A stretch of 64,000 bases of DNA from Verrucomicrobiia bacterium (GTDB lineage: Bacteria > Verrucomicrobiota > Verrucomicrobiia > Limisphaerales > Pedosphaeraceae), in assembly GCA_036268055.1 (NCBI GenBank), contig DATAUW010000013.1:186001-250000 (forward strand), in the 5' to 3' direction. The notes beneath the pieces are model-generated. The model was not told where the DNA came from, made no database searches, and saw nothing but the letters and a program-made list of their open reading frames with translations. A program made the position numbers and the translations under genes. Shown here in pieces: positions 1 to 64,000 of the stretch. Positions within the stretch are counted from its first letter, which is position 1; the number at the start of each line of letters is the position of its first letter.

Positions 1-383
1 CCGCCGGTATAGTTAAATTCGATCATCGAAGCGCCGACCGAACCGAACAACTGCGTCGTCATGGATTCGTTGCCGTCAATCAACGCGCCGTTGCCCACTC
101 CTGAATCCACACCGATAAAAAGAAAATATTGGTAGATTCCCGCCGGCACGGTCGCAGCCTGGTCCGCCCATGCTGACACGGTAAAAAGATCATCCGCGTT
201 GGTCGCGGTGATGGACTGTTGTTCGGTGCTGGAGGTGGCCTCAAACTGCGGATCGGAATTAAAGGCGTCCTGAAACACCGGATAGGCGGAAGCGGAGAGC
301 GCGAGTGAAAGCGGCAAAAGAACTGCGGCTAACTTTGAGCCCGTGCGGCGCGTGGAATTTGCCGGGAACTGAGTGATGGTCAT
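1..383 (-). CDS. Secreted protein, N-terminal part only (runs off the window)
   Basis: Reading the minus strand from the ATG at 383 gives an open frame of 127 codons that is still open at base 1, so only the N-terminus is here. It starts with a basic segment (MTITQFPANSTRRTGSK), then a hydrophobic stretch ending in ALSASA, which is a clear Sec signal peptide. The mature part (starting about YPVFQDAFNSDP) is polar, rich in T, S, G and D, and resembles exported beta-rich proteins, but I do not recognise a family. Upstream, at 448-490, lies a 43-bp element that also precedes the PEP-CTERM gene ending at 1587. The two genes are therefore probably co-regulated, and this one may also carry a sorting signal at its missing C-terminus. 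Confidence 0.75.
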   Translation of the reverse strand, partial: MTITQFPANSTRRTGSKLAAVLLPLSLALSASAYPVFQDAFNSDPQFEATSSTEQQSITATNADDLFTVSAWADQAATVPAGIYQYFLFIGVDSGVGNGALIDGNESMTTQLFGSVGASMIEFNYTG

Positions 384-447
384 ATTTGATGGTGTGGTTG
401 CTGGTTGTCGTGCTGTTGGAGAGAACGTGACATAAGCAACGCCAAAC

Positions 448-490
448 GGGAATGGACTCCTAGACTGACTACATGGATAATTGACCGGTA
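448..490 (-). promoter_or_regulatory. Putative AraC-type operator, copy 1
   Basis: This 43-bp element is 39/43 identical to the one at 2412-2454. Read on the minus strand it contains TTATCCAT and GAGTCCAT as direct repeats whose starts are 21 bp apart, two helical turns. That is the usual architecture of an AraC/XylS-family site. It lies 64 bp upstream of the secreted gene starting at 383 and just beyond the stop codon of the AraC-type gene at 511-1398. The assignment to that regulator is inference. Confidence 0.55.
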
Positions 491-510
491 AAACGAAAAA
501 GAAATTGGGC

Positions 511-1398
511 CTAGACGTTGTATCGCCGCCGATGCTCGGAAGGCGAATGTCCATGCAGCTTTCGGAAGGCGCGCGAGAAATAAAATTGCTCGGAAAACCC
601 AAGCTGGTCGCTGATGGCTTTGATGGACAAATTTGTGCTGTTGAGCAGTTGCACCGCTCGCTGCATGCGCAGGTGGTTCAGATACATCAGCGGTCCATAA
701 CCCGTCGCGCGGCGGAAAATCGTGGTATAATGCGAGCGCGATAAATTCACCACCGCCGCGAGCGTGGAAATGCGCAGCGGCTCGCGCAGATGCTCTTTCA
801 TGAACTCGATGCTCTTCGCGGTGCGCTCGCGCACGTCCGTTTCGCCGTGCCAGAATTCATCCTTGTGCCGCAGTATCAATCCCATCAAATGCGCGAGCGA
901 ATGAGCCGCGTAGGTCAGATGCGTCAACGTCGAGCCGTGTTCCAGCCCTTCGAGCACGTCTTCAAAAAGAGAAAATAATTGCACGTCACCGCCCAATCGC
1001 ACGACTGGCTTCTCAGGTTTGACTTCGAGCTTCTCCAGATAGAACGGCACGTTTTGGCCAATGGCGTGAAACCAGTGGATCGTCCACGGTGTTTCGCGCG
1101 ATGCGCCGTACGCGTGAGGCGTCGCCGCGGGGATGACCAGCAACTGGTCCTTGGCGATCTCGTGCTTGCGTCCGGCCATTTCGCACCAACCACTCCCGCG
1201 CGCGCAATAAATAAAAATCGTTTCCGGGCAACCGCGCTCGCGCGTGCATTTGTGTCCCTGCGCTTTCGGATAAAATCCGGCATCAGTCGGCAGCAAATGT
1301 TTGAGAAGCGGTTGCTGCATGGCCATCGCCACGACCGGACGCGGCACCACCACGAGACGTTCTCCCGGAAAACCCTCCTGCTTTTCTCTACGTTTCAT
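511..1398 (-). CDS. AraC family transcriptional regulator
   Basis: A 295-residue protein with the two-part layout of AraC regulators. Residues about 45-150 look like a cupin-type ligand-binding domain (GSGWCEMAGRKHEI, then VIPAATPHAYGA). Residues about 195-293 hold two helix-turn-helix units ending in the AraC signature (AISDQLGFSEQFYFSRAFRK, then HGHSPSEHRRR). The ATG at 1398 is kept because the segment FPGERLVVVPRPVV is a normal N-terminus for this subfamily. The ligand is unknown; a sugar would be typical. Near-identical candidate operators flank the gene at 448-490 and 2412-2454, each upstream of a minus-strand secreted-protein gene, so it probably controls those neighbours. Confidence 0.9.
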   Translation of the reverse strand: MKRREKQEGFPGERLVVVPRPVVAMAMQQPLLKHLLPTDAGFYPKAQGHKCTRERGCPETIFIYCARGSGWCEMAGRKHEIAKDQLLVIPAATPHAYGASRETPWTIHWFHAIGQNVPFYLEKLEVKPEKPVVRLGGDVQLFSLFEDVLEGLEHGSTLTHLTYAAHSLAHLMGLILRHKDEFWHGETDVRERTAKSIEFMKEHLREPLRISTLAAVVNLSRSHYTTIFRRATGYGPLMYLNHLRMQRAVQLLNSTNLSIKAISDQLGFSEQFYFSRAFRKLHGHSPSEHRRRYNV

Positions 1399-1539
1399 GT
1401 GCCGGCCATGTTTGCCAATCGCGCTGATGTGAATTCCCTATTGATAACACATTCACAGCTATCCAGCAACACACCCAAAAGGGTCGTGCCATTTTGCGAT
1501 AGAGAAGCAAGTCATGAAAATAATCTCCAAACATAAAAA

Positions 1540-1567
1540 GAGCCGCCATTTTTACAAACGGCGGCTC
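1540..1567 (-). terminator. Rho-independent terminator of the PEP-CTERM gene
   Basis: Perfect 8-bp inverted repeat GAGCCGCC/GGCGGCTC with a 12-nt loop. On the minus strand it is followed directly by TTTTTA, and it lies about 20 bp past the stop codon of the gene ending at 1587. Confidence 0.8.
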
Positions 1568-1586
1568 GCAAAAAATAATTGCACTA

Positions 1587-2288
1587 TCAGCGTTTAACCC
1601 GGCGCATGAAAGCTATCGCGCCAATTCCCAAACCGAGAATCCCAAAAGTCGCCGGCTCGGGTACGTCCAGGTTGAAACCCAAATTCGCTACTGGATAAAT
1701 AGCGTCGCTGCCCGATTGGTTCGGCGGTTCAGCGGGATAATTTCCCGCGGAGTCGTAGCGTCCGGCACGGCTGAATTCCCAGCCGGAACCCAGTTGCACA
1801 TACTGTGAACTCCAATCAATTTGCCCCGAATCGCCATCGTCCGGCGACGGATTGGAAATAAAATCGCCCCACGTATCCACGCCATCCACTTGCGCGCCGA
1901 TGACATAATAACTGCCGTAGTTCAACTGCACCGTAGAGGCCAGCGGAACCCACCGATAACCATCAATGAGCGGAGCGGCTGTTCCCGCGGGCACGGTCAC
2001 TTGCGCGATGATGGTTTGGGTGCTGTTATCCCAAAGCGATACGACGTGGCTGTTCGCCAGACCATCGCCACCCTGGTCATAGTAGCCAAGATAATTGACC
2101 TGCGGATAAAAACTGTAGGTCGTGAGGAATATTCCGCCGACCGTGCCGACGAACGAATTTTGCGTGCCGGTATCGAGATTGACATTCGGCGTATAGAGAA
2201 TGCTGTTGTTAGTCGTTTGGGCAATTCCGCTGGCGCCCGTTCCAAGGCACAAACACGCTGCGAGCGTGAGAGGAGATATTTTTTTCAT
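1587..2288 (-). CDS. PEP-CTERM sorting domain protein, DUF4082-like
   Basis: A 233-residue exported protein. Residues 1-23 form a Sec signal peptide (MKKISPLTLAACLCLGTGAS). The body (SFVGTVGGIFLTTYSFYPQ, then DGYRWVPLASTVQLNYGSYY) resembles DUF4082-type beta-sandwich domains found in secreted, possibly carbohydrate-related proteins. The C-terminus is a textbook PEP-CTERM signal: VPEPATFGILGLG, a hydrophobic helix, then the basic tail RRVKR. Such proteins are handled by an exosortase and often end up in extracellular polysaccharide; no exosortase gene is in this window. A clear terminator follows at 1540-1567, and a putative AraC-type operator lies 123 bp upstream at 2412-2454. Confidence 0.88.
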   Translation of the reverse strand: MKKISPLTLAACLCLGTGASGIAQTTNNSILYTPNVNLDTGTQNSFVGTVGGIFLTTYSFYPQVNYLGYYDQGGDGLANSHVVSLWDNSTQTIIAQVTVPAGTAAPLIDGYRWVPLASTVQLNYGSYYVIGAQVDGVDTWGDFISNPSPDDGDSGQIDWSSQYVQLGSGWEFSRAGRYDSAGNYPAEPPNQSGSDAIYPVANLGFNLDVPEPATFGILGLGIGAIAFMRRVKR

Positions 2289-2411
2289 GGTAAGTTGAGG
2301 GAGTTGATGAATCTGAGAGAACTCCCGGCACGAATAAACACAGCATGCGTCAGGGCATTGATTACAGGCCGGGAAATCATCCTTGCATGATTACGCAAAA
2401 CGAAGCCCGCG

Positions 2412-2454
2412 GGGAATGGACAACTAGACGGACTGCATGGATAATTGACCGGTA
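2412..2454 (-). promoter_or_regulatory. Putative AraC-type operator, copy 2
   Basis: Second copy of the 43-bp element (39/43 identical to 448-490). On the minus strand it contains TTATCCAT and TTGTCCAT, starts 21 bp apart, in direct orientation. It lies 123 bp upstream of the PEP-CTERM gene that starts at 2288. The conservation of the TCCAT cores and of their spacing in both copies is what suggests a protein-binding site rather than a random repeat. Confidence 0.55.
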
Positions 2455-2463
2455 GCCAATCCG

Positions 2464-2781
2464 TCAGCCTTTGCGCTGATAGCCAACCGCAACCGAACGA
2501 CGGTCAATTTCGATGACTGAATAGCCCCACGGCAGGTAACGCGACGCGCCTTTGCCTTCGGGATGTTCCACACGCCAGGCGATCACTTTCCAGCCATCTC
2601 CGTCTTTCTTGACTTCCCATTCGGCGCGGTCCGCCCAATTCTCATTTTGCTCAAGCACGCGCCTGGCCACCGCGATTTGCTCGCGATAAGGCCCGTCCGG
2701 GCTTTCCGGCTCGCGCATGCGGGCAATCTCGTGATTGCAGCCGCACAGCAAAATTAAGATGACGATCCAGCGTCGCGACAT
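2464..2781 (-). CDS. Small lipoprotein of unknown function
   Basis: About 105 residues from the ATG at 2781. An upstream start at 2865 is possible in the same frame, but it would place a non-hydrophobic leader before the signal sequence and overlap the neighbouring gene. The N-terminus MSRRWIVILILLCGC is a lipoprotein signal with lipobox LCGC, so the mature protein is probably anchored by a lipidated cysteine. The rest is soluble and mixed alpha/beta (EWEVKKDGDGWKVIAWRVEH), resembling small proteins with a single beta-sheet. I do not recognise the family. It lies 47 bp downstream of the C10 protease gene and could be co-transcribed with it. Confidence 0.7.
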   Translation of the reverse strand: MSRRWIVILILLCGCNHEIARMREPESPDGPYREQIAVARRVLEQNENWADRAEWEVKKDGDGWKVIAWRVEHPEGKGASRYLPWGYSVIEIDRRSVAVGYQRKG

Positions 2782-2828
2782 CCCTAGGGTATCGGCAAAA
2801 GCTCTGCGAAGTTTAAGTGAAGACTGCC

Positions 2829-5800
2829 TTACCGCCCGCAACGGCCCGCCGCGCGCAATGTCCATGTGCCTGGCGATACCGCCGTTGGGTCAACGACCGC
2901 GGTGGAACTCATCGTGCCTTCCGCATTGAGCATCCAGTAACGCGTCTCGCCACCCTGCCCGCGCCAGATGGCATCGGCCGTGCCGTCGTGATTGATGTCC
3001 AGAAAACCCGCGCAACTCCAGTAACCGCTGCGAGTCGCATTTCCCGGCAAAACACGCCCGGCGGAACGCTGAGTCCCATTGGCGTTCAAAATCCAATAAA
3101 CCGCTTCGCCACCGTTGCCCGTCCAAAGAATATCCGCCGTGCCATCGTTGTTGATGTCACTGAAACCGATGACGCGCCAATAATTATTCGCCGTCGCATT
3201 TCCCGGCGCAACCCGTCCCGCGACTCGTTGCGTGCCGTCGGGATTTAGCAACCAGTAAACCACTTCACCGCCGGCGCCAGTCCACAAAATATCCGCCGTG
3301 CCATCACCATCAATGTCCGCAAAGCCCGCGACTTTCCAATAATTATTCGAGGTTGCGTTACCCGGCGCAACCCGCCCTGCGCTCTTGCGCGTGCCGTCGG
3401 GATTGAGCAACCAATAGACCACTTCACCACCGGCGCCAGTCCACAAAATATCCGCCGTGCCGTCACGATCAATGTCCGCAAATCCCACCGCTTTCCAATA
3501 GCCGCTTGATGTCGCATTGCCTGGATACACCCGCGCCGCCGTCTTGAGCGAACCGTCCGCGTTCAACATCCAATAAACTACTTCACCGCCCGCGCCGGTC
3601 CAGAGAATGTCGGAAACGCCATCGCGATCAATATCCGCAAAACCGCAAGGCGTCCAATAGCTCATGTCCAATGTGCCTGTGGAAACATAACCGCTCGACT
3701 TATGCGTTCCGTCCAACTTTAAATTCCACGTCTGCACCTGACCGGTGTTGCGCGTCCAAAGCAGACGCACCGTTCCGGGATCCGCCACGCTGCACGCATT
3801 CGCGCTGGTGCCAAGACTCGCGTATGCCGAACCATTGTTGCCCCAAATCGTATAATAATTCGTCACGTTGCCGGAAGTATCCACGCCGGTGTTTTCATAA
3901 ACCTGCTCTGTGCCGCTATAAACCAAAGTGCCGTCGCTCGAATTCGTGGGATAACGATCCGTGCGCGCGCGAATATAAACCGTGTTCGTCGGCATGCCGC
4001 AATTCGTCGGCGCGGTCCAGCGCAGCCATACACTGTTGGTCAATCCCACCGCGGCGAAGGAGAAACTATTATTCAATGTGATATCCGCGCCAATGACATC
4101 GCCGCTCGCGCTCGTGCTTGAAGTTCCGATCACAACTCCCGTCCGCGTCGCGCTGCCCATGCCGGCCATGACCGCCGTCACCGAATAAGTCTGCGCACTC
4201 GGCACCTTGACGGCGTAGTAACCTTTCGAGTCGCTGGTCGTGGAATAACTTTGTCCGCCACCGGTTGCCGTTACCGTCGCGCCGACCACCGGTGCACTCA
4301 CCGAAGTCGTTATCCGTCCCGTCAACAATTCACCCGTGCCCGTGGGATAAACATTATAAACAATCGTATCAATGATGTTGAAGCCGTAAGGCGTTTCCAA
4401 AAATGGCAGCGCGTACCACGCATTATAAGCGCCACTCCAGCCGAAGTTGATATGATGATAAAGCGTGCTGCTGTCATAGCCAAATCCGTCGCACACGACG
4501 CAATGCCCGTCGCTGCCGCTGGCGCTGATGCCGAACATTACCGGGCAACCGGCGGCGAGATTCGCATCCGTCGGGATGAGCAGATTTCCCGGGTTCAAAA
4601 CATATTTGGCATTCGAGTATTGGAAAACGGAAGTCAACGCCGGAGCGCACAACGTCATGTAAGTTCCCGAACCGCCGGAAGCATATTGCATGTTGACGCT
4701 CACACCCGCGTCATACGAAAGCGCGCCAATCATTTGCCATTGCGCCGCGTTATAACTGCTGAAAGCGGGATTCAACGTCATCAAACTCCAATTATAAGCG
4801 CCACCTGCGCCATCGCCGCCGCGAGTCGTGGCGGAACGGGAAACGCCGTTGACATAAATCGTGCGCGTCACCGAGCCCACGCGCGCCGTAGGAAATTGCC
4901 AGTAACGCATCAACTGAGACATCGCCGTCGCCACGCAGCCGTCCACGACATTATTCGGCGTATAATAATTGAAACAATTCTGCCCGGCTTCCGCGCCCTG
5001 ATCCCAGAGACTTTGCACAAATGGCGAGACGCGCACGTCGGAGACCGAACCTACGCTTCCCGTGAGCACAGGACCACTCGGATCGGGTGCAAAATCATTG
5101 GTCATCACGTCGGGCAGTTCGGCCAGCGGCGGCGGATTGCGCATTAGATTTACCGTCATCGCGTCGTAGATACCATCCGGCACAACGCGATACAGGCAGC
5201 TCGATTCGAGGACGGATTGTTTGGATGTCCACGTCGGCCAAACGATTCCCGAATCTACCGCTTGCCAGGTTTGGCCAAAATCATACGACGCATAAATCGT
5301 CACCGATCCGGAAGAATTATAAGTCAACTGCACATGACCATTTACAATGTTCATGCTTTGGACGGGAATGGCTGAGGCGATCGCATTTGTGGTAACGATG
5401 TCGTTGGTCGGATCTGGATCCGTCGGGGCATTCGCCAGGCTCAAGCCGCCAATCGTTTGCATCGCCGAAGAATTTCCTGACGCCGTCGTGCGCGACGAAT
5501 GTTTTTTATATTTTTCCCATTTCGCTTTCGCCTTTTGGGACACCACGATCACCGCGTCATCATTTGTCGAAACCGGCGTTGTAGAAGCCGTAAGAGAATT
5601 AGCGCCGGAGTTGTTGGCATGGCGGCTTTTTACTTTTTGCAGATGCTCACTGCGCGCAGGGACATCACGATTCAACATCAGCCACAGGGGATTTTCCGAA
5701 TCCGGTTTGAAATCGCCTTTGTCGGCAAACGCGATGACTGGCTCCAATTCATCATCCGCGGGCGTGACTATATACCCCTCGGGCGCGAGATGAATGACGA

Positions 5801-5996
5801 AGAAATTGGTGAAGTTTTCGACGGATTTGATCTGAACGTGAAGCCTGGCCGCGAGATGCGAATGGTCGTCCGCAAGCCACCCCCGCGCAACGGATTCGAC
5901 TGTAGATTTATCAACGGGAGCAGCCGCCATTTGCCGCGTAAGTAACACGACAAGGCCGGTCAATACCCATCCGGTCCATTTCCTTCTAAAGTTCAT
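2829..5996 (-). CDS. Secreted C10 (streptopain-like) cysteine protease with FG-GAP repeats
   Basis: A protein of 1055 residues from the ATG at 5996 (MNFRRKWTGWVLTG); the frame opens at a TTG six codons earlier. A Sec signal peptide is followed by a Spi/propeptide-like region (about 30-130; FFVIHLAPEGYIVTPADDE) that in this family inhibits the enzyme. The catalytic domain (about 320-570) has the peptidase C10 signature DGCVATAMSQLMRYW with nucleophile Cys354, and a catalytic His498 in DGHCVVCDGFG. A carboxypeptidase-regulatory/CnaB-like domain follows (about 575-640), then linkers, then six FG-GAP/VCBS-like units (DIDRDGVSDILW and variants) that probably form a calcium-binding beta-propeller. 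It likely acts outside the cell on proteins. The fusion to a propeller is what differs from SpeB. Confidence 0.88.
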   Translation of the reverse strand: MNFRRKWTGWVLTGLVVLLTRQMAAAPVDKSTVESVARGWLADDHSHLAARLHVQIKSVENFTNFFVIHLAPEGYIVTPADDELEPVIAFADKGDFKPDSENPLWLMLNRDVPARSEHLQKVKSRHANNSGANSLTASTTPVSTNDDAVIVVSQKAKAKWEKYKKHSSRTTASGNSSAMQTIGGLSLANAPTDPDPTNDIVTTNAIASAIPVQSMNIVNGHVQLTYNSSGSVTIYASYDFGQTWQAVDSGIVWPTWTSKQSVLESSCLYRVVPDGIYDAMTVNLMRNPPPLAELPDVMTNDFAPDPSGPVLTGSVGSVSDVRVSPFVQSLWDQGAEAGQNCFNYYTPNNVVDGCVATAMSQLMRYWQFPTARVGSVTRTIYVNGVSRSATTRGGDGAGGAYNWSLMTLNPAFSSYNAAQWQMIGALSYDAGVSVNMQYASGGSGTYMTLCAPALTSVFQYSNAKYVLNPGNLLIPTDANLAAGCPVMFGISASGSDGHCVVCDGFGYDSSTLYHHINFGWSGAYNAWYALPFLETPYGFNIIDTIVYNVYPTGTGELLTGRITTSVSAPVVGATVTATGGGQSYSTTSDSKGYYAVKVPSAQTYSVTAVMAGMGSATRTGVVIGTSSTSASGDVIGADITLNNSFSFAAVGLTNSVWLRWTAPTNCGMPTNTVYIRARTDRYPTNSSDGTLVYSGTEQVYENTGVDTSGNVTNYYTIWGNNGSAYASLGTSANACSVADPGTVRLLWTRNTGQVQTWNLKLDGTHKSSGYVSTGTLDMSYWTPCGFADIDRDGVSDILWTGAGGEVVYWMLNADGSLKTAARVYPGNATSSGYWKAVGFADIDRDGTADILWTGAGGEVVYWLLNPDGTRKSAGRVAPGNATSNNYWKVAGFADIDGDGTADILWTGAGGEVVYWLLNPDGTQRVAGRVAPGNATANNYWRVIGFSDINNDGTADILWTGNGGEAVYWILNANGTQRSAGRVLPGNATRSGYWSCAGFLDINHDGTADAIWRGQGGETRYWMLNAEGTMSSTAVVDPTAVSPGTWTLRAAGRCGR
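2905..3665 (-). repeat. In-frame tandem repeats coding FG-GAP units
   Basis: About six repeats with a period near 159 bp (53 residues) inside the C10 protease gene. Each encodes D-D/N-D-G-AD-ILW-G-GGE-YW. Neighbouring units are highly similar at DNA level, for example around 3273 and 3433, which suggests recent internal duplication and a risk of assembly or length variation. Confidence 0.75.
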
Positions 5997-6237
5997 TCCG
6001 ATCAAATTGGACAACTGACGCTGCTGCCTAAGCTACGCCTGTATTTTTAAGTCCTGATTACCTGAACAAGCCAAACGGCTTGCATGCCTATGGCGACTAA
6101 CGGCAGCTTCTGAGAGGAACTTAAGGAAAACTTTGAAGTTTTTTTGAGACTGTTCGGACGCAGTCTAAAACCTGCCGGATGGCAGGGCGGCGCAACGCGG
6201 TCTCGGCTTATAAAACAAGCGCAGTAGTATAGAAAAC

Positions 6238-7044
6238 TTATTTAACCGGAGACGCATTGGTTTCTGGTGTCGAAATATTTACGGGCGGAACGGCATCGGC
6301 AGCAGCCAGTTCATCGGGCAAAATCGTGATGGCAATGCGGCGGTTGCGCGCGCGGCCTTCCGCAGTTGAATTGTCCGCGATCGGACGAAATTCTCCATAA
6401 CCAACCGCACCGACCCGATGCGCGTCCACCCCGGCTTTCTCCGTGAGAAAATGCACGGCGGCCAGCGCGCGGGCAGTCGAAAGTTCCCAGTTGCTCGCGA
6501 AACGATTGCGTATCGGCACGTTGTCCGTGTGGCCGATGACTTGAATCTTCAGTTCAGGATGACCCGCGAGGATCGTCGCGATTTTACGAAGAACCGATTC
6601 GCCATCCGGTTTGAGAATCGCTTCGCCAGAATTAAACATCACCCGGTCGAGAATATTCACTGTCAACTTCCCTTGAAGTTTTGAAATAGTGACATCCTTC
6701 GATTCCAGGTCGGAACGCATCTCGTCTTCAAGCCCCTTGGCCATCTGGCCCGCCTTCTCTTTTTCCTTTTCGAGATCAGCAACCTGCCCCTGCAACGATT
6801 CGATCTGGCTTTTGTCCTGTTCGTTTTCCGCAAGCGTCGAAGCGAGCTTGGCTTTGACATCGTCAAGGCTCGCGGGCAACGCCGCCATCTCGCGCAAATG
6901 CCCGACTGCCGTCGCCCACAATAAAAGCGCGGCGATCAACAGCGCCCCAAGGATGCCCACAAGCGTCCACGGCAATTTGGCTGGGTTCGCGGCGCGTTTG
7001 CCTTTGGTCGCGTATTCAGTAAATGGTTGATGTTCGGTGCTCAT
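6238..7044 (-). CDS. OmpA/MotB-family peptidoglycan-binding membrane protein
   Basis: A 268-residue protein with a short cytoplasmic N-terminus, one transmembrane helix (about 25-46, WTLVGILGALLIAALLLWA), a long coiled coil (about 55-130, rich in K, E and Q) and a C-terminal OmpA-like domain (about 135-255). That domain holds VIGHTDNVPIR and NWELSTARA, the region that contacts peptidoglycan diaminopimelate. It resembles MotB-like cell-wall anchors rather than OmpA itself, because there is no beta-barrel. It is the last of three minus-strand genes (FecR-barrel, CHASE2 kinase, this gene) separated by 87 and 54 bp, so they may form one operon. A structural or sensing role linking inner membrane and wall is inferred. 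Confidence 0.88.
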   Translation of the reverse strand: MSTEHQPFTEYATKGKRAANPAKLPWTLVGILGALLIAALLLWATAVGHLREMAALPASLDDVKAKLASTLAENEQDKSQIESLQGQVADLEKEKEKAGQMAKGLEDEMRSDLESKDVTISKLQGKLTVNILDRVMFNSGEAILKPDGESVLRKIATILAGHPELKIQVIGHTDNVPIRNRFASNWELSTARALAAVHFLTEKAGVDAHRVGAVGYGEFRPIADNSTAEGRARNRRIAITILPDELAAADAVPPVNISTPETNASPVK

Positions 7045-7098
7045 CTGCCTGGTGCGATTTAATCACAGAGCCGGTGAGCGTCAACGGGAAGAATTATT

Positions 7099-9150
7099 TC
7101 AGGAAATGCCGAGCGCCTTTGCCGTCTCGTGCAAGGCCGACAACATTTCCTCCGTCGTCTGGTAACGCAGCGCACAATCCGGCTGGCACGCCTTCAAAAT
7201 GATCGCATTGACCCGGATGAAGTCCGCATGTCCGCTGCGTTCAATCAGCGTCGTGGCGAGATCGGGAAAATATTGCGGATCGCTGCCGGTGCTGATGACG
7301 TAAAGCAACATTCCCAGCGCGTAAATATCCGCTTGCACCGTGCCCGTCCGCTCCGGCGGCGGCGGCATATAACCAAGCGTGCCGACGATGGTTTGCACCT
7401 GATCCAGCGGTCGCACCGCCGCGACCAAACCAACATCCGCAAGTTTCGGCCGGCCTTTCACGAAGATGACATTAGGCGGTTTGATGTCGCGATGAGTCAA
7501 ACCGGCGCGATGCAAAAAATCCAGCGCTTCGGCCAGCACAATGGTGATGCGCACACATTCGTGAATCGGCAGGCGGCGATTCTCCGCCTGCTTGCGCACG
7601 AACTCCAGGTCTTTCGGCTTGTAAAGCGATGGTTGCGTTTCCCAGTTCGGATCACGCGAATCTCCAAGCTCCATCACGTAATAAAAATACCCGTCAGGTT
7701 TTTTCTTGCTGACCAGTTCCACGCGCAGCAGCGCGGGATGTTGTTCCGAAACTGGTTTATATTTTTGGATGCCTCGGAATTCGGCGTCGAACGGCCGCGG
7801 ATCATTGCCGAATTTGGATTGATAAATGACCTTCAACGCCTGCCATTGGCCGATGGCGTTGCGCGCGAGCCAGACCTTGCCAAAGCCACCTTCGCCAAAC
7901 GGCGGGTCAACCAGTTCATAATCCGGCGCGTCCGGCAATTCAGGATCAATCGGTTTGACGACGATTGTCTTGTCGCGCGGCGGACGCTCTTTCACTGGCG
8001 CAAACACTTGAGTACGCTCTTCCAGCGGCAGCGCAATCGCGAGAACGCAGGCGACAGGAATTTGCGCCCCAACGACGATCAACCACGGAAACCAATAATT
8101 CGTAACGCAACTTAATGAAATTGCCGCGATACCAAATAAAATCATACAGCCCACCGCAACTCCAACGGCGGCAAACTTTCGGAAGAAGCTAAGAATAATG
8201 CCGAACACACAACCTGTGACGATGAAAAGCAGCGCCTCAAAAATCCAATCAGAGCGCACGAGGGCTTCGTTGTTTACGAGATTCAAATATTCAGCGACTT
8301 GTATTTCCGCGCCGCCCACCGCTTCATCAAACGGGGTTTTGAATTTATCTTCCTCGGTGTATGAGGCCAGTGAGTTGAGCGGCTGGTTGCCAATAAACAC
8401 GATTTTGTTTTTAAAAAACCCGGGGGCTTTATGCAGCGCAAGACGATAGCTGATCGCGTACGACCGATCATCAGAACCATAATAACGCAGCCAGCGCTCG
8501 ACCGGTTGGCGCGGCAAATGAGCGTGTGAAACGACCGCCGCTTTCCATGCGAGGCTCGTATATTCTCCCGAACTTGGAAACGGCCAGTGTCGGCGCACCG
8601 TATTGTCGAAATCAGGCGACAGCCAGCCGATGCCCCAGTTGGTCCGGGCAGCATTGAGAAAAATATCTGCGGGCAATTCGGTCTTGTGGATTTCCGATCC
8701 TGGTAGTGCGGCAGGATTTTGCTTGGCGAGCAGCACGACATTGGTAAGCCGCCGGAGCGCGGCCGCCAGCGCGATGTCCGCCGGAGAATTTTCGGCGTAT
8801 CGAAAAAAAATGTCCATCACCACCAGCGGACAGCCGTCGTCGGCAAGTTGATTGAGCAATTTCGCATGCAATTCCCTGGCCCAGGGCTGGCCGCGCGCTT
8901 GGCTCAATTCGGGATCGTTATAGGAATCGTTATCTATGACAATCAGTACGACGGGCTCCTTGTTCGTTCGAATAGCGAATTTGGACAGGTAATCAAAACT
9001 GGCGCTGGCCAGCGGGCCGCCATCGTATGCGCCGTTGTCCCGATAACCGCCATGATTTTGCGACCAAAGAATCAGACCTGCCGCAACGGAAAACGTCGCG
9101 ACCAAAAGCGGTCGAAATATTTTATGTTGAGTGAGGGTTTTAAAAGTCAC
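7099..9150 (-). CDS. CHASE2-domain Ser/Thr protein kinase
   Basis: A 683-residue membrane kinase with a GTG start. After an N-terminal membrane helix comes a periplasmic CHASE2 sensor domain (about 40-290; VVLIVIDNDSY, then LVVMDIFFRYAE), then about three transmembrane helices (about 295-385), then a cytoplasmic Hanks-type kinase domain (about 412-680). The glycine loop is GEGGFGKVW near residue 419, the ATP lysine lies in ALKVIY, and the catalytic loop is HRDIKPPN with Asp555. The metal-binding motif reads DVG instead of DFG, and the APE motif is PPE. Both changes are tolerated in some bacterial kinases, so activity is likely but not certain. It follows the FecR-barrel gene by 87 bp; FecR-like and CHASE2 proteins are often encoded together. 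Confidence 0.9.
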   Translation of the reverse strand: MTFKTLTQHKIFRPLLVATFSVAAGLILWSQNHGGYRDNGAYDGGPLASASFDYLSKFAIRTNKEPVVLIVIDNDSYNDPELSQARGQPWARELHAKLLNQLADDGCPLVVMDIFFRYAENSPADIALAAALRRLTNVVLLAKQNPAALPGSEIHKTELPADIFLNAARTNWGIGWLSPDFDNTVRRHWPFPSSGEYTSLAWKAAVVSHAHLPRQPVERWLRYYGSDDRSYAISYRLALHKAPGFFKNKIVFIGNQPLNSLASYTEEDKFKTPFDEAVGGAEIQVAEYLNLVNNEALVRSDWIFEALLFIVTGCVFGIILSFFRKFAAVGVAVGCMILFGIAAISLSCVTNYWFPWLIVVGAQIPVACVLAIALPLEERTQVFAPVKERPPRDKTIVVKPIDPELPDAPDYELVDPPFGEGGFGKVWLARNAIGQWQALKVIYQSKFGNDPRPFDAEFRGIQKYKPVSEQHPALLRVELVSKKKPDGYFYYVMELGDSRDPNWETQPSLYKPKDLEFVRKQAENRRLPIHECVRITIVLAEALDFLHRAGLTHRDIKPPNVIFVKGRPKLADVGLVAAVRPLDQVQTIVGTLGYMPPPPERTGTVQADIYALGMLLYVISTGSDPQYFPDLATTLIERSGHADFIRVNAIILKACQPDCALRYQTTEEMLSALHETAKALGIS

Positions 9151-9237
9151 ACGGAATTTCCAAGTCGGACACGGCAGCCAAAGACTACAATTTCAGGAAA
9201 ATCGCGGCGAGCTTTTTCGCTGAGCCTCAATCAGCAG

Positions 9238-12200
9238 TTAGAAGACAAAATTGAGCCGCGCCATAAAAGTCCGTTTACGGGGAAGCTCCTGATACGTATT
9301 GAGCGGGCTAAGTTGGTAACCGCCCCCGCTCAGGTCGAGCAAGCCGAACCGGGCCTCGATGCGCCGATCGAGAAAGCGCCAGCCCGCGTAAATATTCTCC
9401 TGCACAAAACTATCGCCCGGCCCCGCGCCGATGAACGCGGAGTTCGCCGAATTTTGCTGGCGATACCAGGTGGCATCCACTCGCGCGAAAAATCCGGATG
9501 GATGATTAAATAAAATGTAGCCAGTGGTTTCGTGCAGCGTCGCGCCGTATTCCTGGCTCGCGGTTGCGAGCGCAGCGATGGGAATTTCCGGAAGTGTGTC
9601 GCCGAGCCGCACGCGATCCAATTTGTAACCCCCTCCAACAACAAATTGGTCGCCCAACAACTGATTGATGTTTGCCGAAAAAGCCAACTCGCGGTAGTCG
9701 AGATATTCGGCGGTCGAATCCGAAACGTAGGGCGCAAAACCTTGTTCCAAGGAATAAGCACCCACATCGCGGCGAACTTTGCTGTTAAGTTCCTCCAGTT
9801 CAAAACCGGCATAAGTACGGCTGGAAAATTTTAAATCCAAAGCGCCGCCATACACTTCAAATTCGGGCGCGGCAATCGAGCCATACAACGATTCGGGAAT
9901 AAGCGAGCGAAAGGTTTGCGGAAAACCCGCGAGTTGCGTCGGCTCAAGCCGATAACTTTCGTCCAGGCTGACTCCGCCCAGCGAACGCGCATAAATTCCC
10001 CGGACGGCAACTTCGGAAATCGGCTCCCAGACAATCCCCGCTTTTGGACCGAGTTGCGAGCGATGATCTTCGCCCCCAGTGAAAGGCGGATTGCGAAAAT
10101 TCAACGGATACGAAATATCATCGTAAGTTGCGCCACCGGTCAGCCAAAGATGATCCACCGGCTCCACGGTCAGATAACCATAACCAGTCGTTCGGCGAAA
10201 ATGGGAATCATCGCTCGTCGTATCGTCCGTGGTTGGAAACAGAAACGGCACCAGCCCGGGTGAAACACCAAAGGTATTTTGACTATCAAATGTCCCCGCT
10301 TGAAAGCGCGCGCCGAGTGAAAGATTGACGCGTTCGAATTCAAATATTTGATTCAACTCGCCAGTATAGATCTCAAATTGATTGTGATAATCAACATTGA
10401 ATGGTTCGACATCGGTGCTTGTGACATTGCCCGTCCCATCTTGCGCCAGCAGCAGTTGATTCGCGCCGCGATCACTGAATTGCTGTTGATCAACGAGCCG
10501 CCCGCCAAGTAATAGCGTGTGAATTCCCGGAGCCCATTCGCGATGCCACGCGCCGACTACGATGGGTTGTTGTTGTTCGTTGAAATTAAAAAAAGGCCGC
10601 GCGCTGGATTGATTGTAATACTGAAAATTATCGCCCGAATGATAATCCTGGTATTGCACGAGCAACAATGCGGTGTCGGCGTCGGTCACTTGTTGTTTGA
10701 TCGTGGTGTTGAACTCAATGTCGTTCAGCGCATTATTTATGCGAAAGCCGCTGTTGTGATGGTAATCCAAATCCAGCGAGTAAGCGGTCTTGCCTTCCGT
10801 GCCGTAAAGCGAGGCAAGCTGGTGATACATCCCGTCTGTGCGATACTCCGTCGTGTCGGCAAAGTGGATGCCGTCGGCTTCAAAGAGCCGAGAATATTCC
10901 TGTTGTGAAACGCCTTGAGACAAACGCCCGCCGCCGAGCGGAGCGAGAATATTCGCCAGCAACAGTTCGTTGAACCAAACTGTTTCGTAGCGCAAGTTGA
11001 ATTGAGTGGGATCGCGCAGATCATTATAAGCATCGGACAGAAACAAATGCGCAGAGTCGTTCGCGTAATCGCTGGTGACGGCTTTGGAGGCTTCGCGAAC
11101 ACTCACGTCCGTCATCCCCAGATCGCGATACATCGTGGCGAGGTTCGCACTGCCGACGGCGCGATCCTGGTCAAGCAACATGTGGGAACGAAAAACACTG
11201 CGGTCATCGTTGCGTTCTTGGGATTGCTGAAGATCACCGACAGCTTCGTTGATTTTATTTTCCTGCTGTTTGAGCAGCGCGAGGTAAAGCCAGCCGGTGG
11301 GATCACTGGGATCAAGCTTCAGGGATAATTGCAATTCCCGCGCTGCCCGCGCATCGTCGCCGCTGTCGGCATAAGCCTTGCCGAGATAACTGCGCAACAG
11401 CGCGCGTTGCGGTTCGAGCGCGGCGGCGGTGAGCAAGTCCGTGCGTCCGCGCGACAAATCACCTTGTTTGATCCGGCACAGACCGCGCCCGAGCCACGCA
11501 TTTCCGAGCGCGGCATCAACGGCCAGCGCGCGATCAAACCAGCTCGCGGCCTCGCGAGTGTTATTTCGCGCCGCTTCGACAAATCCTTTCAACGCCAGCC
11601 CTTGAGCATTGCGCGGCGCAAGCGCAAGACTTTGGTTCAATGCCGCAAGCGATTGCGCCGTGCGGCCAAAACCAAATTCGAGTTCGGCGACGCGCTCCCA
11701 CGCGTAGCCGAATTGCGGAGAACGCGCCGCCGCTTGTTTCGCGAGTTTCAATGCGCTCGTCAGGGACGATTCCCCGTTCGCGCGGGACTGTTCGTAGTAC
11801 GACTCCGCGAGCAGTTCCGTCGCGAGTTCAGGGGCGGGACGATTTGATAATGATTGTCGTTTCACCGCGGCGATCAAAGTTCGCAATGCCTCGGCGAGGT
11901 GCGAACTTTTTGCGGCCGAGTCGGGCTTTTGAATGGATGCCAGCACCGCCTCGGTTTCGCTCACCTGTCCGACGGCCAGCAGAACTGCCGCGTGATAAAT
12001 CTTTGCCGCGTCGGAAGCGGGCGATTGCGCAGCCGGATAATTCGCCAGCGCCGCCAATAAATCTCCCGCTCGATAAGCCGAAAGAGATTCATGCAAGACT
12101 CGTTCGTCTTCCGCGGCAAATTCCAAGTCATTCAAGTCCAACACCGCCGGATAATAAAAACACCACTGCAATATATTATTGGCGATGAATCCCGCCGTGC

Positions 12201-12825
12201 GCGCCGGAGCGTGGCCGGTGTCCGCGATTCCCTGTTGCAGGTTCGTCAGCGTCAATTCGCCGTCCGCGTTGCTCAGCTTGACTTTGCCATCCACTACGGA
12301 AACGACGGTGTGTTCAGCGCCATTGGTTTCCGAAACTTCCATGACGAATTCGGTGCCTTCGATTCCCGCCACCGCGCCGTGCGTGATGACTTTGATGCGT
12401 CCCGGTTTGTCGCGATGAAAAAACGAAACGATCCCGCGAACCACATGCAGCCCGGCCAAGTTTCCCGACGCGTCCGCCGGCAATATTTCTATCTCCGTGA
12501 GCGCGCCAAAAGGCACGATGCTTTCGTCCGACCAGCGTAGCGTCACACGGCTGTTGCTGCCGCTGCGCAACCGGTCGGACGGATGCAAAACCTGGTTAGT
12601 TTGCGTCAAAGTCCACGTCGAAGCGCCCACCGGCAGGACTTCTACTTGCCCCTGCAATTCGATGATGCGAATTTCTTGCGCGCCGGTTTCGGTATCGGCT
12701 GCGCGCGCGGAAATTGCTGCTGCTCCTGAGAAGCAAGTCGCAAGCGCGAGACACGGCCAAACGCTGCCAGCGAATTTCCGCGCGGTAGTCATATTGCGAT
12801 GGTCGGCTTTGAGATCAGGTTGCAT
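9238..12825 (-). CDS. FecR domain-TPR-outer membrane beta-barrel protein
   Basis: About 1195 residues. Possible starts are ATG at 12825 or 12792; the latter gives the neater signal peptide (MTTARKFAGSVWPCLALAT). The first TTG of the frame at 12855 is less likely. After the signal peptide comes a FecR-like domain (about 50-200; RLRSGSNSRVTLRWSDESI, then GIEGTEFVMEV), then tetratricopeptide repeats (about 220-560; GNAWLGRGLCRIKQGD, SYLGKAYADSGDDARAAREL). The last roughly 600 residues are aromatic-rich beta-strands resembling TonB-dependent receptors, ending in phenylalanine (ARLNFVF) as outer-membrane barrels do. There is no plug domain that I can see. Usual FecR is an inner-membrane anti-sigma regulator; here the domain is exported. 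It diverges from the ECF sigma gene region. Confidence 0.82.
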   Translation of the reverse strand: MQPDLKADHRNMTTARKFAGSVWPCLALATCFSGAAAISARAADTETGAQEIRIIELQGQVEVLPVGASTWTLTQTNQVLHPSDRLRSGSNSRVTLRWSDESIVPFGALTEIEILPADASGNLAGLHVVRGIVSFFHRDKPGRIKVITHGAVAGIEGTEFVMEVSETNGAEHTVVSVVDGKVKLSNADGELTLTNLQQGIADTGHAPARTAGFIANNILQWCFYYPAVLDLNDLEFAAEDERVLHESLSAYRAGDLLAALANYPAAQSPASDAAKIYHAAVLLAVGQVSETEAVLASIQKPDSAAKSSHLAEALRTLIAAVKRQSLSNRPAPELATELLAESYYEQSRANGESSLTSALKLAKQAAARSPQFGYAWERVAELEFGFGRTAQSLAALNQSLALAPRNAQGLALKGFVEAARNNTREAASWFDRALAVDAALGNAWLGRGLCRIKQGDLSRGRTDLLTAAALEPQRALLRSYLGKAYADSGDDARAARELQLSLKLDPSDPTGWLYLALLKQQENKINEAVGDLQQSQERNDDRSVFRSHMLLDQDRAVGSANLATMYRDLGMTDVSVREASKAVTSDYANDSAHLFLSDAYNDLRDPTQFNLRYETVWFNELLLANILAPLGGGRLSQGVSQQEYSRLFEADGIHFADTTEYRTDGMYHQLASLYGTEGKTAYSLDLDYHHNSGFRINNALNDIEFNTTIKQQVTDADTALLLVQYQDYHSGDNFQYYNQSSARPFFNFNEQQQPIVVGAWHREWAPGIHTLLLGGRLVDQQQFSDRGANQLLLAQDGTGNVTSTDVEPFNVDYHNQFEIYTGELNQIFEFERVNLSLGARFQAGTFDSQNTFGVSPGLVPFLFPTTDDTTSDDSHFRRTTGYGYLTVEPVDHLWLTGGATYDDISYPLNFRNPPFTGGEDHRSQLGPKAGIVWEPISEVAVRGIYARSLGGVSLDESYRLEPTQLAGFPQTFRSLIPESLYGSIAAPEFEVYGGALDLKFSSRTYAGFELEELNSKVRRDVGAYSLEQGFAPYVSDSTAEYLDYRELAFSANINQLLGDQFVVGGGYKLDRVRLGDTLPEIPIAALATASQEYGATLHETTGYILFNHPSGFFARVDATWYRQQNSANSAFIGAGPGDSFVQENIYAGWRFLDRRIEARFGLLDLSGGGYQLSPLNTYQELPRKRTFMARLNFVF

Positions 12826-13008
12826 GGTGGTAATTAGGTTGTTTCCTGCCGTCAAGCGGATTTCCGCTTCGGGTTCATTCCCGTTTATTTTCAGGGCTTA
12901 TATCCACTACGTGGAGCGGATCGATTTCTTGCGAAATAAAAACAAAAGTTTTTTGCAAGAACCGGCGAAACGGCGCGTACCGGGATTAAACCTCAACCAA
13001 ACACAACC

Positions 13009-13533
13009 ATGACCACCATAGAACCAAAGACTAGTTTCCAACCCAGTTCCCTGCCCTTCGCCTCGCCTTCGCGCATGGAAATTGTCCAACCGGATTCGCT
13101 CGTGCAAGCCGTGGACGCCGCCGTATCGGAAATCGAAGATGAGGCGCTCACGCCAAACGGCGCAGACTCTCCCAGCGTCGCTTTTCAACCACGCCTGATG
13201 ACGGGTTTGCTGACTTACTGTTATGCCCGGCAGATCTACAGTTCGTCGCAAATCGTTTTCCTTCTGCGCCGCGACCGCTTGTTTCGCCTGATGTGCGATG
13301 ACATTCTTCCCGATGCGGAATGGATAAGCCGTTTTCGCCGCGACAACCGTCGCGCTATTTTGCAATGCCTGGTCGTCGTCCTGCTGTTCCAGGCAAAACA
13401 AAAAGTCGTGGCCGGCCTGGTCACGCACGTCAACAATGTGAAAATCGCCGCCGAAGCGAAACGCCGCATCATCATGTCCGCCTTCACGGACAGCATGGAA
13501 CTTGATGAATGTGGCTTTGGCGCCGAAGCTTGA
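13009..13533 (+). CDS. DUF772-like protein (N-terminal domain of IS5/IS1182-type transposase, stand-alone)
   Basis: A 174-residue protein. Residues about 55-125 match the pattern of the transposase InsH/DUF772 N-terminal domain: FQPRLMTGLLTYCYARQIYS, then LRRDRLFRLMC, then PDAEWISRFRRDNRRAI. The DDE catalytic part is absent. The frame continues into a divergent C-terminus (KRRIIMSAFTDSMELDECGF) and stops cleanly, with no inverted repeats or transposase remnants around it. It sits 45 bp before an ECF sigma factor gene in the same orientation, and its ATG follows a normal leader, so it looks like a maintained gene rather than debris. It may be a recruited DNA-binding partner of the sigma factor; this is inference. 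Confidence 0.7.
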   Translation: MTTIEPKTSFQPSSLPFASPSRMEIVQPDSLVQAVDAAVSEIEDEALTPNGADSPSVAFQPRLMTGLLTYCYARQIYSSSQIVFLLRRDRLFRLMCDDILPDAEWISRFRRDNRRAILQCLVVVLLFQAKQKVVAGLVTHVNNVKIAAEAKRRIIMSAFTDSMELDECGFGAEA

Positions 13534-13578
13534 TTGCTCCCAACAAACCCTTAACCTTAATCCGATTCCACGAATAAA

Positions 13579-14214
13579 ATGTCGCTTATGAAGCCGAAAG
13601 AAGAAGAATTGATTCCCACCCGCGCCAGCCTGATTCATCGCTTGAAGAATTGGCAGGACAACCTGAGCTGGCGCGAGTTTTTCAATGTATATTGGAAATT
13701 GATCTACGGCGTCGCGCGCAAGGCGGGCTTGTCCGATGATGAAGCACAGGACGTGGTCCAGGAAACTTTGATCTCCGTGGCGAAGCACATGCCGACGTTT
13801 AATTACGATCCATCCATCGGCTCATTCAAGGGCTGGCTGCTGACGATGACCCGCTGGCGCATCATCGGACAATTCCGCAAACGCCGTCCGGGCGCGGATA
13901 ATCCCCTGCCCGCCGATGAAACGAAACGCACGGACGCCGTGGAAGCCATCGCCGATCCAAACATTCCCGATTTAAAAGACGTTTGGGAAAAGGAATGGGA
14001 GCGCAATCTGCTTGAGGTTGCGCTCGATAATCTCAAGCGCACTCTGGACCCGCAGCGTTACCAGATTTTTGATTTTTACGTGAACAAAGAATGGCCGCCG
14101 GAGAAGGTTGCCAAACATTTTGGCGTCTCAACCGATCAGGTTTACCAAATAAAACATCGCATGACGGACACCATCCGCAACGAAGTGCAACGGTTGGAAA
14201 AAGAAATGCTCTAG
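13579..14214 (+). CDS. ECF RNA polymerase sigma factor
   Basis: A 211-residue sigma-70 family protein. Region 2 spans about 35-100 with the core-binding motif DDEAQDVVQETLISVAKHM and the promoter -10 part GSFKGWLLTMTRWRIIGQFRKR. Region 4 spans about 150-205 (KEWPPEKVAKHFGVSTDQVY) and should recognise the -35 element. There is no region 1.1 or 3, as expected for ECF sigma factors. ATG 13579 is used; an in-frame ATG at 13588 is equally possible. It lies between a DUF772-like gene and a small zinc-ribbon gene, all in the same direction, and opposite a FecR-domain outer-membrane protein. No classical anti-sigma factor gene is visible nearby. Confidence 0.92.
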   Translation: MSLMKPKEEELIPTRASLIHRLKNWQDNLSWREFFNVYWKLIYGVARKAGLSDDEAQDVVQETLISVAKHMPTFNYDPSIGSFKGWLLTMTRWRIIGQFRKRRPGADNPLPADETKRTDAVEAIADPNIPDLKDVWEKEWERNLLEVALDNLKRTLDPQRYQIFDFYVNKEWPPEKVAKHFGVSTDQVYQIKHRMTDTIRNEVQRLEKEML

Positions 14215-14262
14215 TAATGAAAGTAGCTTGTTATTCGACTCAATTTTTAATAAACAAATCCT

Positions 14263-14478
14263 ATGGCTGATTTCAAATTCGAATGCCCTTTGTGCAAGCA
14301 ACATCTGGCTTGCGATCCACAATTCGCCGGCCGCCAGATTCAATGCCCCGGTTGCGACAAACTGATTCGCATTCCTTCCGCCCCCGGCCAGACCGCGGTT
14401 TATCAACCGGAATCAGGAAACACCTGGGCCACGCATTTGCCGCCGGCTGCGGACAAACCGCCAAAACCCGGCAGTTAA
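14263..14478 (+). CDS. Small zinc-ribbon protein
   Basis: A 71-residue protein with two CxxC knuckles (CPLCKQHLACD and QCPGCDKLI) that should bind one zinc ion, followed by a Pro/Ala/Gly-rich flexible tail. Such zinc-ribbon domains are frequent in Planctomycetes and Verrucomicrobia, both alone and at the N-terminus of larger proteins. It is 48 bp after the ECF sigma gene and is followed by a good terminator, so it is probably the last gene of that transcript. A role in modulating the sigma factor is possible but unproven. Confidence 0.78.
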   Translation: MADFKFECPLCKQHLACDPQFAGRQIQCPGCDKLIRIPSAPGQTAVYQPESGNTWATHLPPAADKPPKPGS

Positions 14479-14509
14479 TTTTCTCCCCGGACAGGATTCC
14501 GAAATGATT

Positions 14510-14543
14510 TTCCCGGTTTGCATTTGCAGCCGGGAATTTTTTT
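14510..14543 (+). terminator. Rho-independent terminator after the zinc-ribbon gene
   Basis: Stem TTCCCGG/CCGGGAA with a 13-nt loop, followed by a run of T to 14543. It closes the transcript of the DUF772-like, sigma and zinc-ribbon genes. Confidence 0.8.
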
Positions 14544-14562
14544 GCTCGCGTGACTTGCAGAC

Positions 14563-14583
14563 TGTCCCCACTTCATGCGACTA
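14563..14583 (+). promoter_or_regulatory. Shared 20-bp motif, copy 1, upstream of a secreted-protein gene
   Basis: TGTCCCCACTTCATGCGACT followed by A. Near-identical copies occur at 20331-20350 and 26669-26688, each pointing to the next gene downstream. Here the motif points at the gene starting at 14722. A TAnnnT hexamer (TAGCGT, 14605-14610) begins 43 bases from the motif start; the other copies have one at 42 and 44. The motif would thus cover roughly -55 to -36 of a promoter, the position of an activator site. Confidence 0.55.
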
Positions 14584-14721
14584 CCGGCAGTTGCAGGGCT
14601 CCACTAGCGTCACGATACCCACGAACATGATACGGATTCGGACATGAAAACGATTTGCTCCTGAGCGGCGCTACGCCGATTTCGTGCCGCAAAATTTTTG
14701 AACCACCCAACAACCAATCAA

Positions 14722-16086
14722 ATGAAAACAAAATCAGTCATCGCTGTTTTAACGCTTCTGCTCGGTATTGCCGCCGCGCAGTCGGCGACCACCGTCACCG
14801 CCACCGGCAACGGCGAGTGGAATTCCACCGTGCCGGACCAGCCTTGGCCGGGTGGCGTCCCGCCGCAACCGACCGACAATGCCGATATTGAGGCGCCTTT
14901 CAATGTCACAGTGTCCACCAATGCGACGGTTGATTATATCTATGGCAGCGGCACGGTGACGATGGGCACGAACGCGACGCTGACCATCGTTGGTTCCAAT
15001 GCCGGCGAAGGCACGCAATCGCTGGGCTTGATAGATACCACTGCGCCGGGAAACACAGTCATTTATCAAGGCAACGCCTTTTTCTGCAAACATCAGAATT
15101 ATTACAATCTTCAGTTGGTTGGTTTTGGAAATCTTTTTAATGGTGAGATCGGGGTCAGTGGAGATGGACTTTCTCCGATGACAATTTCCGGCAATTTCAT
15201 TCTCGGTGGAACTGCGGGCGTTGCCCAAGGCGACATGATCACCACAATGGGCGATCTGACTATCGGACCGGGTTCCACTTATGATAGTTCGTGTTCCCCA
15301 GTGACCGTCATGGGCAACACCGTTGTCAGTGGAACGCTTGAGGACAAGTGTGGCGACAGCGTCGCGCTTGATGATGTTTTTAACAATATTACGATCAACC
15401 CAGGCGGAACCTGGAATCTTGGCGATGTCATTGAGTGGGCGGTCAATGGCAGCGTCACGAACAATGGCTCCGTCATCGGAACAGGTTTCGGCACGATCAC
15501 CTTCCTCGGCACAGGTGTTATCGCGGGCAATAGTCCTCTGACTCCGCCGTTCGTTTCTTTCCAAGGCACGAACGAAATTGAAAATACCATTGAAGTCACC
15601 ACGAACGGGCCAGACTTCAAAAATACCATCGTGCTGGATTTTGCGCATCCCGGCGAGATCATCGTGCCGATGTCGTTGAACATGCAACTGTTCTTCAGTG
15701 GCACATTGAACCTCACCAATACCGGGCCCGCGATCACTCGGACCACGACTTATAAGTTTTTTGATGCCATTGGCTACAATGATCCCTATGGTTTTAATAC
15801 GATCAACGGCCCCGGCTTTGGCGCAAATTATTCCATCACCAATGATCTAACCATAGACGGAACCATCACCGTCGTTCCCCTGACTTTGGCAGCCGGCATC
15901 ACGAACAATCAGATTACGCTCTCGTGGGACAGCGTGACTTTTCCCGGCTTCCAGTTGCAGGTTCAAACCAACACGGCCGGACTCGCTGGCACTAACTGGT
16001 TGGATGTTGGGGCCTCGAGCAGTCCGTTCACAACCGCGGTCAGTTCGACAAATGCGGCGGTGCTATTCCGCTTGAGCACGGAGTAA
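14722..16086 (+). CDS. Secreted beta-rich protein, possible beta-helix
   Basis: About 454 residues from ATG 14722 (MKTKSVIAVLTLLLG), which gives a clean signal peptide; the frame opens at a TTG eight codons earlier. The mature part is made of short repeated strands rich in T, N, G and V (GTVTMGTNATLTIVG, VNGSVTNNGSVIGTGFGTITF), suggesting a right-handed beta-helix. The C-terminal 75 residues (NNQITLSWDSVTFPGFQLQV, ending in VLFRLSTE) look like the fibronectin-like end found in many large exported Verrucomicrobia proteins. No PEP-CTERM signal or catalytic motif is visible. It is preceded by the shared 20-bp motif at 14563 and followed by a strong terminator. Confidence 0.75.
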   Translation: MKTKSVIAVLTLLLGIAAAQSATTVTATGNGEWNSTVPDQPWPGGVPPQPTDNADIEAPFNVTVSTNATVDYIYGSGTVTMGTNATLTIVGSNAGEGTQSLGLIDTTAPGNTVIYQGNAFFCKHQNYYNLQLVGFGNLFNGEIGVSGDGLSPMTISGNFILGGTAGVAQGDMITTMGDLTIGPGSTYDSSCSPVTVMGNTVVSGTLEDKCGDSVALDDVFNNITINPGGTWNLGDVIEWAVNGSVTNNGSVIGTGFGTITFLGTGVIAGNSPLTPPFVSFQGTNEIENTIEVTTNGPDFKNTIVLDFAHPGEIIVPMSLNMQLFFSGTLNLTNTGPAITRTTTYKFFDAIGYNDPYGFNTINGPGFGANYSITNDLTIDGTITVVPLTLAAGITNNQITLSWDSVTFPGFQLQVQTNTAGLAGTNWLDVGASSSPFTTAVSSTNAAVLFRLSTE

Positions 16087-16111
16087 ATTTAAATTCACTG
16101 CACACACGCTC

Positions 16112-16148
16112 GGGCTGCGGTTTTTGTCAGTGGCAAAAACCGCAGCCC
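16112..16148 (+). terminator. Strong terminator, 15-bp stem
   Basis: GGGCTGCGGTTTTTG and CAAAAACCGCAGCCC form a perfect 15-bp stem with a 7-nt loop, followed by TTTAAATGTTTTT. It separates the 14722 gene from the 16190 gene. Confidence 0.8.
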
Positions 16149-16189
16149 TTTAAATGTTTTTAGGGGTGGTCATATAAAAATTTATGTTA

Positions 16190-17401
16190 ATGAAAATTTC
16201 CTACGGCAGGCTGTTATTTTGCGCCGCCTTAATAACGGCTCCGATCGTTCACGCGGAAAATGCGGTGGTGCTCGAGTCCTTTGAAAACGGCATCGGTTCC
16301 GCAAGTGTTGATCACGGTTCGGACGGACGGCCTTTGTTGAATCCTCCGGGAGTCGCCCTCGGCGAATATGTTAAAGCGGATAACCGTGATCCGAATGTTA
16401 CCGAAGGCGGCAAATCGCTCAAGGTGGTGTTAAGCGGCAAAAAGAATTTCAGCCGCGATTTTCTGGTCACGCTCTCACCCGAGGCGTCGGAAAAAATTCG
16501 CCGCGCGGCAGCATCGAAAGATGTCGCGCGATACCTTTTGCGGTACGACGTTATTTTTCCGCCCGCGAACGATTTCGTGTATTTCAATAGTGCGCTACTG
16601 CTAGGTGACAGCCGCGATGTGCTGATTTCTTCCGGCGGGGTGCGAACGATGTCGGTGGCCTTGGATTTGTTGACGGGCTTGCCGGCGGCTGGTCCCATTG
16701 TGCTGGATTTCGCGGACGACTTTGATGTCAAAGGTGATTTTTCAAACGCGGTCATTTATCTGGATAATATCCGCCTCGTGGATACTTATGCGCCGGGCGC
16801 GAAACCGGTCGTGCATGTCCTTCAGTCTTTCGAGGATGCCGGCAATCCGACTGGCGGCGCGGTGAATTTCACCGATTGGGATGGTGATAAAGGTCAAGCC
16901 GCCATCCGCACAACCTTTTCGCAATACACGGCGGGCGGATCCTCGGACACGCGCGTTAGCGACGGCGGTCATGCGCTCGAAGTGGTCAATAATAATCCAA
17001 CCGCCTGGCATGCGGATTTTGTGATTCCTTTCAATCACACGAAACTCGCGGAAGTATTGCAACTCGACAAACCCATCGAGCAACGCCCCACGCCCGAACA
17101 GCTTTCCCATTATACCCTGCGCTGGGATGTGACCTATCCAACGCTAACCAACGAATGGATCAATTCGACTTATCATACCATCGCCGGGTTTTTACCCACG
17201 ATTCAAGGCAGTCAAAGCAAGTTGCAGAATCGGCGTCTTACTTATTCCGTAACCCTGGACCAAACGGAATGGGGCACGTGGCACGAGATGAGCCCGGTGC
17301 TGGTATTTATTACCGAAGGCCCGCAAGCCAAGCGCGACTCAAAAATGTACTACGATAATTTTCGCCTGATTGACACCGGGGCCGCTACGTCCTCGAAATA
17401 A
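16190..17401 (+). CDS. Secreted two-domain carbohydrate-binding-like protein
   Basis: About 403 residues; ATG 16190 or 16184. A signal peptide (MKISYGRLLFCAALITAP, ending VHA) is followed by two related domains of roughly 180 residues. The first starts VVLESFENGIGS and ends VIYLDNIRLVDTY; the second starts HVLQSFEDAGNPTGG and ends MYYDNFRLIDTG. The repeated pattern (an opening ESFE strand, a closing YxDNxRL strand) fits jelly-roll modules of the carbohydrate-binding type, although no specific CBM family is certain. No catalytic residues stand out. It precedes two convergent glycosidase-like genes, so a role in binding a polysaccharide before cleavage is a reasonable guess. Confidence 0.72.
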   Translation: MKISYGRLLFCAALITAPIVHAENAVVLESFENGIGSASVDHGSDGRPLLNPPGVALGEYVKADNRDPNVTEGGKSLKVVLSGKKNFSRDFLVTLSPEASEKIRRAAASKDVARYLLRYDVIFPPANDFVYFNSALLLGDSRDVLISSGGVRTMSVALDLLTGLPAAGPIVLDFADDFDVKGDFSNAVIYLDNIRLVDTYAPGAKPVVHVLQSFEDAGNPTGGAVNFTDWDGDKGQAAIRTTFSQYTAGGSSDTRVSDGGHALEVVNNNPTAWHADFVIPFNHTKLAEVLQLDKPIEQRPTPEQLSHYTLRWDVTYPTLTNEWINSTYHTIAGFLPTIQGSQSKLQNRRLTYSVTLDQTEWGTWHEMSPVLVFITEGPQAKRDSKMYYDNFRLIDTGAATSSK

Positions 17402-17437
17402 AAAACTACAGTTCAATGAATTGTTGATTCGACAATG

Positions 17438-18682
17438 CTACTTATCTTTCATCGAGTTCAATTCGTTCCGTGCCTGCTCAAGTTTATCCGTGATGATGTC
17501 ATTAAACACTTCATCAAGTTTCCGGGACGCGCCTGATTTATCGGGCACGTTTCGGCGCATATCATAAAATTGCATCGCCAGCGCGAGGTCATTGGTGTGC
17601 AAGGAAAATTCGGGTTGCAAAAATTGCCGCCGCAGATCCTGGATGATGCCCAAGTCGCGATAACCATATTCCTCGGTCGGTTCGACCATCGAGCCTTCGC
17701 CGAAATCGTTCCACGTCACAACCTGAACCAGCGTGGAAGAATTAGTCATCGCGCGCGCGAGGGTTTCGCGCAGGGTGTCGCTATGACGGTCGCCAAGATA
17801 CCCCAGGTAATTGCGCACCCCGGCGCGTTGATAAATATCGTGGAACCGCGGAAAGGCGCTGCTGATGAACATGGGCCAGCCGGCGGCCTTCTGCTCGAAG
17901 TCGGCAAGATAAGTACGCAAGGCGGCATCCGATAAAATTCCTCCCGTGCCCGGCGCCTGGCTCATCCACATCGGCGGCCAACTGAAAGCCCCGACACCCG
18001 CCGCGACGCGATTATCCTCCGTAAAAAATGCCGGGCGATTCGAAGGATTCAACGCCGAGAAAATATTTTCCCAATCGCCATTCGTGATAAAAAATTGCGG
18101 GCCAAAATTGAGCAAAACGGGCCGGTTCTCGAATCGCAAATAGCTTCCGTCCGGGAAAAAGTGGTCCTGCAAGTAAAGCATTTCCTTTTGTGCCTGTGGA
18201 ATGGCGTCTTTGGCGCTGATGTAATTGGTATCAATCAAATGCTGGATGGTTTGGTCTTCATAGCACAGCGCAAACTTGAGATGGGCCTTGCGCGTGAATT
18301 CAAAAAGCTTCAGCGTCGCTTCGTTGTTCTCACCGTAATCCAGGCAATTCGCCGAGCCGTACCAATCCACGATCACGCCGTCAATTCCGGCGAGCTTCAT
18401 CAGCAGGACGTGGTACTCAAGCACCGCCGGATCCAGCGAATCATATGGCCCAATGAGCGGATAATACCACGAGGCAATCTGCCGCTCGCCGGAAGCGACA
18501 ATGATGTCAGGATTAAAATGGCCCATCGTCCAGTGCCAGCCCCATTCACTGTGGTAAGGCTTGGCCGCAAACCACGGCATATAATAGACCATCACTGGTT
18601 TGGCAGCAGCAGCGGAGCTTCTGGAAATGCCCAGCCCAAAACATAATAGCAGGACGGAAAGTAAAATGTTTTTGGGCTTCAT
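17438..18682 (-). CDS. Secreted glycoside hydrolase, GH71/GH99-like
   Basis: About 414 residues from ATG 18682 (MKPKNILLSVLLLCFGLG, signal peptide); the longer frame to 18835 has no sensible N-terminus. The TIM-barrel-like sequence has VYYMPWF near the start, WYYPLIGPYDSLDP, GIDGVIVDWYG and TWNDFGEGSMVEP near the end. The last motif resembles the TWNDYGES segment of GH71 alpha-1,3-glucanases; GH99/WbsX enzymes have a comparable WNEW motif. It is therefore probably an exported endo-acting glycosidase, with the substrate unproven. A close paralogue lies directly upstream at 18845-20278, which suggests tandem duplication. It lacks the C-terminal extension of that paralogue. Confidence 0.82.
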   Translation of the reverse strand: MKPKNILLSVLLLCFGLGISRSSAAAAKPVMVYYMPWFAAKPYHSEWGWHWTMGHFNPDIIVASGERQIASWYYPLIGPYDSLDPAVLEYHVLLMKLAGIDGVIVDWYGSANCLDYGENNEATLKLFEFTRKAHLKFALCYEDQTIQHLIDTNYISAKDAIPQAQKEMLYLQDHFFPDGSYLRFENRPVLLNFGPQFFITNGDWENIFSALNPSNRPAFFTEDNRVAAGVGAFSWPPMWMSQAPGTGGILSDAALRTYLADFEQKAAGWPMFISSAFPRFHDIYQRAGVRNYLGYLGDRHSDTLRETLARAMTNSSTLVQVVTWNDFGEGSMVEPTEEYGYRDLGIIQDLRRQFLQPEFSLHTNDLALAMQFYDMRRNVPDKSGASRKLDEVFNDIITDKLEQARNELNSMKDK

Positions 18683-18844
18683 GGGTGAAATTCTAGTGAA
18701 AGGGAAAGCACAACGCAATTTCGAGATGCGATGAATGCAAGCTGGCGGATACGCAGCGGCAATAAGCCACGCTGTCGTTTCCCCCCCGATCTTCAACGAT
18801 ATTTTTAATCGCCCGCTGTGGACTCGTTTCAGCAACGGATACAG

Positions 18845-20278
18845 CTACTGCACCTTAAAGAATGTGCTAACACTTTGGGTGACGTTTATCGTGAACATGG
18901 GCGCATTCGCGCTTGCGGTGAAAGTCTGTATCGTTTGCCAATCGGTTAGGTTGGTGGACATTTTTACCTGCACGCCATTGGCCAGATAACCACCGATGGA
19001 AAATTGCAACTGCGTCCCGTTCAATCCGAGATTGTAAATCACCGGACGATTGGACTCGATGGCGCTGACGCGCTGGTTGGCAAGTGACAGCTTGCCGGAA
19101 ATGACATTGGTGAAGATGCGGTCAAGTTCCGCGGACATGGACGCCGATGCGGTGTATTTTTTTCGCAGGTTATAAAAACGCAATGCGGTATTCAGGTCAT
19201 TGGTGCCGTAGGAAAAACTCGAATCCAGATACTGACGACGAAAACCCTGGATGATTCCCAAATCGCGATAACCATAATCCAGCGTCGGTTCGACGATCGT
19301 GCCTTCGCCATAATCGTTCCACGTCACCACCTGCACTATCGCGGACTTGTTAGTTAGCGCGCGCATCAGAGTATTCGTAAGCGTCACGCCGTTGGCATCG
19401 TCCAGATAGCCGTACGATGTCCCCACACCTGCCTGCGCATAAATATCATGGAATCGCGGAAACCCGCTGCTCACAAAACTTGGCCACGCGGCGGCTTTTT
19501 GATCAAAGCTGGTGAGATAACCTTGCAGTTGCGACGGCGTAAGCGTGCCGCCACCGGACAACGCCATCGGCGGCCAGTCAAACGCCCCGGCGCCGACCGC
19601 GAGACGATTGTCTTCCGTATAAAACGCCGGTTTATTGGTCGCGTTCAACACCGAGAAGACCGTGACCCAATCGGCGTTCGTCTTAAAAAATTGCGGGCCA
19701 AAATTCAGGAACACCGGCGCGTTGCTCAATCGCAGATAACCGCTATTGGTGAAAAAATTTGTTTGCACATATAACATCGTTTGTTGTGCGTGCGTGATCG
19801 CATTCGCCCCCGGGATGAACCCGCCGCTGATTTCGCTGCCGATGGTTTGGTCTTCATAGCAGAGTGAAAATGTGAGCCCGGCTTTTTGCGTCCACTTGAA
19901 CAACGCGAGCGTGCGCTGATTGTTGATGCCGTAATCGTAAAAGTTATCCATCCCGTACCAGTCCACGATCACGCCATCCACCCCGCCAAGCTTCATCAGC
20001 AAAACATGATATTCGAGCACGGCGGGATCGAGCGAATCATAGGGACCGATCAGCGGGTAATACCACGACGCGATGTCCAACCGACCCGAAGCATCGGTGA
20101 CATCGGGGTTGAAATGATTAAGCGTCCAGTGATACCCCCAGGAGCCGCTGTAGGGTTTGGAAACAAACCACGGCATGTAATGGACGAGAATCGGTTTGGG
20201 GGCGGCGGGCAAACTCGCGGGAGCAAGCGCGAGAAAAAACGCCAGCCCCGCGACTGCGAGAATTTGTCTGAACTTCAC
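18845..20278 (-). CDS. Secreted glycoside hydrolase, GH71/GH99-like, with C-terminal extension
   Basis: 477 residues with a GTG start at 20278. The signal peptide (MKFRQILAVAGLAFFLALAP) is followed by a domain very similar to the neighbour at 17438: VHYMPWF, WYYPLIGPYDSLDP, GVDGVIVDWYG and TWNDYGEGTIVEP. An additional C-terminal module of about 75 residues (NLGLNGTQLQFSIGGYLANG, ending STFFKVQ) is a small beta domain that may bind sugar or act in export. The shared 20-bp motif lies at 20331-20350, oriented towards this gene, 52 bp from the start. The divergent neighbour is the histidine kinase gene. Endo-alpha-1,3-glucanase activity is a guess from the WNDYGEG motif. Confidence 0.83.
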   Translation of the reverse strand: MKFRQILAVAGLAFFLALAPASLPAAPKPILVHYMPWFVSKPYSGSWGYHWTLNHFNPDVTDASGRLDIASWYYPLIGPYDSLDPAVLEYHVLLMKLGGVDGVIVDWYGMDNFYDYGINNQRTLALFKWTQKAGLTFSLCYEDQTIGSEISGGFIPGANAITHAQQTMLYVQTNFFTNSGYLRLSNAPVFLNFGPQFFKTNADWVTVFSVLNATNKPAFYTEDNRLAVGAGAFDWPPMALSGGGTLTPSQLQGYLTSFDQKAAAWPSFVSSGFPRFHDIYAQAGVGTSYGYLDDANGVTLTNTLMRALTNKSAIVQVVTWNDYGEGTIVEPTLDYGYRDLGIIQGFRRQYLDSSFSYGTNDLNTALRFYNLRKKYTASASMSAELDRIFTNVISGKLSLANQRVSAIESNRPVIYNLGLNGTQLQFSIGGYLANGVQVKMSTNLTDWQTIQTFTASANAPMFTINVTQSVSTFFKVQ

Positions 20279-20330
20279 GAGTATTATTTTCTAAGTTGCC
20301 CTTAATTTAAGCCGCGCACCGCGCGCCGAA

Positions 20331-20350
20331 AGTCACATGAAGTGGTGACA
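20331..20350 (-). promoter_or_regulatory. Shared 20-bp motif, copy 2, upstream of the GH71/99-like gene
   Basis: Minus-strand sequence TGTCACCACTTCATGTGACT, one mismatch from copy 3 at 26669-26688 and two from copy 1 at 14563. It points at the gene starting at 20278. TAAATT (plus-strand positions 20304-20309) begins 42 bases from the motif start and could be a -10 element. It also lies 57 bp upstream of the divergent kinase gene. Confidence 0.6.
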
Positions 20351-20407
20351 GACTGTTCTGCTTGTTTCCACTGCGTGGTTATTCCATAGTTTTAAGAATA
20401 TTGCACC

Positions 20408-23400
20408 ATGTTCCGAATCCCGGCATTTGCGTTTCCGGTTGGGTGGCTGGTTTTGTGCGTGACCATCCTGCTGTCCACGCGCGCCAGCGGTGTCATTCTC
20501 TGGAACGACCCGGACCACACCCTTGCCTATCAGACTGGCCCCGGTCGCGATATTCTCGGTGGCGCGGTCAAGCGCGACGATACCGCAAACGACACACTCT
20601 ATTTTAAATTTCACGTGGACCCGTTGTCCGACAAGGACACGGAAGAATATTTGGCGGCGTTCGAGCTTTTTGACGGACAGGTCGAGCGATTAGGAATTGG
20701 CAATGCGCTCAAGGCGTGGGCGTACAGCGCTTTTGTTTCGACCGCGGAAGCCGGTGATACAAACAAGCCGACTGGATATGTGGATTTGCGTTCGTCCAAA
20801 GCCGAACCATCGGGCAATGGCCTCGCGAACTTTTATCAATATCCCCGGCGCGGTGTGGGCGTTACCTTCGTTTTCAAAGTTCAATATGTGCCCGGCGAAG
20901 ATGATCTGGTCACGGTGTGGCTAAACCCCGACCTTGGCCCGGGCGCGACCGAAGTCTATCAACCAGATAGTTTGACTACGCGTTTCAACGCCAATGCGCG
21001 CTTCGATGAAATCCATTTGTGCCACTCTGGCAAAGGCGGTGGCTGGACCTTCAGCGACATGGCGATTGCCACCTCGTTCAGCGACTTCGTTGATCCCAGC
21101 AGTGCGCGCCCGAGCGACATCGCCAACCCTTCCGGCGGAATACTGTCATTTAGTTTTGAGTCGTGGCAAAAAGGCCAGGGATTGCCCGCGGGTTCCATCA
21201 CGGCGCTGGCGCAAACGAGCGAGGGCTATCTTTGCATCGGCACGGATAAAGGATTGGCGCGGTTCGACGGCGCGCAATTTGTTCCCATAAAGATCGGCCA
21301 GGGCGAACAAGGCGGATCGTTGACCGCATTATTGTCCGACGCGGATGGCTCAATCTGGACCGGCTACAGCGATGGCACCTTGAAGCGTTGGAAAAATAAT
21401 AACGTAACAATGGTCGCATCGCATGGCGGGTCGCCTGGCAGAGCAGTGACGGGACTCGTGGAAGATAACGAAGGAAATATATGGATGAAAACCGACATGG
21501 GGATCGGTTTTTTGAAAGATGGCAGACCAGCAACACTTCCTGCGCTGGACAAATTTAATCATTATCGCATCACCGTTCTCTCGCGGGATTTTCAGGGAAA
21601 TATTTGGGCCGGCGCGCAGGGAGTCGGTCTTTTCAAATATAGCAGCAATAATTTTGTTCGTGTTGCGGATGAGCCGGAGTTGGCCAATTCACATTGTGTC
21701 CTGGTGGATCACGCCAGACGATTGTGGGTTGGCGCAGGTGATGACCTCGTGCTCTGCCGCGAAGGCGAACAATGGCATCGCTATCGGCTTCCGCGCGGAA
21801 AATCAAAATCGCCTATCACGAGTTTATCGGAAGAATCAAACGGGACGATTTGGGCGGGATCGGCAAACAGCGGCTTGTTCCAATTCACGGACGGAAAATT
21901 TGCGGCGGTGGCGGCGGCTACCGGACTTGAAGGCAGCCATGTAGGTGCGCTTCTGACCGATCGCGATGGGAAACTTTGGGTGGGGACGGACACTGCGTTA
22001 AATCGTTTGCAGCGGCGCACTCTCTTTGCCTTTGGACAAAATGAGGGGCTCGGTTTCGGCGCCGTGCAAGGATTGGCGGAGGTTGCACCGGGCGTTATCT
22101 GGGCCGCGAAACCGAATGCCAGTCTTTATCGCTGGGAAGGAAGAAATTTCGGTTTATTGCCACCCGCAGGTGTACCCGCCAGCGACGCGCAAGTTAGCTC
22201 TCTGCTCGTCACCCGCGACGGCCAATGCTGGGCCGCGACCGCAAATAATCTGTTGCTGTATAAAGATCCTGCGACGGCCGCTGACGAAGTCAAAATTATC
22301 CGTTTTGCCAAACCGAATATCATTTCGATTGCCGAGGCGTACGACAATTCGCTGTGGTTCGGCACGAGCGATGGAAAAATCTGGCAGCTCAATCGTGGAC
22401 GCTGGCTCGCGCAAACCAATTTGACGACGAGCAAGGCCATCACCGCGATCGTCCCGATGGTGGACGGCTCGATTTGGTTTGGCACGGACGGCGGCGGTTT
22501 ATATCAACTGCGCAACGGGAGTTTTACGCGCATCAATGACCCGCAACATCCGTTGAATGATTTCGTGCGCACGCTTCATCTGGATTCGCAAAGCACTCTT
22601 TGGATCGGCACCATCGGCGGTTTGAGCGAATGGCGCAATGGGCGTATCACCACCTTCACCACGCGTGAAGGTTTGCCGGACAACACGATTTCCCAAATTC
22701 TTGATGATGACGCAGGCCGTCTTTGGCTGGGGACGAGCCGGGGCATCGCTGCCGTAAGCAAGCAGCGGCTTGACGAACTGGCAGCGGAAAAAATTTCACT
22801 GGCGTATCCACAGGTATTCGGGCGCGCGGAGGGCATGTTATCCGAGGAATGCACAGGAGGATTTTATCCCGCGGGCCTCAAGACGAAGTCCGGCTGGTTA
22901 TGGTTTTCCACTTTGAAAGGCGTCGTGGCAATAGACCCGCACAATCAGCCCGCAGCCACGCCGATGGCCCCGCCGATTTTGGAAGAGGTGTTGGTGGATG
23001 GCGTCTCGATGCCAATGATTAAAAACAGTTCCGCGCCTGAGACATTGCGAATCGTTCCGGGAAAACATCGCATTGAATTCAGGTACACGGCCTTGAATTT
23101 CGATGCGCCCGAGTCAATGCGGTTTCGGTATCGGCTCGAAGGATGGGACACGGATTGGCTGGATGCCGGCACGCGCCGGACTGCTTTCTACGGATTCGTC
23201 CCCGCCGGAAATTATCAATTTCGAGTGAGCGCATGCGGTCCCGATGGCGTGTGGACGGAAAATTCGCCAACGCTCGATGTGAAAGTACTGCGGCATTTTT
23301 GGCAGGCATGGTGGTTCGTCACGCTGGCCGGGGCAACCTTTATGATTGTGCTCAGCGGCATAATCCGGCTGATCGAAAAACAGAAAATGCAACGCCGGTT

Positions 23401-24067
23401 AAAAAGATTGGAGCAGGAACATGCGCTCGAACGCGAACGCGCGCGCATCGCTCAGGATTTGCATGACGAGATGGGAGCGAAGTTGTGCAAGATTTCTTTT
23501 TTGAGCGAACACGCGCGGCGGGGAACGCTTCAGGCGAACGAATTGCAGGACCAGATTGCCTCGATCTCGGACACGTCGCGCGAAGTTTTGCATTCGTTGG
23601 ATGAAATCGTCTGGGCGGTGAATCCGCAAAACGACACACTGGAACACGTCGCTTCCTATATCGGTCAATATGCGCAGGACTATTTCCAGATGACGGGAAT
23701 TCTTTGCGAACTCGAGATACCAGCGCAACTACCCGCATATCCCCTGCCCTCGCAAATCCGGCATCATCTTTTCCTCGCGACCCAGGAAGCGCTCACGAAT
23801 ATTCTCAAGCATTCCGGCGCGACCCACGCGACTATTTCGATGGTTTGCCAGAATTCAATTTTTAAAATCACCGTGATTGACGATGGCAAAGGTTTGCCGC
23901 CTTCGGATGCCGCAGAATCTTGCGGCGCGGACTCCGGCAATGGCTTGATCAATATGCGAGAGCGATTGACGGACATCGGCGGCACTTGCTCGATCGAATC
24001 CATTTCCGGCCGCGGCACGACCATCAAGTTTGGCATTTCCCTGAATTCCCTGATAAAAAACATCTAA
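20408..24067 (+). CDS. Histidine kinase with beta-propeller sensor and Y_Y_Y domain
   Basis: 1219 residues. After a signal sequence, residues about 30-230 form a LamG-like jelly roll (ILWNDPDHTLAYQTGPGRDI) that is not part of the usual propeller kinase. Residues about 240-830 are two-component-regulator propeller repeats (ITALAQTSEGYLCIGTDKGL and variants; WIGTIGGLSEWRNGRITTF). A Y_Y_Y domain (about 880-945), a transmembrane helix (about 952-975), a HisKA_3 dimerisation domain with phospho-acceptor His1019 in QDLHDEMGAKL, and an HATPase domain (about 1110-1210; VIDDGKGLPP, GNGLINMRERL) complete it. The response regulator gene follows after 7 bp. Similar kinases in Bacteroidetes sense polysaccharide breakdown products; the adjacent glycosidases fit that. 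Confidence 0.93.
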   Translation: MFRIPAFAFPVGWLVLCVTILLSTRASGVILWNDPDHTLAYQTGPGRDILGGAVKRDDTANDTLYFKFHVDPLSDKDTEEYLAAFELFDGQVERLGIGNALKAWAYSAFVSTAEAGDTNKPTGYVDLRSSKAEPSGNGLANFYQYPRRGVGVTFVFKVQYVPGEDDLVTVWLNPDLGPGATEVYQPDSLTTRFNANARFDEIHLCHSGKGGGWTFSDMAIATSFSDFVDPSSARPSDIANPSGGILSFSFESWQKGQGLPAGSITALAQTSEGYLCIGTDKGLARFDGAQFVPIKIGQGEQGGSLTALLSDADGSIWTGYSDGTLKRWKNNNVTMVASHGGSPGRAVTGLVEDNEGNIWMKTDMGIGFLKDGRPATLPALDKFNHYRITVLSRDFQGNIWAGAQGVGLFKYSSNNFVRVADEPELANSHCVLVDHARRLWVGAGDDLVLCREGEQWHRYRLPRGKSKSPITSLSEESNGTIWAGSANSGLFQFTDGKFAAVAAATGLEGSHVGALLTDRDGKLWVGTDTALNRLQRRTLFAFGQNEGLGFGAVQGLAEVAPGVIWAAKPNASLYRWEGRNFGLLPPAGVPASDAQVSSLLVTRDGQCWAATANNLLLYKDPATAADEVKIIRFAKPNIISIAEAYDNSLWFGTSDGKIWQLNRGRWLAQTNLTTSKAITAIVPMVDGSIWFGTDGGGLYQLRNGSFTRINDPQHPLNDFVRTLHLDSQSTLWIGTIGGLSEWRNGRITTFTTREGLPDNTISQILDDDAGRLWLGTSRGIAAVSKQRLDELAAEKISLAYPQVFGRAEGMLSEECTGGFYPAGLKTKSGWLWFSTLKGVVAIDPHNQPAATPMAPPILEEVLVDGVSMPMIKNSSAPETLRIVPGKHRIEFRYTALNFDAPESMRFRYRLEGWDTDWLDAGTRRTAFYGFVPAGNYQFRVSACGPDGVWTENSPTLDVKVLRHFWQAWWFVTLAGATFMIVLSGIIRLIEKQKMQRRLKRLEQEHALERERARIAQDLHDEMGAKLCKISFLSEHARRGTLQANELQDQIASISDTSREVLHSLDEIVWAVNPQNDTLEHVASYIGQYAQDYFQMTGILCELEIPAQLPAYPLPSQIRHHLFLATQEALTNILKHSGATHATISMVCQNSIFKITVIDDGKGLPPSDAAESCGADSGNGLINMRERLTDIGGTCSIESISGRGTTIKFGISLNSLIKNI

Positions 24068-24074
24068 CTCCATT

Positions 24075-24698
24075 ATGATCTCTGTCTCCATCGTTGATGA
24101 CGAAAAAGAATTGCGGCAATCCATCGCCACCTTCGTGAACGGCGCGCCGGGATTTCGCTGCATCAGCAGTTACAGCACGGCCGAGGCGGCGTTGAAAGGT
24201 TTGCCGGCCGACAAACCTGAAGTGGTGTTGATGGACATCAATCTCGGCGGCATGAACGGAATCGAATGCGTGGAAAAATTGACTGCCGAAGTTCCCACGA
24301 TGCAAATCCTGATGCTGACTGTGTATGAAGACACGGACCAGATTTACAAAGCGCTGACCGCGGGCGCGAGCGGATACCTGTTGAAACGTAGCAGCCCGAC
24401 CAAGCTCTTGCAGGCGATCCGAGAAGTGCATGCGGGCGGTTCGCCGATGTCGAGTTCAATAGCGCGCAAGGTCGTGGCCTCGTTTCAAAAAGCGAAACGC
24501 TCCGATGAAAAACAAACGCATCTGTCGCCGCGCGAGGAGATGGTGCTGGATTGTTTGGCCAAGGGGTTGACCTATAAACAAATTGCCGACCAGTTGGGCA
24601 TCAGCATTGACACCATTCGCACTTACATCCGGCGCATTTATGAGAAGCTGCATGTGCAATCGCGAACGGAAGCCGTAGCGAAATATTTGCGGTCGTAG
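24075..24698 (+). CDS. NarL/LuxR-family response regulator
   Basis: 207 residues. The receiver domain (about 1-120) has the acidic pair DDEK at its N-terminus, the phospho-acceptor Asp54 in VVLMDINLGGMNG and the conserved Lys in LLKRSSPTKL. The LuxR/GerE helix-turn-helix domain (about 140-205) contains LSPREEMVLDCLAKGLTYKQ and ISIDTIRTYIRRIYEKLHVQ. It directly follows the propeller kinase gene, its obvious partner. NarL-type regulators bind short inverted or direct repeats, and the 20-bp motif found at 14563, 20331 and 26669 is the best candidate target in this window. Confidence 0.94.
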   Translation: MISVSIVDDEKELRQSIATFVNGAPGFRCISSYSTAEAALKGLPADKPEVVLMDINLGGMNGIECVEKLTAEVPTMQILMLTVYEDTDQIYKALTAGASGYLLKRSSPTKLLQAIREVHAGGSPMSSSIARKVVASFQKAKRSDEKQTHLSPREEMVLDCLAKGLTYKQIADQLGISIDTIRTYIRRIYEKLHVQSRTEAVAKYLRS

Positions 24699-24740
24699 AT
24701 TCCCGGACGGACATTTACTACTAAGCTTGATCGGCATCGG

Positions 24741-25601
24741 CTATTGCGACCATGCGTGCTGCGCCAGCCACGTAAGATCGGGGCTGATCATGGGGACGTT
24801 GTGCGTGATGTCATTGTAAAATCTTGGATCGGTCCAATGATGAACGTCGGAATGACCGTCGGCGTAATTGAATGAAGTGCCGGTATTGTGATAGATGCCG
24901 GGAAGGTCGAGCAGTTCCTTGCCCTGGACATCCACGTAGATCGCGCCGTCATTGATGGAAGTGGCCGCCTCGTCAAGCATGACGAAAGTATCGGAGGGAT
25001 GATTGATCTGCGTGCTCTTGATGTAGGTTCCGTCCACGCCGCCGGGATAATCCATCCAATAGGGTTCATTCTTCGTAACGCCTGGCAATCCCGCGCCGAC
25101 GTCGTTGCCGATGCCCATGGCGCCATTCATTGAATAACTGCGCACGCGGATCTGTCCTTGTACCTGATAATTATCTGCGGGACATTTGAAAACCTCGGCG
25201 CTGGAACCGAGCGACGAGGCCAGCAACGAATAGGCCGGTGACGTGAGGTAAAGGGTATTCGTATTGTCGGACGTCGCGTTTGTCTGGAGGATGCCGGAAA
25301 TCCAGTTCGGCACGCTGAGATAAAAACTTTGCGGCTTGGATGAAATCCCTTCTCCATTATTGATGACCAAGCGGTCGCCGTTGTCGCTCGAATAGATGAC
25401 CCACGCAAGGCCAAGTTGGCGGCAGTTGTTGACGCATTGGATCGTTTTGGCCTTGGCCTTGGCGCGGGCGAGCGCGGGCAAAAGCAGACCGGCAAGAATC
25501 GCGATGATGGCGATCACGACGAGCAGTTCGATCAGTGTGAAGCCACGCGTGGCATCGCGGCGTTTCACTTGCCTTGGACAAATTAAAAAGGTGTGACTCA
25601 T
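24741..25601 (-). CDS. Pseudopilin-like exported protein with H-X9-DG motif
   Basis: 286 residues. The N-terminus has a prepilin leader with cleavage site [20 protein letters not shown], which is the N-methylation motif of type II secretion pseudopilins and type IV pilins. The C-terminal half is the DUF1559-like/H-X9-DG domain: [12 protein letters not shown] has exactly nine residues between His and Asp-Gly. Such proteins occur in large families in Planctomycetes and Verrucomicrobia, function unknown; a major pseudopilin role is possible but unlikely for so many paralogues. A second copy lies immediately upstream at 25651. There is no signal for export other than the pilin helix. Confidence 0.88.
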
Positions 25602-25650
25602 GATCGGACTCTCAATTTGATTTTGTCTTTCTATAAAATTTTGCCGCGAA

Positions 25651-26583
25651 TCATTCCTGCGCGGTTGACCATTGTTGTGTGTCCAGGTCGGCGGTGCTGA
25701 TGGGCTGGTCGGATTGTTGAGTGATGCCGGAGGCGGAATGACATGGCGTGCTCACATCAAAAATGCCGAAGAATTGTCCCCAAGTCAGTTTGCTCGGCAG
25801 GGACGGCGCGGAATGGCCGTCCACGTAAACAATGTTTACACGGTTGTTGTGTTTGGCATACGCGCATTGAAGACGGGAATTGCCGGAACTGGTCGCCGGA
25901 AGCGTCGGCCCGGCACTGCCGGACCAAAACGTATCCAGCCATGCGGCGTCCGCCGAGCCGCCGGTATTTTGCGGATCATTCGAGCCGCTGACATCGCTGA
26001 CGGTCACCAGGTCGGAAGGCCGGGAGACGTACGAAGCCTTGAACGGTTTTGCGTTGAGCATGTTTCCCGAACTGTCCACCGCGCCGAACACGCCGCAGTC
26101 GTTAAACCCGTAGGAAAGAAATCCGGTGATGCTGGGGTCCTGGATGCCCCCGCTGCCGGGAGTGGCGTAAGTTAAGCCGCGTTTCCGCTTGGGGCAAACC
26201 CACGAGAGATTGTTCTTAATATAATTGGCGAGCAAGGGCGCGGGCGTGTTGGCGTTGCTATTGATGCCCGTGCCTTTCCATTCGCCACCGCAACGCAGGC
26301 CAAGGGAATTTTTGTAAGGGCCGCCGGAATACCATTCACCCGGTTGCGGGAAAAAATCGGAATTATCACCCGCATACATCAGGGTAGAAAGGCCGATCTG
26401 TTTCGTATTGTTGAGGCAGGCAATCGCGAGGCCTTTGTCCTTCGCGCGCGCGAGCGCCGGCAACAGCAGGCCGGCGAGAATGGCAATGATGGCGATGACC
26501 ACGAGCAGCTCGATCAGCGTGAAGGCATGAGGACGGGCCATAAACCCGCGCTCCCGGCCGGCAAACATTTCACACTTCATCAT
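25651..26583 (-). CDS. Pseudopilin-like exported protein with H-X9-DG motif, second copy
   Basis: 310 residues. Prepilin leader and methylation motif [20 protein letters not shown] at about 20-40, then a polar globular domain with [13 protein letters not shown] (nine residues between His and Asp-Gly). It is a paralogue of the neighbouring gene ending at 24741, with a 49-bp gap between them. A clear Shine-Dalgarno sequence, GGAGG, sits 9 bp before the ATG (26583), which is uncommon in this window. The shared 20-bp motif at 26669-26688 points at it, so the two-component system at 20408-24698 may control it. Confidence 0.88.
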
Positions 26584-26668
26584 GATCTTTGTCCTCCAGC
26601 AACCGCGCGCAGGTGCGCTCAGGAACTGAGGGTCAATTTAATGTAGCCACTTCGCGCGCCCATACCAA

Positions 26669-26688
26669 AGTCGCATGAAGTGGTGACA
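26669..26688 (-). promoter_or_regulatory. Shared 20-bp motif, copy 3, upstream of the pseudopilin-like gene
   Basis: Minus-strand sequence TGTCACCACTTCATGCGACT, pointing at the gene that starts at 26583. A TACATT hexamer (26640-26645) begins 44 bases from the motif start, matching the spacing seen in copies 1 and 2. Confidence 0.6.
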
Positions 26689-26715
26689 ATTTGCGGCAGG
26701 AGAAGAGTTTGTGCG

Positions 26716-26743
26716 GTTATCGCTGTAATGGCGTGGCGATAAC
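26716..26743 (-). terminator. Hairpin at the end of the giant secreted-protein gene
   Basis: Perfect 8-bp inverted repeat GTTATCGC/GCGATAAC with a 12-nt loop, touching the stop codon of the gene that ends at 26743. There is no T-run, so termination is uncertain. Confidence 0.35.
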
Positions 26744-29700
26744 TATTGCATCAGCCAAACGGCGCGATAGTAAGCGCCGGAGATATTGGACGGTGGCCAC
26801 GGCGCGATTTGAGTTAGGCCTGCGCCAAGGGTATTCGTGCGAAGCGGCAACCATTGGCCGGTGGTGAGATTCGTTCGATATTCGATTCGATACGAAGTGT
26901 TCGCTGTTCCCGCCAAACGCAGGCCGTTCACCGCATCCAGGGAAAGCTTCGGCGGCAGGACGGTGTAGAACTGGTTCGAGAGAACGGTCAAAGACCCTGG
27001 AATTACTTTGATAGTCTGGCCTAACGGCAGGTTCCATCCGGGAATGGACTTGAATTCCACGGCGGCATTGGTAGTGACCACCAGGCGGGTATAATTTGTC
27101 GCGCTGCCATAAGTTGAATCGCCCTGCAAACGCCACCCCGCACCCGCTTGCACCGCTGACGGCGGGCCAAGTAATAATTGAAGATAAGCGGGATGAGTCA
27201 CACTCAAGCCTTCGCCCAAAATGAGAGTGCTGGGTCCCCCGAGGACTCCCCCGCCGGCGTTGTTCGTGGAATCGCCTTCGCTCGCGGCGAGGTTGATGAG
27301 GTTCACGACATCCGAATTAATTGCGCGCACGAGCGAAACACTATTGACGCCGCTGCCGAGTGTGCCGAGATAAATTCCGGCGGGGTAATAATAGTTATTG
27401 AACTGCACATAGAGTGGCCCACCGCTATTGCCGGGGTAACTCAAAAGCCACGACGCGGTATAGACGTTATTTGACGCCTGAGTCAAAACACTGGCCAGAG
27501 GCTGGGTCGAATACATTGTGCCGGGCTGAACCGTCGCGCCGAAAGTCGAACCATCCACCGGATAACCCACGAGCATCTTTAAATTGGAACCCGTCAAATA
27601 AGGATTTGGCGATGCATCCGAAGCGAGGTAACCGCCAAAGCCGCCGCGCGCAACCGGCGTGAGAAAATACAAAGCGGCGGCATCGCTCTGGCGGCTTTGC
27701 GGACTCGATTGATCCACGGCGAAACCGCCGGTTTCGAGGTCGTTGGTGCGTTGCGTGGCGTAACCGCCCAGCACATACCAACCGCGCGCGGGAATCGGTT
27801 CAGGCTCGAAGATGCCCACTTCTTCCTGGAACGACCAATATGCTTGTTCGGTGTAGGAAAGCGTGGCGTCGTTGAAAACCAGATGCGCCGCAGTGAGCAC
27901 TACCGTTTCGCGCGCGGCGACACCGCTGCCGAAACCGGCGTCGGTTTGAAGCTGGCCGTTAAAACCGAATGGAAAATCCCTGATGTCATTGATGGAACTG
28001 CTGATCACCGGGGCGGGCAAAACGGCTCCCGACGGCGGCGAAGATGGCAATGAGTAACTCACCGTGATGGTTTCACCCTGGCCACTGGCGACCTCAACGC
28101 CTTCACTGCCGGGCCGCGCATAACCAGCGACCGGCGCGAATTCAATATCGTAAGTATCGGGAACCAGCCCGGAAACCGTCGAACCGGGCGCGCGCCACGC
28201 CGTTTCGCCAATGAAGCGCCAGCCATCGCCTGCGGGAGAATTCGGCGAGATGTTGACCGTGATGGAACCCGTGCCATTTGTTGCCGTGCCGCTGAGTCCG
28301 GGCAAATATTGATTGGTCGTCGAAACCGAAGCACCGCTGGATACGGCAATCGGCGCAGCCGGCGGAATGACGAGGTAACCCGGCACGCTACGAAATTCAA
28401 TCGGATAATTTCCGGCGATGAGATTGGCGGCGGTATCTCCGCTGTTACGCCACGCGAGGTCCCACGGAAAACGCCACTGACCATTCGCCTGCGGTGGCGT
28501 GAGAAAAACCGTGAGTTGAGCGTTCGCCGCCGGTTGCGCGGTAGGCGCGGCAACGGTGAGGAGCGAATTGGATGCGCCGCCGACATCCGCCTGGTGAATG
28601 GTGACGGTGGCTGTCGCCGGCTGGCCAAGCGTGCCCTGGCTCGGACTGAATAATTGCACCTGAAATTGCAAATCGGAGCCGGTCAGAAAATTATCGCGGA
28701 TGCCGACGGTGATCGTAGCGGAGGATTGGCCATTGTTGAACGCGAGCGGACCTGACGCGATAGTATAACTCCCAGAAAACCCGCTGCCGCCGAACGCGGT
28801 GCCATCCGCGGTGGTGTAATTAACCAGGCCGCCCGAGCCGCCCGTGTTCAATACGGTAAGAACGACGGAGCCGCTGTTTTCGTTGACGGAATAATTATTG
28901 GTGCTAAATGCGAACACCGGCGGATTGGTCGAAGGCGGATTGACATCCACGATTGTAACCGCTGCGGCTGCCGGCGTGCCAATGGTGCTGCCATCACCGG
29001 ACGGACTTAATGCGAGATTGAATGTTTTGTTGCCTTGATAAACCGAGCTATAAAAAATCGGGATGGTGATATTTCTGCTGGTGTCGTTTGAAGCGAACGT
29101 CAGCGGACCCGCGACCGCTTGATAATTTGAAACTGCGAAAGCCGAGCCGTTGACGGTCGAGAAATTCACCGTGCCGCCAAGGCTGTTCAGGTTTTTTTGC
29201 ACCGTCACGGTCGCAAAACCGCCGTTCTCAAACACTGAGTAACTCGGGCTGCTCACGGTGAAGACCGGCGCGCCGGGCGGCGGCGGGTTGACGATGAGAT
29301 TCACCGGCAATGAGAGCGTGGACAAACCGGTGTTTGCGTAGGCAATGGCGGTGACGACGTTCGTGCCGATCGCGGCGTTGGTCCAGGTGAACTGGGAGTT
29401 GAACGTGGCGGGTTGTGAATTGGAAATCGCGCCGATCATGGCCGAGCCGGAATAGAAAACCACCTGCGTCACCACGCCGCCGATGTTGGCATCGCCGGCA
29501 TGAACGAGAATTTCAATCGAGGACTGATAACCGAACGCGGAGTTGTTCGCGGGGCTGGTGATGATGATCGTGGGCGGCTGCGAAGGCGTTGGATTCGTCG
29601 AGGCAAAATTCGCGGTGATGGTGAGATTATTATTGAGCGTCACGTTCAATGGATTGCTCGTGCTCGCCACATCACCGCTCCAACCCGTGAATTGCGAACC

Positions 29701-32700
29701 AGCGGATGGAGCGGCAGTTACTATCACCGCACTCCCCGGCGAATAGTAACTCGCCTGCGGATTACGCGTGATGGTGCCGGGCCCGTTAACGAGCAGATTC
29801 AACGTGTAGTTCGTGGCGGTGGCCGGCAGGCCGCCGAAGAGCGCGGCGATAATCGGGTTGGCGTTCGTCACGACGAAATTGAGCGGGCTGAAATTATTGT
29901 TCGACGCCGCGCCACTCCATTGGCGGAAGTAACTGGATGCGGTGTTCGGTATCGCCATCAACTGGTTTGTGGAACCGTAGGGATAAAGAGGAAGCACGGG
30001 ATTGGTTTGGACGATGCCATTGCCCGCAACCGTGACGGTAAGCGAAGTGCCGAAAACCGCCTGCACATTCTTTGAGCCGTTCACGACGAGCGTGAGCGGA
30101 TTTTGATTGCCCGAAGCATCACCAGCCCAATTCAGGAACGTCCAGCCGGGCGCGCTTGTGGCAGTGAGCGTGACCACGGTGTTGCTAAGGAATATTCCAC
30201 TTGAAGGCGTGACCACGCCGCCGCCCGCCGAACCGGCGGATAAATTATAACTCGGCAGCACATTGATCGTCACTGGCGCGGCGATGGCGTAGGGGACGAT
30301 GTCCGGCGAAAAAGCGATCACGCGCACGCGCGCAGAATTTGTCAGCACGAACGGCGCGCTGGTGAAGGTGGAAAAATCCAGCGGGTTCGAGCCATCCAGA
30401 GTGTATTCGAATGTTCCGCCGTTGTAGCCATTGGTGAAACTGATCGTGGGTGGCGCGCTGTCGGGAAAATTGAGTTCACTTTCGGGCGCGACGGGCTGGC
30501 CGTTCACAAGCACGATCGGCGCGGCGGCGAGAATGGCCGGCCAGAAGGCCGCACCGGGCCCACCATACGCGCCGAGGTCGTTGCGATCGGAACCTTGCGA
30601 GGGCGGAAACGCCGCGTCGTTGAACTGCGGCGCCGGATCACCGGCGTCAATGACCGCGGAACTTTCGACGAGATCATAATTGGTATCCGCGAACTGCGGG
30701 TCCACATCCAGATTGTTTGTGCCGGGGCCGTAACCGCCACGAATGTCATTGTAGGAAACCACCGGGAGAATCATGCCGGGCACGATCTCGTTGCCGTTGG
30801 AATAAACGATGGAATCATGGATGACGCCAGTGAAACCGTTGAAGGCATCGGGAGAATTTTGCGTGAGCGTGCAATTTTCAAAATCGCCTGCCGCAACGCC
30901 CGCGCTCGAATAAACCGCGCCGCCAATGGTCGCCGCATTTGCGCTGAAAATACAATTCGTCGCGGTAGTTTGCCCCGTTCCGCCGATCCAGACCGCGCCG
31001 CCAAACGTCGCCGCATTCTGCACAAAGACGCAGTTGTTCAACGCGCCTTTGCCCACGGCCAGCGCCCCGCCGAAACCGCCGGGAACCTGGTTGTTTTGGA
31101 AATTGCAACCGCTGGCTGCGAGCGCCGCCGCCGCGCTGTCCACATAGATGCCCCCGCCAACCTCAGTCGCGGACTGGCCCGCGCCCACAGCGGCATTCGC
31201 CGTCACCGTGCAATTACTCAACGTGAGCAAACCCGATTCGCAATCTATTCCGCCGCCGGTGCTGGTTTCGTTCGTCACGCTCGCGCTCGGCATGATGGCG
31301 GTGTTGTTCGATACGAGGCATGACAATAGCGTGACGCCTCCGCCCGCGCTGAACAATCCCCCGCCCTGCACCGCGTAAGCATTTCCGCGCGGAGCAAACG
31401 CCGCCGCGTTATTGAGGATACTGCAATTTTGCAGCAGCAACGGCGAATCGGAATAAATGCCGCCGCCCGTGACGCCGGAATTATTATTGATCGTGCAATG
31501 ATCGAGAACGAACGGCGTGTTTGAAAAACGAATGCCGCCGGCGGTCGAGCCTTCGACGATGCACCACGACATGGCGCTGTTCGTATCCGCCGAAACAAAT
31601 CGGACGCCTTGCCAGCCAATATTCGGCGCAATCGGCCCGAATGTGATCGGAGCGTTGGACGTGCCCAGTGCGGTCAACAAACCGGTGATCGTAAGACTAT
31701 ACGGCCCGTTGAACAGAACCGAAACGCCCGGCTGAATGACAAGATTGTTCGCGGTGAAATTTTGCGAAATGACGTACGGCGAATTGGCGGCGGAGAAAGT
31801 GGAATTCAGACTTGGTTGCGTAACAAGCGTGCCGGTCACCGAGACATTGGCGACGCCACTTGTAGCCGTGCCGTAAATATTCGTGACGATCAAATCATAC
31901 GCGCCAGTGAAAGAACTGCTGAGATTCGATAATTGCAAAGTAGCATTCGTGGCTTCCGGCAATGTGGCTCCATTAAAGCGCCACTGAAAATTCATGGGCG
32001 GCGCGCCCGTGAATCCTGGAGATAATGTGATAGTTGTGCCTGACACTGCGGCTTGTGATTGCGGAGATGTTTGAAAAATGGGATTGGCGGGAACGCCTTT
32101 GCGGATCGTGCTGTTATTATAGTCGGCCACATAAAGATCCCCGAAATTATCCACAGTGATGGCTTGCGGTGACGCAAATAGCGCAGCCTGGCCAATGCCA
32201 TCGGCGCTATTCCCAGCGACTGTGGCCTTCCCGGCGATTGTCATCACGATTCCATCCGCGCCGATTTTTCGGACATTGTTATTATTTTCATCCACGACAA
32301 ACACGTTGCCGCTTTTGTCCGCGGTTAGTCCGGTGGGCTCGCCAAATCGGGCAGTGGCCAAGGGGCCATCCACATTATCAATAATGCGCGACAAGCCGGT
32401 CAGCGTTGTAACTACCCCGCCGGGAGCCACTTTGCGAATATTCGCGTTCAATACGTCGGCGATATATAGATTACCCCCGGCGTCTATCGCCACACTTTGA
32501 GGGCCGTTGAATAAAGCAGCCGCGCCGACGCCATCTGTGGAGCCCCGTTCACTATTCAGGCCGGCAATCGTTGTTACAATACCGCCTGACGTTACCTGCC
32601 TCACGGTTTCTCCATAAGAATCCGTGACAAAAACGGTTCCGTTAGTATCGGTCGCGATACCGGTCGGATAATAAAAGGCTGCCTGATTTCCGGCTCCGTC

Positions 32701-35700
32701 CATTTCAAATGCGCCGCCAGCCTGTCCGGCCAAGGTGGTTACGTTTGCGGACGGTGAGATTTTCCGAATAAGATCGTTCCCATATTCAGCAACGTAAATA
32801 TTGCCAGCGGTGTCCATTGACAAGTTATATGGCGTATTGAACGTGGCGTTAGTACCGACACCATCTGAACTACCAAGTTTACCTGGCGTGCCTGCAAACG
32901 TGGTTACTACGCCGGCAGAAGAAATTTTACGGATCGTCGCATTTCCAGTGTCTGATACGTATACATTCCCTGAACTGTCTACGGCCACGCCTTCAGGCCG
33001 ATTGAAACGCGCCGAGCTGCCCATGCCATCGGCAATGCCAGTCACTCCGGGAGAACCCGCCAGCGTAGTGAAATAATAGGGTATTTCAATAGTTGGCGTG
33101 ACATTGGAACTGGTCACCGCGCCAAGCGCATTGCTGATAGTAACATAATATGTTCCGGCGTTAACTGGTTGAAGCGAATTGATGGCATAACTGGAGTTAG
33201 TCGCACCGTTGATGGCAACGCCATTTTGATACCATTGATAAAACAACGGCGCCTGGCCAATCGCCGTTACCGTAAAACTGCCGCTATAAGTCGCGGTTTC
33301 AGTAAACGGCTGCGGCTGAGTTAGAATCACCGGCGACGAATTGGCCGGCACACCGGCGCGAACGGTATAATTAAAATAATCAGCCACATAGATTTTGCCG
33401 GAGCCATCCACCACAAGGCTAAAAGGAAAATGGAAACGCGCATTAATGCCGGTGCCATCATTGGTTCCACCCGGCTGGTTCATGGTTCCTGCGACGGTCG
33501 TCACCAGACCATTAGTGGAAATTTTGCGGATAGTATTGCCCCCTGTTTCGCACACATAAATATTTCCGGCGCGGTCAAGGGCGATGCCATTGGGCTGTGT
33601 GAACCGCGCCACACTGGCCGGGCCGTCCACGTCCCTGCTATCCCGGCTTCGCCCGGCAATCGTCGTTACCACGCCTGACGGTGTGACTTTGCGTATAGCG
33701 CAGCCCCCGTCCGCGACGTACAGGTTGCCGCTGGAGTCTTCCGCGAAACCTGCTGGGCCGAGGAATTCAGCGCTCGTTCCCACTCCATCAATCTCTTGAC
33801 CGTTTCCACTGGAAGACGGTTCCCCCGTAAAGGTAGTTTTTGTCCCGTCTGGCGCCACTTTTTCTATGTAACTCAATGCATCATCTCCCACATAGAAGTC
33901 ACCCTGACCATCGAGGGCCAGCGGTTGGGGAAATCCACCATTGAATTGAGTGATGGTGCTGACCGTCCCGCCTGGGGTGACTTTTATTAGCGCGCTGATG
34001 GTGGCCTGCGCGGTCATATAAATATTAGTCATGCTATCCAATGTTAAACCATAGGGTATGCCTGGAATTGCGGCGGTGATGGTGCTGACCATGCCGCCCG
34101 GCGCCACTTTTCTGAGGGCGTGTACCGCCAAATCTCCCACATAAAGATTGCTGGCGGCATCCAGCCCCAAAGCCGTCGTTTCGGAAAATCTTGCCACTAA
34201 GCTATTGCCGTCATTCGTTCCGCTTTGGCCGGGAGAACCGACGTAGGTAACGAACGTGTAAGGATTTTCCACGGTCAGTAAGGCGTTGGAACTGAGAATC
34301 GAACCAGTCGCATTTGCGACGAGCACTGAATAATTCCCCGCATCGGTCATTTGCAAATTGGTGATTGAGTAAGTCGAATTGGTCGCGCCCGGAATGAGAT
34401 TTCCATTTTGATACCATTGATACGTCGCGGCGGAATCGCTGGCGGCGAGGACACTAAAATTTGCGCCGTAAGTTGCCGACTCGGTGAAAGGCAGTGGCTG
34501 AATAATAATCGCCGGCGCAGACTGCGCCGGAACACCGACGCGGATCGTATTGTTGAAAGAATCCGCGACGTAAATTCTTCCGGCATTGTCCACAGCGATG
34601 CCGAACGGCAAATTAAACCGGGCCGAGATGCCTGAACCGTCGTTTGTGCCCAAACCGCCGACCAGACCACCAATCGTGGTCACAATACCCGCAGGTGTGA
34701 TTTTACGGATGACGCTGTTCTCGGTATCGGCGACATACACATTGCCCGCATTATCCACCGTCAGCGCCATGGGATTATTGAATTGCGCCGCGTTGCCCGT
34801 GCCGTCCGCGCTGCCCGCGTGACCGACGGATCCAGCAAGCCGCGTGGGAACACCCAGGGCATTTATGAGAATCGTATTATCGAACGGGTCCGCGACGTAG
34901 AGGCTGCCGTTGGTATCGAACGCCAGGCTGTACGGAACATCAAAGGCATTGGGAACGGTCGTAACCACTCCGCTTTGCGTGACTTCGCGGATAATATTAT
35001 TGCCGCTATCGGCGACATAAACATTTCCATTGGTATCCACACCCACGCCGGTAGGCATGCCGAACCGCGCGTCAGAACCAGTGCCGTCTTCGCGCCCGCT
35101 CGTGCCGGGCTTTCCGGCCAAAGTCACGGTCGTGCCGTCGGGACTTATTTTACGAATCGTGAAATTACCGTTATCAGCGACATAAACATTTCCCGCGCGA
35201 TCCACGACCACATCGGTTGGACGGTCGAAGTAAGCTCCTATGCCGATGCCATCCCCACTCGAACTCTGCCCCAATGCCCCGGCAAGCGTCGTAACGATGC
35301 CCGACGGGGTAATTTTACGGATGGCGTCATTAATTTCATCCGTGACGTAAATATTTCCTTGCCCGTCAACTGCCAGTCCCGCCGGAAAATTAAACAGCGC
35401 AGAATTCGCGTAACCATCCAGGCCTCCCACTCGGCCCGGAATGCCGGCAAGCGTCGCGAAGGTGTAAGGTTGGGTGACAGTGACTGACACATTTGAACTC
35501 ACCACCGTCGTGGTGGCGTTGGTGATGCGAACGAAATAATTTCCGGTGTTATTCGTATGAAGCGCCGCGATGGAATAGCTGGAACTGGTCGCGCCAGGAA
35601 TGGCCGCGCCGTTGTAAAACCATTGATAGTACAATGGCATTTGTCCGCTGGCATTCACATTGAAGCTTACCGGATAGCCGGCGGATTCAGTGATATTCAC

Positions 35701-37011
35701 CGGCTGCAATGAAATGACGGGCGGTGATGCGGCGACGAAATTTGCAGTGATCGTTTCGTTCGAATTGACGATGACTGGCAGAGGATTTTGCGATCCGGTC
35801 GCCGCCCCACTCCAATTCAGAAAAACATAACCCGGCGCGGGCAATGCCGTGATAAGCGTCGCTTGTCCGTTCGTATAATACTCCGGCGGCGTGCTGTTGC
35901 TGACGATGCCCGAACCGTTCGCGAGCAAGGTGAGCAGCAAACCATTGGTGGGCGCCGCGCCAAAAACCGCCGTGATCACTTTGCTGGAATTCATCATGAC
36001 CATCAGCGGATTGTCCGTGCCGCTGGCGTCACCACTCCAGCCGATGAAACCATTTCCCGACGACGCCGTGGCCGTGACCGAGACCGCGGTGTTAAGCGGA
36101 AAATAATTCGATGATGGCGTGGCCTGCACCGCGCCGGGTCCGCTGGCGATCAATGCGAGCGAAACATCGGAGTTGGTGAGTGAATTAAAAAATGCGGAAC
36201 AATTAATACCCGAGTTCGTGATGGTGATGTTGATCGGGCTGATAGCGCCAAAGCTGGAATTCACCCAGTGGAAAAAATATTTCCCCGCGCCTGGCACGGC
36301 GGCGACGCTCACGACCGTTCCATAGGCGTACACGCCGCCGGAGGGGATGCCTTGCACCGAGCCGGTGTCGGCGGGTATGGCGGACATGGAGACCGACGTG
36401 ACGAACACGGCTTTGACGGTGGTAGCGTTCGTGATGACGATTTGAAGGTTTGTATCGGTTCCGCTTGCGTCGCCGCTCCAGTTGGAAAATGCCCAACCCG
36501 GCGCGGGATTCGCTTTAAGGGTGACTGCCGTGTTGCTCGCGTAGATGCCGCCGGGCGGAGAGAAGGACACCGTGCCGCCGCCGGGGGTGGCGTCGGACAG
36601 CGAATACGCGGGAACGAATTGAATGGAGCCATCCAAAATCGGCGTAGATTCGTCGAATGAAGCATCGGTAGCGAAAGCCTGGATGTGAATGGAATTCGAC
36701 GTCGTGAACGGACCTGAATAAATCGGCGAATCGATTTCCACGCCGCTGCCGTTCGTCGTGTAATAAATTATCGCGTTGGAAATACTGCTGCTGAGAGATA
36801 CGAATGCATTGGTGCCGAAAGGAAAAAAGAATTGGTTATTTGCGTTGGTTTGGCCGTTGACGGTCAGGGTAATGGAAGGCGTTTGCGCGAACAGATTTTG
36901 CGGAGAACCGATGATTGCCAAGGCGATAAAAAGCAGGATTCCGAGGGCAGCGATAAACCCGCGGGTTCCCGGAATGCTTAAACTATCAGCCGTGCCTTTT
37001 ACCCGCGTCAT
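26743..37011 (-). CDS. Giant secreted multidomain protein with trypsin-like protease domain
   Basis: About 3422 residues from ATG 37011 (MTRVKGTADSLSIPGTRGFI, then a hydrophobic signal). The frame extends to 37350, but that part has no leader features. In order from the N-terminus: chitobiase-like strand domain; InlB-type repeats (APGWAFSNWSGDASGTD) to about 35.7 kb; three modules of Ig-like domain plus NHL propeller (PAGLAVDGQGNIYVTD) down to 32.1 kb; a further Ig-like domain; a right-handed beta-helix (31.8-30.7 kb); more InlB-type repeats; two Calx-beta domains (29.3-28.6 kb); PEGA-like linkers; and a trypsin-like domain (28.0-27.3 kb). Its triad is visible: His in VLTAAHLVF (27883-27885), Asp in QSDAAALYF (27682-27684), Ser in PGNSGGPL (27424-27426). 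Probably a surface adhesin or matrix protein. Confidence 0.85.
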   Translation of the reverse strand: MTRVKGTADSLSIPGTRGFIAALGILLFIALAIIGSPQNLFAQTPSITLTVNGQTNANNQFFFPFGTNAFVSLSSSISNAIIYYTTNGSGVEIDSPIYSGPFTTSNSIHIQAFATDASFDESTPILDGSIQFVPAYSLSDATPGGGTVSFSPPGGIYASNTAVTLKANPAPGWAFSNWSGDASGTDTNLQIVITNATTVKAVFVTSVSMSAIPADTGSVQGIPSGGVYAYGTVVSVAAVPGAGKYFFHWVNSSFGAISPINITITNSGINCSAFFNSLTNSDVSLALIASGPGAVQATPSSNYFPLNTAVSVTATASSGNGFIGWSGDASGTDNPLMVMMNSSKVITAVFGAAPTNGLLLTLLANGSGIVSNSTPPEYYTNGQATLITALPAPGYVFLNWSGAATGSQNPLPVIVNSNETITANFVAASPPVISLQPVNITESAGYPVSFNVNASGQMPLYYQWFYNGAAIPGATSSSYSIAALHTNNTGNYFVRITNATTTVVSSNVSVTVTQPYTFATLAGIPGRVGGLDGYANSALFNFPAGLAVDGQGNIYVTDEINDAIRKITPSGIVTTLAGALGQSSSGDGIGIGAYFDRPTDVVVDRAGNVYVADNGNFTIRKISPDGTTVTLAGKPGTSGREDGTGSDARFGMPTGVGVDTNGNVYVADSGNNIIREVTQSGVVTTVPNAFDVPYSLAFDTNGSLYVADPFDNTILINALGVPTRLAGSVGHAGSADGTGNAAQFNNPMALTVDNAGNVYVADTENSVIRKITPAGIVTTIGGLVGGLGTNDGSGISARFNLPFGIAVDNAGRIYVADSFNNTIRVGVPAQSAPAIIIQPLPFTESATYGANFSVLAASDSAATYQWYQNGNLIPGATNSTYSITNLQMTDAGNYSVLVANATGSILSSNALLTVENPYTFVTYVGSPGQSGTNDGNSLVARFSETTALGLDAASNLYVGDLAVHALRKVAPGGMVSTITAAIPGIPYGLTLDSMTNIYMTAQATISALIKVTPGGTVSTITQFNGGFPQPLALDGQGDFYVGDDALSYIEKVAPDGTKTTFTGEPSSSGNGQEIDGVGTSAEFLGPAGFAEDSSGNLYVADGGCAIRKVTPSGVVTTIAGRSRDSRDVDGPASVARFTQPNGIALDRAGNIYVCETGGNTIRKISTNGLVTTVAGTMNQPGGTNDGTGINARFHFPFSLVVDGSGKIYVADYFNYTVRAGVPANSSPVILTQPQPFTETATYSGSFTVTAIGQAPLFYQWYQNGVAINGATNSSYAINSLQPVNAGTYYVTISNALGAVTSSNVTPTIEIPYYFTTLAGSPGVTGIADGMGSSARFNRPEGVAVDSSGNVYVSDTGNATIRKISSAGVVTTFAGTPGKLGSSDGVGTNATFNTPYNLSMDTAGNIYVAEYGNDLIRKISPSANVTTLAGQAGGAFEMDGAGNQAAFYYPTGIATDTNGTVFVTDSYGETVRQVTSGGIVTTIAGLNSERGSTDGVGAAALFNGPQSVAIDAGGNLYIADVLNANIRKVAPGGVVTTLTGLSRIIDNVDGPLATARFGEPTGLTADKSGNVFVVDENNNNVRKIGADGIVMTIAGKATVAGNSADGIGQAALFASPQAITVDNFGDLYVADYNNSTIRKGVPANPIFQTSPQSQAAVSGTTITLSPGFTGAPPMNFQWRFNGATLPEATNATLQLSNLSSSFTGAYDLIVTNIYGTATSGVANVSVTGTLVTQPSLNSTFSAANSPYVISQNFTANNLVIQPGVSVLFNGPYSLTITGLLTALGTSNAPITFGPIAPNIGWQGVRFVSADTNSAMSWCIVEGSTAGGIRFSNTPFVLDHCTINNNSGVTGGGIYSDSPLLLQNCSILNNAAAFAPRGNAYAVQGGGLFSAGGGVTLLSCLVSNNTAIMPSASVTNETSTGGGIDCESGLLTLSNCTVTANAAVGAGQSATEVGGGIYVDSAAAALAASGCNFQNNQVPGGFGGALAVGKGALNNCVFVQNAATFGGAVWIGGTGQTTATNCIFSANAATIGGAVYSSAGVAAGDFENCTLTQNSPDAFNGFTGVIHDSIVYSNGNEIVPGMILPVVSYNDIRGGYGPGTNNLDVDPQFADTNYDLVESSAVIDAGDPAPQFNDAAFPPSQGSDRNDLGAYGGPGAAFWPAILAAAPIVLVNGQPVAPESELNFPDSAPPTISFTNGYNGGTFEYTLDGSNPLDFSTFTSAPFVLTNSARVRVIAFSPDIVPYAIAAPVTINVLPSYNLSAGSAGGGVVTPSSGIFLSNTVVTLTATSAPGWTFLNWAGDASGNQNPLTLVVNGSKNVQAVFGTSLTVTVAGNGIVQTNPVLPLYPYGSTNQLMAIPNTASSYFRQWSGAASNNNFSPLNFVVTNANPIIAALFGGLPATATNYTLNLLVNGPGTITRNPQASYYSPGSAVIVTAAPSAGSQFTGWSGDVASTSNPLNVTLNNNLTITANFASTNPTPSQPPTIIITSPANNSAFGYQSSIEILVHAGDANIGGVVTQVVFYSGSAMIGAISNSQPATFNSQFTWTNAAIGTNVVTAIAYANTGLSTLSLPVNLIVNPPPPGAPVFTVSSPSYSVFENGGFATVTVQKNLNSLGGTVNFSTVNGSAFAVSNYQAVAGPLTFASNDTSRNITIPIFYSSVYQGNKTFNLALSPSGDGSTIGTPAAAAVTIVDVNPPSTNPPVFAFSTNNYSVNENSGSVVLTVLNTGGSGGLVNYTTADGTAFGGSGFSGSYTIASGPLAFNNGQSSATITVGIRDNFLTGSDLQFQVQLFSPSQGTLGQPATATVTIHQADVGGASNSLLTVAAPTAQPAANAQLTVFLTPPQANGQWRFPWDLAWRNSGDTAANLIAGNYPIEFRSVPGYLVIPPAAPIAVSSGASVSTTNQYLPGLSGTATNGTGSITVNISPNSPAGDGWRFIGETAWRAPGSTVSGLVPDTYDIEFAPVAGYARPGSEGVEVASGQGETITVSYSLPSSPPSGAVLPAPVISSSINDIRDFPFGFNGQLQTDAGFGSGVAARETVVLTAAHLVFNDATLSYTEQAYWSFQEEVGIFEPEPIPARGWYVLGGYATQRTNDLETGGFAVDQSSPQSRQSDAAALYFLTPVARGGFGGYLASDASPNPYLTGSNLKMLVGYPVDGSTFGATVQPGTMYSTQPLASVLTQASNNVYTASWLLSYPGNSGGPLYVQFNNYYYPAGIYLGTLGSGVNSVSLVRAINSDVVNLINLAASEGDSTNNAGGGVLGGPSTLILGEGLSVTHPAYLQLLLGPPSAVQAGAGWRLQGDSTYGSATNYTRLVVTTNAAVEFKSIPGWNLPLGQTIKVIPGSLTVLSNQFYTVLPPKLSLDAVNGLRLAGTANTSYRIEYRTNLTTGQWLPLRTNTLGAGLTQIAPWPPSNISGAYYRAVWLMQ

Positions 37012-37297
37012 GATGAGAAAATTAAACTGCCATTCGGTTATCAGCCGCACCCTGTAAAAGCAAGGAAATAATGCCCCGCAAAGGCGTGTTCGGAAGCGGC
37101 GATCGCTGGTTTCTCCGATTATAATGTTAGGATGAACGGTCATGCTGAATTTTGGATCGGCTGCTAAGAAGCGGTACGCGAGCACCGGACGACTTCTGAC
37201 AAAATTCAAGAAAATAAATGCCTCCGAGTCGCTCGTGTAAAAAAGGACAGCGCGAACTGCTCCAAAATGGCAGTGCTGAAGTACCGTTCTGCTGAGC

Positions 37298-37624
37298 GTG
37301 GTGTCACAAGATGCGCCTGATAAAAACATATCTGCGCAAGTGACTTGCACCCAAAAGAATTTACGTCAATCTAGCCGGGTGAAAAGCGTTGCTAAAAAAG
37401 TCTTTCGGTCATTCACCCTTGAGTTGCCGATTTATGCCGCGCTGGCCATCGCCTATGTGGTGTTGGTTCTGCATTATCTTGGACACTGGCTCTTCCAACT
37501 GTTCAAGGACGAGCGGGACTTATATGCCATCGTCGCGCTGACTTTGATCGTCGGGCAGGGATATGTTCTCGAATTGGTTACGCGCGGGCTCTTCGGGATC
37601 ATCCGGGGGAAGAAGGAGAAGTAA
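37298..37624 (+). CDS. Small membrane protein coupled to a TauE/SafE permease
   Basis: Up to 108 residues with a GTG start at 37298; a GTG at 37379 would give 81 residues and fits the hydrophobic part better. Two transmembrane helices are visible (YAALAIAYVVLVLHYLGHWL and LYAIVALTLIVGQGYVLELV), with a basic C-terminal tail. The stop codon overlaps the ATG of the next gene (TAATG), so the two are probably translationally coupled. Similar short membrane proteins precede TauE/SafE permeases in other bacteria. A partner role is inferred from this arrangement only. Confidence 0.7.
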   Translation: MVSQDAPDKNISAQVTCTQKNLRQSSRVKSVAKKVFRSFTLELPIYAALAIAYVVLVLHYLGHWLFQLFKDERDLYAIVALTLIVGQGYVLELVTRGLFGIIRGKKEK

Positions 37625-38538
37625 TGGAATTTCAGATCTCAGGAACCCACATCAATCCAGCGTGGCTCATCATGGTGGGTTTTGTGGTGGGAGTTTTCGG
37701 CGGGTTCTTCGGCGTTGGCGGAAGCTTTTTAGCCGGCCCGGCGTTGTTTGGTTTTGGCGTGCCGATGAATTTTGTGGTTGGGACGGACCTCGCGCATATC
37801 GTGGGAAAATCCATCGTCGCCGCGCGGCGCCACAATACCCTCGGCAATATTGATTTCAAACTCGGCGGCTTCATGATCATTGGAACCATTGTCGGCGTGG
37901 AAGGCGGCGCACAGTTGATTCAATACCTCAAGAAGACCGCGCATATTGACCTGGTCGTGGGCGTCAGTTTTATCTGCATCCTCGTCGGCATTTCCAGTTT
38001 CATGGCGTGGGAAAGCTGGAAGACGGTGAAGATGCGCGCGGGACAAAAAATCAGTTCACATAGCAAACACGACAAATCCGCATTTCATCACGTCGCAAAA
38101 TGGGTGCAACGCTTCGGACCGCCTCCCTATATCAATTTGCCGGTGTCCGGCATCCAGCGCATTTCGATCTGGTCCATCATTATTATTTCGCTGATCGGCG
38201 GATTCTTCAGCGGATTTCTCGGCGGCGGCGCGGGCTATATCCGCATGCCTTCAATGATTTATTTGCTGGGAATTCCAACGCATGTGGCCGTCGGCACGGA
38301 CTTATTTGAAATTATTATTTCGGCAAGCTACGGCACTTTCACGCATGCGCTGAAAGGCAACGTGGACATTCTCATCGCCCTGGTGATGCACACGGGTGCG
38401 GCGATTGGCGCGCAAATCGGCGCGACGTTGACGCAATATTTTAACGGTGTGCGCATCCGCATCGCGTTCATTCCGCTGCCGTTGATCGGCGCGGTGATCA
38501 TTCTCCACGGCCTGCTGACCGGGCATCCGGCGAAATAA
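37624..38538 (+). CDS. TauE/SafE family sulfite/anion permease
   Basis: 304 residues with about eight transmembrane helices. The two family repeats are visible: GFFGVGGSFLAGPALFGFGV in the first half and GGFFSGFLGGGAGYIRMPSM in the second, each with the glycine-rich motif typical of the TauE/SafE (DUF81) family. Members export sulfite, sulfoacetate or related organic anions across the inner membrane. The substrate cannot be told from sequence. It forms an overlapping pair with the small membrane protein at 37298 and converges with the zinc-ribbon coiled-coil gene with no gap. Confidence 0.88.
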   Translation: MEFQISGTHINPAWLIMVGFVVGVFGGFFGVGGSFLAGPALFGFGVPMNFVVGTDLAHIVGKSIVAARRHNTLGNIDFKLGGFMIIGTIVGVEGGAQLIQYLKKTAHIDLVVGVSFICILVGISSFMAWESWKTVKMRAGQKISSHSKHDKSAFHHVAKWVQRFGPPPYINLPVSGIQRISIWSIIIISLIGGFFSGFLGGGAGYIRMPSMIYLLGIPTHVAVGTDLFEIIISASYGTFTHALKGNVDILIALVMHTGAAIGAQIGATLTQYFNGVRIRIAFIPLPLIGAVIILHGLLTGHPAK

Positions 38539-39267
38539 TCAATCCGCAATCGCGAGATCCATGTCGCGTGTGTAGTAAAGAATACGCCCGCAATTAATAC
38601 ACGTCACGATGTCTTCTTCCGCCCGGCACGAAACAATGACCTGCGTGGGCAACTTCATGTGACAACCACCGCATACGCCATGTTGCACGCCAACGACCAC
38701 ATTCGAGCCTTTGTTCTTAAGCAACCGCTCGTAACGCGAACGCGCGGATTCATCCACGGCACTGGCTAATTGCTCGCGGTTCTTTTCCAGTTCCGCCAAT
38801 TCCTTTTTTAAATTTTCCTCGCGCGCCAGCAGGTTCGCCACCTGGCCATCCATCAATTTCTTCGCTTCGTTCGCGCCCTGAGTGGCAGCGATGACATCCT
38901 TCTGGGCAAGCTCGGCTTTTTCCATCAACTCAATCTGTTGATCATCCAGCTTTACAATGACCTGTTTGCACAGTTCGATTTCGTGCGCGAGCGCGCGGTA
39001 TTCTTCGTTTTTCTTCGTCTGAAATTGTTGCAGGCCGTATTTTTCGATCTGGGTTTTCTTGGCATCCACGTCGAGTTCCAGTTTCTTGCGGTCAGACTCG
39101 ATTTGTTTGACGCGCAGTTTGGCGGCGTCCAGAGCCGACTGGGCGCCGGACGATTTGGACACGAGCATTTCGCGTTCGGGAGCAACGCGGGCCAGTTCGT
39201 CGCGCATGCGCAGGATTTGACGGTCGCGGTCCTGAAGGATCAGCAGCTTTTCGATGGTTTCAAGCAT
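38539..39267 (-). CDS. Coiled-coil protein with C4 zinc ribbon (CT398/HP0958-like)
   Basis: 242 residues. Residues about 5-190 form one long antiparallel coiled coil rich in E, K, Q and L. The C-terminus carries a four-cysteine zinc ribbon: CGGCHMKLP and then CINCGRILYY. This is the zf-RING_7 family, whose Chlamydia and Helicobacter members (CT398, HP0958/FlgZ) act as chaperones or adaptors for the sigma-54 RNA polymerase or flagellar components; in other bacteria the function is unknown. It converges on the permease gene with the stop codons touching. The start ATG at 39267 gives the usual family N-terminus. Confidence 0.88.
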   Translation of the reverse strand: MLETIEKLLILQDRDRQILRMRDELARVAPEREMLVSKSSGAQSALDAAKLRVKQIESDRKKLELDVDAKKTQIEKYGLQQFQTKKNEEYRALAHEIELCKQVIVKLDDQQIELMEKAELAQKDVIAATQGANEAKKLMDGQVANLLAREENLKKELAELEKNREQLASAVDESARSRYERLLKNKGSNVVVGVQHGVCGGCHMKLPTQVIVSCRAEEDIVTCINCGRILYYTRDMDLAIAD

Positions 39268-39544
39268 GTCAGTATGTTCGATTTACCTGATGTTAATGGT
39301 CACACGCCCTCGCGTCAATCCGCGTATCCATTTCCAGCATGACTTCCGCCGCCACAGCGCGCAAGCGTTATACTTACGGCGGCAGGTGTGCTATATAATA
39401 GGAAATGTCCGTCCGATCGCCAACCCGGTTCGCTAAAAAATCGCTTGTCACGCGAGACTTAACCACCACAATAAATTTCGCCGATGGCAAAGCGAATCGT
39501 TCAGATCGTCTTTTCAATCGGGACTCACAATCCATTTGCCAATT

Positions 39545-41056
39545 ATGAATATCTCCAAGTTTTGCCTGATTTCCCTGGCCGCAGCCATGACCATCGCGCC
39601 GCCTCGCGTGCATGCGCGCGCGGAAGTTGCGGCCGCCCGGCCTACTGCCGCGCTCGACCTGGCGCGTCAGCTTAACCAGGCTTTCGTGCAAGTGGCCGAG
39701 GACGTTTCTCCAGCGGTCGTGGTCATCACCGTCACGCAAAAACCTTCCGCCAATCCGCACGCGGACGACGGCAGCGATGACAGTGACGATCCCTTTGAAC
39801 AATTTCGCCGTTACTTTCAGCGCCAGCGCCAGCCGCAATCGCAGGAACGCAGCGTCGGCCAGGGCTCCGGCATCATCATCAGCGCGGATGGCTATATCCT
39901 GACCAACCGCCACGTCGTGGAGGATGCAGAAAAAATCGAAGTGCGCTTGAAAGATGGTCGCACTTACTCTGCCAAGGTGCGCGGCGTGGATGCGCCGGCG
40001 GACGTGGCCGTCATCAAGATTGACGCCAAGGGCTTGACCGTGGCGAAGCTAGCGGATTCCGACAAGACGCGCGTGGGGGAATTTGCCATCGCCATCGGCG
40101 CGCCGTTCGCGCTGGATTATAGCGTGACGTTTGGCCATGTGAGCGCGAAGGATCGCTCGAATATTTTCAGTGACGAAAGTGGTTCGGGCATGCAGGACCA
40201 GAATTTCATCCAGACGGATGCCAACATCAATCCCGGCAATAGCGGTGGCCCGTTGGTGAATATTGACGGCGAAGTCATCGGCATCAATACTTTGATTCGC
40301 GGTTTGCATACCGGCATCGGTTTTGCGATTCCCATCAATCTTGCCAAACAAGTGGCGGACCAGCTTATTTCGGACGGAAAATATCATCGCTCATGGCTGG
40401 GAATTAGCATCCGCTCGCTCAAGGAAGATGATAAATTTCGCGAATGGATGGATGGCTTGCAGGACGGTGTGATCGTCGAGGAAATCATTCCTGACGGGCC
40501 GGCGGCGAAATCCAGGTTGCGCGCGGCGGATGTCATCACGGCGGTGGATGGAAAAAAGGTCACGACCTCGCAGCAGTTGAAAGATGAGATTCGCGTGAAG
40601 AAAATCGGGCAGGACGTAACCCTGGATGTTTATCGCAAACCGTACGAAGGCGGCAAGCCCGTTAAGATCATCGTCAAGCCCGGTGAATTTGTCGAACCCA
40701 CCGACATCGCGGCAGAGGAGCCGCAAGCGCCCGACAGCAGCGGCAGTCATAATGCCTTGGGCGTAGCCGTCCGCGCGCTGACGCCGGAATTGGCCAAGCG
40801 CTTCAATCTCGACCTATCGCACCTCACGGAATTGAAGGTCGGCGTGGTCGTCACTTTTGTGGATCAATCCGGTCTTGCGGCCCAAAGCGGCATCGAACAG
40901 GGTGACATCATCACTTCGATTGACGATCATCCGACGACGACAGTGCGCCAGTTCCGCGAAGCGGTGCGAAATGTGAACACACAGAAGGGCGCGATGGTGC
41001 ATCTCATCATTGACGGTTCGGAAAAGTTTGAGATTTTGAAAGAAGGCGCCGAGTAA
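39545..41056 (+). CDS. degP: HtrA/DegP-type periplasmic serine protease
   Basis: 503 residues from ATG 39545; the frame opens at a TTG three codons earlier. A signal peptide (MNISKFCLISLAAAMTIAPP, ending HARA) is followed by a trypsin-like domain with triad His123 (LTNRHVVEDA), Asp153 (ADVAVIKID) and Ser233 (NPGNSGGPL). Two PDZ domains follow (about 285-370 and 405-495; DVITAVDGKKVTTSQQLKDE and DIITSIDDHPTTTVRQFREA). It should degrade or refold damaged envelope proteins. A low-complexity acidic segment (DDGSDDSDD) precedes the protease domain. The symbol reflects the family, since DegP and DegQ cannot be told apart here. Confidence 0.92.
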   Translation: MNISKFCLISLAAAMTIAPPRVHARAEVAAARPTAALDLARQLNQAFVQVAEDVSPAVVVITVTQKPSANPHADDGSDDSDDPFEQFRRYFQRQRQPQSQERSVGQGSGIIISADGYILTNRHVVEDAEKIEVRLKDGRTYSAKVRGVDAPADVAVIKIDAKGLTVAKLADSDKTRVGEFAIAIGAPFALDYSVTFGHVSAKDRSNIFSDESGSGMQDQNFIQTDANINPGNSGGPLVNIDGEVIGINTLIRGLHTGIGFAIPINLAKQVADQLISDGKYHRSWLGISIRSLKEDDKFREWMDGLQDGVIVEEIIPDGPAAKSRLRAADVITAVDGKKVTTSQQLKDEIRVKKIGQDVTLDVYRKPYEGGKPVKIIVKPGEFVEPTDIAAEEPQAPDSSGSHNALGVAVRALTPELAKRFNLDLSHLTELKVGVVVTFVDQSGLAAQSGIEQGDIITSIDDHPTTTVRQFREAVRNVNTQKGAMVHLIIDGSEKFEILKEGAE

Positions 41057-41145
41057 TGCTTTGATAAATTTGGGCAACAGTTAAGCCGCACTTTTCTTTC
41101 GAGGTTTGATTTGCAGTTTGCGCGATGGTCGGTTACTTAACTGCC

Positions 41146-42198
41146 ATGCGTTTCATCGGCAGTGTGATCGAGAAGTTGCAGCGGCATCCGAAGCGGATTG
41201 TCTTTCCCGAAGGCACGGAACCGCGCGTGTTGCAGGCGGCGCGGCAATTCCATTCGTTGCGGCTTGGTGTACCCATTCTTTTGGGCAACCGCACCAAAAT
41301 CAAAGAGGCGGCGCAGAGCCTTAATGTGTCGCTCGAAGGCGTGCGCATCATCAATCCCGCCGAGAGTGAAGACCTGGATGCTTTTTCCCGGCGCTTTGAA
41401 TCGTTGCGCCGCTTCAAAGGGCTCAAATCTCAAGAAGCGCGCGAAGCGATGCTGCTGCCGAATTATTACGGCGCCATGATGGTGGCGATGCATCAGGCGG
41501 ACGGCCTCGTGTCCGGCACGAACCAAATCACCGGCAGCGTCCTGCGGCCATTGTTCCAGATCATCAAGGTCGCGCCGACGATTGCCACCGCTTCCAGTTG
41601 CATGGTGATGGAAGTCGAGGACACCCGCTTCGGCGAAAACGGTTGTTTGTTCATGGCGGATTGCGGCGTCATTCCTGAACCCACGGTGGACCAACTGGCT
41701 GACATCGCCGTTTCCACGGCGCAGTTGGCGCGGCAAATTTTGGGCACTCGTCCGCGCGTGGCGTTGCTTTCGTTTTCAACCAAAGGCAGCGCAACGCATC
41801 CGTCCATCGGGCGCGTGCAGGCAGCGACGGCGCTGGCGGTGCAAAAAGCCGCGACGCATAAAGTCGAAGCGGATTTCGACGGCGAACTTCAGGTGGACGC
41901 CGCTTTGGTGCCGGAAATCGCGTGCCGGAAATTGCCGGACAGCAAAGTCGCAGGCCAGGCCACGGTGTTGATTTTTCCCGATCTCAACTCGGGAAATATC
42001 GCGAGTAAATTAATCCAACATGTCGCGCGGGCGAATGCTTACGGGCAGATTTTGCTGGGATTGGACCGCCCGGCAGCGGACGTTTCGCGCGGCTCGAATG
42101 CCCATGATATTTTGGGTGTTTCCGCAATCGTGGGACTCCAGGCGATTGAATACGCCAAGCTCTATCCGGGCGCGGGCTCGAATCTTCCGGGCGAATAA
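41146..42198 (+). CDS. pta: Phosphate acetyltransferase, catalytic domain (PTA_PTB)
   Basis: About 350 residues from ATG 41146 (MRFIGSVIEKLQRHPKRIVF), which matches the normal family start; ATG 41125 is also in frame. The whole protein is the phosphate acetyl/butyryltransferase domain: FPEGTEPRVLQAA near the start, SGTNQITGSVLRPLFQI, CGVIPEPTVDQLADIA, and VALLSFSTKGSATHP. It interconverts acetyl-CoA and acetyl phosphate. The N-terminal P-loop/DRTGG part found in long Pta enzymes is missing and is encoded by the next gene, 9 bp downstream. A specialised role (for example propionyl- or butyryl-CoA) cannot be excluded. Confidence 0.88.
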   Translation: MRFIGSVIEKLQRHPKRIVFPEGTEPRVLQAARQFHSLRLGVPILLGNRTKIKEAAQSLNVSLEGVRIINPAESEDLDAFSRRFESLRRFKGLKSQEAREAMLLPNYYGAMMVAMHQADGLVSGTNQITGSVLRPLFQIIKVAPTIATASSCMVMEVEDTRFGENGCLFMADCGVIPEPTVDQLADIAVSTAQLARQILGTRPRVALLSFSTKGSATHPSIGRVQAATALAVQKAATHKVEADFDGELQVDAALVPEIACRKLPDSKVAGQATVLIFPDLNSGNIASKLIQHVARANAYGQILLGLDRPAADVSRGSNAHDILGVSAIVGLQAIEYAKLYPGAGSNLPGE

Positions 42199-42207
42199 TC
42201 CCAGCAC

Positions 42208-43302
42208 ATGAACGCCACCACGCCACGGGTTTTCATCGCCGCCACGCGGCAGAATGACGGCAAGACAACGACGTCGCTGGGGATGATCGCGGCGTTGCAA
42301 AAATTTTATCCGCGCATCGGCTACATCAAACCGGTCGGCCAGCGCTTCGTGGAGATCGAGGAGCAAAAAATTGATGAAGACACGGTGCTCATGGACAGCG
42401 TGTTTCGGCTGAATTGCCCGCTCGTGGACATGAGCCCCATCGCGGTCGAGCCGGATTTCACGAAAAAATATTTGCAGTCGGCCAACAACGAAGCGTTGGT
42501 AAAAAAAATTCAAAAGGCCTTCGACCGCGTCGCATGGGAAAAGGATTTTGTCTTGTGCGAAGGCTCGGGGCACGCCGGCGTGGGCTCCGTCTTTGATTTG
42601 TCGAACGCGCAGGTGGCAAAAACCCTGGGCGCAAAAGTGATCATCGTGACGCAGGGAGGAATTGGCCGGCCGATTGATGAAGTTTGCCTGAACCAGGCGT
42701 TGTTTGAAAAGGAAGGCATCGAAATCATCGGTGTGATCATCAATAAAGTGCTCAATGACAAATTGGATTTTATTGCCGATTTCGCGCGGCGCGGCCTCAA
42801 GCGAAAAGGCTTGGACCTGCTGGGCGTATTGCCGCATGAGGAAGTACTTTCGAGCCCGACGGTGGATTTGATTCGCGAAGAACTGAATGCCACGATGCTC
42901 AATGTCAGCGGCGATTTGCAAAATCTTGTCGAAGACGTGGCGGTGGGCGCGATGGGCGCGCACAATGCGCTACATCTCTTCAAGCCAGGTGTGTTGCTGA
43001 TCACACCGGGCGACCGCGAAGATATTATTCTCGCCGCGCGCGCGAGTTTGGAAGGTCAGAAAGGCCCGATGATGGCGGGAATCGTTCTGACTGGAAATCT
43101 GAAACCCAGCGCGAGTGTGTTGAAACAAATTCGCGCGATGCCGATTCCCGTTTTGCTCGCGGAGAAGGACAGTTATCACGTGGCTTCGCGGGTGCATGAC
43201 TTGACCGTCAAAACGCGGCCCGGTGACGCGCAAAAAATCACGCTCATCCGCGACCTCATCGCGAAACACGTGGACGTGCAACGCATCTTGACCAAACTTT
43301 AA
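42208..43302 (+). CDS. P-loop/DRTGG domain protein (N-terminal region of long Pta)
   Basis: 364 residues. The N-terminal half is a BioD-like P-loop NTPase (AAA_26; VFIAATRQNDGKTTTSLGMI carries the Walker A-like GKTTT), and the C-terminal half is a DRTGG domain (about 220-330; LITPGDREDIILAAR). This is the regulatory part that precedes the catalytic domain in long Pta enzymes such as that of E. coli. Here it is a separate gene 9 bp after the catalytic one, so it probably acts in complex with it. The order is inverted relative to the fused form. The hisC gene begins 1 bp after its stop. Confidence 0.85.
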   Translation: MNATTPRVFIAATRQNDGKTTTSLGMIAALQKFYPRIGYIKPVGQRFVEIEEQKIDEDTVLMDSVFRLNCPLVDMSPIAVEPDFTKKYLQSANNEALVKKIQKAFDRVAWEKDFVLCEGSGHAGVGSVFDLSNAQVAKTLGAKVIIVTQGGIGRPIDEVCLNQALFEKEGIEIIGVIINKVLNDKLDFIADFARRGLKRKGLDLLGVLPHEEVLSSPTVDLIREELNATMLNVSGDLQNLVEDVAVGAMGAHNALHLFKPGVLLITPGDREDIILAARASLEGQKGPMMAGIVLTGNLKPSASVLKQIRAMPIPVLLAEKDSYHVASRVHDLTVKTRPGDAQKITLIRDLIAKHVDVQRILTKL

Positions 43303-43303
43303 A

Positions 43304-44404
43304 ATGTCTTCTCCCCTGCCCCTCAATCCGGCGCTGGAAAATGTGCCCGTGTATCAACCCGGCCGCCCCATCGAAGAAGTGGCGCGCGAACTCGGATTGC
43401 CCGCCAGCGACATCATCAAACTCGCGTCGAACGAAAATCCGCTGGGCCCTTCGCCTGCCGCGCTGGCCGCGATGCAAAAGGCCATCGCGCAGTTGCACCT
43501 TTACCCGGATGGAAATGCGTTTTACCTGAAACAAAAGCTGGCGGAAAAATTGGGACTCAACACCTCGAACTTGATTCTCGGCAACGGCTCGAATGAGATC
43601 ATCGAATTTGTCGGACACGCGATGCTTGCGCCTGGCGCGGAGGTGATCGTATCGCAATATTGTTTTGCCGTTTATCCGATCGTCACCCGGATCTTTGGCG
43701 CAAATCTGGTTGAAATTCCGGCACGCGACTATGGACACGATCTGCCGGCGATGCTCGCGGCCATCACGCCCAAGACAAAAGTTATTTTTGTCGCGAACCC
43801 GAATAACCCCACCGGCACGCTGGCATCGCGCGCGGACATCCTGCGGTTGATCGAACAAGTCCCGCAAAATATTTTGCTCGCGATGGATGAGGCTTACATT
43901 GAATTTTTGGACGAGCCGCTGGATTTACTACCCCTGATCCGTTCCGGCAAACATCCGAATTTGCTGCTCATGCGGACATTCTCGAAAATTTATGGCTTGG
44001 CTGGTTTGCGGCTTGGCTACGGAATCGCCCAGCCGGAATTGATCGCCGCGCTGGAAAAAATCCGCCAGCCTTTCAACATCAATTCCGTCGCCCAGGCTGG
44101 CGCGCTGGCGGCGCTGGACGATACGGCGCATGTGGAGAAAACACGGACTAACAATTCGGAAGGACTGAAATTTATAGCCACAGCCTTACAGCAAATGCGA
44201 TTGGAGATCATTCCGTCGTCCGCGAATTTCATTCTCGCGCGCGTCGGCGAGGGAGTGAAGGTTTTTAATGAATTGCAGAAGCTGGGGGTCATTGTGAGGC
44301 CGCTGGCGGGGTATCAGTTGCCGGAGTGGATTCGCATCTCCATCGGCAGCGCGCAGGAAAACGCACGTTGCGTGATGGCGTTGAAAAAAATTTTGCGAAC
44401 TTAA
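43304..44404 (+). CDS. hisC: Histidinol-phosphate aminotransferase
   Basis: 366 residues, a full-length fold-type I PLP aminotransferase. Motifs are IKLASNENPLGPSPAAL near the start, NPNNPTGTLASR, a conserved aspartate in LAMDEAYIEF, and the PLP lysine in TFSKIYGLAGLRLGYG. It transfers the amino group from glutamate to imidazole-acetol phosphate in histidine synthesis; some members also act on aromatic amino acids. The ATG lies 1 bp after the stop of the P-loop/DRTGG gene, which suggests co-transcription although the pathways are unrelated. No other his genes are in the window. Confidence 0.92.
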   Translation: MSSPLPLNPALENVPVYQPGRPIEEVARELGLPASDIIKLASNENPLGPSPAALAAMQKAIAQLHLYPDGNAFYLKQKLAEKLGLNTSNLILGNGSNEIIEFVGHAMLAPGAEVIVSQYCFAVYPIVTRIFGANLVEIPARDYGHDLPAMLAAITPKTKVIFVANPNNPTGTLASRADILRLIEQVPQNILLAMDEAYIEFLDEPLDLLPLIRSGKHPNLLLMRTFSKIYGLAGLRLGYGIAQPELIAALEKIRQPFNINSVAQAGALAALDDTAHVEKTRTNNSEGLKFIATALQQMRLEIIPSSANFILARVGEGVKVFNELQKLGVIVRPLAGYQLPEWIRISIGSAQENARCVMALKKILRT

Positions 44405-44443
44405 TATCTGCCTTGGTTTGTCTCGAACTGCGACCCGCCCACA

Positions 44444-44471
44444 TTGACACTAACAAATGCCGTGATACCCT
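44444..44471 (+). promoter_or_regulatory. Candidate sigma-70 promoter of the hicBA pair
   Basis: TTGACA (44444-44449) and TACCCT (44466-44471) with a 16-bp spacer, 10 bp before the hicB start codon. The -35 box is a perfect match; the -10 box is weak. Confidence 0.45.
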
Positions 44472-44480
44472 TAATCAGGA

Positions 44481-44690
44481 ATGAAAAAATACACCGCAGT
44501 TGTTGAGCGATGCCCCGAAACAAATCTTTTTGTGGGATTCATTCCCGGCTTTCCGGGCGCACATTCTCAAGGCGCGACTTTGGATGAGTTAAACCAAAAT
44601 TTAGTTGAGGTCGTGGAGATGCTTTTGGAGGACGGAGAGCCAAAGCTCGAAGCTGAATTTGTCGGCACGCAAACCGTAAACGTTGGCTGA
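44481..44690 (+). CDS. hicB: HicB-like antitoxin
   Basis: 69 residues with the partial RNase H-like fold of HicB antitoxins: KYTAVVERCPETNLFVGFIP, then PGAHSQGATLDELNQNLVEV. It lacks a C-terminal DNA-binding domain, as in the short HicB forms. It is 2 bp upstream of the hicA toxin gene. Antitoxin first is the reverse of the E. coli order but common elsewhere. It should bind HicA and mask its active site. Confidence 0.88.
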   Translation: MKKYTAVVERCPETNLFVGFIPGFPGAHSQGATLDELNQNLVEVVEMLLEDGEPKLEAEFVGTQTVNVG

Positions 44691-44692
44691 TT

Positions 44693-44917
44693 ATGGGAAA
44701 CATCCCGGTTTTAAAACCGCGAGAAGTTTGCGCAATCTTGTCAAAACTTGGATTCCATGAAGTTCGTCAACGAGGTTCCCATATTCAGTATCGTCACGCC
44801 GATGGTCGTGGAACAACCGTGCCGTTTCATTCGGGCCGGGACATTTCCCCATTTCTCTTGCGACAAATCGCCAAAGACATCGGAATGACAGCGCACGATT
44901 TCATTGGCCACCGGTAA
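44693..44917 (+). CDS. hicA: HicA-like mRNA interferase toxin
   Basis: 74 residues with a double-stranded-RNA-binding-like fold. The catalytic histidine is in GSHIQYRH (His30), preceded by LSKLGFHEVRQRGSH, and the family C-terminus SPFLLRQIAKDIGMTAHDFI is present. It should cleave translated mRNAs when unopposed by HicB. The pair sits between hisC and argA in a housekeeping region, with its own candidate promoter, and appears intact. Confidence 0.9.
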   Translation: MGNIPVLKPREVCAILSKLGFHEVRQRGSHIQYRHADGRGTTVPFHSGRDISPFLLRQIAKDIGMTAHDFIGHR

Positions 44918-44996
44918 GGTTTGTGACCCAGTGAAATTAATATTGAATCCCCGCCAAAAGAGATTACTTATCAGTCGAGTAAATTGATTAAATAAA

Positions 44997-46286
44997 GTGA
45001 AACTCACTGACCTGCGGGGCATCCTGCAATACATTCCGCGTTTTCGGGAGAAGACGTTCATCCTCAGCATTGATGGCGCGATCATCACGGACGAAAATTT
45101 TGGCAATATCCTCCTCGATATCGCCGTCCTGCGCTCGCTGAATATTCGCGTGGTGCTGACTCACGGCGCCGCCGCGCAGGTCAAGGCGCTGGCCGAGGAA
45201 CAAAATGTCAAGGCGTCCGACCTCGACGGCAGCGGCATCACCGACGCCGAAACGCTCAAGCTGGCGTTGACGGCGGCGAACCGTTTGACGCACGAAATCC
45301 TCGAAGGACTTTCGGCCAATGATTTGCGCGCGGCTTCGTCGAATGCGATCATCGCGCATCCGCTGGGAATCATCCAGGGCGTGGATCATTTGTTTACCGG
45401 CAAGGTTGAGCGCGTGGATGTGGAATTGCTCCAGACGCTGCTGAGCCAAGGCATCGTGCCGGTCATTCCGCCGCTGGGATTCGACGGCGATGGAAAAACG
45501 TATCGCGTGAATTCTGACAGTGTGGCGGTCGCGGTGGCGGATGCGCTCAAGGCGACCAAATTAATTTTTATCACCGCGCAGGACGGGTTGCTGCTTCAGG
45601 GGCAATTAATCCGCCAGATGATCGTGGCCGATTTGAACGCGCTGCTCGCCAAGCAAAGTTTCGCGCCTGACATGATGTCCAAGGCGCGGCACGCGGCGGC
45701 GGCTTGCAACGCGGGTGTCCAGCGCGTGCATGTGATCAACGGGCGCGTGGATGAAGGTTTGCTGGCGGAAGTATTTTCCAATGAAGGCATCGGCACGCTC
45801 ATCTACGCGAACGAATATCAGCAGGTGCGCCCGGCGAAGAAAAAGGACATCCGCAGCATCCAGGTATTGACCAAAAACTCGGTTGACAATGAGGAGTTGG
45901 TGAAGCGCACGCGCACGATTTTAGAAAAACAGCTTAACGATTTTTACATTTTTGAAATTGATAAAAATCCGGTGGCGTGCGTGGCGCTGCATGTTTATCC
46001 CGACGTGAACAAAGGCGAACTGGCGTGTTTATATGTCAGTCCTTCGCACGAGAATGAAGGCATCGGACAAAAGCTGATTCAATTTGTCGAAACGAAGGCG
46101 CGGGAATCAGGCTTGAGCGAATTGCTGGCGCTTTCGACGCAGGCGTTCACTTATTTCCAATCGAAGGCGGGATTTGTCGAAGGCACACCGGATGATTTGC
46201 CGCCGATGCGCCGGGAAAAATACGATCAAAGCGGGCGCAACTCGAAGGTGCTGGTTAAGAAATTAGTGAAGCCGGTGCCGGCGTAA
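44997..46286 (+). CDS. argA: Amino-acid N-acetyltransferase (N-acetylglutamate synthase)
   Basis: 429 residues with a GTG start. The N-terminal amino-acid-kinase-like domain (about 15-290; VVLTHGAAAQVKAL, AVAVADALKATKLIFITAQD) binds arginine in this family, and the C-terminal GNAT domain (about 300-425; GELACLYVSPSHENEGIGQK) transfers the acetyl group from acetyl-CoA to glutamate. This is the first step of arginine synthesis and is usually feedback-inhibited. The layout is that of bacterial ArgA. No other arg gene is close. I see no ARG-box-like sequence in the short upstream gap. Confidence 0.9.
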   Translation: MKLTDLRGILQYIPRFREKTFILSIDGAIITDENFGNILLDIAVLRSLNIRVVLTHGAAAQVKALAEEQNVKASDLDGSGITDAETLKLALTAANRLTHEILEGLSANDLRAASSNAIIAHPLGIIQGVDHLFTGKVERVDVELLQTLLSQGIVPVIPPLGFDGDGKTYRVNSDSVAVAVADALKATKLIFITAQDGLLLQGQLIRQMIVADLNALLAKQSFAPDMMSKARHAAAACNAGVQRVHVINGRVDEGLLAEVFSNEGIGTLIYANEYQQVRPAKKKDIRSIQVLTKNSVDNEELVKRTRTILEKQLNDFYIFEIDKNPVACVALHVYPDVNKGELACLYVSPSHENEGIGQKLIQFVETKARESGLSELLALSTQAFTYFQSKAGFVEGTPDDLPPMRREKYDQSGRNSKVLVKKLVKPVPA

Positions 46287-46385
46287 AAAATTTTGTTATT
46301 TATTGGAGGGTTATCCGACCGTTTGCAAGCCGCAGCCACAGAGCGCACTTGTCAGAATCTCACTTTTGGGGAAATCTAGCACACG

Positions 46386-48110
46386 ATGAAAAACAAACCA
46401 TCCGCCAGCAAGAAAGTGGATCCATTGCGTCCTTACTCGAGCCAGGTGCTCGACGGCCCGGAGCGCGCCGCCAGCCGCGCGATGCTTTATCCGGTCGGTT
46501 TCAAGCCGGAAGATTTCAAGAAACCCGTGATCGGCATCGCTTCGACCTGGAGCATGGTCACGCCGTGCAATATGCACATTGATAAGCTCGCGCTCGAAGC
46601 CGAAAAAGGCGCGAACGAAGCGGGCGGCAAGGCGATTATCTTCAATACCATCACGGTTTCCGATGGCATTTCGATGGGTTCAGAAGGCATGAAATATTCG
46701 CTGGTATCACGCGAGGTGATCGCCGATTCCATCGAGACGGTGGTCGGCTGCGAAGGGATGGACGGTTTCGTGGCGATCGGCGGTTGCGATAAAAATATGC
46801 CGGGCGCAATGATGGCCATCGCGCGAATGAACCGCTCGGCGGTGTTCGTTTACGGCGGCACGATCCTGCCCGGCTGCATCACCGGCGACACGCGCAAGCT
46901 CGACGTGGTTTCCGTGTTTGAGGCGGTCGGCGCGCATGCGAATAAAAAAATCTCCGACGCTGAATTGCTCGCGATCGAGTCGTGCGCAATTCCCGGTCCA
47001 GGTTCCTGCGGCGGCATGTACACCGCGAACACGATGGCCAGCGCGATTGAAGCATTGGGAATGAGTTTGCCGAATAGCTCGGCGCAAGTTGCGATTTCGC
47101 CCGCGAAGAAAAAAGACTCGCTGCAAGCGGGCGCGGCGGTGGTGAATCTGATCAAGCGCGGCATCAAGCCCCGCGACATCATGACGCGCAAGGCGTTTGA
47201 AAATGCCATCACGGTTGTGATTGCGCTGGGTGGCTCGACAAACGCCGTGTTGCATTTGCTTGCGATGGCGAATGCGGCTGAAGTGAAACTTGGCCTAGAT
47301 GATTTTACACGAATCGGCAAACGCGTTCCGGTGCTGGCGGATTTGAAACCGAGCGGAAAACATTTGATGTCCGAGTTGGTCGCCATCGGCGGCATCCGTC
47401 CGCTAATGAAGATGCTGCTCGATGCCGGATTGCTGCATGGCGAGTGTCTCACCGTGACGGGCCAGACCTTGCGCGACGACCTCGCGAGTGTGCAACCGTA
47501 TCCCGCCAGCCAGACGATCATCTATCCGCTCGACAAACCGATCAAGAAGGACAGCCATTTGGTGGTGCTTTATGGAAATCTCGCGGCGGAAGGTGCCGTG
47601 GCAAAAATCAGCGGCAAGGAAGGCTTGCGTTTCACCGGCAAGGCGATTGTTTTTGAATCCGAAGAAAAAGCGCTCACGGCGATTCTCGACGGCACGGTAA
47701 AAAAAGGCCACGTGATCGTGATTCGCTACGAAGGGCCGAAAGGCGGACCCGGCATGCGCGAAATGCTTTCACCGACTTCGGCGATTATGGGCAAAGGTTT
47801 GGGCAAGGAAGTAGCGTTGATAACGGACGGGCGATTTTCCGGCGGCAGCCACGGTTTCGTGGTGGGCCACGTGACGCCGGAGGCATACGTCGGCGGCGCG
47901 CTGGCGCTGGTGAAAAACGGCGACACGATCACCATTGATGCGGAGCGGCGGGAATTGACTTTGGATGTTTCCGCGGCGGAAATGAAGAAGCGGCGCAAAG
48001 CGTGGAAAGCGCCAAAACCCCGTTACACGCGCGGTGTGCTCGCCAAGTACGCGCACCTCGTCACTTCAGCGACGTACGGCGCTGTGACGGATCAGAACTT
48101 GAAATTATAA
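46386..48110 (+). CDS. ilvD: Dihydroxy-acid dehydratase
   Basis: 574 residues, typical for the family. The iron-sulfur ligand motifs are [20 protein letters not shown] and [14 protein letters not shown], and the C-terminus has [19 protein letters not shown]. The enzyme removes water from 2,3-dihydroxy-isovalerate and the related methylvalerate in valine, leucine and isoleucine synthesis, using an iron-sulfur cluster and Mg2+. A hairpin at 48135-48163 may end the transcript. Neither ilvC nor ilvBH is nearby. Confidence 0.95.
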
Positions 48111-48134
48111 ATCGTTCCTCGACGAAGCGAAGCG

Positions 48135-48163
48135 GTCATGGAGTGAATAATCCACTCCATGAC
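48135..48163 (+). terminator. Hairpin after ilvD
   Basis: Perfect 11-bp inverted repeat GTCATGGAGTG/CACTCCATGAC with a 7-nt loop, 25 bp after the ilvD stop codon. There is no T-run, so it may be an mRNA-end stabiliser rather than an intrinsic terminator. Confidence 0.4.
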
Positions 48164-48341
48164 GAACACGCACCAGCGCAAAAGCTTCATCATTTGCCCG
48201 TCATTATTGCAAGATTGCGAACGGCACAGCTCCTGCTTTTCTGAGAGCGTAACCCAGGTGATGATATACGCGAAGGCGGCGAGGATTACGACACTCGCTC
48301 CGTCCTGAGCGGCACCGGGTTGTTACTCGAAAGGAATCGTT

Positions 48342-48713
48342 ATGCGCAGTGCAAAATCGTTGGCCGTATTTAAACGAGCGGCTCTTCCTGCAATCCTCGC
48401 GGTCAGCCTCACCGCCTTGGCCGATACGTCTCCGATGACGGCCGTTGGCGATAGTGCGTCCAAGCCCGCCAATCCCACGACCGCAACCGCGCCCAAAAAC
48501 GACCGGGAATTGGAGCGTGAAATCCTCATTGCGTTGACGCACGACAATATCAACAACGGCACCGTTTATCGAAATGTAAAAATCGTCGCCAGCAATGGCC
48601 GCGTCACCTTCAGCGGTTCAGTTAAAAATGAGAAGCTGCACACGAAGCTGATACACATCGCATCCGGCGTGGTGGATGCCACGAACATCCGGGACAACGT
48701 GCTCGTGAAATAG
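48342..48713 (+). CDS. Exported BON-domain protein
   Basis: 123 residues. A signal peptide (about 1-27, KRAALPAILAVSLTALA) is followed by a T/P/A-rich spacer and one BON domain (about 52-122; ILIALTHDNINNGTVYRNVK, then GRVTFSGSVKNEKLHTKLI). BON domains are found in periplasmic OsmY-like proteins that bind membranes or hydrophobic ligands and are often stress-induced. A good Shine-Dalgarno sequence (AAGGA) lies 7 bp before the ATG. It converges with the CBS-domain gene, with 40 bp between stop codons. Confidence 0.82.
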   Translation: MRSAKSLAVFKRAALPAILAVSLTALADTSPMTAVGDSASKPANPTTATAPKNDRELEREILIALTHDNINNGTVYRNVKIVASNGRVTFSGSVKNEKLHTKLIHIASGVVDATNIRDNVLVK

Positions 48714-48753
48714 TTTCCGCGGCGGCAGGGGCGCATGCGACTAGCGCGCCCGG

Positions 48754-49203
48754 TCAGCCGGGATATTTTCCGCTGATGTAATCTTCCATTTGGTTCAACG
48801 CCTGGGTCTGCGCGCTGATGATCCAGTTGACGAGATCGCCGATGGAAATGATGCCCACCACCTTCTCGCCATCGAGAACCGGCAAATGGCGGACACGATG
48901 TTCCGTCATCAGGCGCATGCATTCCTCGACCGTGTGCGACGGTGTCACGGAAATGACCGGCATGGAAATGATTTCCTTTACGGCGGTGGTCTTGGACGAT
49001 TTGCCTTTGAGCACGACTTTGCGCGTGTAATCGCGTTCCGAAAACATGCCCATCAAATTGCCGCCGCTCATCACAAGCAGCGCGCCGATATTTTTATCGG
49101 ACATCAGTTTGATGGCGTCGAACACGGTGTCCTGCGGAGCGACGGAGCAGAGCGCGCGAGGTTTTTGGTTCAGTAACGAATCTATGGTGCCGGAGATATG
49201 CAT
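48754..49203 (-). CDS. Two-CBS-domain protein
   Basis: 149 residues from ATG 49203, which has GGAGG 7 bp upstream; the longer frame to 49281 lacks a comparable site. It is made of two CBS domains: VAPQDTVFDAIKLMSDKNIG with LMGMFSERDYTRKVVL, and VTPSHTVEECMRLMTEHRVR with VVGIISIGDLVNWII. Paired CBS domains bind adenosine nucleotides and usually sense energy status. There is no attached catalytic domain, so its partner is unknown. The closest known type is the stand-alone CBS protein with the ERDY motif, widespread in bacteria. Confidence 0.88.
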   Translation of the reverse strand: MHISGTIDSLLNQKPRALCSVAPQDTVFDAIKLMSDKNIGALLVMSGGNLMGMFSERDYTRKVVLKGKSSKTTAVKEIISMPVISVTPSHTVEECMRLMTEHRVRHLPVLDGEKVVGIISIGDLVNWIISAQTQALNQMEDYISGKYPG

Positions 49204-49395
49204 GGTTAATCCTCCATCGGTGAATTGCGGGCCGTGAGAAACGCTTGCGGATACAACCATTGCGCGAGGCCATGAGGCCATTGCCAGTCCAACAAGTGTT
49301 CGAGGGTACGCATGTTTGAACGGGAACTTGGGTTGATTTACGATAACCCAGGAATGGCCTTTGTAAAGGCGCGAATTCAGCGCGCGCCAGGAAGA

Positions 49396-49863
49396 TCATT
49401 CGTGCGCACCGCGCTCGCGCAACAAATCAATCAAGCTGTTGTCGAGTGATAATTTTGCCAAGTCGAGAGTAGTACGACCATCAGGTCCGCGGGCATTGAT
49501 GTCCGCGCCATTCGAGAGCAATGCGGCGGCAGCATCGCGGCGTCCGGCGAAGGCCGTCCACAACAACGGCGTCAGCCCGCGCTTATCGCGCACGTCCACT
49601 TTCGCCCCATAGTGGACCAGAAGTTTCACCAAGTCAGGATCGCCCAGGTTCGCGGCCACGTGCAAAGGCGTCCAGCCTTTGCTGGGATCTACGTCCGCAT
49701 TCGCCAGCGTTGGATGAGCCTGAAGCAATTTCTCAACTTGCGAAATGTCTCCGGAATAAAGCGCGCGCCGAAATTCGACCGTGTGATTGGCAGTGCGTAA
49801 AAATACGAACGCCACCACTGCCGCCACGATGGCGATTGAAACGATGATCTTCCACGATTTCAT
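49396..49863 (-). CDS. Membrane-anchored ankyrin-repeat protein
   Basis: About 155 residues from ATG 49863; a GTG three codons earlier is possible. An N-terminal transmembrane helix (WKIIVSIAIVAAVVAFVFL) acts as an anchor and is followed by about four ankyrin repeats (about 30-150; GWTPLHVAANLGDPDLVKLL, GLTPLLWTAFAGRRDAAAAL). The repeats mediate protein-protein contacts and most likely lie outside the cytoplasm. The gene is 20 bp downstream of clpB in the same direction, so it may be co-transcribed with it, but no functional link is known. Confidence 0.85.
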   Translation of the reverse strand: MKSWKIIVSIAIVAAVVAFVFLRTANHTVEFRRALYSGDISQVEKLLQAHPTLANADVDPSKGWTPLHVAANLGDPDLVKLLVHYGAKVDVRDKRGLTPLLWTAFAGRRDAAAALLSNGADINARGPDGRTTLDLAKLSLDNSLIDLLRERGAHE

Positions 49864-49883
49864 TTCAATCACTCATCAAAAAA

Positions 49884-52490
49884 TTATTCACCGGTTTTAT
49901 GAAATACCAATTCGCCATTGCTGGCGCTGACCGTGATGTTGTCGCCGGGCTTGAATTCGCCGGCGAGCACCTTCATCGCCAGCGGATCAAGCACTTGCTC
50001 CTGGATCGTGCGCTTCAACGGGCGCGCGCCGAATTGCGGATCATACCCTTCGCTTGCCAGTAATTTTCTCGCGTCGGCGTCGGCGTTCAAATGCAAATTT
50101 TGTCCGGCCAGGCGCTTTTCAAGGCGATGCAACTGAATGTCCACGATGGATTCAAGCTGTTCTTCGGTGAGATTATGGAAAATGATAATGTCATCCACGC
50201 GGTTCAAAAACTCGGGGCGAAATTGCGACTTCAATTCCATGCGCACAAGCCGCTCCATCTCGGCGTGGGCCTTCGGATCAATTTTATCGGCATCGTAAAA
50301 TTCCTGGATGATCGGCGAGCCGATATTGCTGGTCATAATGATGATGGTGTTCTTGAAATCCACCGTCCTCCCCTGCCCGTCTGTCAGCCGCCCGTCATCG
50401 AGCACTTGCAGCAGCACATTAAAAACGTCCGAGTGCGCTTTTTCGATTTCATCCAGCAGCACCACGCAATAAGGCCGGCGCCGCACGGCTTCACTGAATT
50501 GCCCGCCTTCCTCGTAACCGATATATCCGGGCGGCGCACCGATCAACCGCGCCACGGTGTGCTTCTCGGTGTATTCGCTCATGTCAATGCGTACCATCGC
50601 ATTTTCATCGTCGAATAAAAATTCCGCGAGCGCGCGCGCTAGCTCCGTTTTTCCAACCCCTGTCGGGCCGAGAAAAATAAACGAGCCCACCGGCCGGCCG
50701 GGATCCTGCAAACCGCTGCGTGAACGCCGCACGGCATTCGCAATGGCAGTGATCGCTTCCTTTTGGCCGACGACGCGTTGTTGCAAACGCTGTTCCATGT
50801 CCATGAGTTTGTTGCGCTCGCCTTCGAGCATGCGGCTCACGGGAATGCCGGTCCACGCCGACACCACTTGCGCAATGTCTTCCTCGGTGACTTCTTCATT
50901 CAACAAACGGCTCTCCTGTTGCATCTCGTGAAGGCCCTCCTGCGCCGCCGCCAATTTCTTTTGCAAATCGGGAATCGTCCCGTACTGAATTTGCGCGGCG
51001 AGATTCAAATCGCCGGTGCGCTGCGCCGCTTCCTGTTCCTGGCGCGCGGCTTCCAGTTGGGAATTAATGATGCCCGCCGCGTTGATCGAGGCTTTTTCAT
51101 TTTGCCATTGGGCCTTGAGTTTGCTCGCCTGCTCTTTGAAATTCGCCAGGTCGCGTTCCAATTTTTTCAAACGCTCAGCCGAGGCCTCATCTTTTTCTTT
51201 CCTGAGCGCCGCCTGCTCAATTTCGAGTTGCATGATCTGGCGTTCGAGTTTGTCAATTTCCACGGGCATGGAATCAAGTTCCATGCGCAGGCGCGAGGCC
51301 GCTTCATCCATCAAATCCACCGCCTTGTCCGGAAGAAAACGATCGGTGATGTAGCGATTGGATAAGGTTGCCGCCGCAATCAACGCCGCGTCCTGGATGC
51401 GAATGCCGTGATGCACTTCATAACGCTCTTTCAAACCGCGCAAAATCGCGATGGTCGCTTCCACCGACGGTTCATTTACGTAGATGGGTTGGAAGCGGCG
51501 TTCCAGCGCGGCATCTTTTTCGATGTGCTTGCGATATTCGTCGAGCGTGGTCGCGCCGATGCAGCGCAATTCGCCGCGCGACAACTGCGGCTTGAGCATA
51601 TTCGCCGCGTCCGCCGCGCCTTCCGCAGCGCCCGCGCCGACGAGCGTGTGCAATTCATCAATGAACAAAATGACGCGCCCTTCGCTGGCGGTGATCTCTT
51701 TGAGAAATGCCTTGAGACGATCCTCAAATTCGCCGCGATATTTCGCGCCGGCAATCATCGCGCCCAAATCCATCGCGACCAATTTTTTGTTCTTCAAAGA
51801 CTCTGGAACATCACCACTGACAATACGGCGAGCCAAGCCTTCGGCAATCGCAGTTTTTCCAACACCCGGTTCGCCGATGAGCACGGGATTATTTTTAGTG
51901 CGGCGCGTCAAGACCTGCATCACCCGGCGGATTTCCTCATCGCGGCCAATGACGGGATCAATCTTGCCTTCGCGGGCAAGCGCGGTGAGATCGCGGCCAT
52001 ATTTTTCCAGCGCGCGAAATTTTCCCTCGGGATTTTCGTCGGTGACGCGCTGGTTGCCGCGCAATTCAGCAAGCGCCTTCAAGACATCATTGGCCTTGAT
52101 GCCTGACGACTTAAATAATTTTTTCAGCTCCGGACCGCCTTCCTGCATCAAACCAAGAAGCAAATGTTCCGTGCTGATATATTCGTCCTTGAGCTTTTTC
52201 GCCTGCTCTTCGGCGGCGGCAAGCGATTGTTTAAAGGCCGTGCTCAAAAATGGTTCAGCCACGTTCTGAACTTTGCCACGGCGGTCCAGAATCGCCTTGA
52301 GATCGGCATTCAGTTTGGGAAGCGGCACGCCGAGTTTTTGCAACAGCGGTTCGATGAGGCCGTCATCGGGTTCGAGCAATGCCGCGAAGAGATGTTCGCC
52401 ATCCACTTCCTGGCTCGAATATTCCTGCGCGATGCGCAATGCGGATTGCATCGCCGCCTGTGCTTTGGTGGTAAATCGTTCAGCAGCCAT
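49884..52490 (-). CDS. clpB: ClpB disaggregase
   Basis: 868 residues, full length. The N-terminal Clp repeat domain (about 5-145), the first AAA+ domain with Walker [16 protein letters not shown] and Walker [16 protein letters not shown], the long coiled-coil middle domain (about 400-530) and the second AAA+ domain with [15 protein letters not shown] and [15 protein letters not shown] are all present. It solubilises aggregated proteins with DnaK. The middle domain distinguishes it from ClpA and ClpC. I see no CIRCE or HrcA site in the 150 bp upstream. Confidence 0.96.
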
Positions 52491-52641
52491 AATTCATTCA
52501 ACCTTAACCGGCAAGACCCATGCCTGCCCTTGGCGTCAATATAGCAAGCTTTTGAAAATATAAAACAGTTTCGGCGGCGAAATAATTTTTCGACTTGGAC
52601 ACTCTTTGTCCATCCCCTGTGGATAACCTTGGCGCGTAAAC

Positions 52642-52863
52642 ATGAAAGGCACTTTGGTTATGACAAATAAAAATCAAATGGAACTGGGATTTGAAACCGC
52701 CAATCGCTGCCCGCGCGTTGCCCAGCGTGACCGCCGCCAGAACCGCGCGCATTGGTGGTTCGGCCAAATGCGCCAGGTCGTGGATCGCGCCTTTGAATGG
52801 GAACCCGCGCCGCGCCTCAAGCCTGAACAGATTTTGCTCACCGAAAGCCAGCCTCGCGGCTGA
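52642..52863 (+). CDS. Small conserved-looking protein of unknown function
   Basis: 73 residues, basic and rich in W, R and Q, with a core QNRAHWWFGQMRQVVDRAFE followed by PAPRLKPEQI. ATG 52642 is used; ATG 52660 (MTNKNQMELGF) is an alternative. I recall short proteins with a WWFxxMR core from other Verrucomicrobia, but this cannot be checked here. There is no signal peptide or membrane helix, and no clear partner among its neighbours (clpB diverging, esterase converging). Confidence 0.55.
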   Translation: MKGTLVMTNKNQMELGFETANRCPRVAQRDRRQNRAHWWFGQMRQVVDRAFEWEPAPRLKPEQILLTESQPRG

Positions 52864-52991
52864 CCGATTTCCGAATGCGGCGACGCGCCAGGGAGGTGGT
52901 GTCGTCTCTTCGGTCCTGCCGGCCCGGCGTTGCAACCCGCCAACTTCACTTGCAGCGCCGGGCTATTTTTTTACGCGCGAATGTTCGCGCG

Positions 52992-53627
52992 TTATTTTTT
53001 TGTGGTTTGATGGTCGTATCCCGTGGTGATGAATTTTCGTATGACGCTGAGTTCAGTTTCTCCAGCGATCGTGTGGGCCTTGACGAATTCGTGCCACTCG
53101 ATTTGGATGCCCGCGTCTTTCAACTGCTGAATTTGCTGGCGTACCGCGGCAAACGGAATGATCGGGTCTTGCGTGCCATGAGTGATGAGGATGCGTTGTT
53201 GTTTGGCCAGCGGCGTAAGATCACGAATGGATTCTTCCGGTTCATGCACGTAACCGCTGATACCCACCAACCCCGCAAACAAATGCGGATAACGCAAACC
53301 GACTTCAATCGTCATCAGGCAGCCTTGCGAGAAGCCGGAGAGAATCGTTTGCTCCGTGGGAAAATCGGCGGCGCGCTGGGCGTCGAGCAATTCAAAAAGC
53401 ATTTTCCGGCTGCGCAAAACTCCGTCCGCTGGCTCGCCGGCAAAATCGTACCACGAATAACCGCCGTAATAGGCATCGGGCGCATTGACGAGCAGGTAAT
53501 TCATCCACGGAAGATTCAACGCTTCAGGCAGCCAGCGAAAACCCGCGCTGCTGTCACCGAGCCCATGCAGCATGATCATGAGGCGCGAACTTTTGTTGAG
53601 CGCAGGAATGAATTCAGTTTTGAGCAT
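52992..53627 (-). CDS. Phospholipase/carboxylesterase family alpha/beta hydrolase
   Basis: 211 residues. It has the alpha/beta hydrolase features of the YpfH/carboxylesterase group: an oxyanion-hole segment LMIMLHGLGDSSAGFRWL, nucleophile serine in LSGFSQGCLMTIEV, acid in THGTQDPIIPF and histidine in FVKAHTIAGETE. It probably hydrolyses short-chain esters or thioesters in the cytoplasm, since no signal peptide is present. The natural substrate cannot be told from sequence. Confidence 0.88.
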   Translation of the reverse strand: MLKTEFIPALNKSSRLMIMLHGLGDSSAGFRWLPEALNLPWMNYLLVNAPDAYYGGYSWYDFAGEPADGVLRSRKMLFELLDAQRAADFPTEQTILSGFSQGCLMTIEVGLRYPHLFAGLVGISGYVHEPEESIRDLTPLAKQQRILITHGTQDPIIPFAAVRQQIQQLKDAGIQIEWHEFVKAHTIAGETELSVIRKFITTGYDHQTTKK

Positions 53628-53723
53628 GCGTTAGGATGGGACAGACGCACAAAAGCGCAAATAATTTTTGCCGCGAAGCTGCAAAAAAATTCCACGGTCT
53701 CACGCCGTCGAATTGAAATCACA

Positions 53724-55529
53724 TCAAGGCTTGGCGGGCTCGTACCAATCACCACGCAACCAGTCGGCGATGAGGCCGATAGATTGCGAAGTCAAAATTT
53801 GTTTCTCGCCAAACGCGGGCATGTGGTCGTTGTGGTCGCCGTAGAAATTGGGATGCGCCGGGTTATTGAGAAACTTCACCAGCCATTCGCGCGAACCCCA
53901 GCCGGTCAAATCCGGCGCGGTGGCGTTCTCGTCCGGCTCGCGAAGCTGATGGCAATCCGCGCAGCCGATGGCATCGCGGAAAAGCGCGCGGCCTTCGACG
54001 ATGTCCGCCGCGTCGTGCGCATCGCTTAACGCTTGCGATTTTAATTGCGCCTCGGCGGAGACGGCCGCGATGACTTTTTGGAGTTGGGCTTTTTGTTCAG
54101 GCATGTAGTGGGCGACTTTGGTTTTTACAAATTTCGGCATCTTACCGTCGCGCAATTTTGTCGCGCCAAAATAATTCGTGCTGCTGACGCACTCAGGATC
54201 GAGCAAGCCCGCCAGCCACGCGCGCGAACCAAAATCCGCGAGGTCGGACGCATGTTGCGGATCTTTCACAAAATTACCCAGGCCATCGTGGCCGTTATAA
54301 CGATGGCAACTGGCGCAATTTTTTGCGAACAGCTTCGGACCTTGCGTGAACGGGTCGTTGCGCAAAAGCGTGATTGCGCCACCCGCGGGAACGCCCGTCG
54401 GCGAATCCGCCAGTTGCTTCACGCGCTCGGCTTCGAGCCTCGCAGCTTTCACCGCGGCCTGATAAGATGAATTATGCGCATCACCGGAAAACGCGATGGA
54501 CGCGAGCAACCCGGCGCACACGAACACGCACGCGAGAAAGCCGATGTTGAACCGATGCCCCGACGGCGAGCGCCCGATGAAGGGCATGAGAAAAATAATC
54601 GTCATCACAATTCCCGGAATGATGATCGCGCCCATGATTTCCATTTGCGCCGGAAAATATTTCAGGAATTGGTAGAGGAATAAAAAATACCATTCGGGCC
54701 GCGCCGCCGAGTAAGGCTCAGAGGGGTCGGCGGGCGCGCCCAGTTCCGCGCCCAGCGGACCCGACGTGCCGAACAACCGATGCCGCACGATCAGGAAACT
54801 CAAAGTCGCCGCAATCGCCAGACACACAACGGCATTTCGCAACGCTTGGTCTGGCCAAAACGGAGCATCGGGTTTTCTTGAAGATTGAGCGCCTTTGAAT
54901 CCGTGCCGGCGAAATAAATACGCGTGAATGATCAGCAACGCGATCAACGTGCCCGGCAAAATTCCGGCATGTATGCCAAAAAATCTTGTCAGCGTCAGTT
55001 GCCCATAATCCGGGCCGCCGATGAGAATCGTTTGCAACTTTTGTCCTATCACCGGCACGATACCCAAAATATTCATCGCGACCTTCGTGGCCCAAAAACC
55101 TTTTTGATCCCACGGTAATTGATAACCCGTCAGCGCCATGAACAGCACGACTTGAATCAGCAACAGCGTGAACCAAAAATTCACTTCGCGCGGTGCCTTG
55201 TAAGCGCCGCCGATCACTACCTGCATGAGATGTAACGCGAGCACCACCGGCAGAATTTGCGCCGTGTAATGATGCAGCCCGCGCAACATCCAACCGCCCG
55301 CGACGTGGTTCTGCAGATAGTTGACACTCTCCCACGCCGTCTGCGTGCTCGGACTATAGCTCAGCCAAAGTGCGACGCCCGTGACGAATTGGATGAAGAT
55401 GCAAAAGATGACCGCCGTCCCCGTCGCGTAACGCCATCGCGAACCGCCGGGAATATTTGCGAAAAATAAATCCTCCACCAGTTGGCGGAACCCAGTGCGC
55501 TGGTCGAGCCAGTCGAGCGCGCCCTTCAT
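53724..55529 (-). CDS. Cytochrome b fused to two c-type cytochrome domains (bc complex)
   Basis: 601 residues. The N-terminal part (about 1-350) is a complete cytochrome b with subunit IV-like region: ITTxH-type haem histidines are spread over the helices (LRGLHHYTAQILPVVLALHL), and the Qo-site motif PEWYFLFLY is present. The C-terminal part (about 390-600) has two CxxCH sites, CASCHRYNGHDG and CADCHQLREPDEN, which would bind two c-type haems and could replace a separate cytochrome c1. The complex passes electrons from quinol to cytochrome c and pumps protons. It overlaps the Rieske gene by 4 bp (ATGA). Confidence 0.92.
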   Translation of the reverse strand: MKGALDWLDQRTGFRQLVEDLFFANIPGGSRWRYATGTAVIFCIFIQFVTGVALWLSYSPSTQTAWESVNYLQNHVAGGWMLRGLHHYTAQILPVVLALHLMQVVIGGAYKAPREVNFWFTLLLIQVVLFMALTGYQLPWDQKGFWATKVAMNILGIVPVIGQKLQTILIGGPDYGQLTLTRFFGIHAGILPGTLIALLIIHAYLFRRHGFKGAQSSRKPDAPFWPDQALRNAVVCLAIAATLSFLIVRHRLFGTSGPLGAELGAPADPSEPYSAARPEWYFLFLYQFLKYFPAQMEIMGAIIIPGIVMTIIFLMPFIGRSPSGHRFNIGFLACVFVCAGLLASIAFSGDAHNSSYQAAVKAARLEAERVKQLADSPTGVPAGGAITLLRNDPFTQGPKLFAKNCASCHRYNGHDGLGNFVKDPQHASDLADFGSRAWLAGLLDPECVSSTNYFGATKLRDGKMPKFVKTKVAHYMPEQKAQLQKVIAAVSAEAQLKSQALSDAHDAADIVEGRALFRDAIGCADCHQLREPDENATAPDLTGWGSREWLVKFLNNPAHPNFYGDHNDHMPAFGEKQILTSQSIGLIADWLRGDWYEPAKP

Positions 55530-56080
55530 GCGACGGGAATTTTCTCCGCGCGACCCGCCTCGAAATTCTCAAAGCGCACCCAAACCGACCCATCCGCGCG
55601 CACCTCCACCTCGAGCGAATCCAATCCCCGCGCCGCCGGACTTGTCAACGCCGCGCGACTGCCATCCACCTTGAAACTGCTATTGTGACACGGGCAAATA
55701 AATTGTCCCCGCTCACCGGAAAAATCCACGAAACAACCCGCGTGCGGACAAACCACATTCAACGCCTCCACACTCCGTTCCCCCGTGCGCCGCAAATACA
55801 CCGCGCCGATCGGCGCATCCGCATATTTATTCCACGCATCCGTGCGCGGCGCCAGCACCGGAAACTTTCGCGGGACGCCATCATTCGGCAGCGCTTCAAG
55901 CGAAGTCACCCGCACACTGGAAATGCTCTCGCCCGCTCGCCGCAAAGGGTCCGTCAAAACGAAAAACGCGGCCAGACTTGGAACCAGCGCGGCGATTCCC
56001 GTGATCACCACGGCGAATGCCCCTTTGAAAAAAGAGCGGCGGCCGGATTTTGCGGATGCTGGTTGAGATTGCATGCTCAT
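55526..56080 (-). CDS. Rieske iron-sulfur subunit of the bc complex
   Basis: 184 residues. A twin-arginine-like N-terminus (KSGRRSFFKGAF) precedes a transmembrane anchor (about 20-42). The Rieske centre is complete: CPHAGC (Cys111, His113) and CPCHNSSF (Cys129, His132), with Cys116 and Cys131 able to form the disulfide. It takes one electron from quinol and passes it towards the c-type haems of the fused partner protein. The stop codon overlaps the start of that gene (ATGA), so the two are translationally coupled. Dedicated petA/petB symbols are not assigned because the split is non-standard. Confidence 0.94.
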   Translation of the reverse strand: MSMQSQPASAKSGRRSFFKGAFAVVITGIAALVPSLAAFFVLTDPLRRAGESISSVRVTSLEALPNDGVPRKFPVLAPRTDAWNKYADAPIGAVYLRRTGERSVEALNVVCPHAGCFVDFSGERGQFICPCHNSSFKVDGSRAALTSPAARGLDSLEVEVRADGSVWVRFENFEAGRAEKIPVA

Positions 56081-56172
56081 AAGGTTGGACTCACGAACCC
56101 ATGCAAATATTCCCGCGAAAGACTCGCGACTGGCGATGGCATTGGCGCGCCCAGTGGGGAGCGCGCGGCGGC

Positions 56173-56307
56173 TTATTTCCCGTACTTGCCGCGCCTCTCG
56201 TCCTCAGATTTATCAATCGGGAAAAAAGCGGCCGCCAGCAACGCCGGCCCAAAACAAAGAGCCAAACCCAGCGGCACACACCAAAGACCCCAATAATTAG
56301 TATCCAT
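56173..56307 (-). CDS. Short membrane protein upstream of the Rieske gene
   Basis: 44 residues from ATG 56307: MDTNYWGLWCVPLGLALCFG, then a hydrophobic stretch and a charged tail ending EDERRGKYGK. One transmembrane helix is likely. It lies 92 bp upstream of the Rieske gene in the same direction and is probably part of the bc-complex operon, where very small membrane subunits are common. An overlapping frame (56091-56312) has no such features. A longer start at 56373 is possible but unlikely. Confidence 0.5.
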   Translation of the reverse strand: MDTNYWGLWCVPLGLALCFGPALLAAAFFPIDKSEDERRGKYGK

Positions 56308-56450
56308 ACCACCCAAAGATAAGCGCCCGCCCGCCCCTTGGCAACAGAAAGTCACCGGCGCAAACCCCATCATGATTTCGCCCGGCCAATATACATTTCA
56401 AAGAGCAAAATAGACTCCCCATCCCCGCCTCCATCCGCAAAACTCATCCA

Positions 56451-57140
56451 ATGAATTTCGTCCGCGCCAAATTCCCCTTCCTCATCGCCGCGCTCATCGC
56501 CCTTTGCTCCTGCCACACCGCGCCATCACCGGCCCCGCGCGCCGATTACCCCGCGCACTGGTGGACACCCATTCCCACCAACGGCGCACCCGCGTGGGAA
56601 ATCCTTCCCCAATCCGCCCGTCCCGGCGAAGTCATCCTCTCCAAGCGCAACGAACTCGGCATCCTCTCCAACTTCGCCCCCACACCCTTCACCTTCCACG
56701 GCCACCGCTACGCCAGCCTCGAAGGCTTTTGGCAAATGATGAAATACCCCGAGAACACCGCCGACCCTCGCGCCCAATTCCCCGGCCTCACCTGGCCCTT
56801 CACCCGCGCAAAAGTCGCCCAACTCACCGCCTTCGACGCCAAACACGCCGGCGACCTCGCCGACCGCAATATGAAAACCATGGGCATCACTTGGATCACC
56901 TTCGAAGGCCGCCGCATGGAATACCGCCCCGCCCAACCCGGCCAACACTATCAACTCATCGTCGCCGCCACCCGCGAGAAAGTCCGCCAAAACCCTGAAG
57001 TCCAAAAAATCCTCCTCGCCACCGGCCACCTCATCCTGCGACCCGACCACCACCAGGAACCCGACGCCCCCGCCGCCTGGCACTACTATGAAATCCTCAC
57101 CCAAATCCGCACCGAACTCCAACAAGGCAAATTTCATTAG
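56451..57140 (+). CDS. Lipoprotein with a NADAR (YbiA/DUF1768-like) domain
   Basis: 229 residues. The N-terminus MNFVRAKFPFLIAALIALCS ends in a lipobox-like LCSC followed by HTAPSPAPR, so the mature protein should be lipidated. Residues about 58-220 match the NADAR pattern: EVILSKRNELGILSNFAPTP, then GHRYASLEGFWQMMKYPE, then WITFEGRRMEY, ending with a YYEILTQIRTEL helix. NADAR proteins known so far are cytoplasmic and hydrolyse N-glycosidic bonds of ADP-ribose- or riboflavin-related substrates. Placing this domain behind a lipoprotein signal is unusual. It adjoins the restriction-modification island on the right. Confidence 0.75.
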   Translation: MNFVRAKFPFLIAALIALCSCHTAPSPAPRADYPAHWWTPIPTNGAPAWEILPQSARPGEVILSKRNELGILSNFAPTPFTFHGHRYASLEGFWQMMKYPENTADPRAQFPGLTWPFTRAKVAQLTAFDAKHAGDLADRNMKTMGITWITFEGRRMEYRPAQPGQHYQLIVAATREKVRQNPEVQKILLATGHLILRPDHHQEPDAPAAWHYYEILTQIRTELQQGKFH

Positions 57141-57252
57141 CGTCCACGGGGAGCACAGGCGCCTGATAGCTGAAAACAGAAGTTGATTTTTTATCAGCAG
57201 TAAGCCAAACACTATTGGCATGATTAAAGATGGACATGGATTATAGTCACAT

Positions 57253-58650
57253 ATGATTCCTGCTACTCTACATGGAGTCGAATTGCGAATCATCCGCCAA
57301 CGACTTGGCCTCTCACAAGCAAAATTAGCTGAGATTACGGGCGTGCCCCAAGCAGATCTTTCCGCATTCGAGCTTGGCAAATTATTATTGGATAACCCCG
57401 AAATTGATCGCGTAAACAATGTGCTCGCAAACACAAATGCAGTACAACTTATTGCTGGCCGAAAAAAAAGATATCGCCAGCATCAATACGGCCCTTCCTT
57501 CAGGGATCCGACACGAATCTCAATGATGCGCAGAACCGGCGAAAATGAAAAGTATATCAAATTATTATTGCTTCTCGATAAGCAGCGGAATCGCACTGCG
57601 AACAACCCTCCCTTAGCGCTTTCTCTTTTTTCAGGATGTGGGGGATTTAGCACGGGCTTTTCCTGGGCCGGATTCAAAATTCAGGGCTTCTTAGAGATAA
57701 ATCCTGAATTTAGGAAAATTTATCAGAACAATTTTCCGAACGCCAAAGAACTTGGAACAGATATAACCAAGGTGACAGAAAACGAAATTAGGGGATGGAA
57801 ACAGAAAAACGAATCTGTTGACGTAATCATTGGCGGCCCTCCGTGCCAAGGTTTTAGCTTGTCTGGAAAACGTAAAACCGATGATTCCCGAAATACATTG
57901 TTTGAACATTACCTGCGAGTGGTTGCCGAAATACGGCCAAAGGTTGCCGTTCTTGAGAATGTTAGATTGCTTGCGTCAATGCGATTTCCTGACGGCAGTT
58001 TTGTTGGAGAATCAATTTACGAAGGGTTTCAGAGGCTTGGATATTTAGTTAAGGCCTTTGAGGTTAATGCGAGAGATTACGGGGTGCCTCAACATCGAGA
58101 GCGTATTCTGTTTGTGGCTGTCAGAAAAGACCAGCGGCTAGCCCCTTCAATTCCTCATCCCATGCATTGTCACGAAAAGGATTTATTCCTTGGAAAACTG
58201 CCTTACCGGTCATTTGCTGACGCCTGTTCGGACTTGGAATTTTTGGAGTCAGGAGAAAAGTCAGATGTCGACCCCCTTCATGAAGCCGTAAGTCATCCCA
58301 AGCATGTAATTGATTGGTTATGGAATGTTCCACAGGGTGCAAGCGCGCACGATAATGAAAATCCCACGATGCGCCCCCCCTCTGGTTATAATACAACCTA
58401 CAAACGGCAAGTTTGGCTGGAACCGGCTTCAACTATTCAAACCACATTCGGGATGATTTCCGGCTGTCGCAATGTCCATCCAATCGCGACGCGAGCTTTG
58501 ACCATCCGAGAGGCAGCAAGAATTCAATCATTTCCGGATACTTACAAGTTTTCTGGGTCGTTAGGGACAATTAGGACATCAATCGGTAATGCGGTGCCTC
58601 CTTTGCTCGCTTATTATATTGGCTGCCATTTAAAACAGAACCTCAACTAA
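57253..58650 (+). CDS. C5 cytosine DNA methyltransferase with N-terminal HTH
   Basis: 465 residues. Residues about 1-65 form an XRE-like helix-turn-helix (IIRQRLGLSQAKLAEITGVP), as in M.SsoII and M.EcoRII, where it represses the gene's own promoter. The methyltransferase domain follows: motif I LSLFSGCGGFSTGF, motif IV GGPPCQGFSLSG with catalytic Cys198, motif VI LENVRLL, and a C-terminal motif X region (TSIGNAVPPLLAYYIG). It makes 5-methylcytosine; the recognised sequence cannot be read from the protein. It converges on the putative endonuclease gene with an 8-bp overlap. Sequence is visibly A+T-rich compared with neighbours, a sign of transfer. Confidence 0.94.
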   Translation: MIPATLHGVELRIIRQRLGLSQAKLAEITGVPQADLSAFELGKLLLDNPEIDRVNNVLANTNAVQLIAGRKKRYRQHQYGPSFRDPTRISMMRRTGENEKYIKLLLLLDKQRNRTANNPPLALSLFSGCGGFSTGFSWAGFKIQGFLEINPEFRKIYQNNFPNAKELGTDITKVTENEIRGWKQKNESVDVIIGGPPCQGFSLSGKRKTDDSRNTLFEHYLRVVAEIRPKVAVLENVRLLASMRFPDGSFVGESIYEGFQRLGYLVKAFEVNARDYGVPQHRERILFVAVRKDQRLAPSIPHPMHCHEKDLFLGKLPYRSFADACSDLEFLESGEKSDVDPLHEAVSHPKHVIDWLWNVPQGASAHDNENPTMRPPSGYNTTYKRQVWLEPASTIQTTFGMISGCRNVHPIATRALTIREAARIQSFPDTYKFSGSLGTIRTSIGNAVPPLLAYYIGCHLKQNLN

Positions 58651-59623
58651 TTTTATAAAAATATCCGGCCTCCAAGTTAAATTGCAGTTGGTTGGGGTGC
58701 TGAGCTTGTCCGCCACGTTGCATTTGGATGATGCCAAAACGCGGAGCATCGTGAAAAACTCCTGCCGGATCCTTATAAGAACCTTTTTTAACGGAATAGG
58801 TCTTCTTTGAAAATCGTCCATAAGCTTTTGATAGTTCAATAAGCTCCTCAATACTGTAAATAGCCATTTCGGCAATATTCCAAGTTGATGAAGCTTTGGC
58901 TTTGTGTATTAGATAATCTGGTGTGAATGGGTCATCTAAATAAGCCTTTTGGAATAGAAGCCGGGAAATCTCATTTTGTTTTTTCTGAAAAATTGTTTCC
59001 CATTCTTGCCGTCCAGATGGATCTATTTCCTCCCAAAACCAGCGCCGTGGATCGCTAACCCGCCCTTGTAACGCGGCAGGATCATCCATCGGGCGACACC
59101 CTGTATCACCACAAAACTGTTTCAAAGCCTTTAGGGCCATGGATGAAACGTGGATCTCATTTCGTATAAGCAGATTTGTAAAACCTTGGGCGGTCGTAAA
59201 ATATAGTTGAGCATTCGTCGGCGTCTTGTTGTTGCACTGTTTCGTGGAAACTCCAACCGTCGCGGACAGAGAATTGTTCCATTCAAAGGTAATTACCAAG
59301 TCGCTCTTGCACCTTTTGACTGTAACTCCATTAATATTTAGCCACCTTACACCTTCTTCCGATGTTGCCAGTGTTCCCGTTGAGATGGCAAAAGCTCGCT
59401 TAATCACCGATTCACGCTGCGCTCGACAGATATAGTCAAGGAGTTTGATTGCCGGATCCCCAATGAATACATGGCCTTGACCCAAATCACTCATCGGCCG
59501 TGGATATGTTAATGCGTTGATTTCCTGGGCAATATGTTCTTCAAAAGTATGGCCTCCGTGTCTTCCGAGAATTCCGGCTTGGATTTGGAGCGCATGGACT
59601 TCATTAAGCGGAGTGAGAGCCAT
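58643..59623 (-). CDS. Putative type II restriction endonuclease
   Basis: 326 residues, not assigned to a known enzyme. The context is decisive: it converges with a C5 methyltransferase and overlaps the controller gene start by 1 bp (TAATG). A PD-(D/E)xK-like core is visible as KSDLVI (Asp108) and, 18 residues on, VGVSTKQC (Ser126-x-Lys128), with acidic residues near Glu28-Glu29 (TFEEH) as a further candidate metal ligand. It would cut the same sequence that the partner methylates. The C-terminal 130 residues may carry the DNA-recognition part. No frameshift or early stop is seen. Confidence 0.72.
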   Translation of the reverse strand: MALTPLNEVHALQIQAGILGRHGGHTFEEHIAQEINALTYPRPMSDLGQGHVFIGDPAIKLLDYICRAQRESVIKRAFAISTGTLATSEEGVRWLNINGVTVKRCKSDLVITFEWNNSLSATVGVSTKQCNNKTPTNAQLYFTTAQGFTNLLIRNEIHVSSMALKALKQFCGDTGCRPMDDPAALQGRVSDPRRWFWEEIDPSGRQEWETIFQKKQNEISRLLFQKAYLDDPFTPDYLIHKAKASSTWNIAEMAIYSIEELIELSKAYGRFSKKTYSVKKGSYKDPAGVFHDAPRFGIIQMQRGGQAQHPNQLQFNLEAGYFYKIS

Positions 59624-59838
59624 TACTTCTTGTCCTCAAAGACAAAAAACTCCTTAACCTCGACCTTTAGAGCCCTGGCATAGTCCGTCAGGCTTGCTAC
59701 GGAAGGAGCATTTATCCCTCGCTCCACAAGACTGATGAACTCAACGGACCTGCCGACCCTCTCGGCAAGCTGCTCTTGCGTAAGATTCCGTCTGCGACGA
59801 AGTTCGGCAATACGGCGACCTAATTTCTTTTGAAGCAC
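59623..59838 (-). CDS. XRE-family controller (C) protein of the R-M system
   Basis: About 71 residues from a GTG at 59838; a TTG at 59862 would add eight residues. A single helix-turn-helix covers most of it (GRRIAELRRRRNLTQEQLAE, then RSVEFISLVERGINAPSVA). Such controllers are encoded just before the endonuclease and delay its expression until the methyltransferase has acted. The imperfect palindrome CACAACTGATAGTAAACTGT at 59844-59863 would lie just upstream of the GTG start and is a candidate C-box; this is weak. The stop overlaps the endonuclease ATG by 1 bp. Confidence 0.78.
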   Translation of the reverse strand: MLQKKLGRRIAELRRRRNLTQEQLAERVGRSVEFISLVERGINAPSVASLTDYARALKVEVKEFFVFEDKK

Positions 59839-59941
59839 ACAGTTTACTATCAGTTGTGCCAATGGTAAGCCACGTAGCTAAACTACGTGTCCATTTGTGA
59901 GTTTGTCTGCCTCCGTTTGAGCAATAACTTCCTTTAAGATT

Positions 59942-60121
59942 CTATCGCGTAACCAGCTTTGATGTTTGATCCTTTTCTCTTCCACCCACCACCGTCTCCC
60001 CCATAAACGCATGCTCAATCCCCTCGCCATCCACCGCCAAATCCGATGCCGTTTTGATAAAATCCAACCCGCAAAACGTGAACCCCGCCCCCATTTCAAT
60101 CTCACAAAATTTCGTATCCAT
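59942..60121 (-). CDS. Small hypothetical protein, possibly truncated
   Basis: About 59 residues from ATG 60121: MDTKFCEIEMGAGFTFCGLD, then IKTASDLAVDGEGIEHAFMG. The pattern (a GxxFTFxGxxFxKT strand pair, then AFMGETVV) looks like a small beta-barrel-type protein I have seen as short hypothetical genes in related genomes, but I cannot name a family. The last residues (GGREKDQTSKLVTR) look unrelated to the rest and run into the restriction-modification island, so the gene may have lost its natural end when the island arrived. An overlapping frame at 59878-60129 seems a shadow. Confidence 0.45.
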   Translation of the reverse strand: MDTKFCEIEMGAGFTFCGLDFIKTASDLAVDGEGIEHAFMGETVVGGREKDQTSKLVTR

Positions 60122-60204
60122 GCCCGCAATTTTACCCATCCCCTCCCTCAACTGCTGTCCAACCCAATTTAAAGCCCACGACTACCACCAAATCATCATC
60201 CTTT

Positions 60205-60405
60205 CTTGCTGAAAACTGAAAACTTGAAACTTGAAACTTCCCCCAATTCCGCACTCCGCACTCCGCATTCCGCATTGAACTCATTTCCCCTCTGCGCCTC
60301 TGCGCCTCTGCGTCAAACCCGGCTGCAATTAACCGTAATCTCACGCCCCACACCAACGCCCGTGTCCAAACTCTTGGTAAAAACTTGAAACTTGAAACTC
60401 TTCCT
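60205..60405. repeat. Short degenerate tandem repeats upstream of thiG
   Basis: Several micro-repeats cluster in a gene-free stretch (60122-60418): a 7-bp unit ACTTGAA at 60211-60239 and again at 60380-60399; GCACTCC/GCATTCC at 60251-60276; and an 8-bp unit CCTCTGCG three times at 60289-60312. No coding frame or riboswitch-like fold is evident. Confidence 0.6.
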
Positions 60406-60418
60406 TTAACTTCCCTTC

Positions 60419-61207
60419 ATGGTCTTGGTCAATCAGCCCCTCGTCATTGCCGGTCGCGAATTCGCCTCCCGTCTCATCCTTGGGACCGGAAAATTCTCCG
60501 CGCCCGAAGCCATGCGCGACGCCCTCGCCGCCAGCGGCACCGGCATCGTCACCGTCGCCCTGCGCCGCGCCGACCTTTCCGGCAAGCGCGATCCTTTTGC
60601 CAACATCCTCGAATACATTGACCCGCAAAAATACCTGCTCCTGCCCAACACCAGCGGTGCCATGAACGCCGAAGAAGCCGTCCGCCTCGCGCGCCTTGCC
60701 GTCGCCGCCGGACTGCCCAAATGGGTGAAACTCGAGATCCATCCCGACCCGCGCTATCTTCTGCCCGACCCCATCGAGACCCTCAAAGCCGCCGAAATCC
60801 TCGTCAAGGAAGGCTTCACCGTCTTGCCATATATCAATGCCGACCCCGTCCTCGCCAAACGCCTTCAGGATGTGGGAACCGCCACCGTCATGCCCCTCGG
60901 CTCGCCCATTGGTTCCAATCGCGGCATCCAGACCCGCGACCAGATTCGCATCATCATCGAGCAAGCCACCGTTCCCGTCATCGTGGATGCCGGCATCGGC
61001 GCGCCCAGCCACGCCGCCGAAGCCTTGGAACTCGGAGCCGACGCCGTCCTCGTCAACACCGCCATCGCCATCGCCGGCGATCCCAACCGCATGGCCATCG
61101 CCTTCAAACAAGCCGTCGAAGCCGGCCGCTCCGCCTACGAAATCGGCCTCGCCGCCCAGCACGAAACCGCCAGCGCCACCAGTCCGCTAACTGCATTTTT
61201 AAGTTAA
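60419..61207 (+). CDS. thiG: Thiazole synthase
   Basis: 262 residues, complete. Motifs: [20 protein letters not shown] at the start, the Schiff-base lysine in [25 protein letters not shown], the phosphate site [14 protein letters not shown] and [20 protein letters not shown]. It forms the thiazole ring of thiamine from deoxyxylulose 5-phosphate, dehydroglycine and ThiS thiocarboxylate. The usual neighbours thiS and thiF are absent, and I see no TPP riboswitch in the preceding 300 bp. The gene starts a run of plus-strand genes ending with panB. Confidence 0.94.
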
Positions 61208-61217
61208 CCAAACGCTG

Positions 61218-61649
61218 ATGATCAATTCGATTCGGTCGTTATTGCAAGATCCGTTGTTTCAAAGACCTGCCGATTGCGAAACTGCTCTGCAGATCGTCCG
61301 GTGGTGGGAACTCCGGCGCATTCCCTACAATTTAATCGTTGGATTGGTCGGCATCTTCAACTGCGCCTGCATCTTTGGAATGCTTATTCTATTTCCCGCC
61401 GCGCAAACCAACGGGTTCGCCCGCGGCTTTCCCGGGCTTCCCCTCGTCGGAATTTTTATTTACGGCGTGATGGCTAATATCTGTTACAGTGGCGGATGGG
61501 TTGCAGAGATAGCCGCGGTCAAAATATGGGAACGGCGCGGACACGATTTTGGCCAAATTTCTTTTGCCCTCGGTATACTATTTTCAATTCTGCTGACTAT
61601 GTTGCCGGCCACCCTGTGCTTGATTTTTTTTATAATAAAATCAATCTGA
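61218..61649 (+). CDS. Integral membrane protein of unknown function
   Basis: 143 residues with three or four transmembrane helices (YNLIVGLVGIFNCACIFGML, GLPLVGIFIYGVMANICY, FALGILFSILLTMLPATLCL). The motif ALQIVRWWELRRIPYNLIVG before the first helix is shared by a group of uncharacterised bacterial membrane proteins. It lies 10 bp after thiG and 10 bp before the heptose-kinase gene, so it is probably co-transcribed, but it has no evident link to thiamine or lipopolysaccharide. Confidence 0.7.
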   Translation: MINSIRSLLQDPLFQRPADCETALQIVRWWELRRIPYNLIVGLVGIFNCACIFGMLILFPAAQTNGFARGFPGLPLVGIFIYGVMANICYSGGWVAEIAAVKIWERRGHDFGQISFALGILFSILLTMLPATLCLIFFIIKSI

Positions 61650-61659
61650 CCTGACGAAA

Positions 61660-62676
61660 ATGAAACCCGCCACCCTCACCCCCGCGCGCGTCCGCAGCAT
61701 CCTTGCTGCCGCCGCCAAAACCCGCGCCCTCGTCATCGGCGATGTCATGCTCGACCATTTCATTTGGGGCCAGGTCGGCCGTATCTCGCCGGAAGCGCCC
61801 GTGCCCGTCGTGGATTTTGATCGCGAAAATTACATTCCCGGCGGCGCCGCCAACGTCGCGCGCAACCTCACCGCCCTGCACGTGCCCACCGATCTGTTCG
61901 GTGCCGTCGGCCGCGATTCCGCCGCCCGCCAGCTCACCCAACTTCTGAAAGAACAACACATCGGCTGTGACGGCCTGATCGCCGATGCCTCACGCTTCAC
62001 CAGTCTCAAGACCCGCATCGTCGCGCATCAGCAACAAGTCGTCCGCCTCGACCGCGAAACCAAAGTGACCCTCGACGATAAAGCCACCGACCGCCTCTTA
62101 AATTCTCTCGCCGCCAAACTCGATGGCGCTGCCGCCGTCATCGTCGGCGATTACGGCAAAGGCGTCGTCTCCCAGGTCCTGCTCGACGAACTCAAGCAAC
62201 TCTGCCACGACCGCGGCGTTTGGCTCAGCCTCGATCCCAAGCCCGTCCATCATCTCACTTTGAGCGGCCTCTCCCTAATCACACCCAACCGCCGCGAAGC
62301 CTTTGAACTCGCCGATATCCCCGACGAAACGCGCCACGCCAATCCCCTCGCCGACCATAATTTGATGCAAGTCGTCGAAAAATTATTGCGCGAACTCAAA
62401 CCCGTTCTCCTCCTCATCACCCTCGGCGAACTCGGCATGCTCCTCTGCCGCTCCGGCCAAAAACCCTTTCACATCCCCACGCGCGCCAAGGAAGTTTTCG
62501 ATGTCTCCGGCGCGGGCGATACCGTCATCGCGTCCTTCACCCTCGCCATCGCGGCCGGAGCCTCGCCCGTCGAAGCCGCCATCCTTTCCAACCACGCCGC
62601 CGGAATTGTCGTCGGCAAAGTCGGCACCGCCATCGTCACCCCCGCCGAGTTGATCGAGAGCTTTCAAAATTCATGA
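61660..62676 (+). CDS. D-glycero-beta-D-manno-heptose-7-phosphate kinase (RfaE domain I)
   Basis: 338 residues, a PfkB/ribokinase-family sugar kinase. Motifs: VIGDVMLDHFIWGQVGRISP near the start, a GGAANVARNL substrate segment and the catalytic GAGDTVIASFTLAIAAG. It corresponds to the kinase half of HldE/RfaE, which phosphorylates heptose 7-phosphate at C1 on the way to ADP-heptose for lipopolysaccharide. The nucleotidyltransferase half is not fused, so a separate gene is needed elsewhere. The stop overlaps the panB start by 4 bp (ATGA). Confidence 0.9.
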   Translation: MKPATLTPARVRSILAAAAKTRALVIGDVMLDHFIWGQVGRISPEAPVPVVDFDRENYIPGGAANVARNLTALHVPTDLFGAVGRDSAARQLTQLLKEQHIGCDGLIADASRFTSLKTRIVAHQQQVVRLDRETKVTLDDKATDRLLNSLAAKLDGAAAVIVGDYGKGVVSQVLLDELKQLCHDRGVWLSLDPKPVHHLTLSGLSLITPNRREAFELADIPDETRHANPLADHNLMQVVEKLLRELKPVLLLITLGELGMLLCRSGQKPFHIPTRAKEVFDVSGAGDTVIASFTLAIAAGASPVEAAILSNHAAGIVVGKVGTAIVTPAELIESFQNS

Positions 62677-63443
62677 CGTCCATGCCCTCCGTAAAAATCA
62701 CCGCCCCCGCCATCCTTGCGATGAAAGGGCGCCAGGAAAAAATCCCCGCGCTCACCGCCTACGATTTTCCCATGACCCGCCTGCTTGATGAAGTCGGCGT
62801 GCCGCTCATCCTCGTCGGCGATTCCGTCGGCATGGTCGTGCTCGGCTACAGCGATACCACTCTCGTCACCATGGCCGAGATGGAACACCACGTCCGCGCC
62901 GCCGCGCGCGCCAAACCCAGCGCCCTCCTCGTCGCCGACCTGCCCTATCACACTTATCAAAATGTGAACGACGCCTTGGAAAACGCCCGCCGCCTCGTCG
63001 CCGCTGGTGCCGAAGCCGTCAAAGCCGAAGGCGGCCGCTCCATCATCCCGCAAGTCCGCGCGATCATCGAAGCCGGCATTCCCTTTCTCGGCCACCTCGG
63101 CATGCTCCCCCAAAGCGTCCGTGAAGAAGGCGGCTACCACGTCAAAGGCCGGGACGAAACCGAACACCAGGCCCTCCTCGCCGATGCCCAGGCCCTCGCC
63201 GAAGCCGGCGCCTTCGCCGTCGTTCTCGAACTCGTCACCCCGCCCGTCGCCGCCGAACTCACCAAAAAAATTTCCATCCCCACCATCGGCATCGGCTCCG
63301 GCCCCGATTGCGACGGCCAAATCCTCGTCACCCCCGACCTGCTCGGCACCTTTCCCTGGTTCACCCCCAAATTCGTGAAACCCAAACTCAACGCCGCCGA
63401 GCAAATGCGCAAAGTCATCGTCGAATGGCGCAAATCCATCTAA
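62673..63443 (+). CDS. panB: Ketopantoate hydroxymethyltransferase
   Basis: 256 residues, complete. Motifs: IPALTAYDFPMTRLLDEVGV, the metal and substrate region LVGDSVGMVVLGYSDTTLVT, AVKAEGGRSIIPQVRAII, and HLGMLPQSVREEGGYHVKG. It adds the one-carbon unit from methylene-tetrahydrofolate to ketoisovalerate, the first step of pantothenate synthesis. ATG 62673 overlaps the stop of the heptose-kinase gene; an in-frame ATG at 62682 is an alternative. No panC follows. Confidence 0.95.
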   Translation: MTSMPSVKITAPAILAMKGRQEKIPALTAYDFPMTRLLDEVGVPLILVGDSVGMVVLGYSDTTLVTMAEMEHHVRAAARAKPSALLVADLPYHTYQNVNDALENARRLVAAGAEAVKAEGGRSIIPQVRAIIEAGIPFLGHLGMLPQSVREEGGYHVKGRDETEHQALLADAQALAEAGAFAVVLELVTPPVAAELTKKISIPTIGIGSGPDCDGQILVTPDLLGTFPWFTPKFVKPKLNAAEQMRKVIVEWRKSI

Positions 63444-63520
63444 AAAATATTTTCCTGCTCCCAACGGATCGCGCGTCTGCGACCCGCAGCCATGTCCATA
63501 AAGTCAAACTGCCGCCAAAT

Positions 63521-63700
63521 GCAATCGCCAGCCAAACGCACTCCGTCCCTCTCGCCCCGCGACCGCGCGGGGAGAGAGCCGGAGAGAGGGGCGTCCTATC
63601 TCAAATAACCACAAAGTCTAAATCGCACCCTCCAAGTCCCGCAACAACGACCAACAATCTAAACATGGTAGGGCGGAGCTGCCGCTCCGCCGTCCGCAGT
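63521..63700 (+). repeat. Intergenic direct repeat, copy 1
   Basis: Starts GCAATCGCCA and contains GGGGAGAGAGCCGGAGAGAG, then GCGTCCTATCTCAAA, AATCGCACCCTCCAAGTCCC and a GGGCGGA palindrome region. The second copy begins exactly 300 bp later. Similarity is high through most of the 180 bp. Confidence 0.8.
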
Positions 63701-63820
63701 CCCGCAGGGACGACAGAAATTTGCCCAGCAATTTATTGCTGGGTTGGATTCTCCTTCAATCCAAGTCCCGCCAGGGACAAAAGAAATCAGCGATTTAACA
63801 AAACGTCATCCTCGTCACCT

Positions 63821-64000
63821 GCAATCGCCACCCCAACGCACTCTGTCCCTCTCTCTCCACGACAACGTGGGGAGAGAGCCGGAGAGAGGGGCGTCCTATC
63901 TCAAACAACCACGCAGTTTAAATCGCACCCTCCAAGTCCCCCAACAACGACTAACCATCTAGGCATGGCGGGGCGGATCTGCTGCTCCGTCCGAAGTCCC
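63821..64000 (+). repeat. Intergenic direct repeat, copy 2 (reaches the window edge)
   Basis: Same element as 63521-63700 with scattered substitutions. It carries CCACGACAACGTGG where copy 1 has CCCCGCGACCGCGCGGGG, so both keep a hairpin at that point although the sequence differs: a compensated stem. Confidence 0.78.

Follow-up and report, generated by a model that had tools for sequence, protein, structure and literature searches.

The genome of a Verrucomicrobiia bacterium (Verrucomicrobiota; Verrucomicrobiia; Limisphaerales; Pedosphaeraceae; assembly GCA_036268055.1) carries, on contig DATAUW010000013.1, two divergent gene sets that raise the question of whether an envelope sensor, a protein kinase, and a sigma factor encoded side by side act as one signalling unit. 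The region analyzed, termed the window, is the 64,000-nt stretch from positions 186,001 to 250,000 of the forward strand. Its six open reading frames (ORFs) at 6238-14478 are verified and, together with their Pfam domains, bear out the gene and domain descriptions of a first-pass annotation, which had proposed a trans-envelope signalling unit here.

Organization of the locus

The minus-strand set codes for an OmpA-like protein, a CHASE2-Ser/Thr kinase (STK), and a FecR-TPR-barrel protein, with intergenic gaps of 54 and 87 bp, and the plus-strand set codes for a DUF772 protein, an ECF sigma factor, and a zinc ribbon protein, with gaps of 45 and 48 bp; a divergent intergenic region of 153 bp separates the two halves. 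The features are as follows.

6238..7044, minus strand: OmpA-like protein with one N-terminal transmembrane (TM) helix (29-47) and a peptidoglycan-binding domain (PF00691, 7e-23)
7099..9150, minus strand: CHASE2 sensor Ser/Thr kinase (PF05226, 2e-26; PF00069, 4e-23; catalytic residues; PknB-like PDB matches)
9238..12855, minus strand: exported FecR-TPR protein with an apparently plugless, TonB-receptor-like outer-membrane barrel (PF04773, TPRs, C-terminal Phe, 5nec, Foldseek)
12908..12932, minus strand: candidate ECF promoter toward the barrel operon, GCAAGAAATCGATCCGCTCCACGTA (motif likeness; weak by strict matrix)
12954..12979, plus strand: candidate ECF promoter toward the DUF772-ECF-zinc ribbon operon, TGCAAGAACCGGCGAAACGGCGCGTA (motif likeness; weak by strict matrix)
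13009..13533, plus strand: stand-alone DUF772 protein (PF05598, 1e-9; NF033551 profile positions 13-152 of 488)
13579..14214, plus strand: ECF sigma factor from a family linked to STKs (PF04542, 9.6e-12; TIGR02937; linkage; alignment)
14263..14478, plus strand: 71-aa zinc ribbon protein (CPLC and CPGC in the sequence; homologs adjoin STK genes)

Pfam recognizes a FecR domain (9e-10) and TPRs in the barrel protein. Ahead of the FecR domain lies a signal peptide and no cytoplasmic anti-sigma segment, and translation may actually begin at the ATG at 12792, immediately before the signal peptide. The barrel part has no Pfam name, but several lines of evidence uphold its assignment as an outer-membrane barrel with an exported FecR domain. 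A C-terminal Phe is present in 92 of 98 homologous ORFs, a 30-sequence profile matches the TonB-dependent receptor 5nec (E 2.8e-4), and an AF2 model of the barrel, of low confidence (mean pLDDT 45), has 21 strands, compared with the 22-strand barrel of TonB-dependent receptors, and retrieves these receptors in Foldseek (best E 1.7e-6, TM about 0.43). A model of the whole protein was set aside at a mean pLDDT of 36. No plug domain was found in the protein, and the barrel looks TonB-receptor-like but plugless.

The kinase is organized as a TM helix, a periplasmic CHASE2 domain, a TM cluster, and a cytoplasmic Hanks kinase domain with PknB-like matches in the PDB. It retains the P-loop, K440, the HRD motif (D555), and D572, and these residues and the Pfam matches confirm the earlier description of an inner-membrane kinase with a periplasmic CHASE2 sensor.

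The OmpA-like gene begins just past the kinase gene, so co-transcription of the two is possible, and perhaps occurs. Its inclusion in the unit did not survive comparison with 116 genomes of the order Limisphaerales, however, as the ortholog is present as one copy each in 39 of them, is absent from all seven of the other genomes that have a window-type CHASE2-STK, and lies beside the kinase in the window only. The ortholog's unlinked position in other genomes excludes it from the unit, and it is a private neighbour of the kinase gene.

Recurrence of the module in the Limisphaerales

The pairing of a FecR-barrel with CHASE2 forms a common module in which the output is interchangeable among a cyclase, a hybrid histidine kinase, and an STK; the non-STK outputs are cyclases in 18 of 23 cases and hybrid histidine kinases in the other 5. 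An ECF gene lies within 8 kb of the barrel-linked CHASE2 in 12 of 18 loci with an STK output versus 0 of 24 with other outputs (Fisher 1.7e-6, for loci that are not independent by descent). A tree-based pair test of STK against ECF contained too few pairs for a decision. The STK version is accompanied by two ECF sequence types in several arrangements. One contig scan with the ECF as query gave only three loci.

The window layout, with the barrel and CHASE2-STK facing one way and the ECF the other, recurs in five further loci (L034, L038, L039, L054, and L142). The least probable account of the locus is that two ordinary, unrelated clusters diverge by chance; the OmpA gene is just such a chance neighbour, but the repeated layout and shared promoter-like motifs contradict this for the remainder. 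The comparison did not encounter the two halves on unrelated loci with zero co-occurrence, and the proposal that the ECF half and the barrel-kinase half belong together is supported by the layout and by the restriction of the ECF to kinase outputs, although it is qualified by four genomes (G031, G081, G066, and G097 [C212/C129]) in which the kinase gene is apart from both barrel and ECF. The barrel protein, sensor kinase, and sigma factor recur together as a putative signalling unit in the Limisphaerales. The window's ECF family also pairs with non-CHASE2 STKs, for example in G000:C34, G003:C82, and G013:C26.

The FecR domain and the TonB-receptor-like barrel encoded beside an ECF gene recall the FecA-FecR-FecI pathway, in which these same three elements occur, and the FecR domain could in principle control the ECF directly, with the kinase secondary. 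In that pathway, FecR carries a cytoplasmic anti-sigma domain, and the receptor has both a plug and a signalling domain. This is highly improbable, as FecR-barrels adjoin cyclases or histidine kinases where there is no ECF, and the mechanism is rejected because of the FecR-barrel topology: FecR is fused to the barrel behind a signal peptide, there is no anti-sigma domain, no plug was found, and a kinase is present.

The sigma factor operon and its predicted promoter

The first-pass identification of a DUF772-like protein stands as regards the domain, with the correction that the protein corresponds to the N-terminal third of an IS1182-type transposase; it is not a full-length transposase and lacks the DDE catalytic domain. 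Its gene is again located ahead of an ECF gene in two G097 loci. More divergent stand-alone DUF772 proteins have no convincing motif in their upstream regions and are not counted as regulon members.

The ECF sigma factor (211 aa) has Sigma70_r2 and HTH_23 matches, with TIGR02937 above cut-off, and consists of sigma2 and sigma4 with no extra domain; no anti-sigma gene was recognized among the annotated neighbours in the window (Pfam/NCBIfam). Region 2.2 keeps its acidic residues, EAQD or a close variant, across the family alignment. Ser/Thr conservation yields no unique phosphosite candidate, with T6, S9, T55, S74, and T83 of the trimmed alignment all near-invariant. NCBIfam assigns no family to the zinc ribbon protein (CPLC...CPGC). 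Among its 19 closest homolog loci outside the window a kinase gene is adjacent in 13, and the protein is a probable accessory.

A motif, TTGAAAGATT-N13/14-CGTAT, was discovered unsupervised upstream of ECF genes and was seen independently upstream of secreted-protein genes. It has 65 exact sites in 22 of the 116 genomes (the reversed pattern has none), occurs upstream of the window's ECF family and around its kinases, and tracks the presence of that family (p 2.4e-6 at E<=1e-65); 22 of the exact sites have one of the system's ECF or STK genes close by, and in the window's own genome five of eight relaxed sites are at its two ECF loci. Other genes with the motif in relatives code for response regulators, AraC-type regulators, small proteins, and a secreted two-cysteine protein.

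Diverged, weakly matching copies face both directions from the window's intergenic region. A first seven-site matrix placed the minus copy first, but the strict family matrix ranks the plus site 19th and the minus site 26th in the 64 kb, which excludes them as strong sites. When the intergenic region was shuffled 2000 times, 103 of the shuffled versions attained the best strict-matrix score. The minus-strand candidate is matched in position by a site in L086 and by one in L054, the latter an exact TTGAAAGATT-N13-CGTA copy, and the plus-strand candidate is similarly positioned upstream of DUF772 in L086, L163/L054, and L164; most loci of the shared layout have no motif upstream of the barrel or ECF. 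Regular-expression matches to a classical GGAAC-type ECF promoter are scattered in the intergenic regions without a common position, and this promoter type was discarded.

A proposed envelope-to-transcription relay

The favoured reading, with a probability of roughly 60%, is that barrel and CHASE2 sensing leads the STK to phosphorylate and activate the ECF, which drives its own operon and a regulon. The fold, the export signal, and the constancy with which the genes are paired suggest that the sensor comprises the outer-membrane FecR-TPR-barrel and the kinase's CHASE2 domain. A signal would cause the cytoplasmic STK domain to phosphorylate, and so activate, the divergently encoded ECF; we infer this phosphate transfer from the conservation of the linkage and the precedent of known STK-ECF pairs. 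The ECF would then recognize the predicted promoter, amplify the DUF772-ECF-zinc ribbon operon, probably also drive the barrel-kinase operon in the window's lineage, and drive a small regulon like the motif-bearing genes of its relatives. The zinc ribbon would be an accessory, and OmpA a bystander, perhaps on the same transcript.

The strongest competing explanation is that the kinase does not act on the ECF. Barrel, CHASE2-STK, and ECF would then be neighbours under common regulation, with the STK directed at different substrates (e.g., envelope proteins) and the ECF set by its level, by DUF772, or by the zinc ribbon. The four genomes with an unlinked kinase gene, the acidic residues kept in region 2.2, and autoregulatory promoters that by themselves could control the ECF are consistent with this, but it is unlikely, as the ECF tracks the kinase output rather than the cyclase or histidine kinase outputs of otherwise similar modules, and the same ECF family pairs with STKs that have no CHASE2.

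Within the relay, a three-compartment version is tentative: a plugless FecR-barrel would signal to the CHASE2 STK and on to the ECF, by a non-ECF43 mechanism because the acidic motif is intact, with the N-terminal part of a domesticated transposase serving the sigma operon as a conserved accessory and the sensor pair exchanged among cyclase, histidine kinase, and STK-ECF outputs.

Comparison with known systems

STK-activated ECFs include EcfP/PknT of Vibrio parahaemolyticus and EcfK/PknS of Xanthomonas citri, of group ECF43, and STK-linked groups ECF59, 61, 62, 217, and 283 are predicted (PMC8999054, PMC8103513, PMC13147305). Like these, the window's ECF is encoded near a Hanks-type transmembrane kinase with no recognized anti-sigma gene, but its kinase carries CHASE2 as sensor and is partnered with a FecR-TPR-barrel. 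By definition, ECF43 proteins have uncharged residues with a phospho-Thr in place of the acidic motif DAED in region 2.2, the sequence in EcfP being STTA; membership is rejected for the window's ECF because it keeps EAQD or a close variant. Since uncharged residues occupy this position in phospho-activated ECF43, the mechanism demonstrated there may not carry over unchanged to the putative phosphorylation here.

Kinase-sigma pairs shown to work by phosphorylation are few, all of them ECF43 in the literature found, and the control of ECF groups that keep the acidic motif is stated to be an open question (PMC8999054). In the window family the kinase and the sigma factor are both defined and the promoter and targets are predicted, which makes this control testable.

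The first-pass annotation did not recognize the full set as described, and this holds for the combination of barrel, CHASE2-STK, and ECF, for which the literature search found no published account, but not for its parts, as earlier work describes each of them: STK-linked ECFs, CHASE2-STK fusions, and FecR/CHASE2 operons. Cyanobacterial proteins with CHASE2 fused to a Ser/Thr kinase, as in the window, were surveyed in 2007 for their domains only, in a text that does not mention sigma factors (PMC2176072). The BiofilmReg operon of Burkholderia codes for an exported LysM-FecR protein, a CHASE2 membrane sensor, a histidine kinase, and a response regulator (PMC5192318), and thus shares with the window an exported FecR protein encoded beside a CHASE2 membrane sensor, whereas the window has a TPR-barrel, an STK, and an ECF in place of LysM, histidine kinase, and response regulator. 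Across a bacterial order, one outer-membrane/CHASE2 sensor pair is plugged into three kinds of output, and the unit would add to the small number of kinases known to switch on sigma factors.

Organization of the locus

The six genes lie on contig C13 of the 5.1-Mb genome (G000) as two divergently transcribed sets separated by 153 bp, and ORF and domain annotation agrees with the first-pass annotation, which had described all six. Within the minus-strand set, 87 bp separate the barrel and kinase genes and 54 bp the kinase and OmpA genes; within the plus-strand set, 45 bp lie between DUF772 and ECF and 48 bp between ECF and zinc ribbon:

9238..12855, minus strand, FecR-TPR-barrel protein
7099..9150, minus strand, CHASE2-Ser/Thr kinase (CHASE2-STK)
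6238..7044, minus strand, OmpA-like protein
13009..13533, plus strand, DUF772 protein
13579..14214, plus strand, ECF sigma factor
14263..14478, plus strand, zinc ribbon protein (71 aa)

The kinase contains a transmembrane helix (residues 11-29), CHASE2, a second transmembrane cluster (~297-374), and a Hanks kinase retaining the P-loop, K440, HRD, and D572. The barrel protein is organized as a signal peptide, FecR domain, TPRs, and 570 C-terminal residues that most likely form a TonB-receptor-like barrel without a plug, because of the terminal Phe (in 92 of 98 homologous ORFs), a match to 5nec (E 2.8e-4, profile from 30 barrel homologs), and the Foldseek matches of a barrel-only model (21 strands, mean pLDDT 45), nearly all the best of which are TonB-dependent receptors (TM-scores 0.4-0.5); the exact fold is of limited confidence. 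The DUF772 protein is the initial third of an IS1182 transposase and lacks its catalytic part. Downstream of the OmpA gene is one for a C10-family cysteine peptidase (2829-6014, minus strand) that carries a Spi-inhibitor-like region, CarboxypepD_reg, and FG-GAP repeats, and positions 60001-64000 differ from the remaining window in composition (GC 0.59, GC skew down to -0.26).

Conservation across Limisphaerales

Of 116 genomes from the order, 62 encode FecR-barrel homologs and 75 encode CHASE2-STK-related proteins, the second count taking in kinases without CHASE2. Neighborhoods were sampled via the barrel or CHASE2-STK, except for locus L034, reached through its ECF, and domains were marked with profiles derived from the window proteins. 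The window's layout recurs at five other loci (L034, L038, L039, L054, and L142, where a contig end cuts the kinase gene), so that the two halves do co-occur, as proposed, and the unit is a real, recurring signalling unit. Linkage is not strict, the kinase being separate in genomes G031, G081, and G066 and at G097:C212/C129. In the CHASE2 tree, the window falls inside a clade of 11 STK proteins (SH-aLRT 99), outside which the ECF is often of a different sequence type and lies alongside the kinase. CHASE2 partners other than STK (n=23) are cyclases (18) and hybrid histidine kinases (5). An ECF lies within 8 kb of the barrel-linked CHASE2 gene in 12 of 18 STK cases versus 0 of 24 with other outputs; the 12 include the window and L034, cases are not independent by descent, and contig ends cut several STK cases without an ECF. 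The window's genome also codes for a FecR-barrel paralog (G000:C11:216705-220115, L105; 59% identical to the window's protein), with no CHASE2 gene detectable within 8 kb.

Beyond the window, a kinase gene adjoins the zinc ribbon gene at 13 of the 19 closest homologous loci; a stand-alone DUF772 gene stands before the ECF gene both in the window and at two G097 loci, and a weak DUF772 match precedes an ECF-STK pair at G013:C26. OmpA membership in the unit, as first annotated, is not borne out, as no ortholog lies near the module in any other of the 116 genomes searched. A small exported protein with a C-terminal two-cysteine domain, some members having an Ig-like part, is divergent from the CHASE2-STK gene in seven relatives (L034, L036-L039, L054, and L142; for example, L036:724-1455, L037:11702-12403, L038:8527-9309, and L142:1055-1588) and is absent from the window. 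A second locus of the window's ECF family in this genome (G000:C34:19700-27440; L162, L302-L305) has an STK with no CHASE2 detected, several motif copies, an HTH gene in divergent orientation, and, following the kinase gene, one for a small protein.

A candidate promoter motif of the ECF family

In the upstream regions of 17 ECF genes, counts of spaced 4-mer pairs place GAAAGA-N16-CGTA slightly over shuffles, with three of four clear carriers belonging to one family, and this motif also lies upstream of the two-cysteine protein genes in L036, L037, and L142. A genome-wide search with TGAAAGATT-N12-14-CGTAT yields 65 sites in 22 of 116 genomes, and the reversed control none in the 116. Motif-bearing genomes comprise 12 of the 19 with a close ECF homolog (E<=1e-65) versus 10 of the 97 others (p 2.4e-6), and 22 sites have such an ECF no more than 9 kb away or one of its kinases no more than 6 kb away. 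The spacer is lineage specific: 13 nt at most sites from CHASE2-STK genomes, 14 nt in the majority of genomes belonging to the family of the window. The case for a family motif is strong. Downstream genes include the ECF itself, response regulators, AraC-type regulators, the exported two-cysteine protein, and a small-protein family (ILQN..S.LY...W...A..F...), which is directly downstream in several genomes (L162:13410, L256, L257, L273, and L244).

The 153-bp intergenic region contains GCAAGAA-N14-CGTA twice, back-to-back (12908..12932, minus strand; 12954..12979, plus strand), and this form, picked after its sighting there, has no other exact copy with this spacing in the genome. Barrel-side counterparts are GCAAGAAATCCCACCTGGCCGCGTA at G097:C129 and an exact TTGAAAGATT-N13-CGTA in L054. 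A relaxed pattern finds eight sites in the genome, five at its two ECF loci. A strict matrix from other genomes puts the window copies only at ranks 19 and 26 across 64 kb, and 5% of shuffles of the intergenic sequence reach as high a score; the two are probably real sites of the family motif. All four of the closest stand-alone DUF772 genes have a copy, whose start is 116-129 nt short of where the scanned upstream region ends. One of these genes is unlinked (G105:C292; L164:1330-1908), and its exact upstream motif suggests a regulon role for the transposase-derived protein.

Proposed mechanism and relationship to known systems

Alongside the observed gene content, conserved linkage, output-dependent ECF presence, and motif distribution, we propose that a single sensor is built from barrel and CHASE2, that the kinase would phosphorylate the ECF, that the motif would be the promoter of this ECF, and that the zinc ribbon and DUF772 proteins may be accessories. 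Phospho-activation of ECFs is established for EcfP/PknT and EcfK/PknS (PMC8999054, PMC13147305). ECF43 has a neutral motif in place of DAED, whereas the window's family keeps EAQD; according to the literature, other STK-linked ECF groups likewise retain the acidic motif, and their mechanism is open. The first-pass annotation did not recognize the full set as described, and a limited search of open-access literature found no description of it; although STK-linked ECFs, CHASE2-STKs, and FecR/CHASE2 pairs are known singly, their combination appears to be new.
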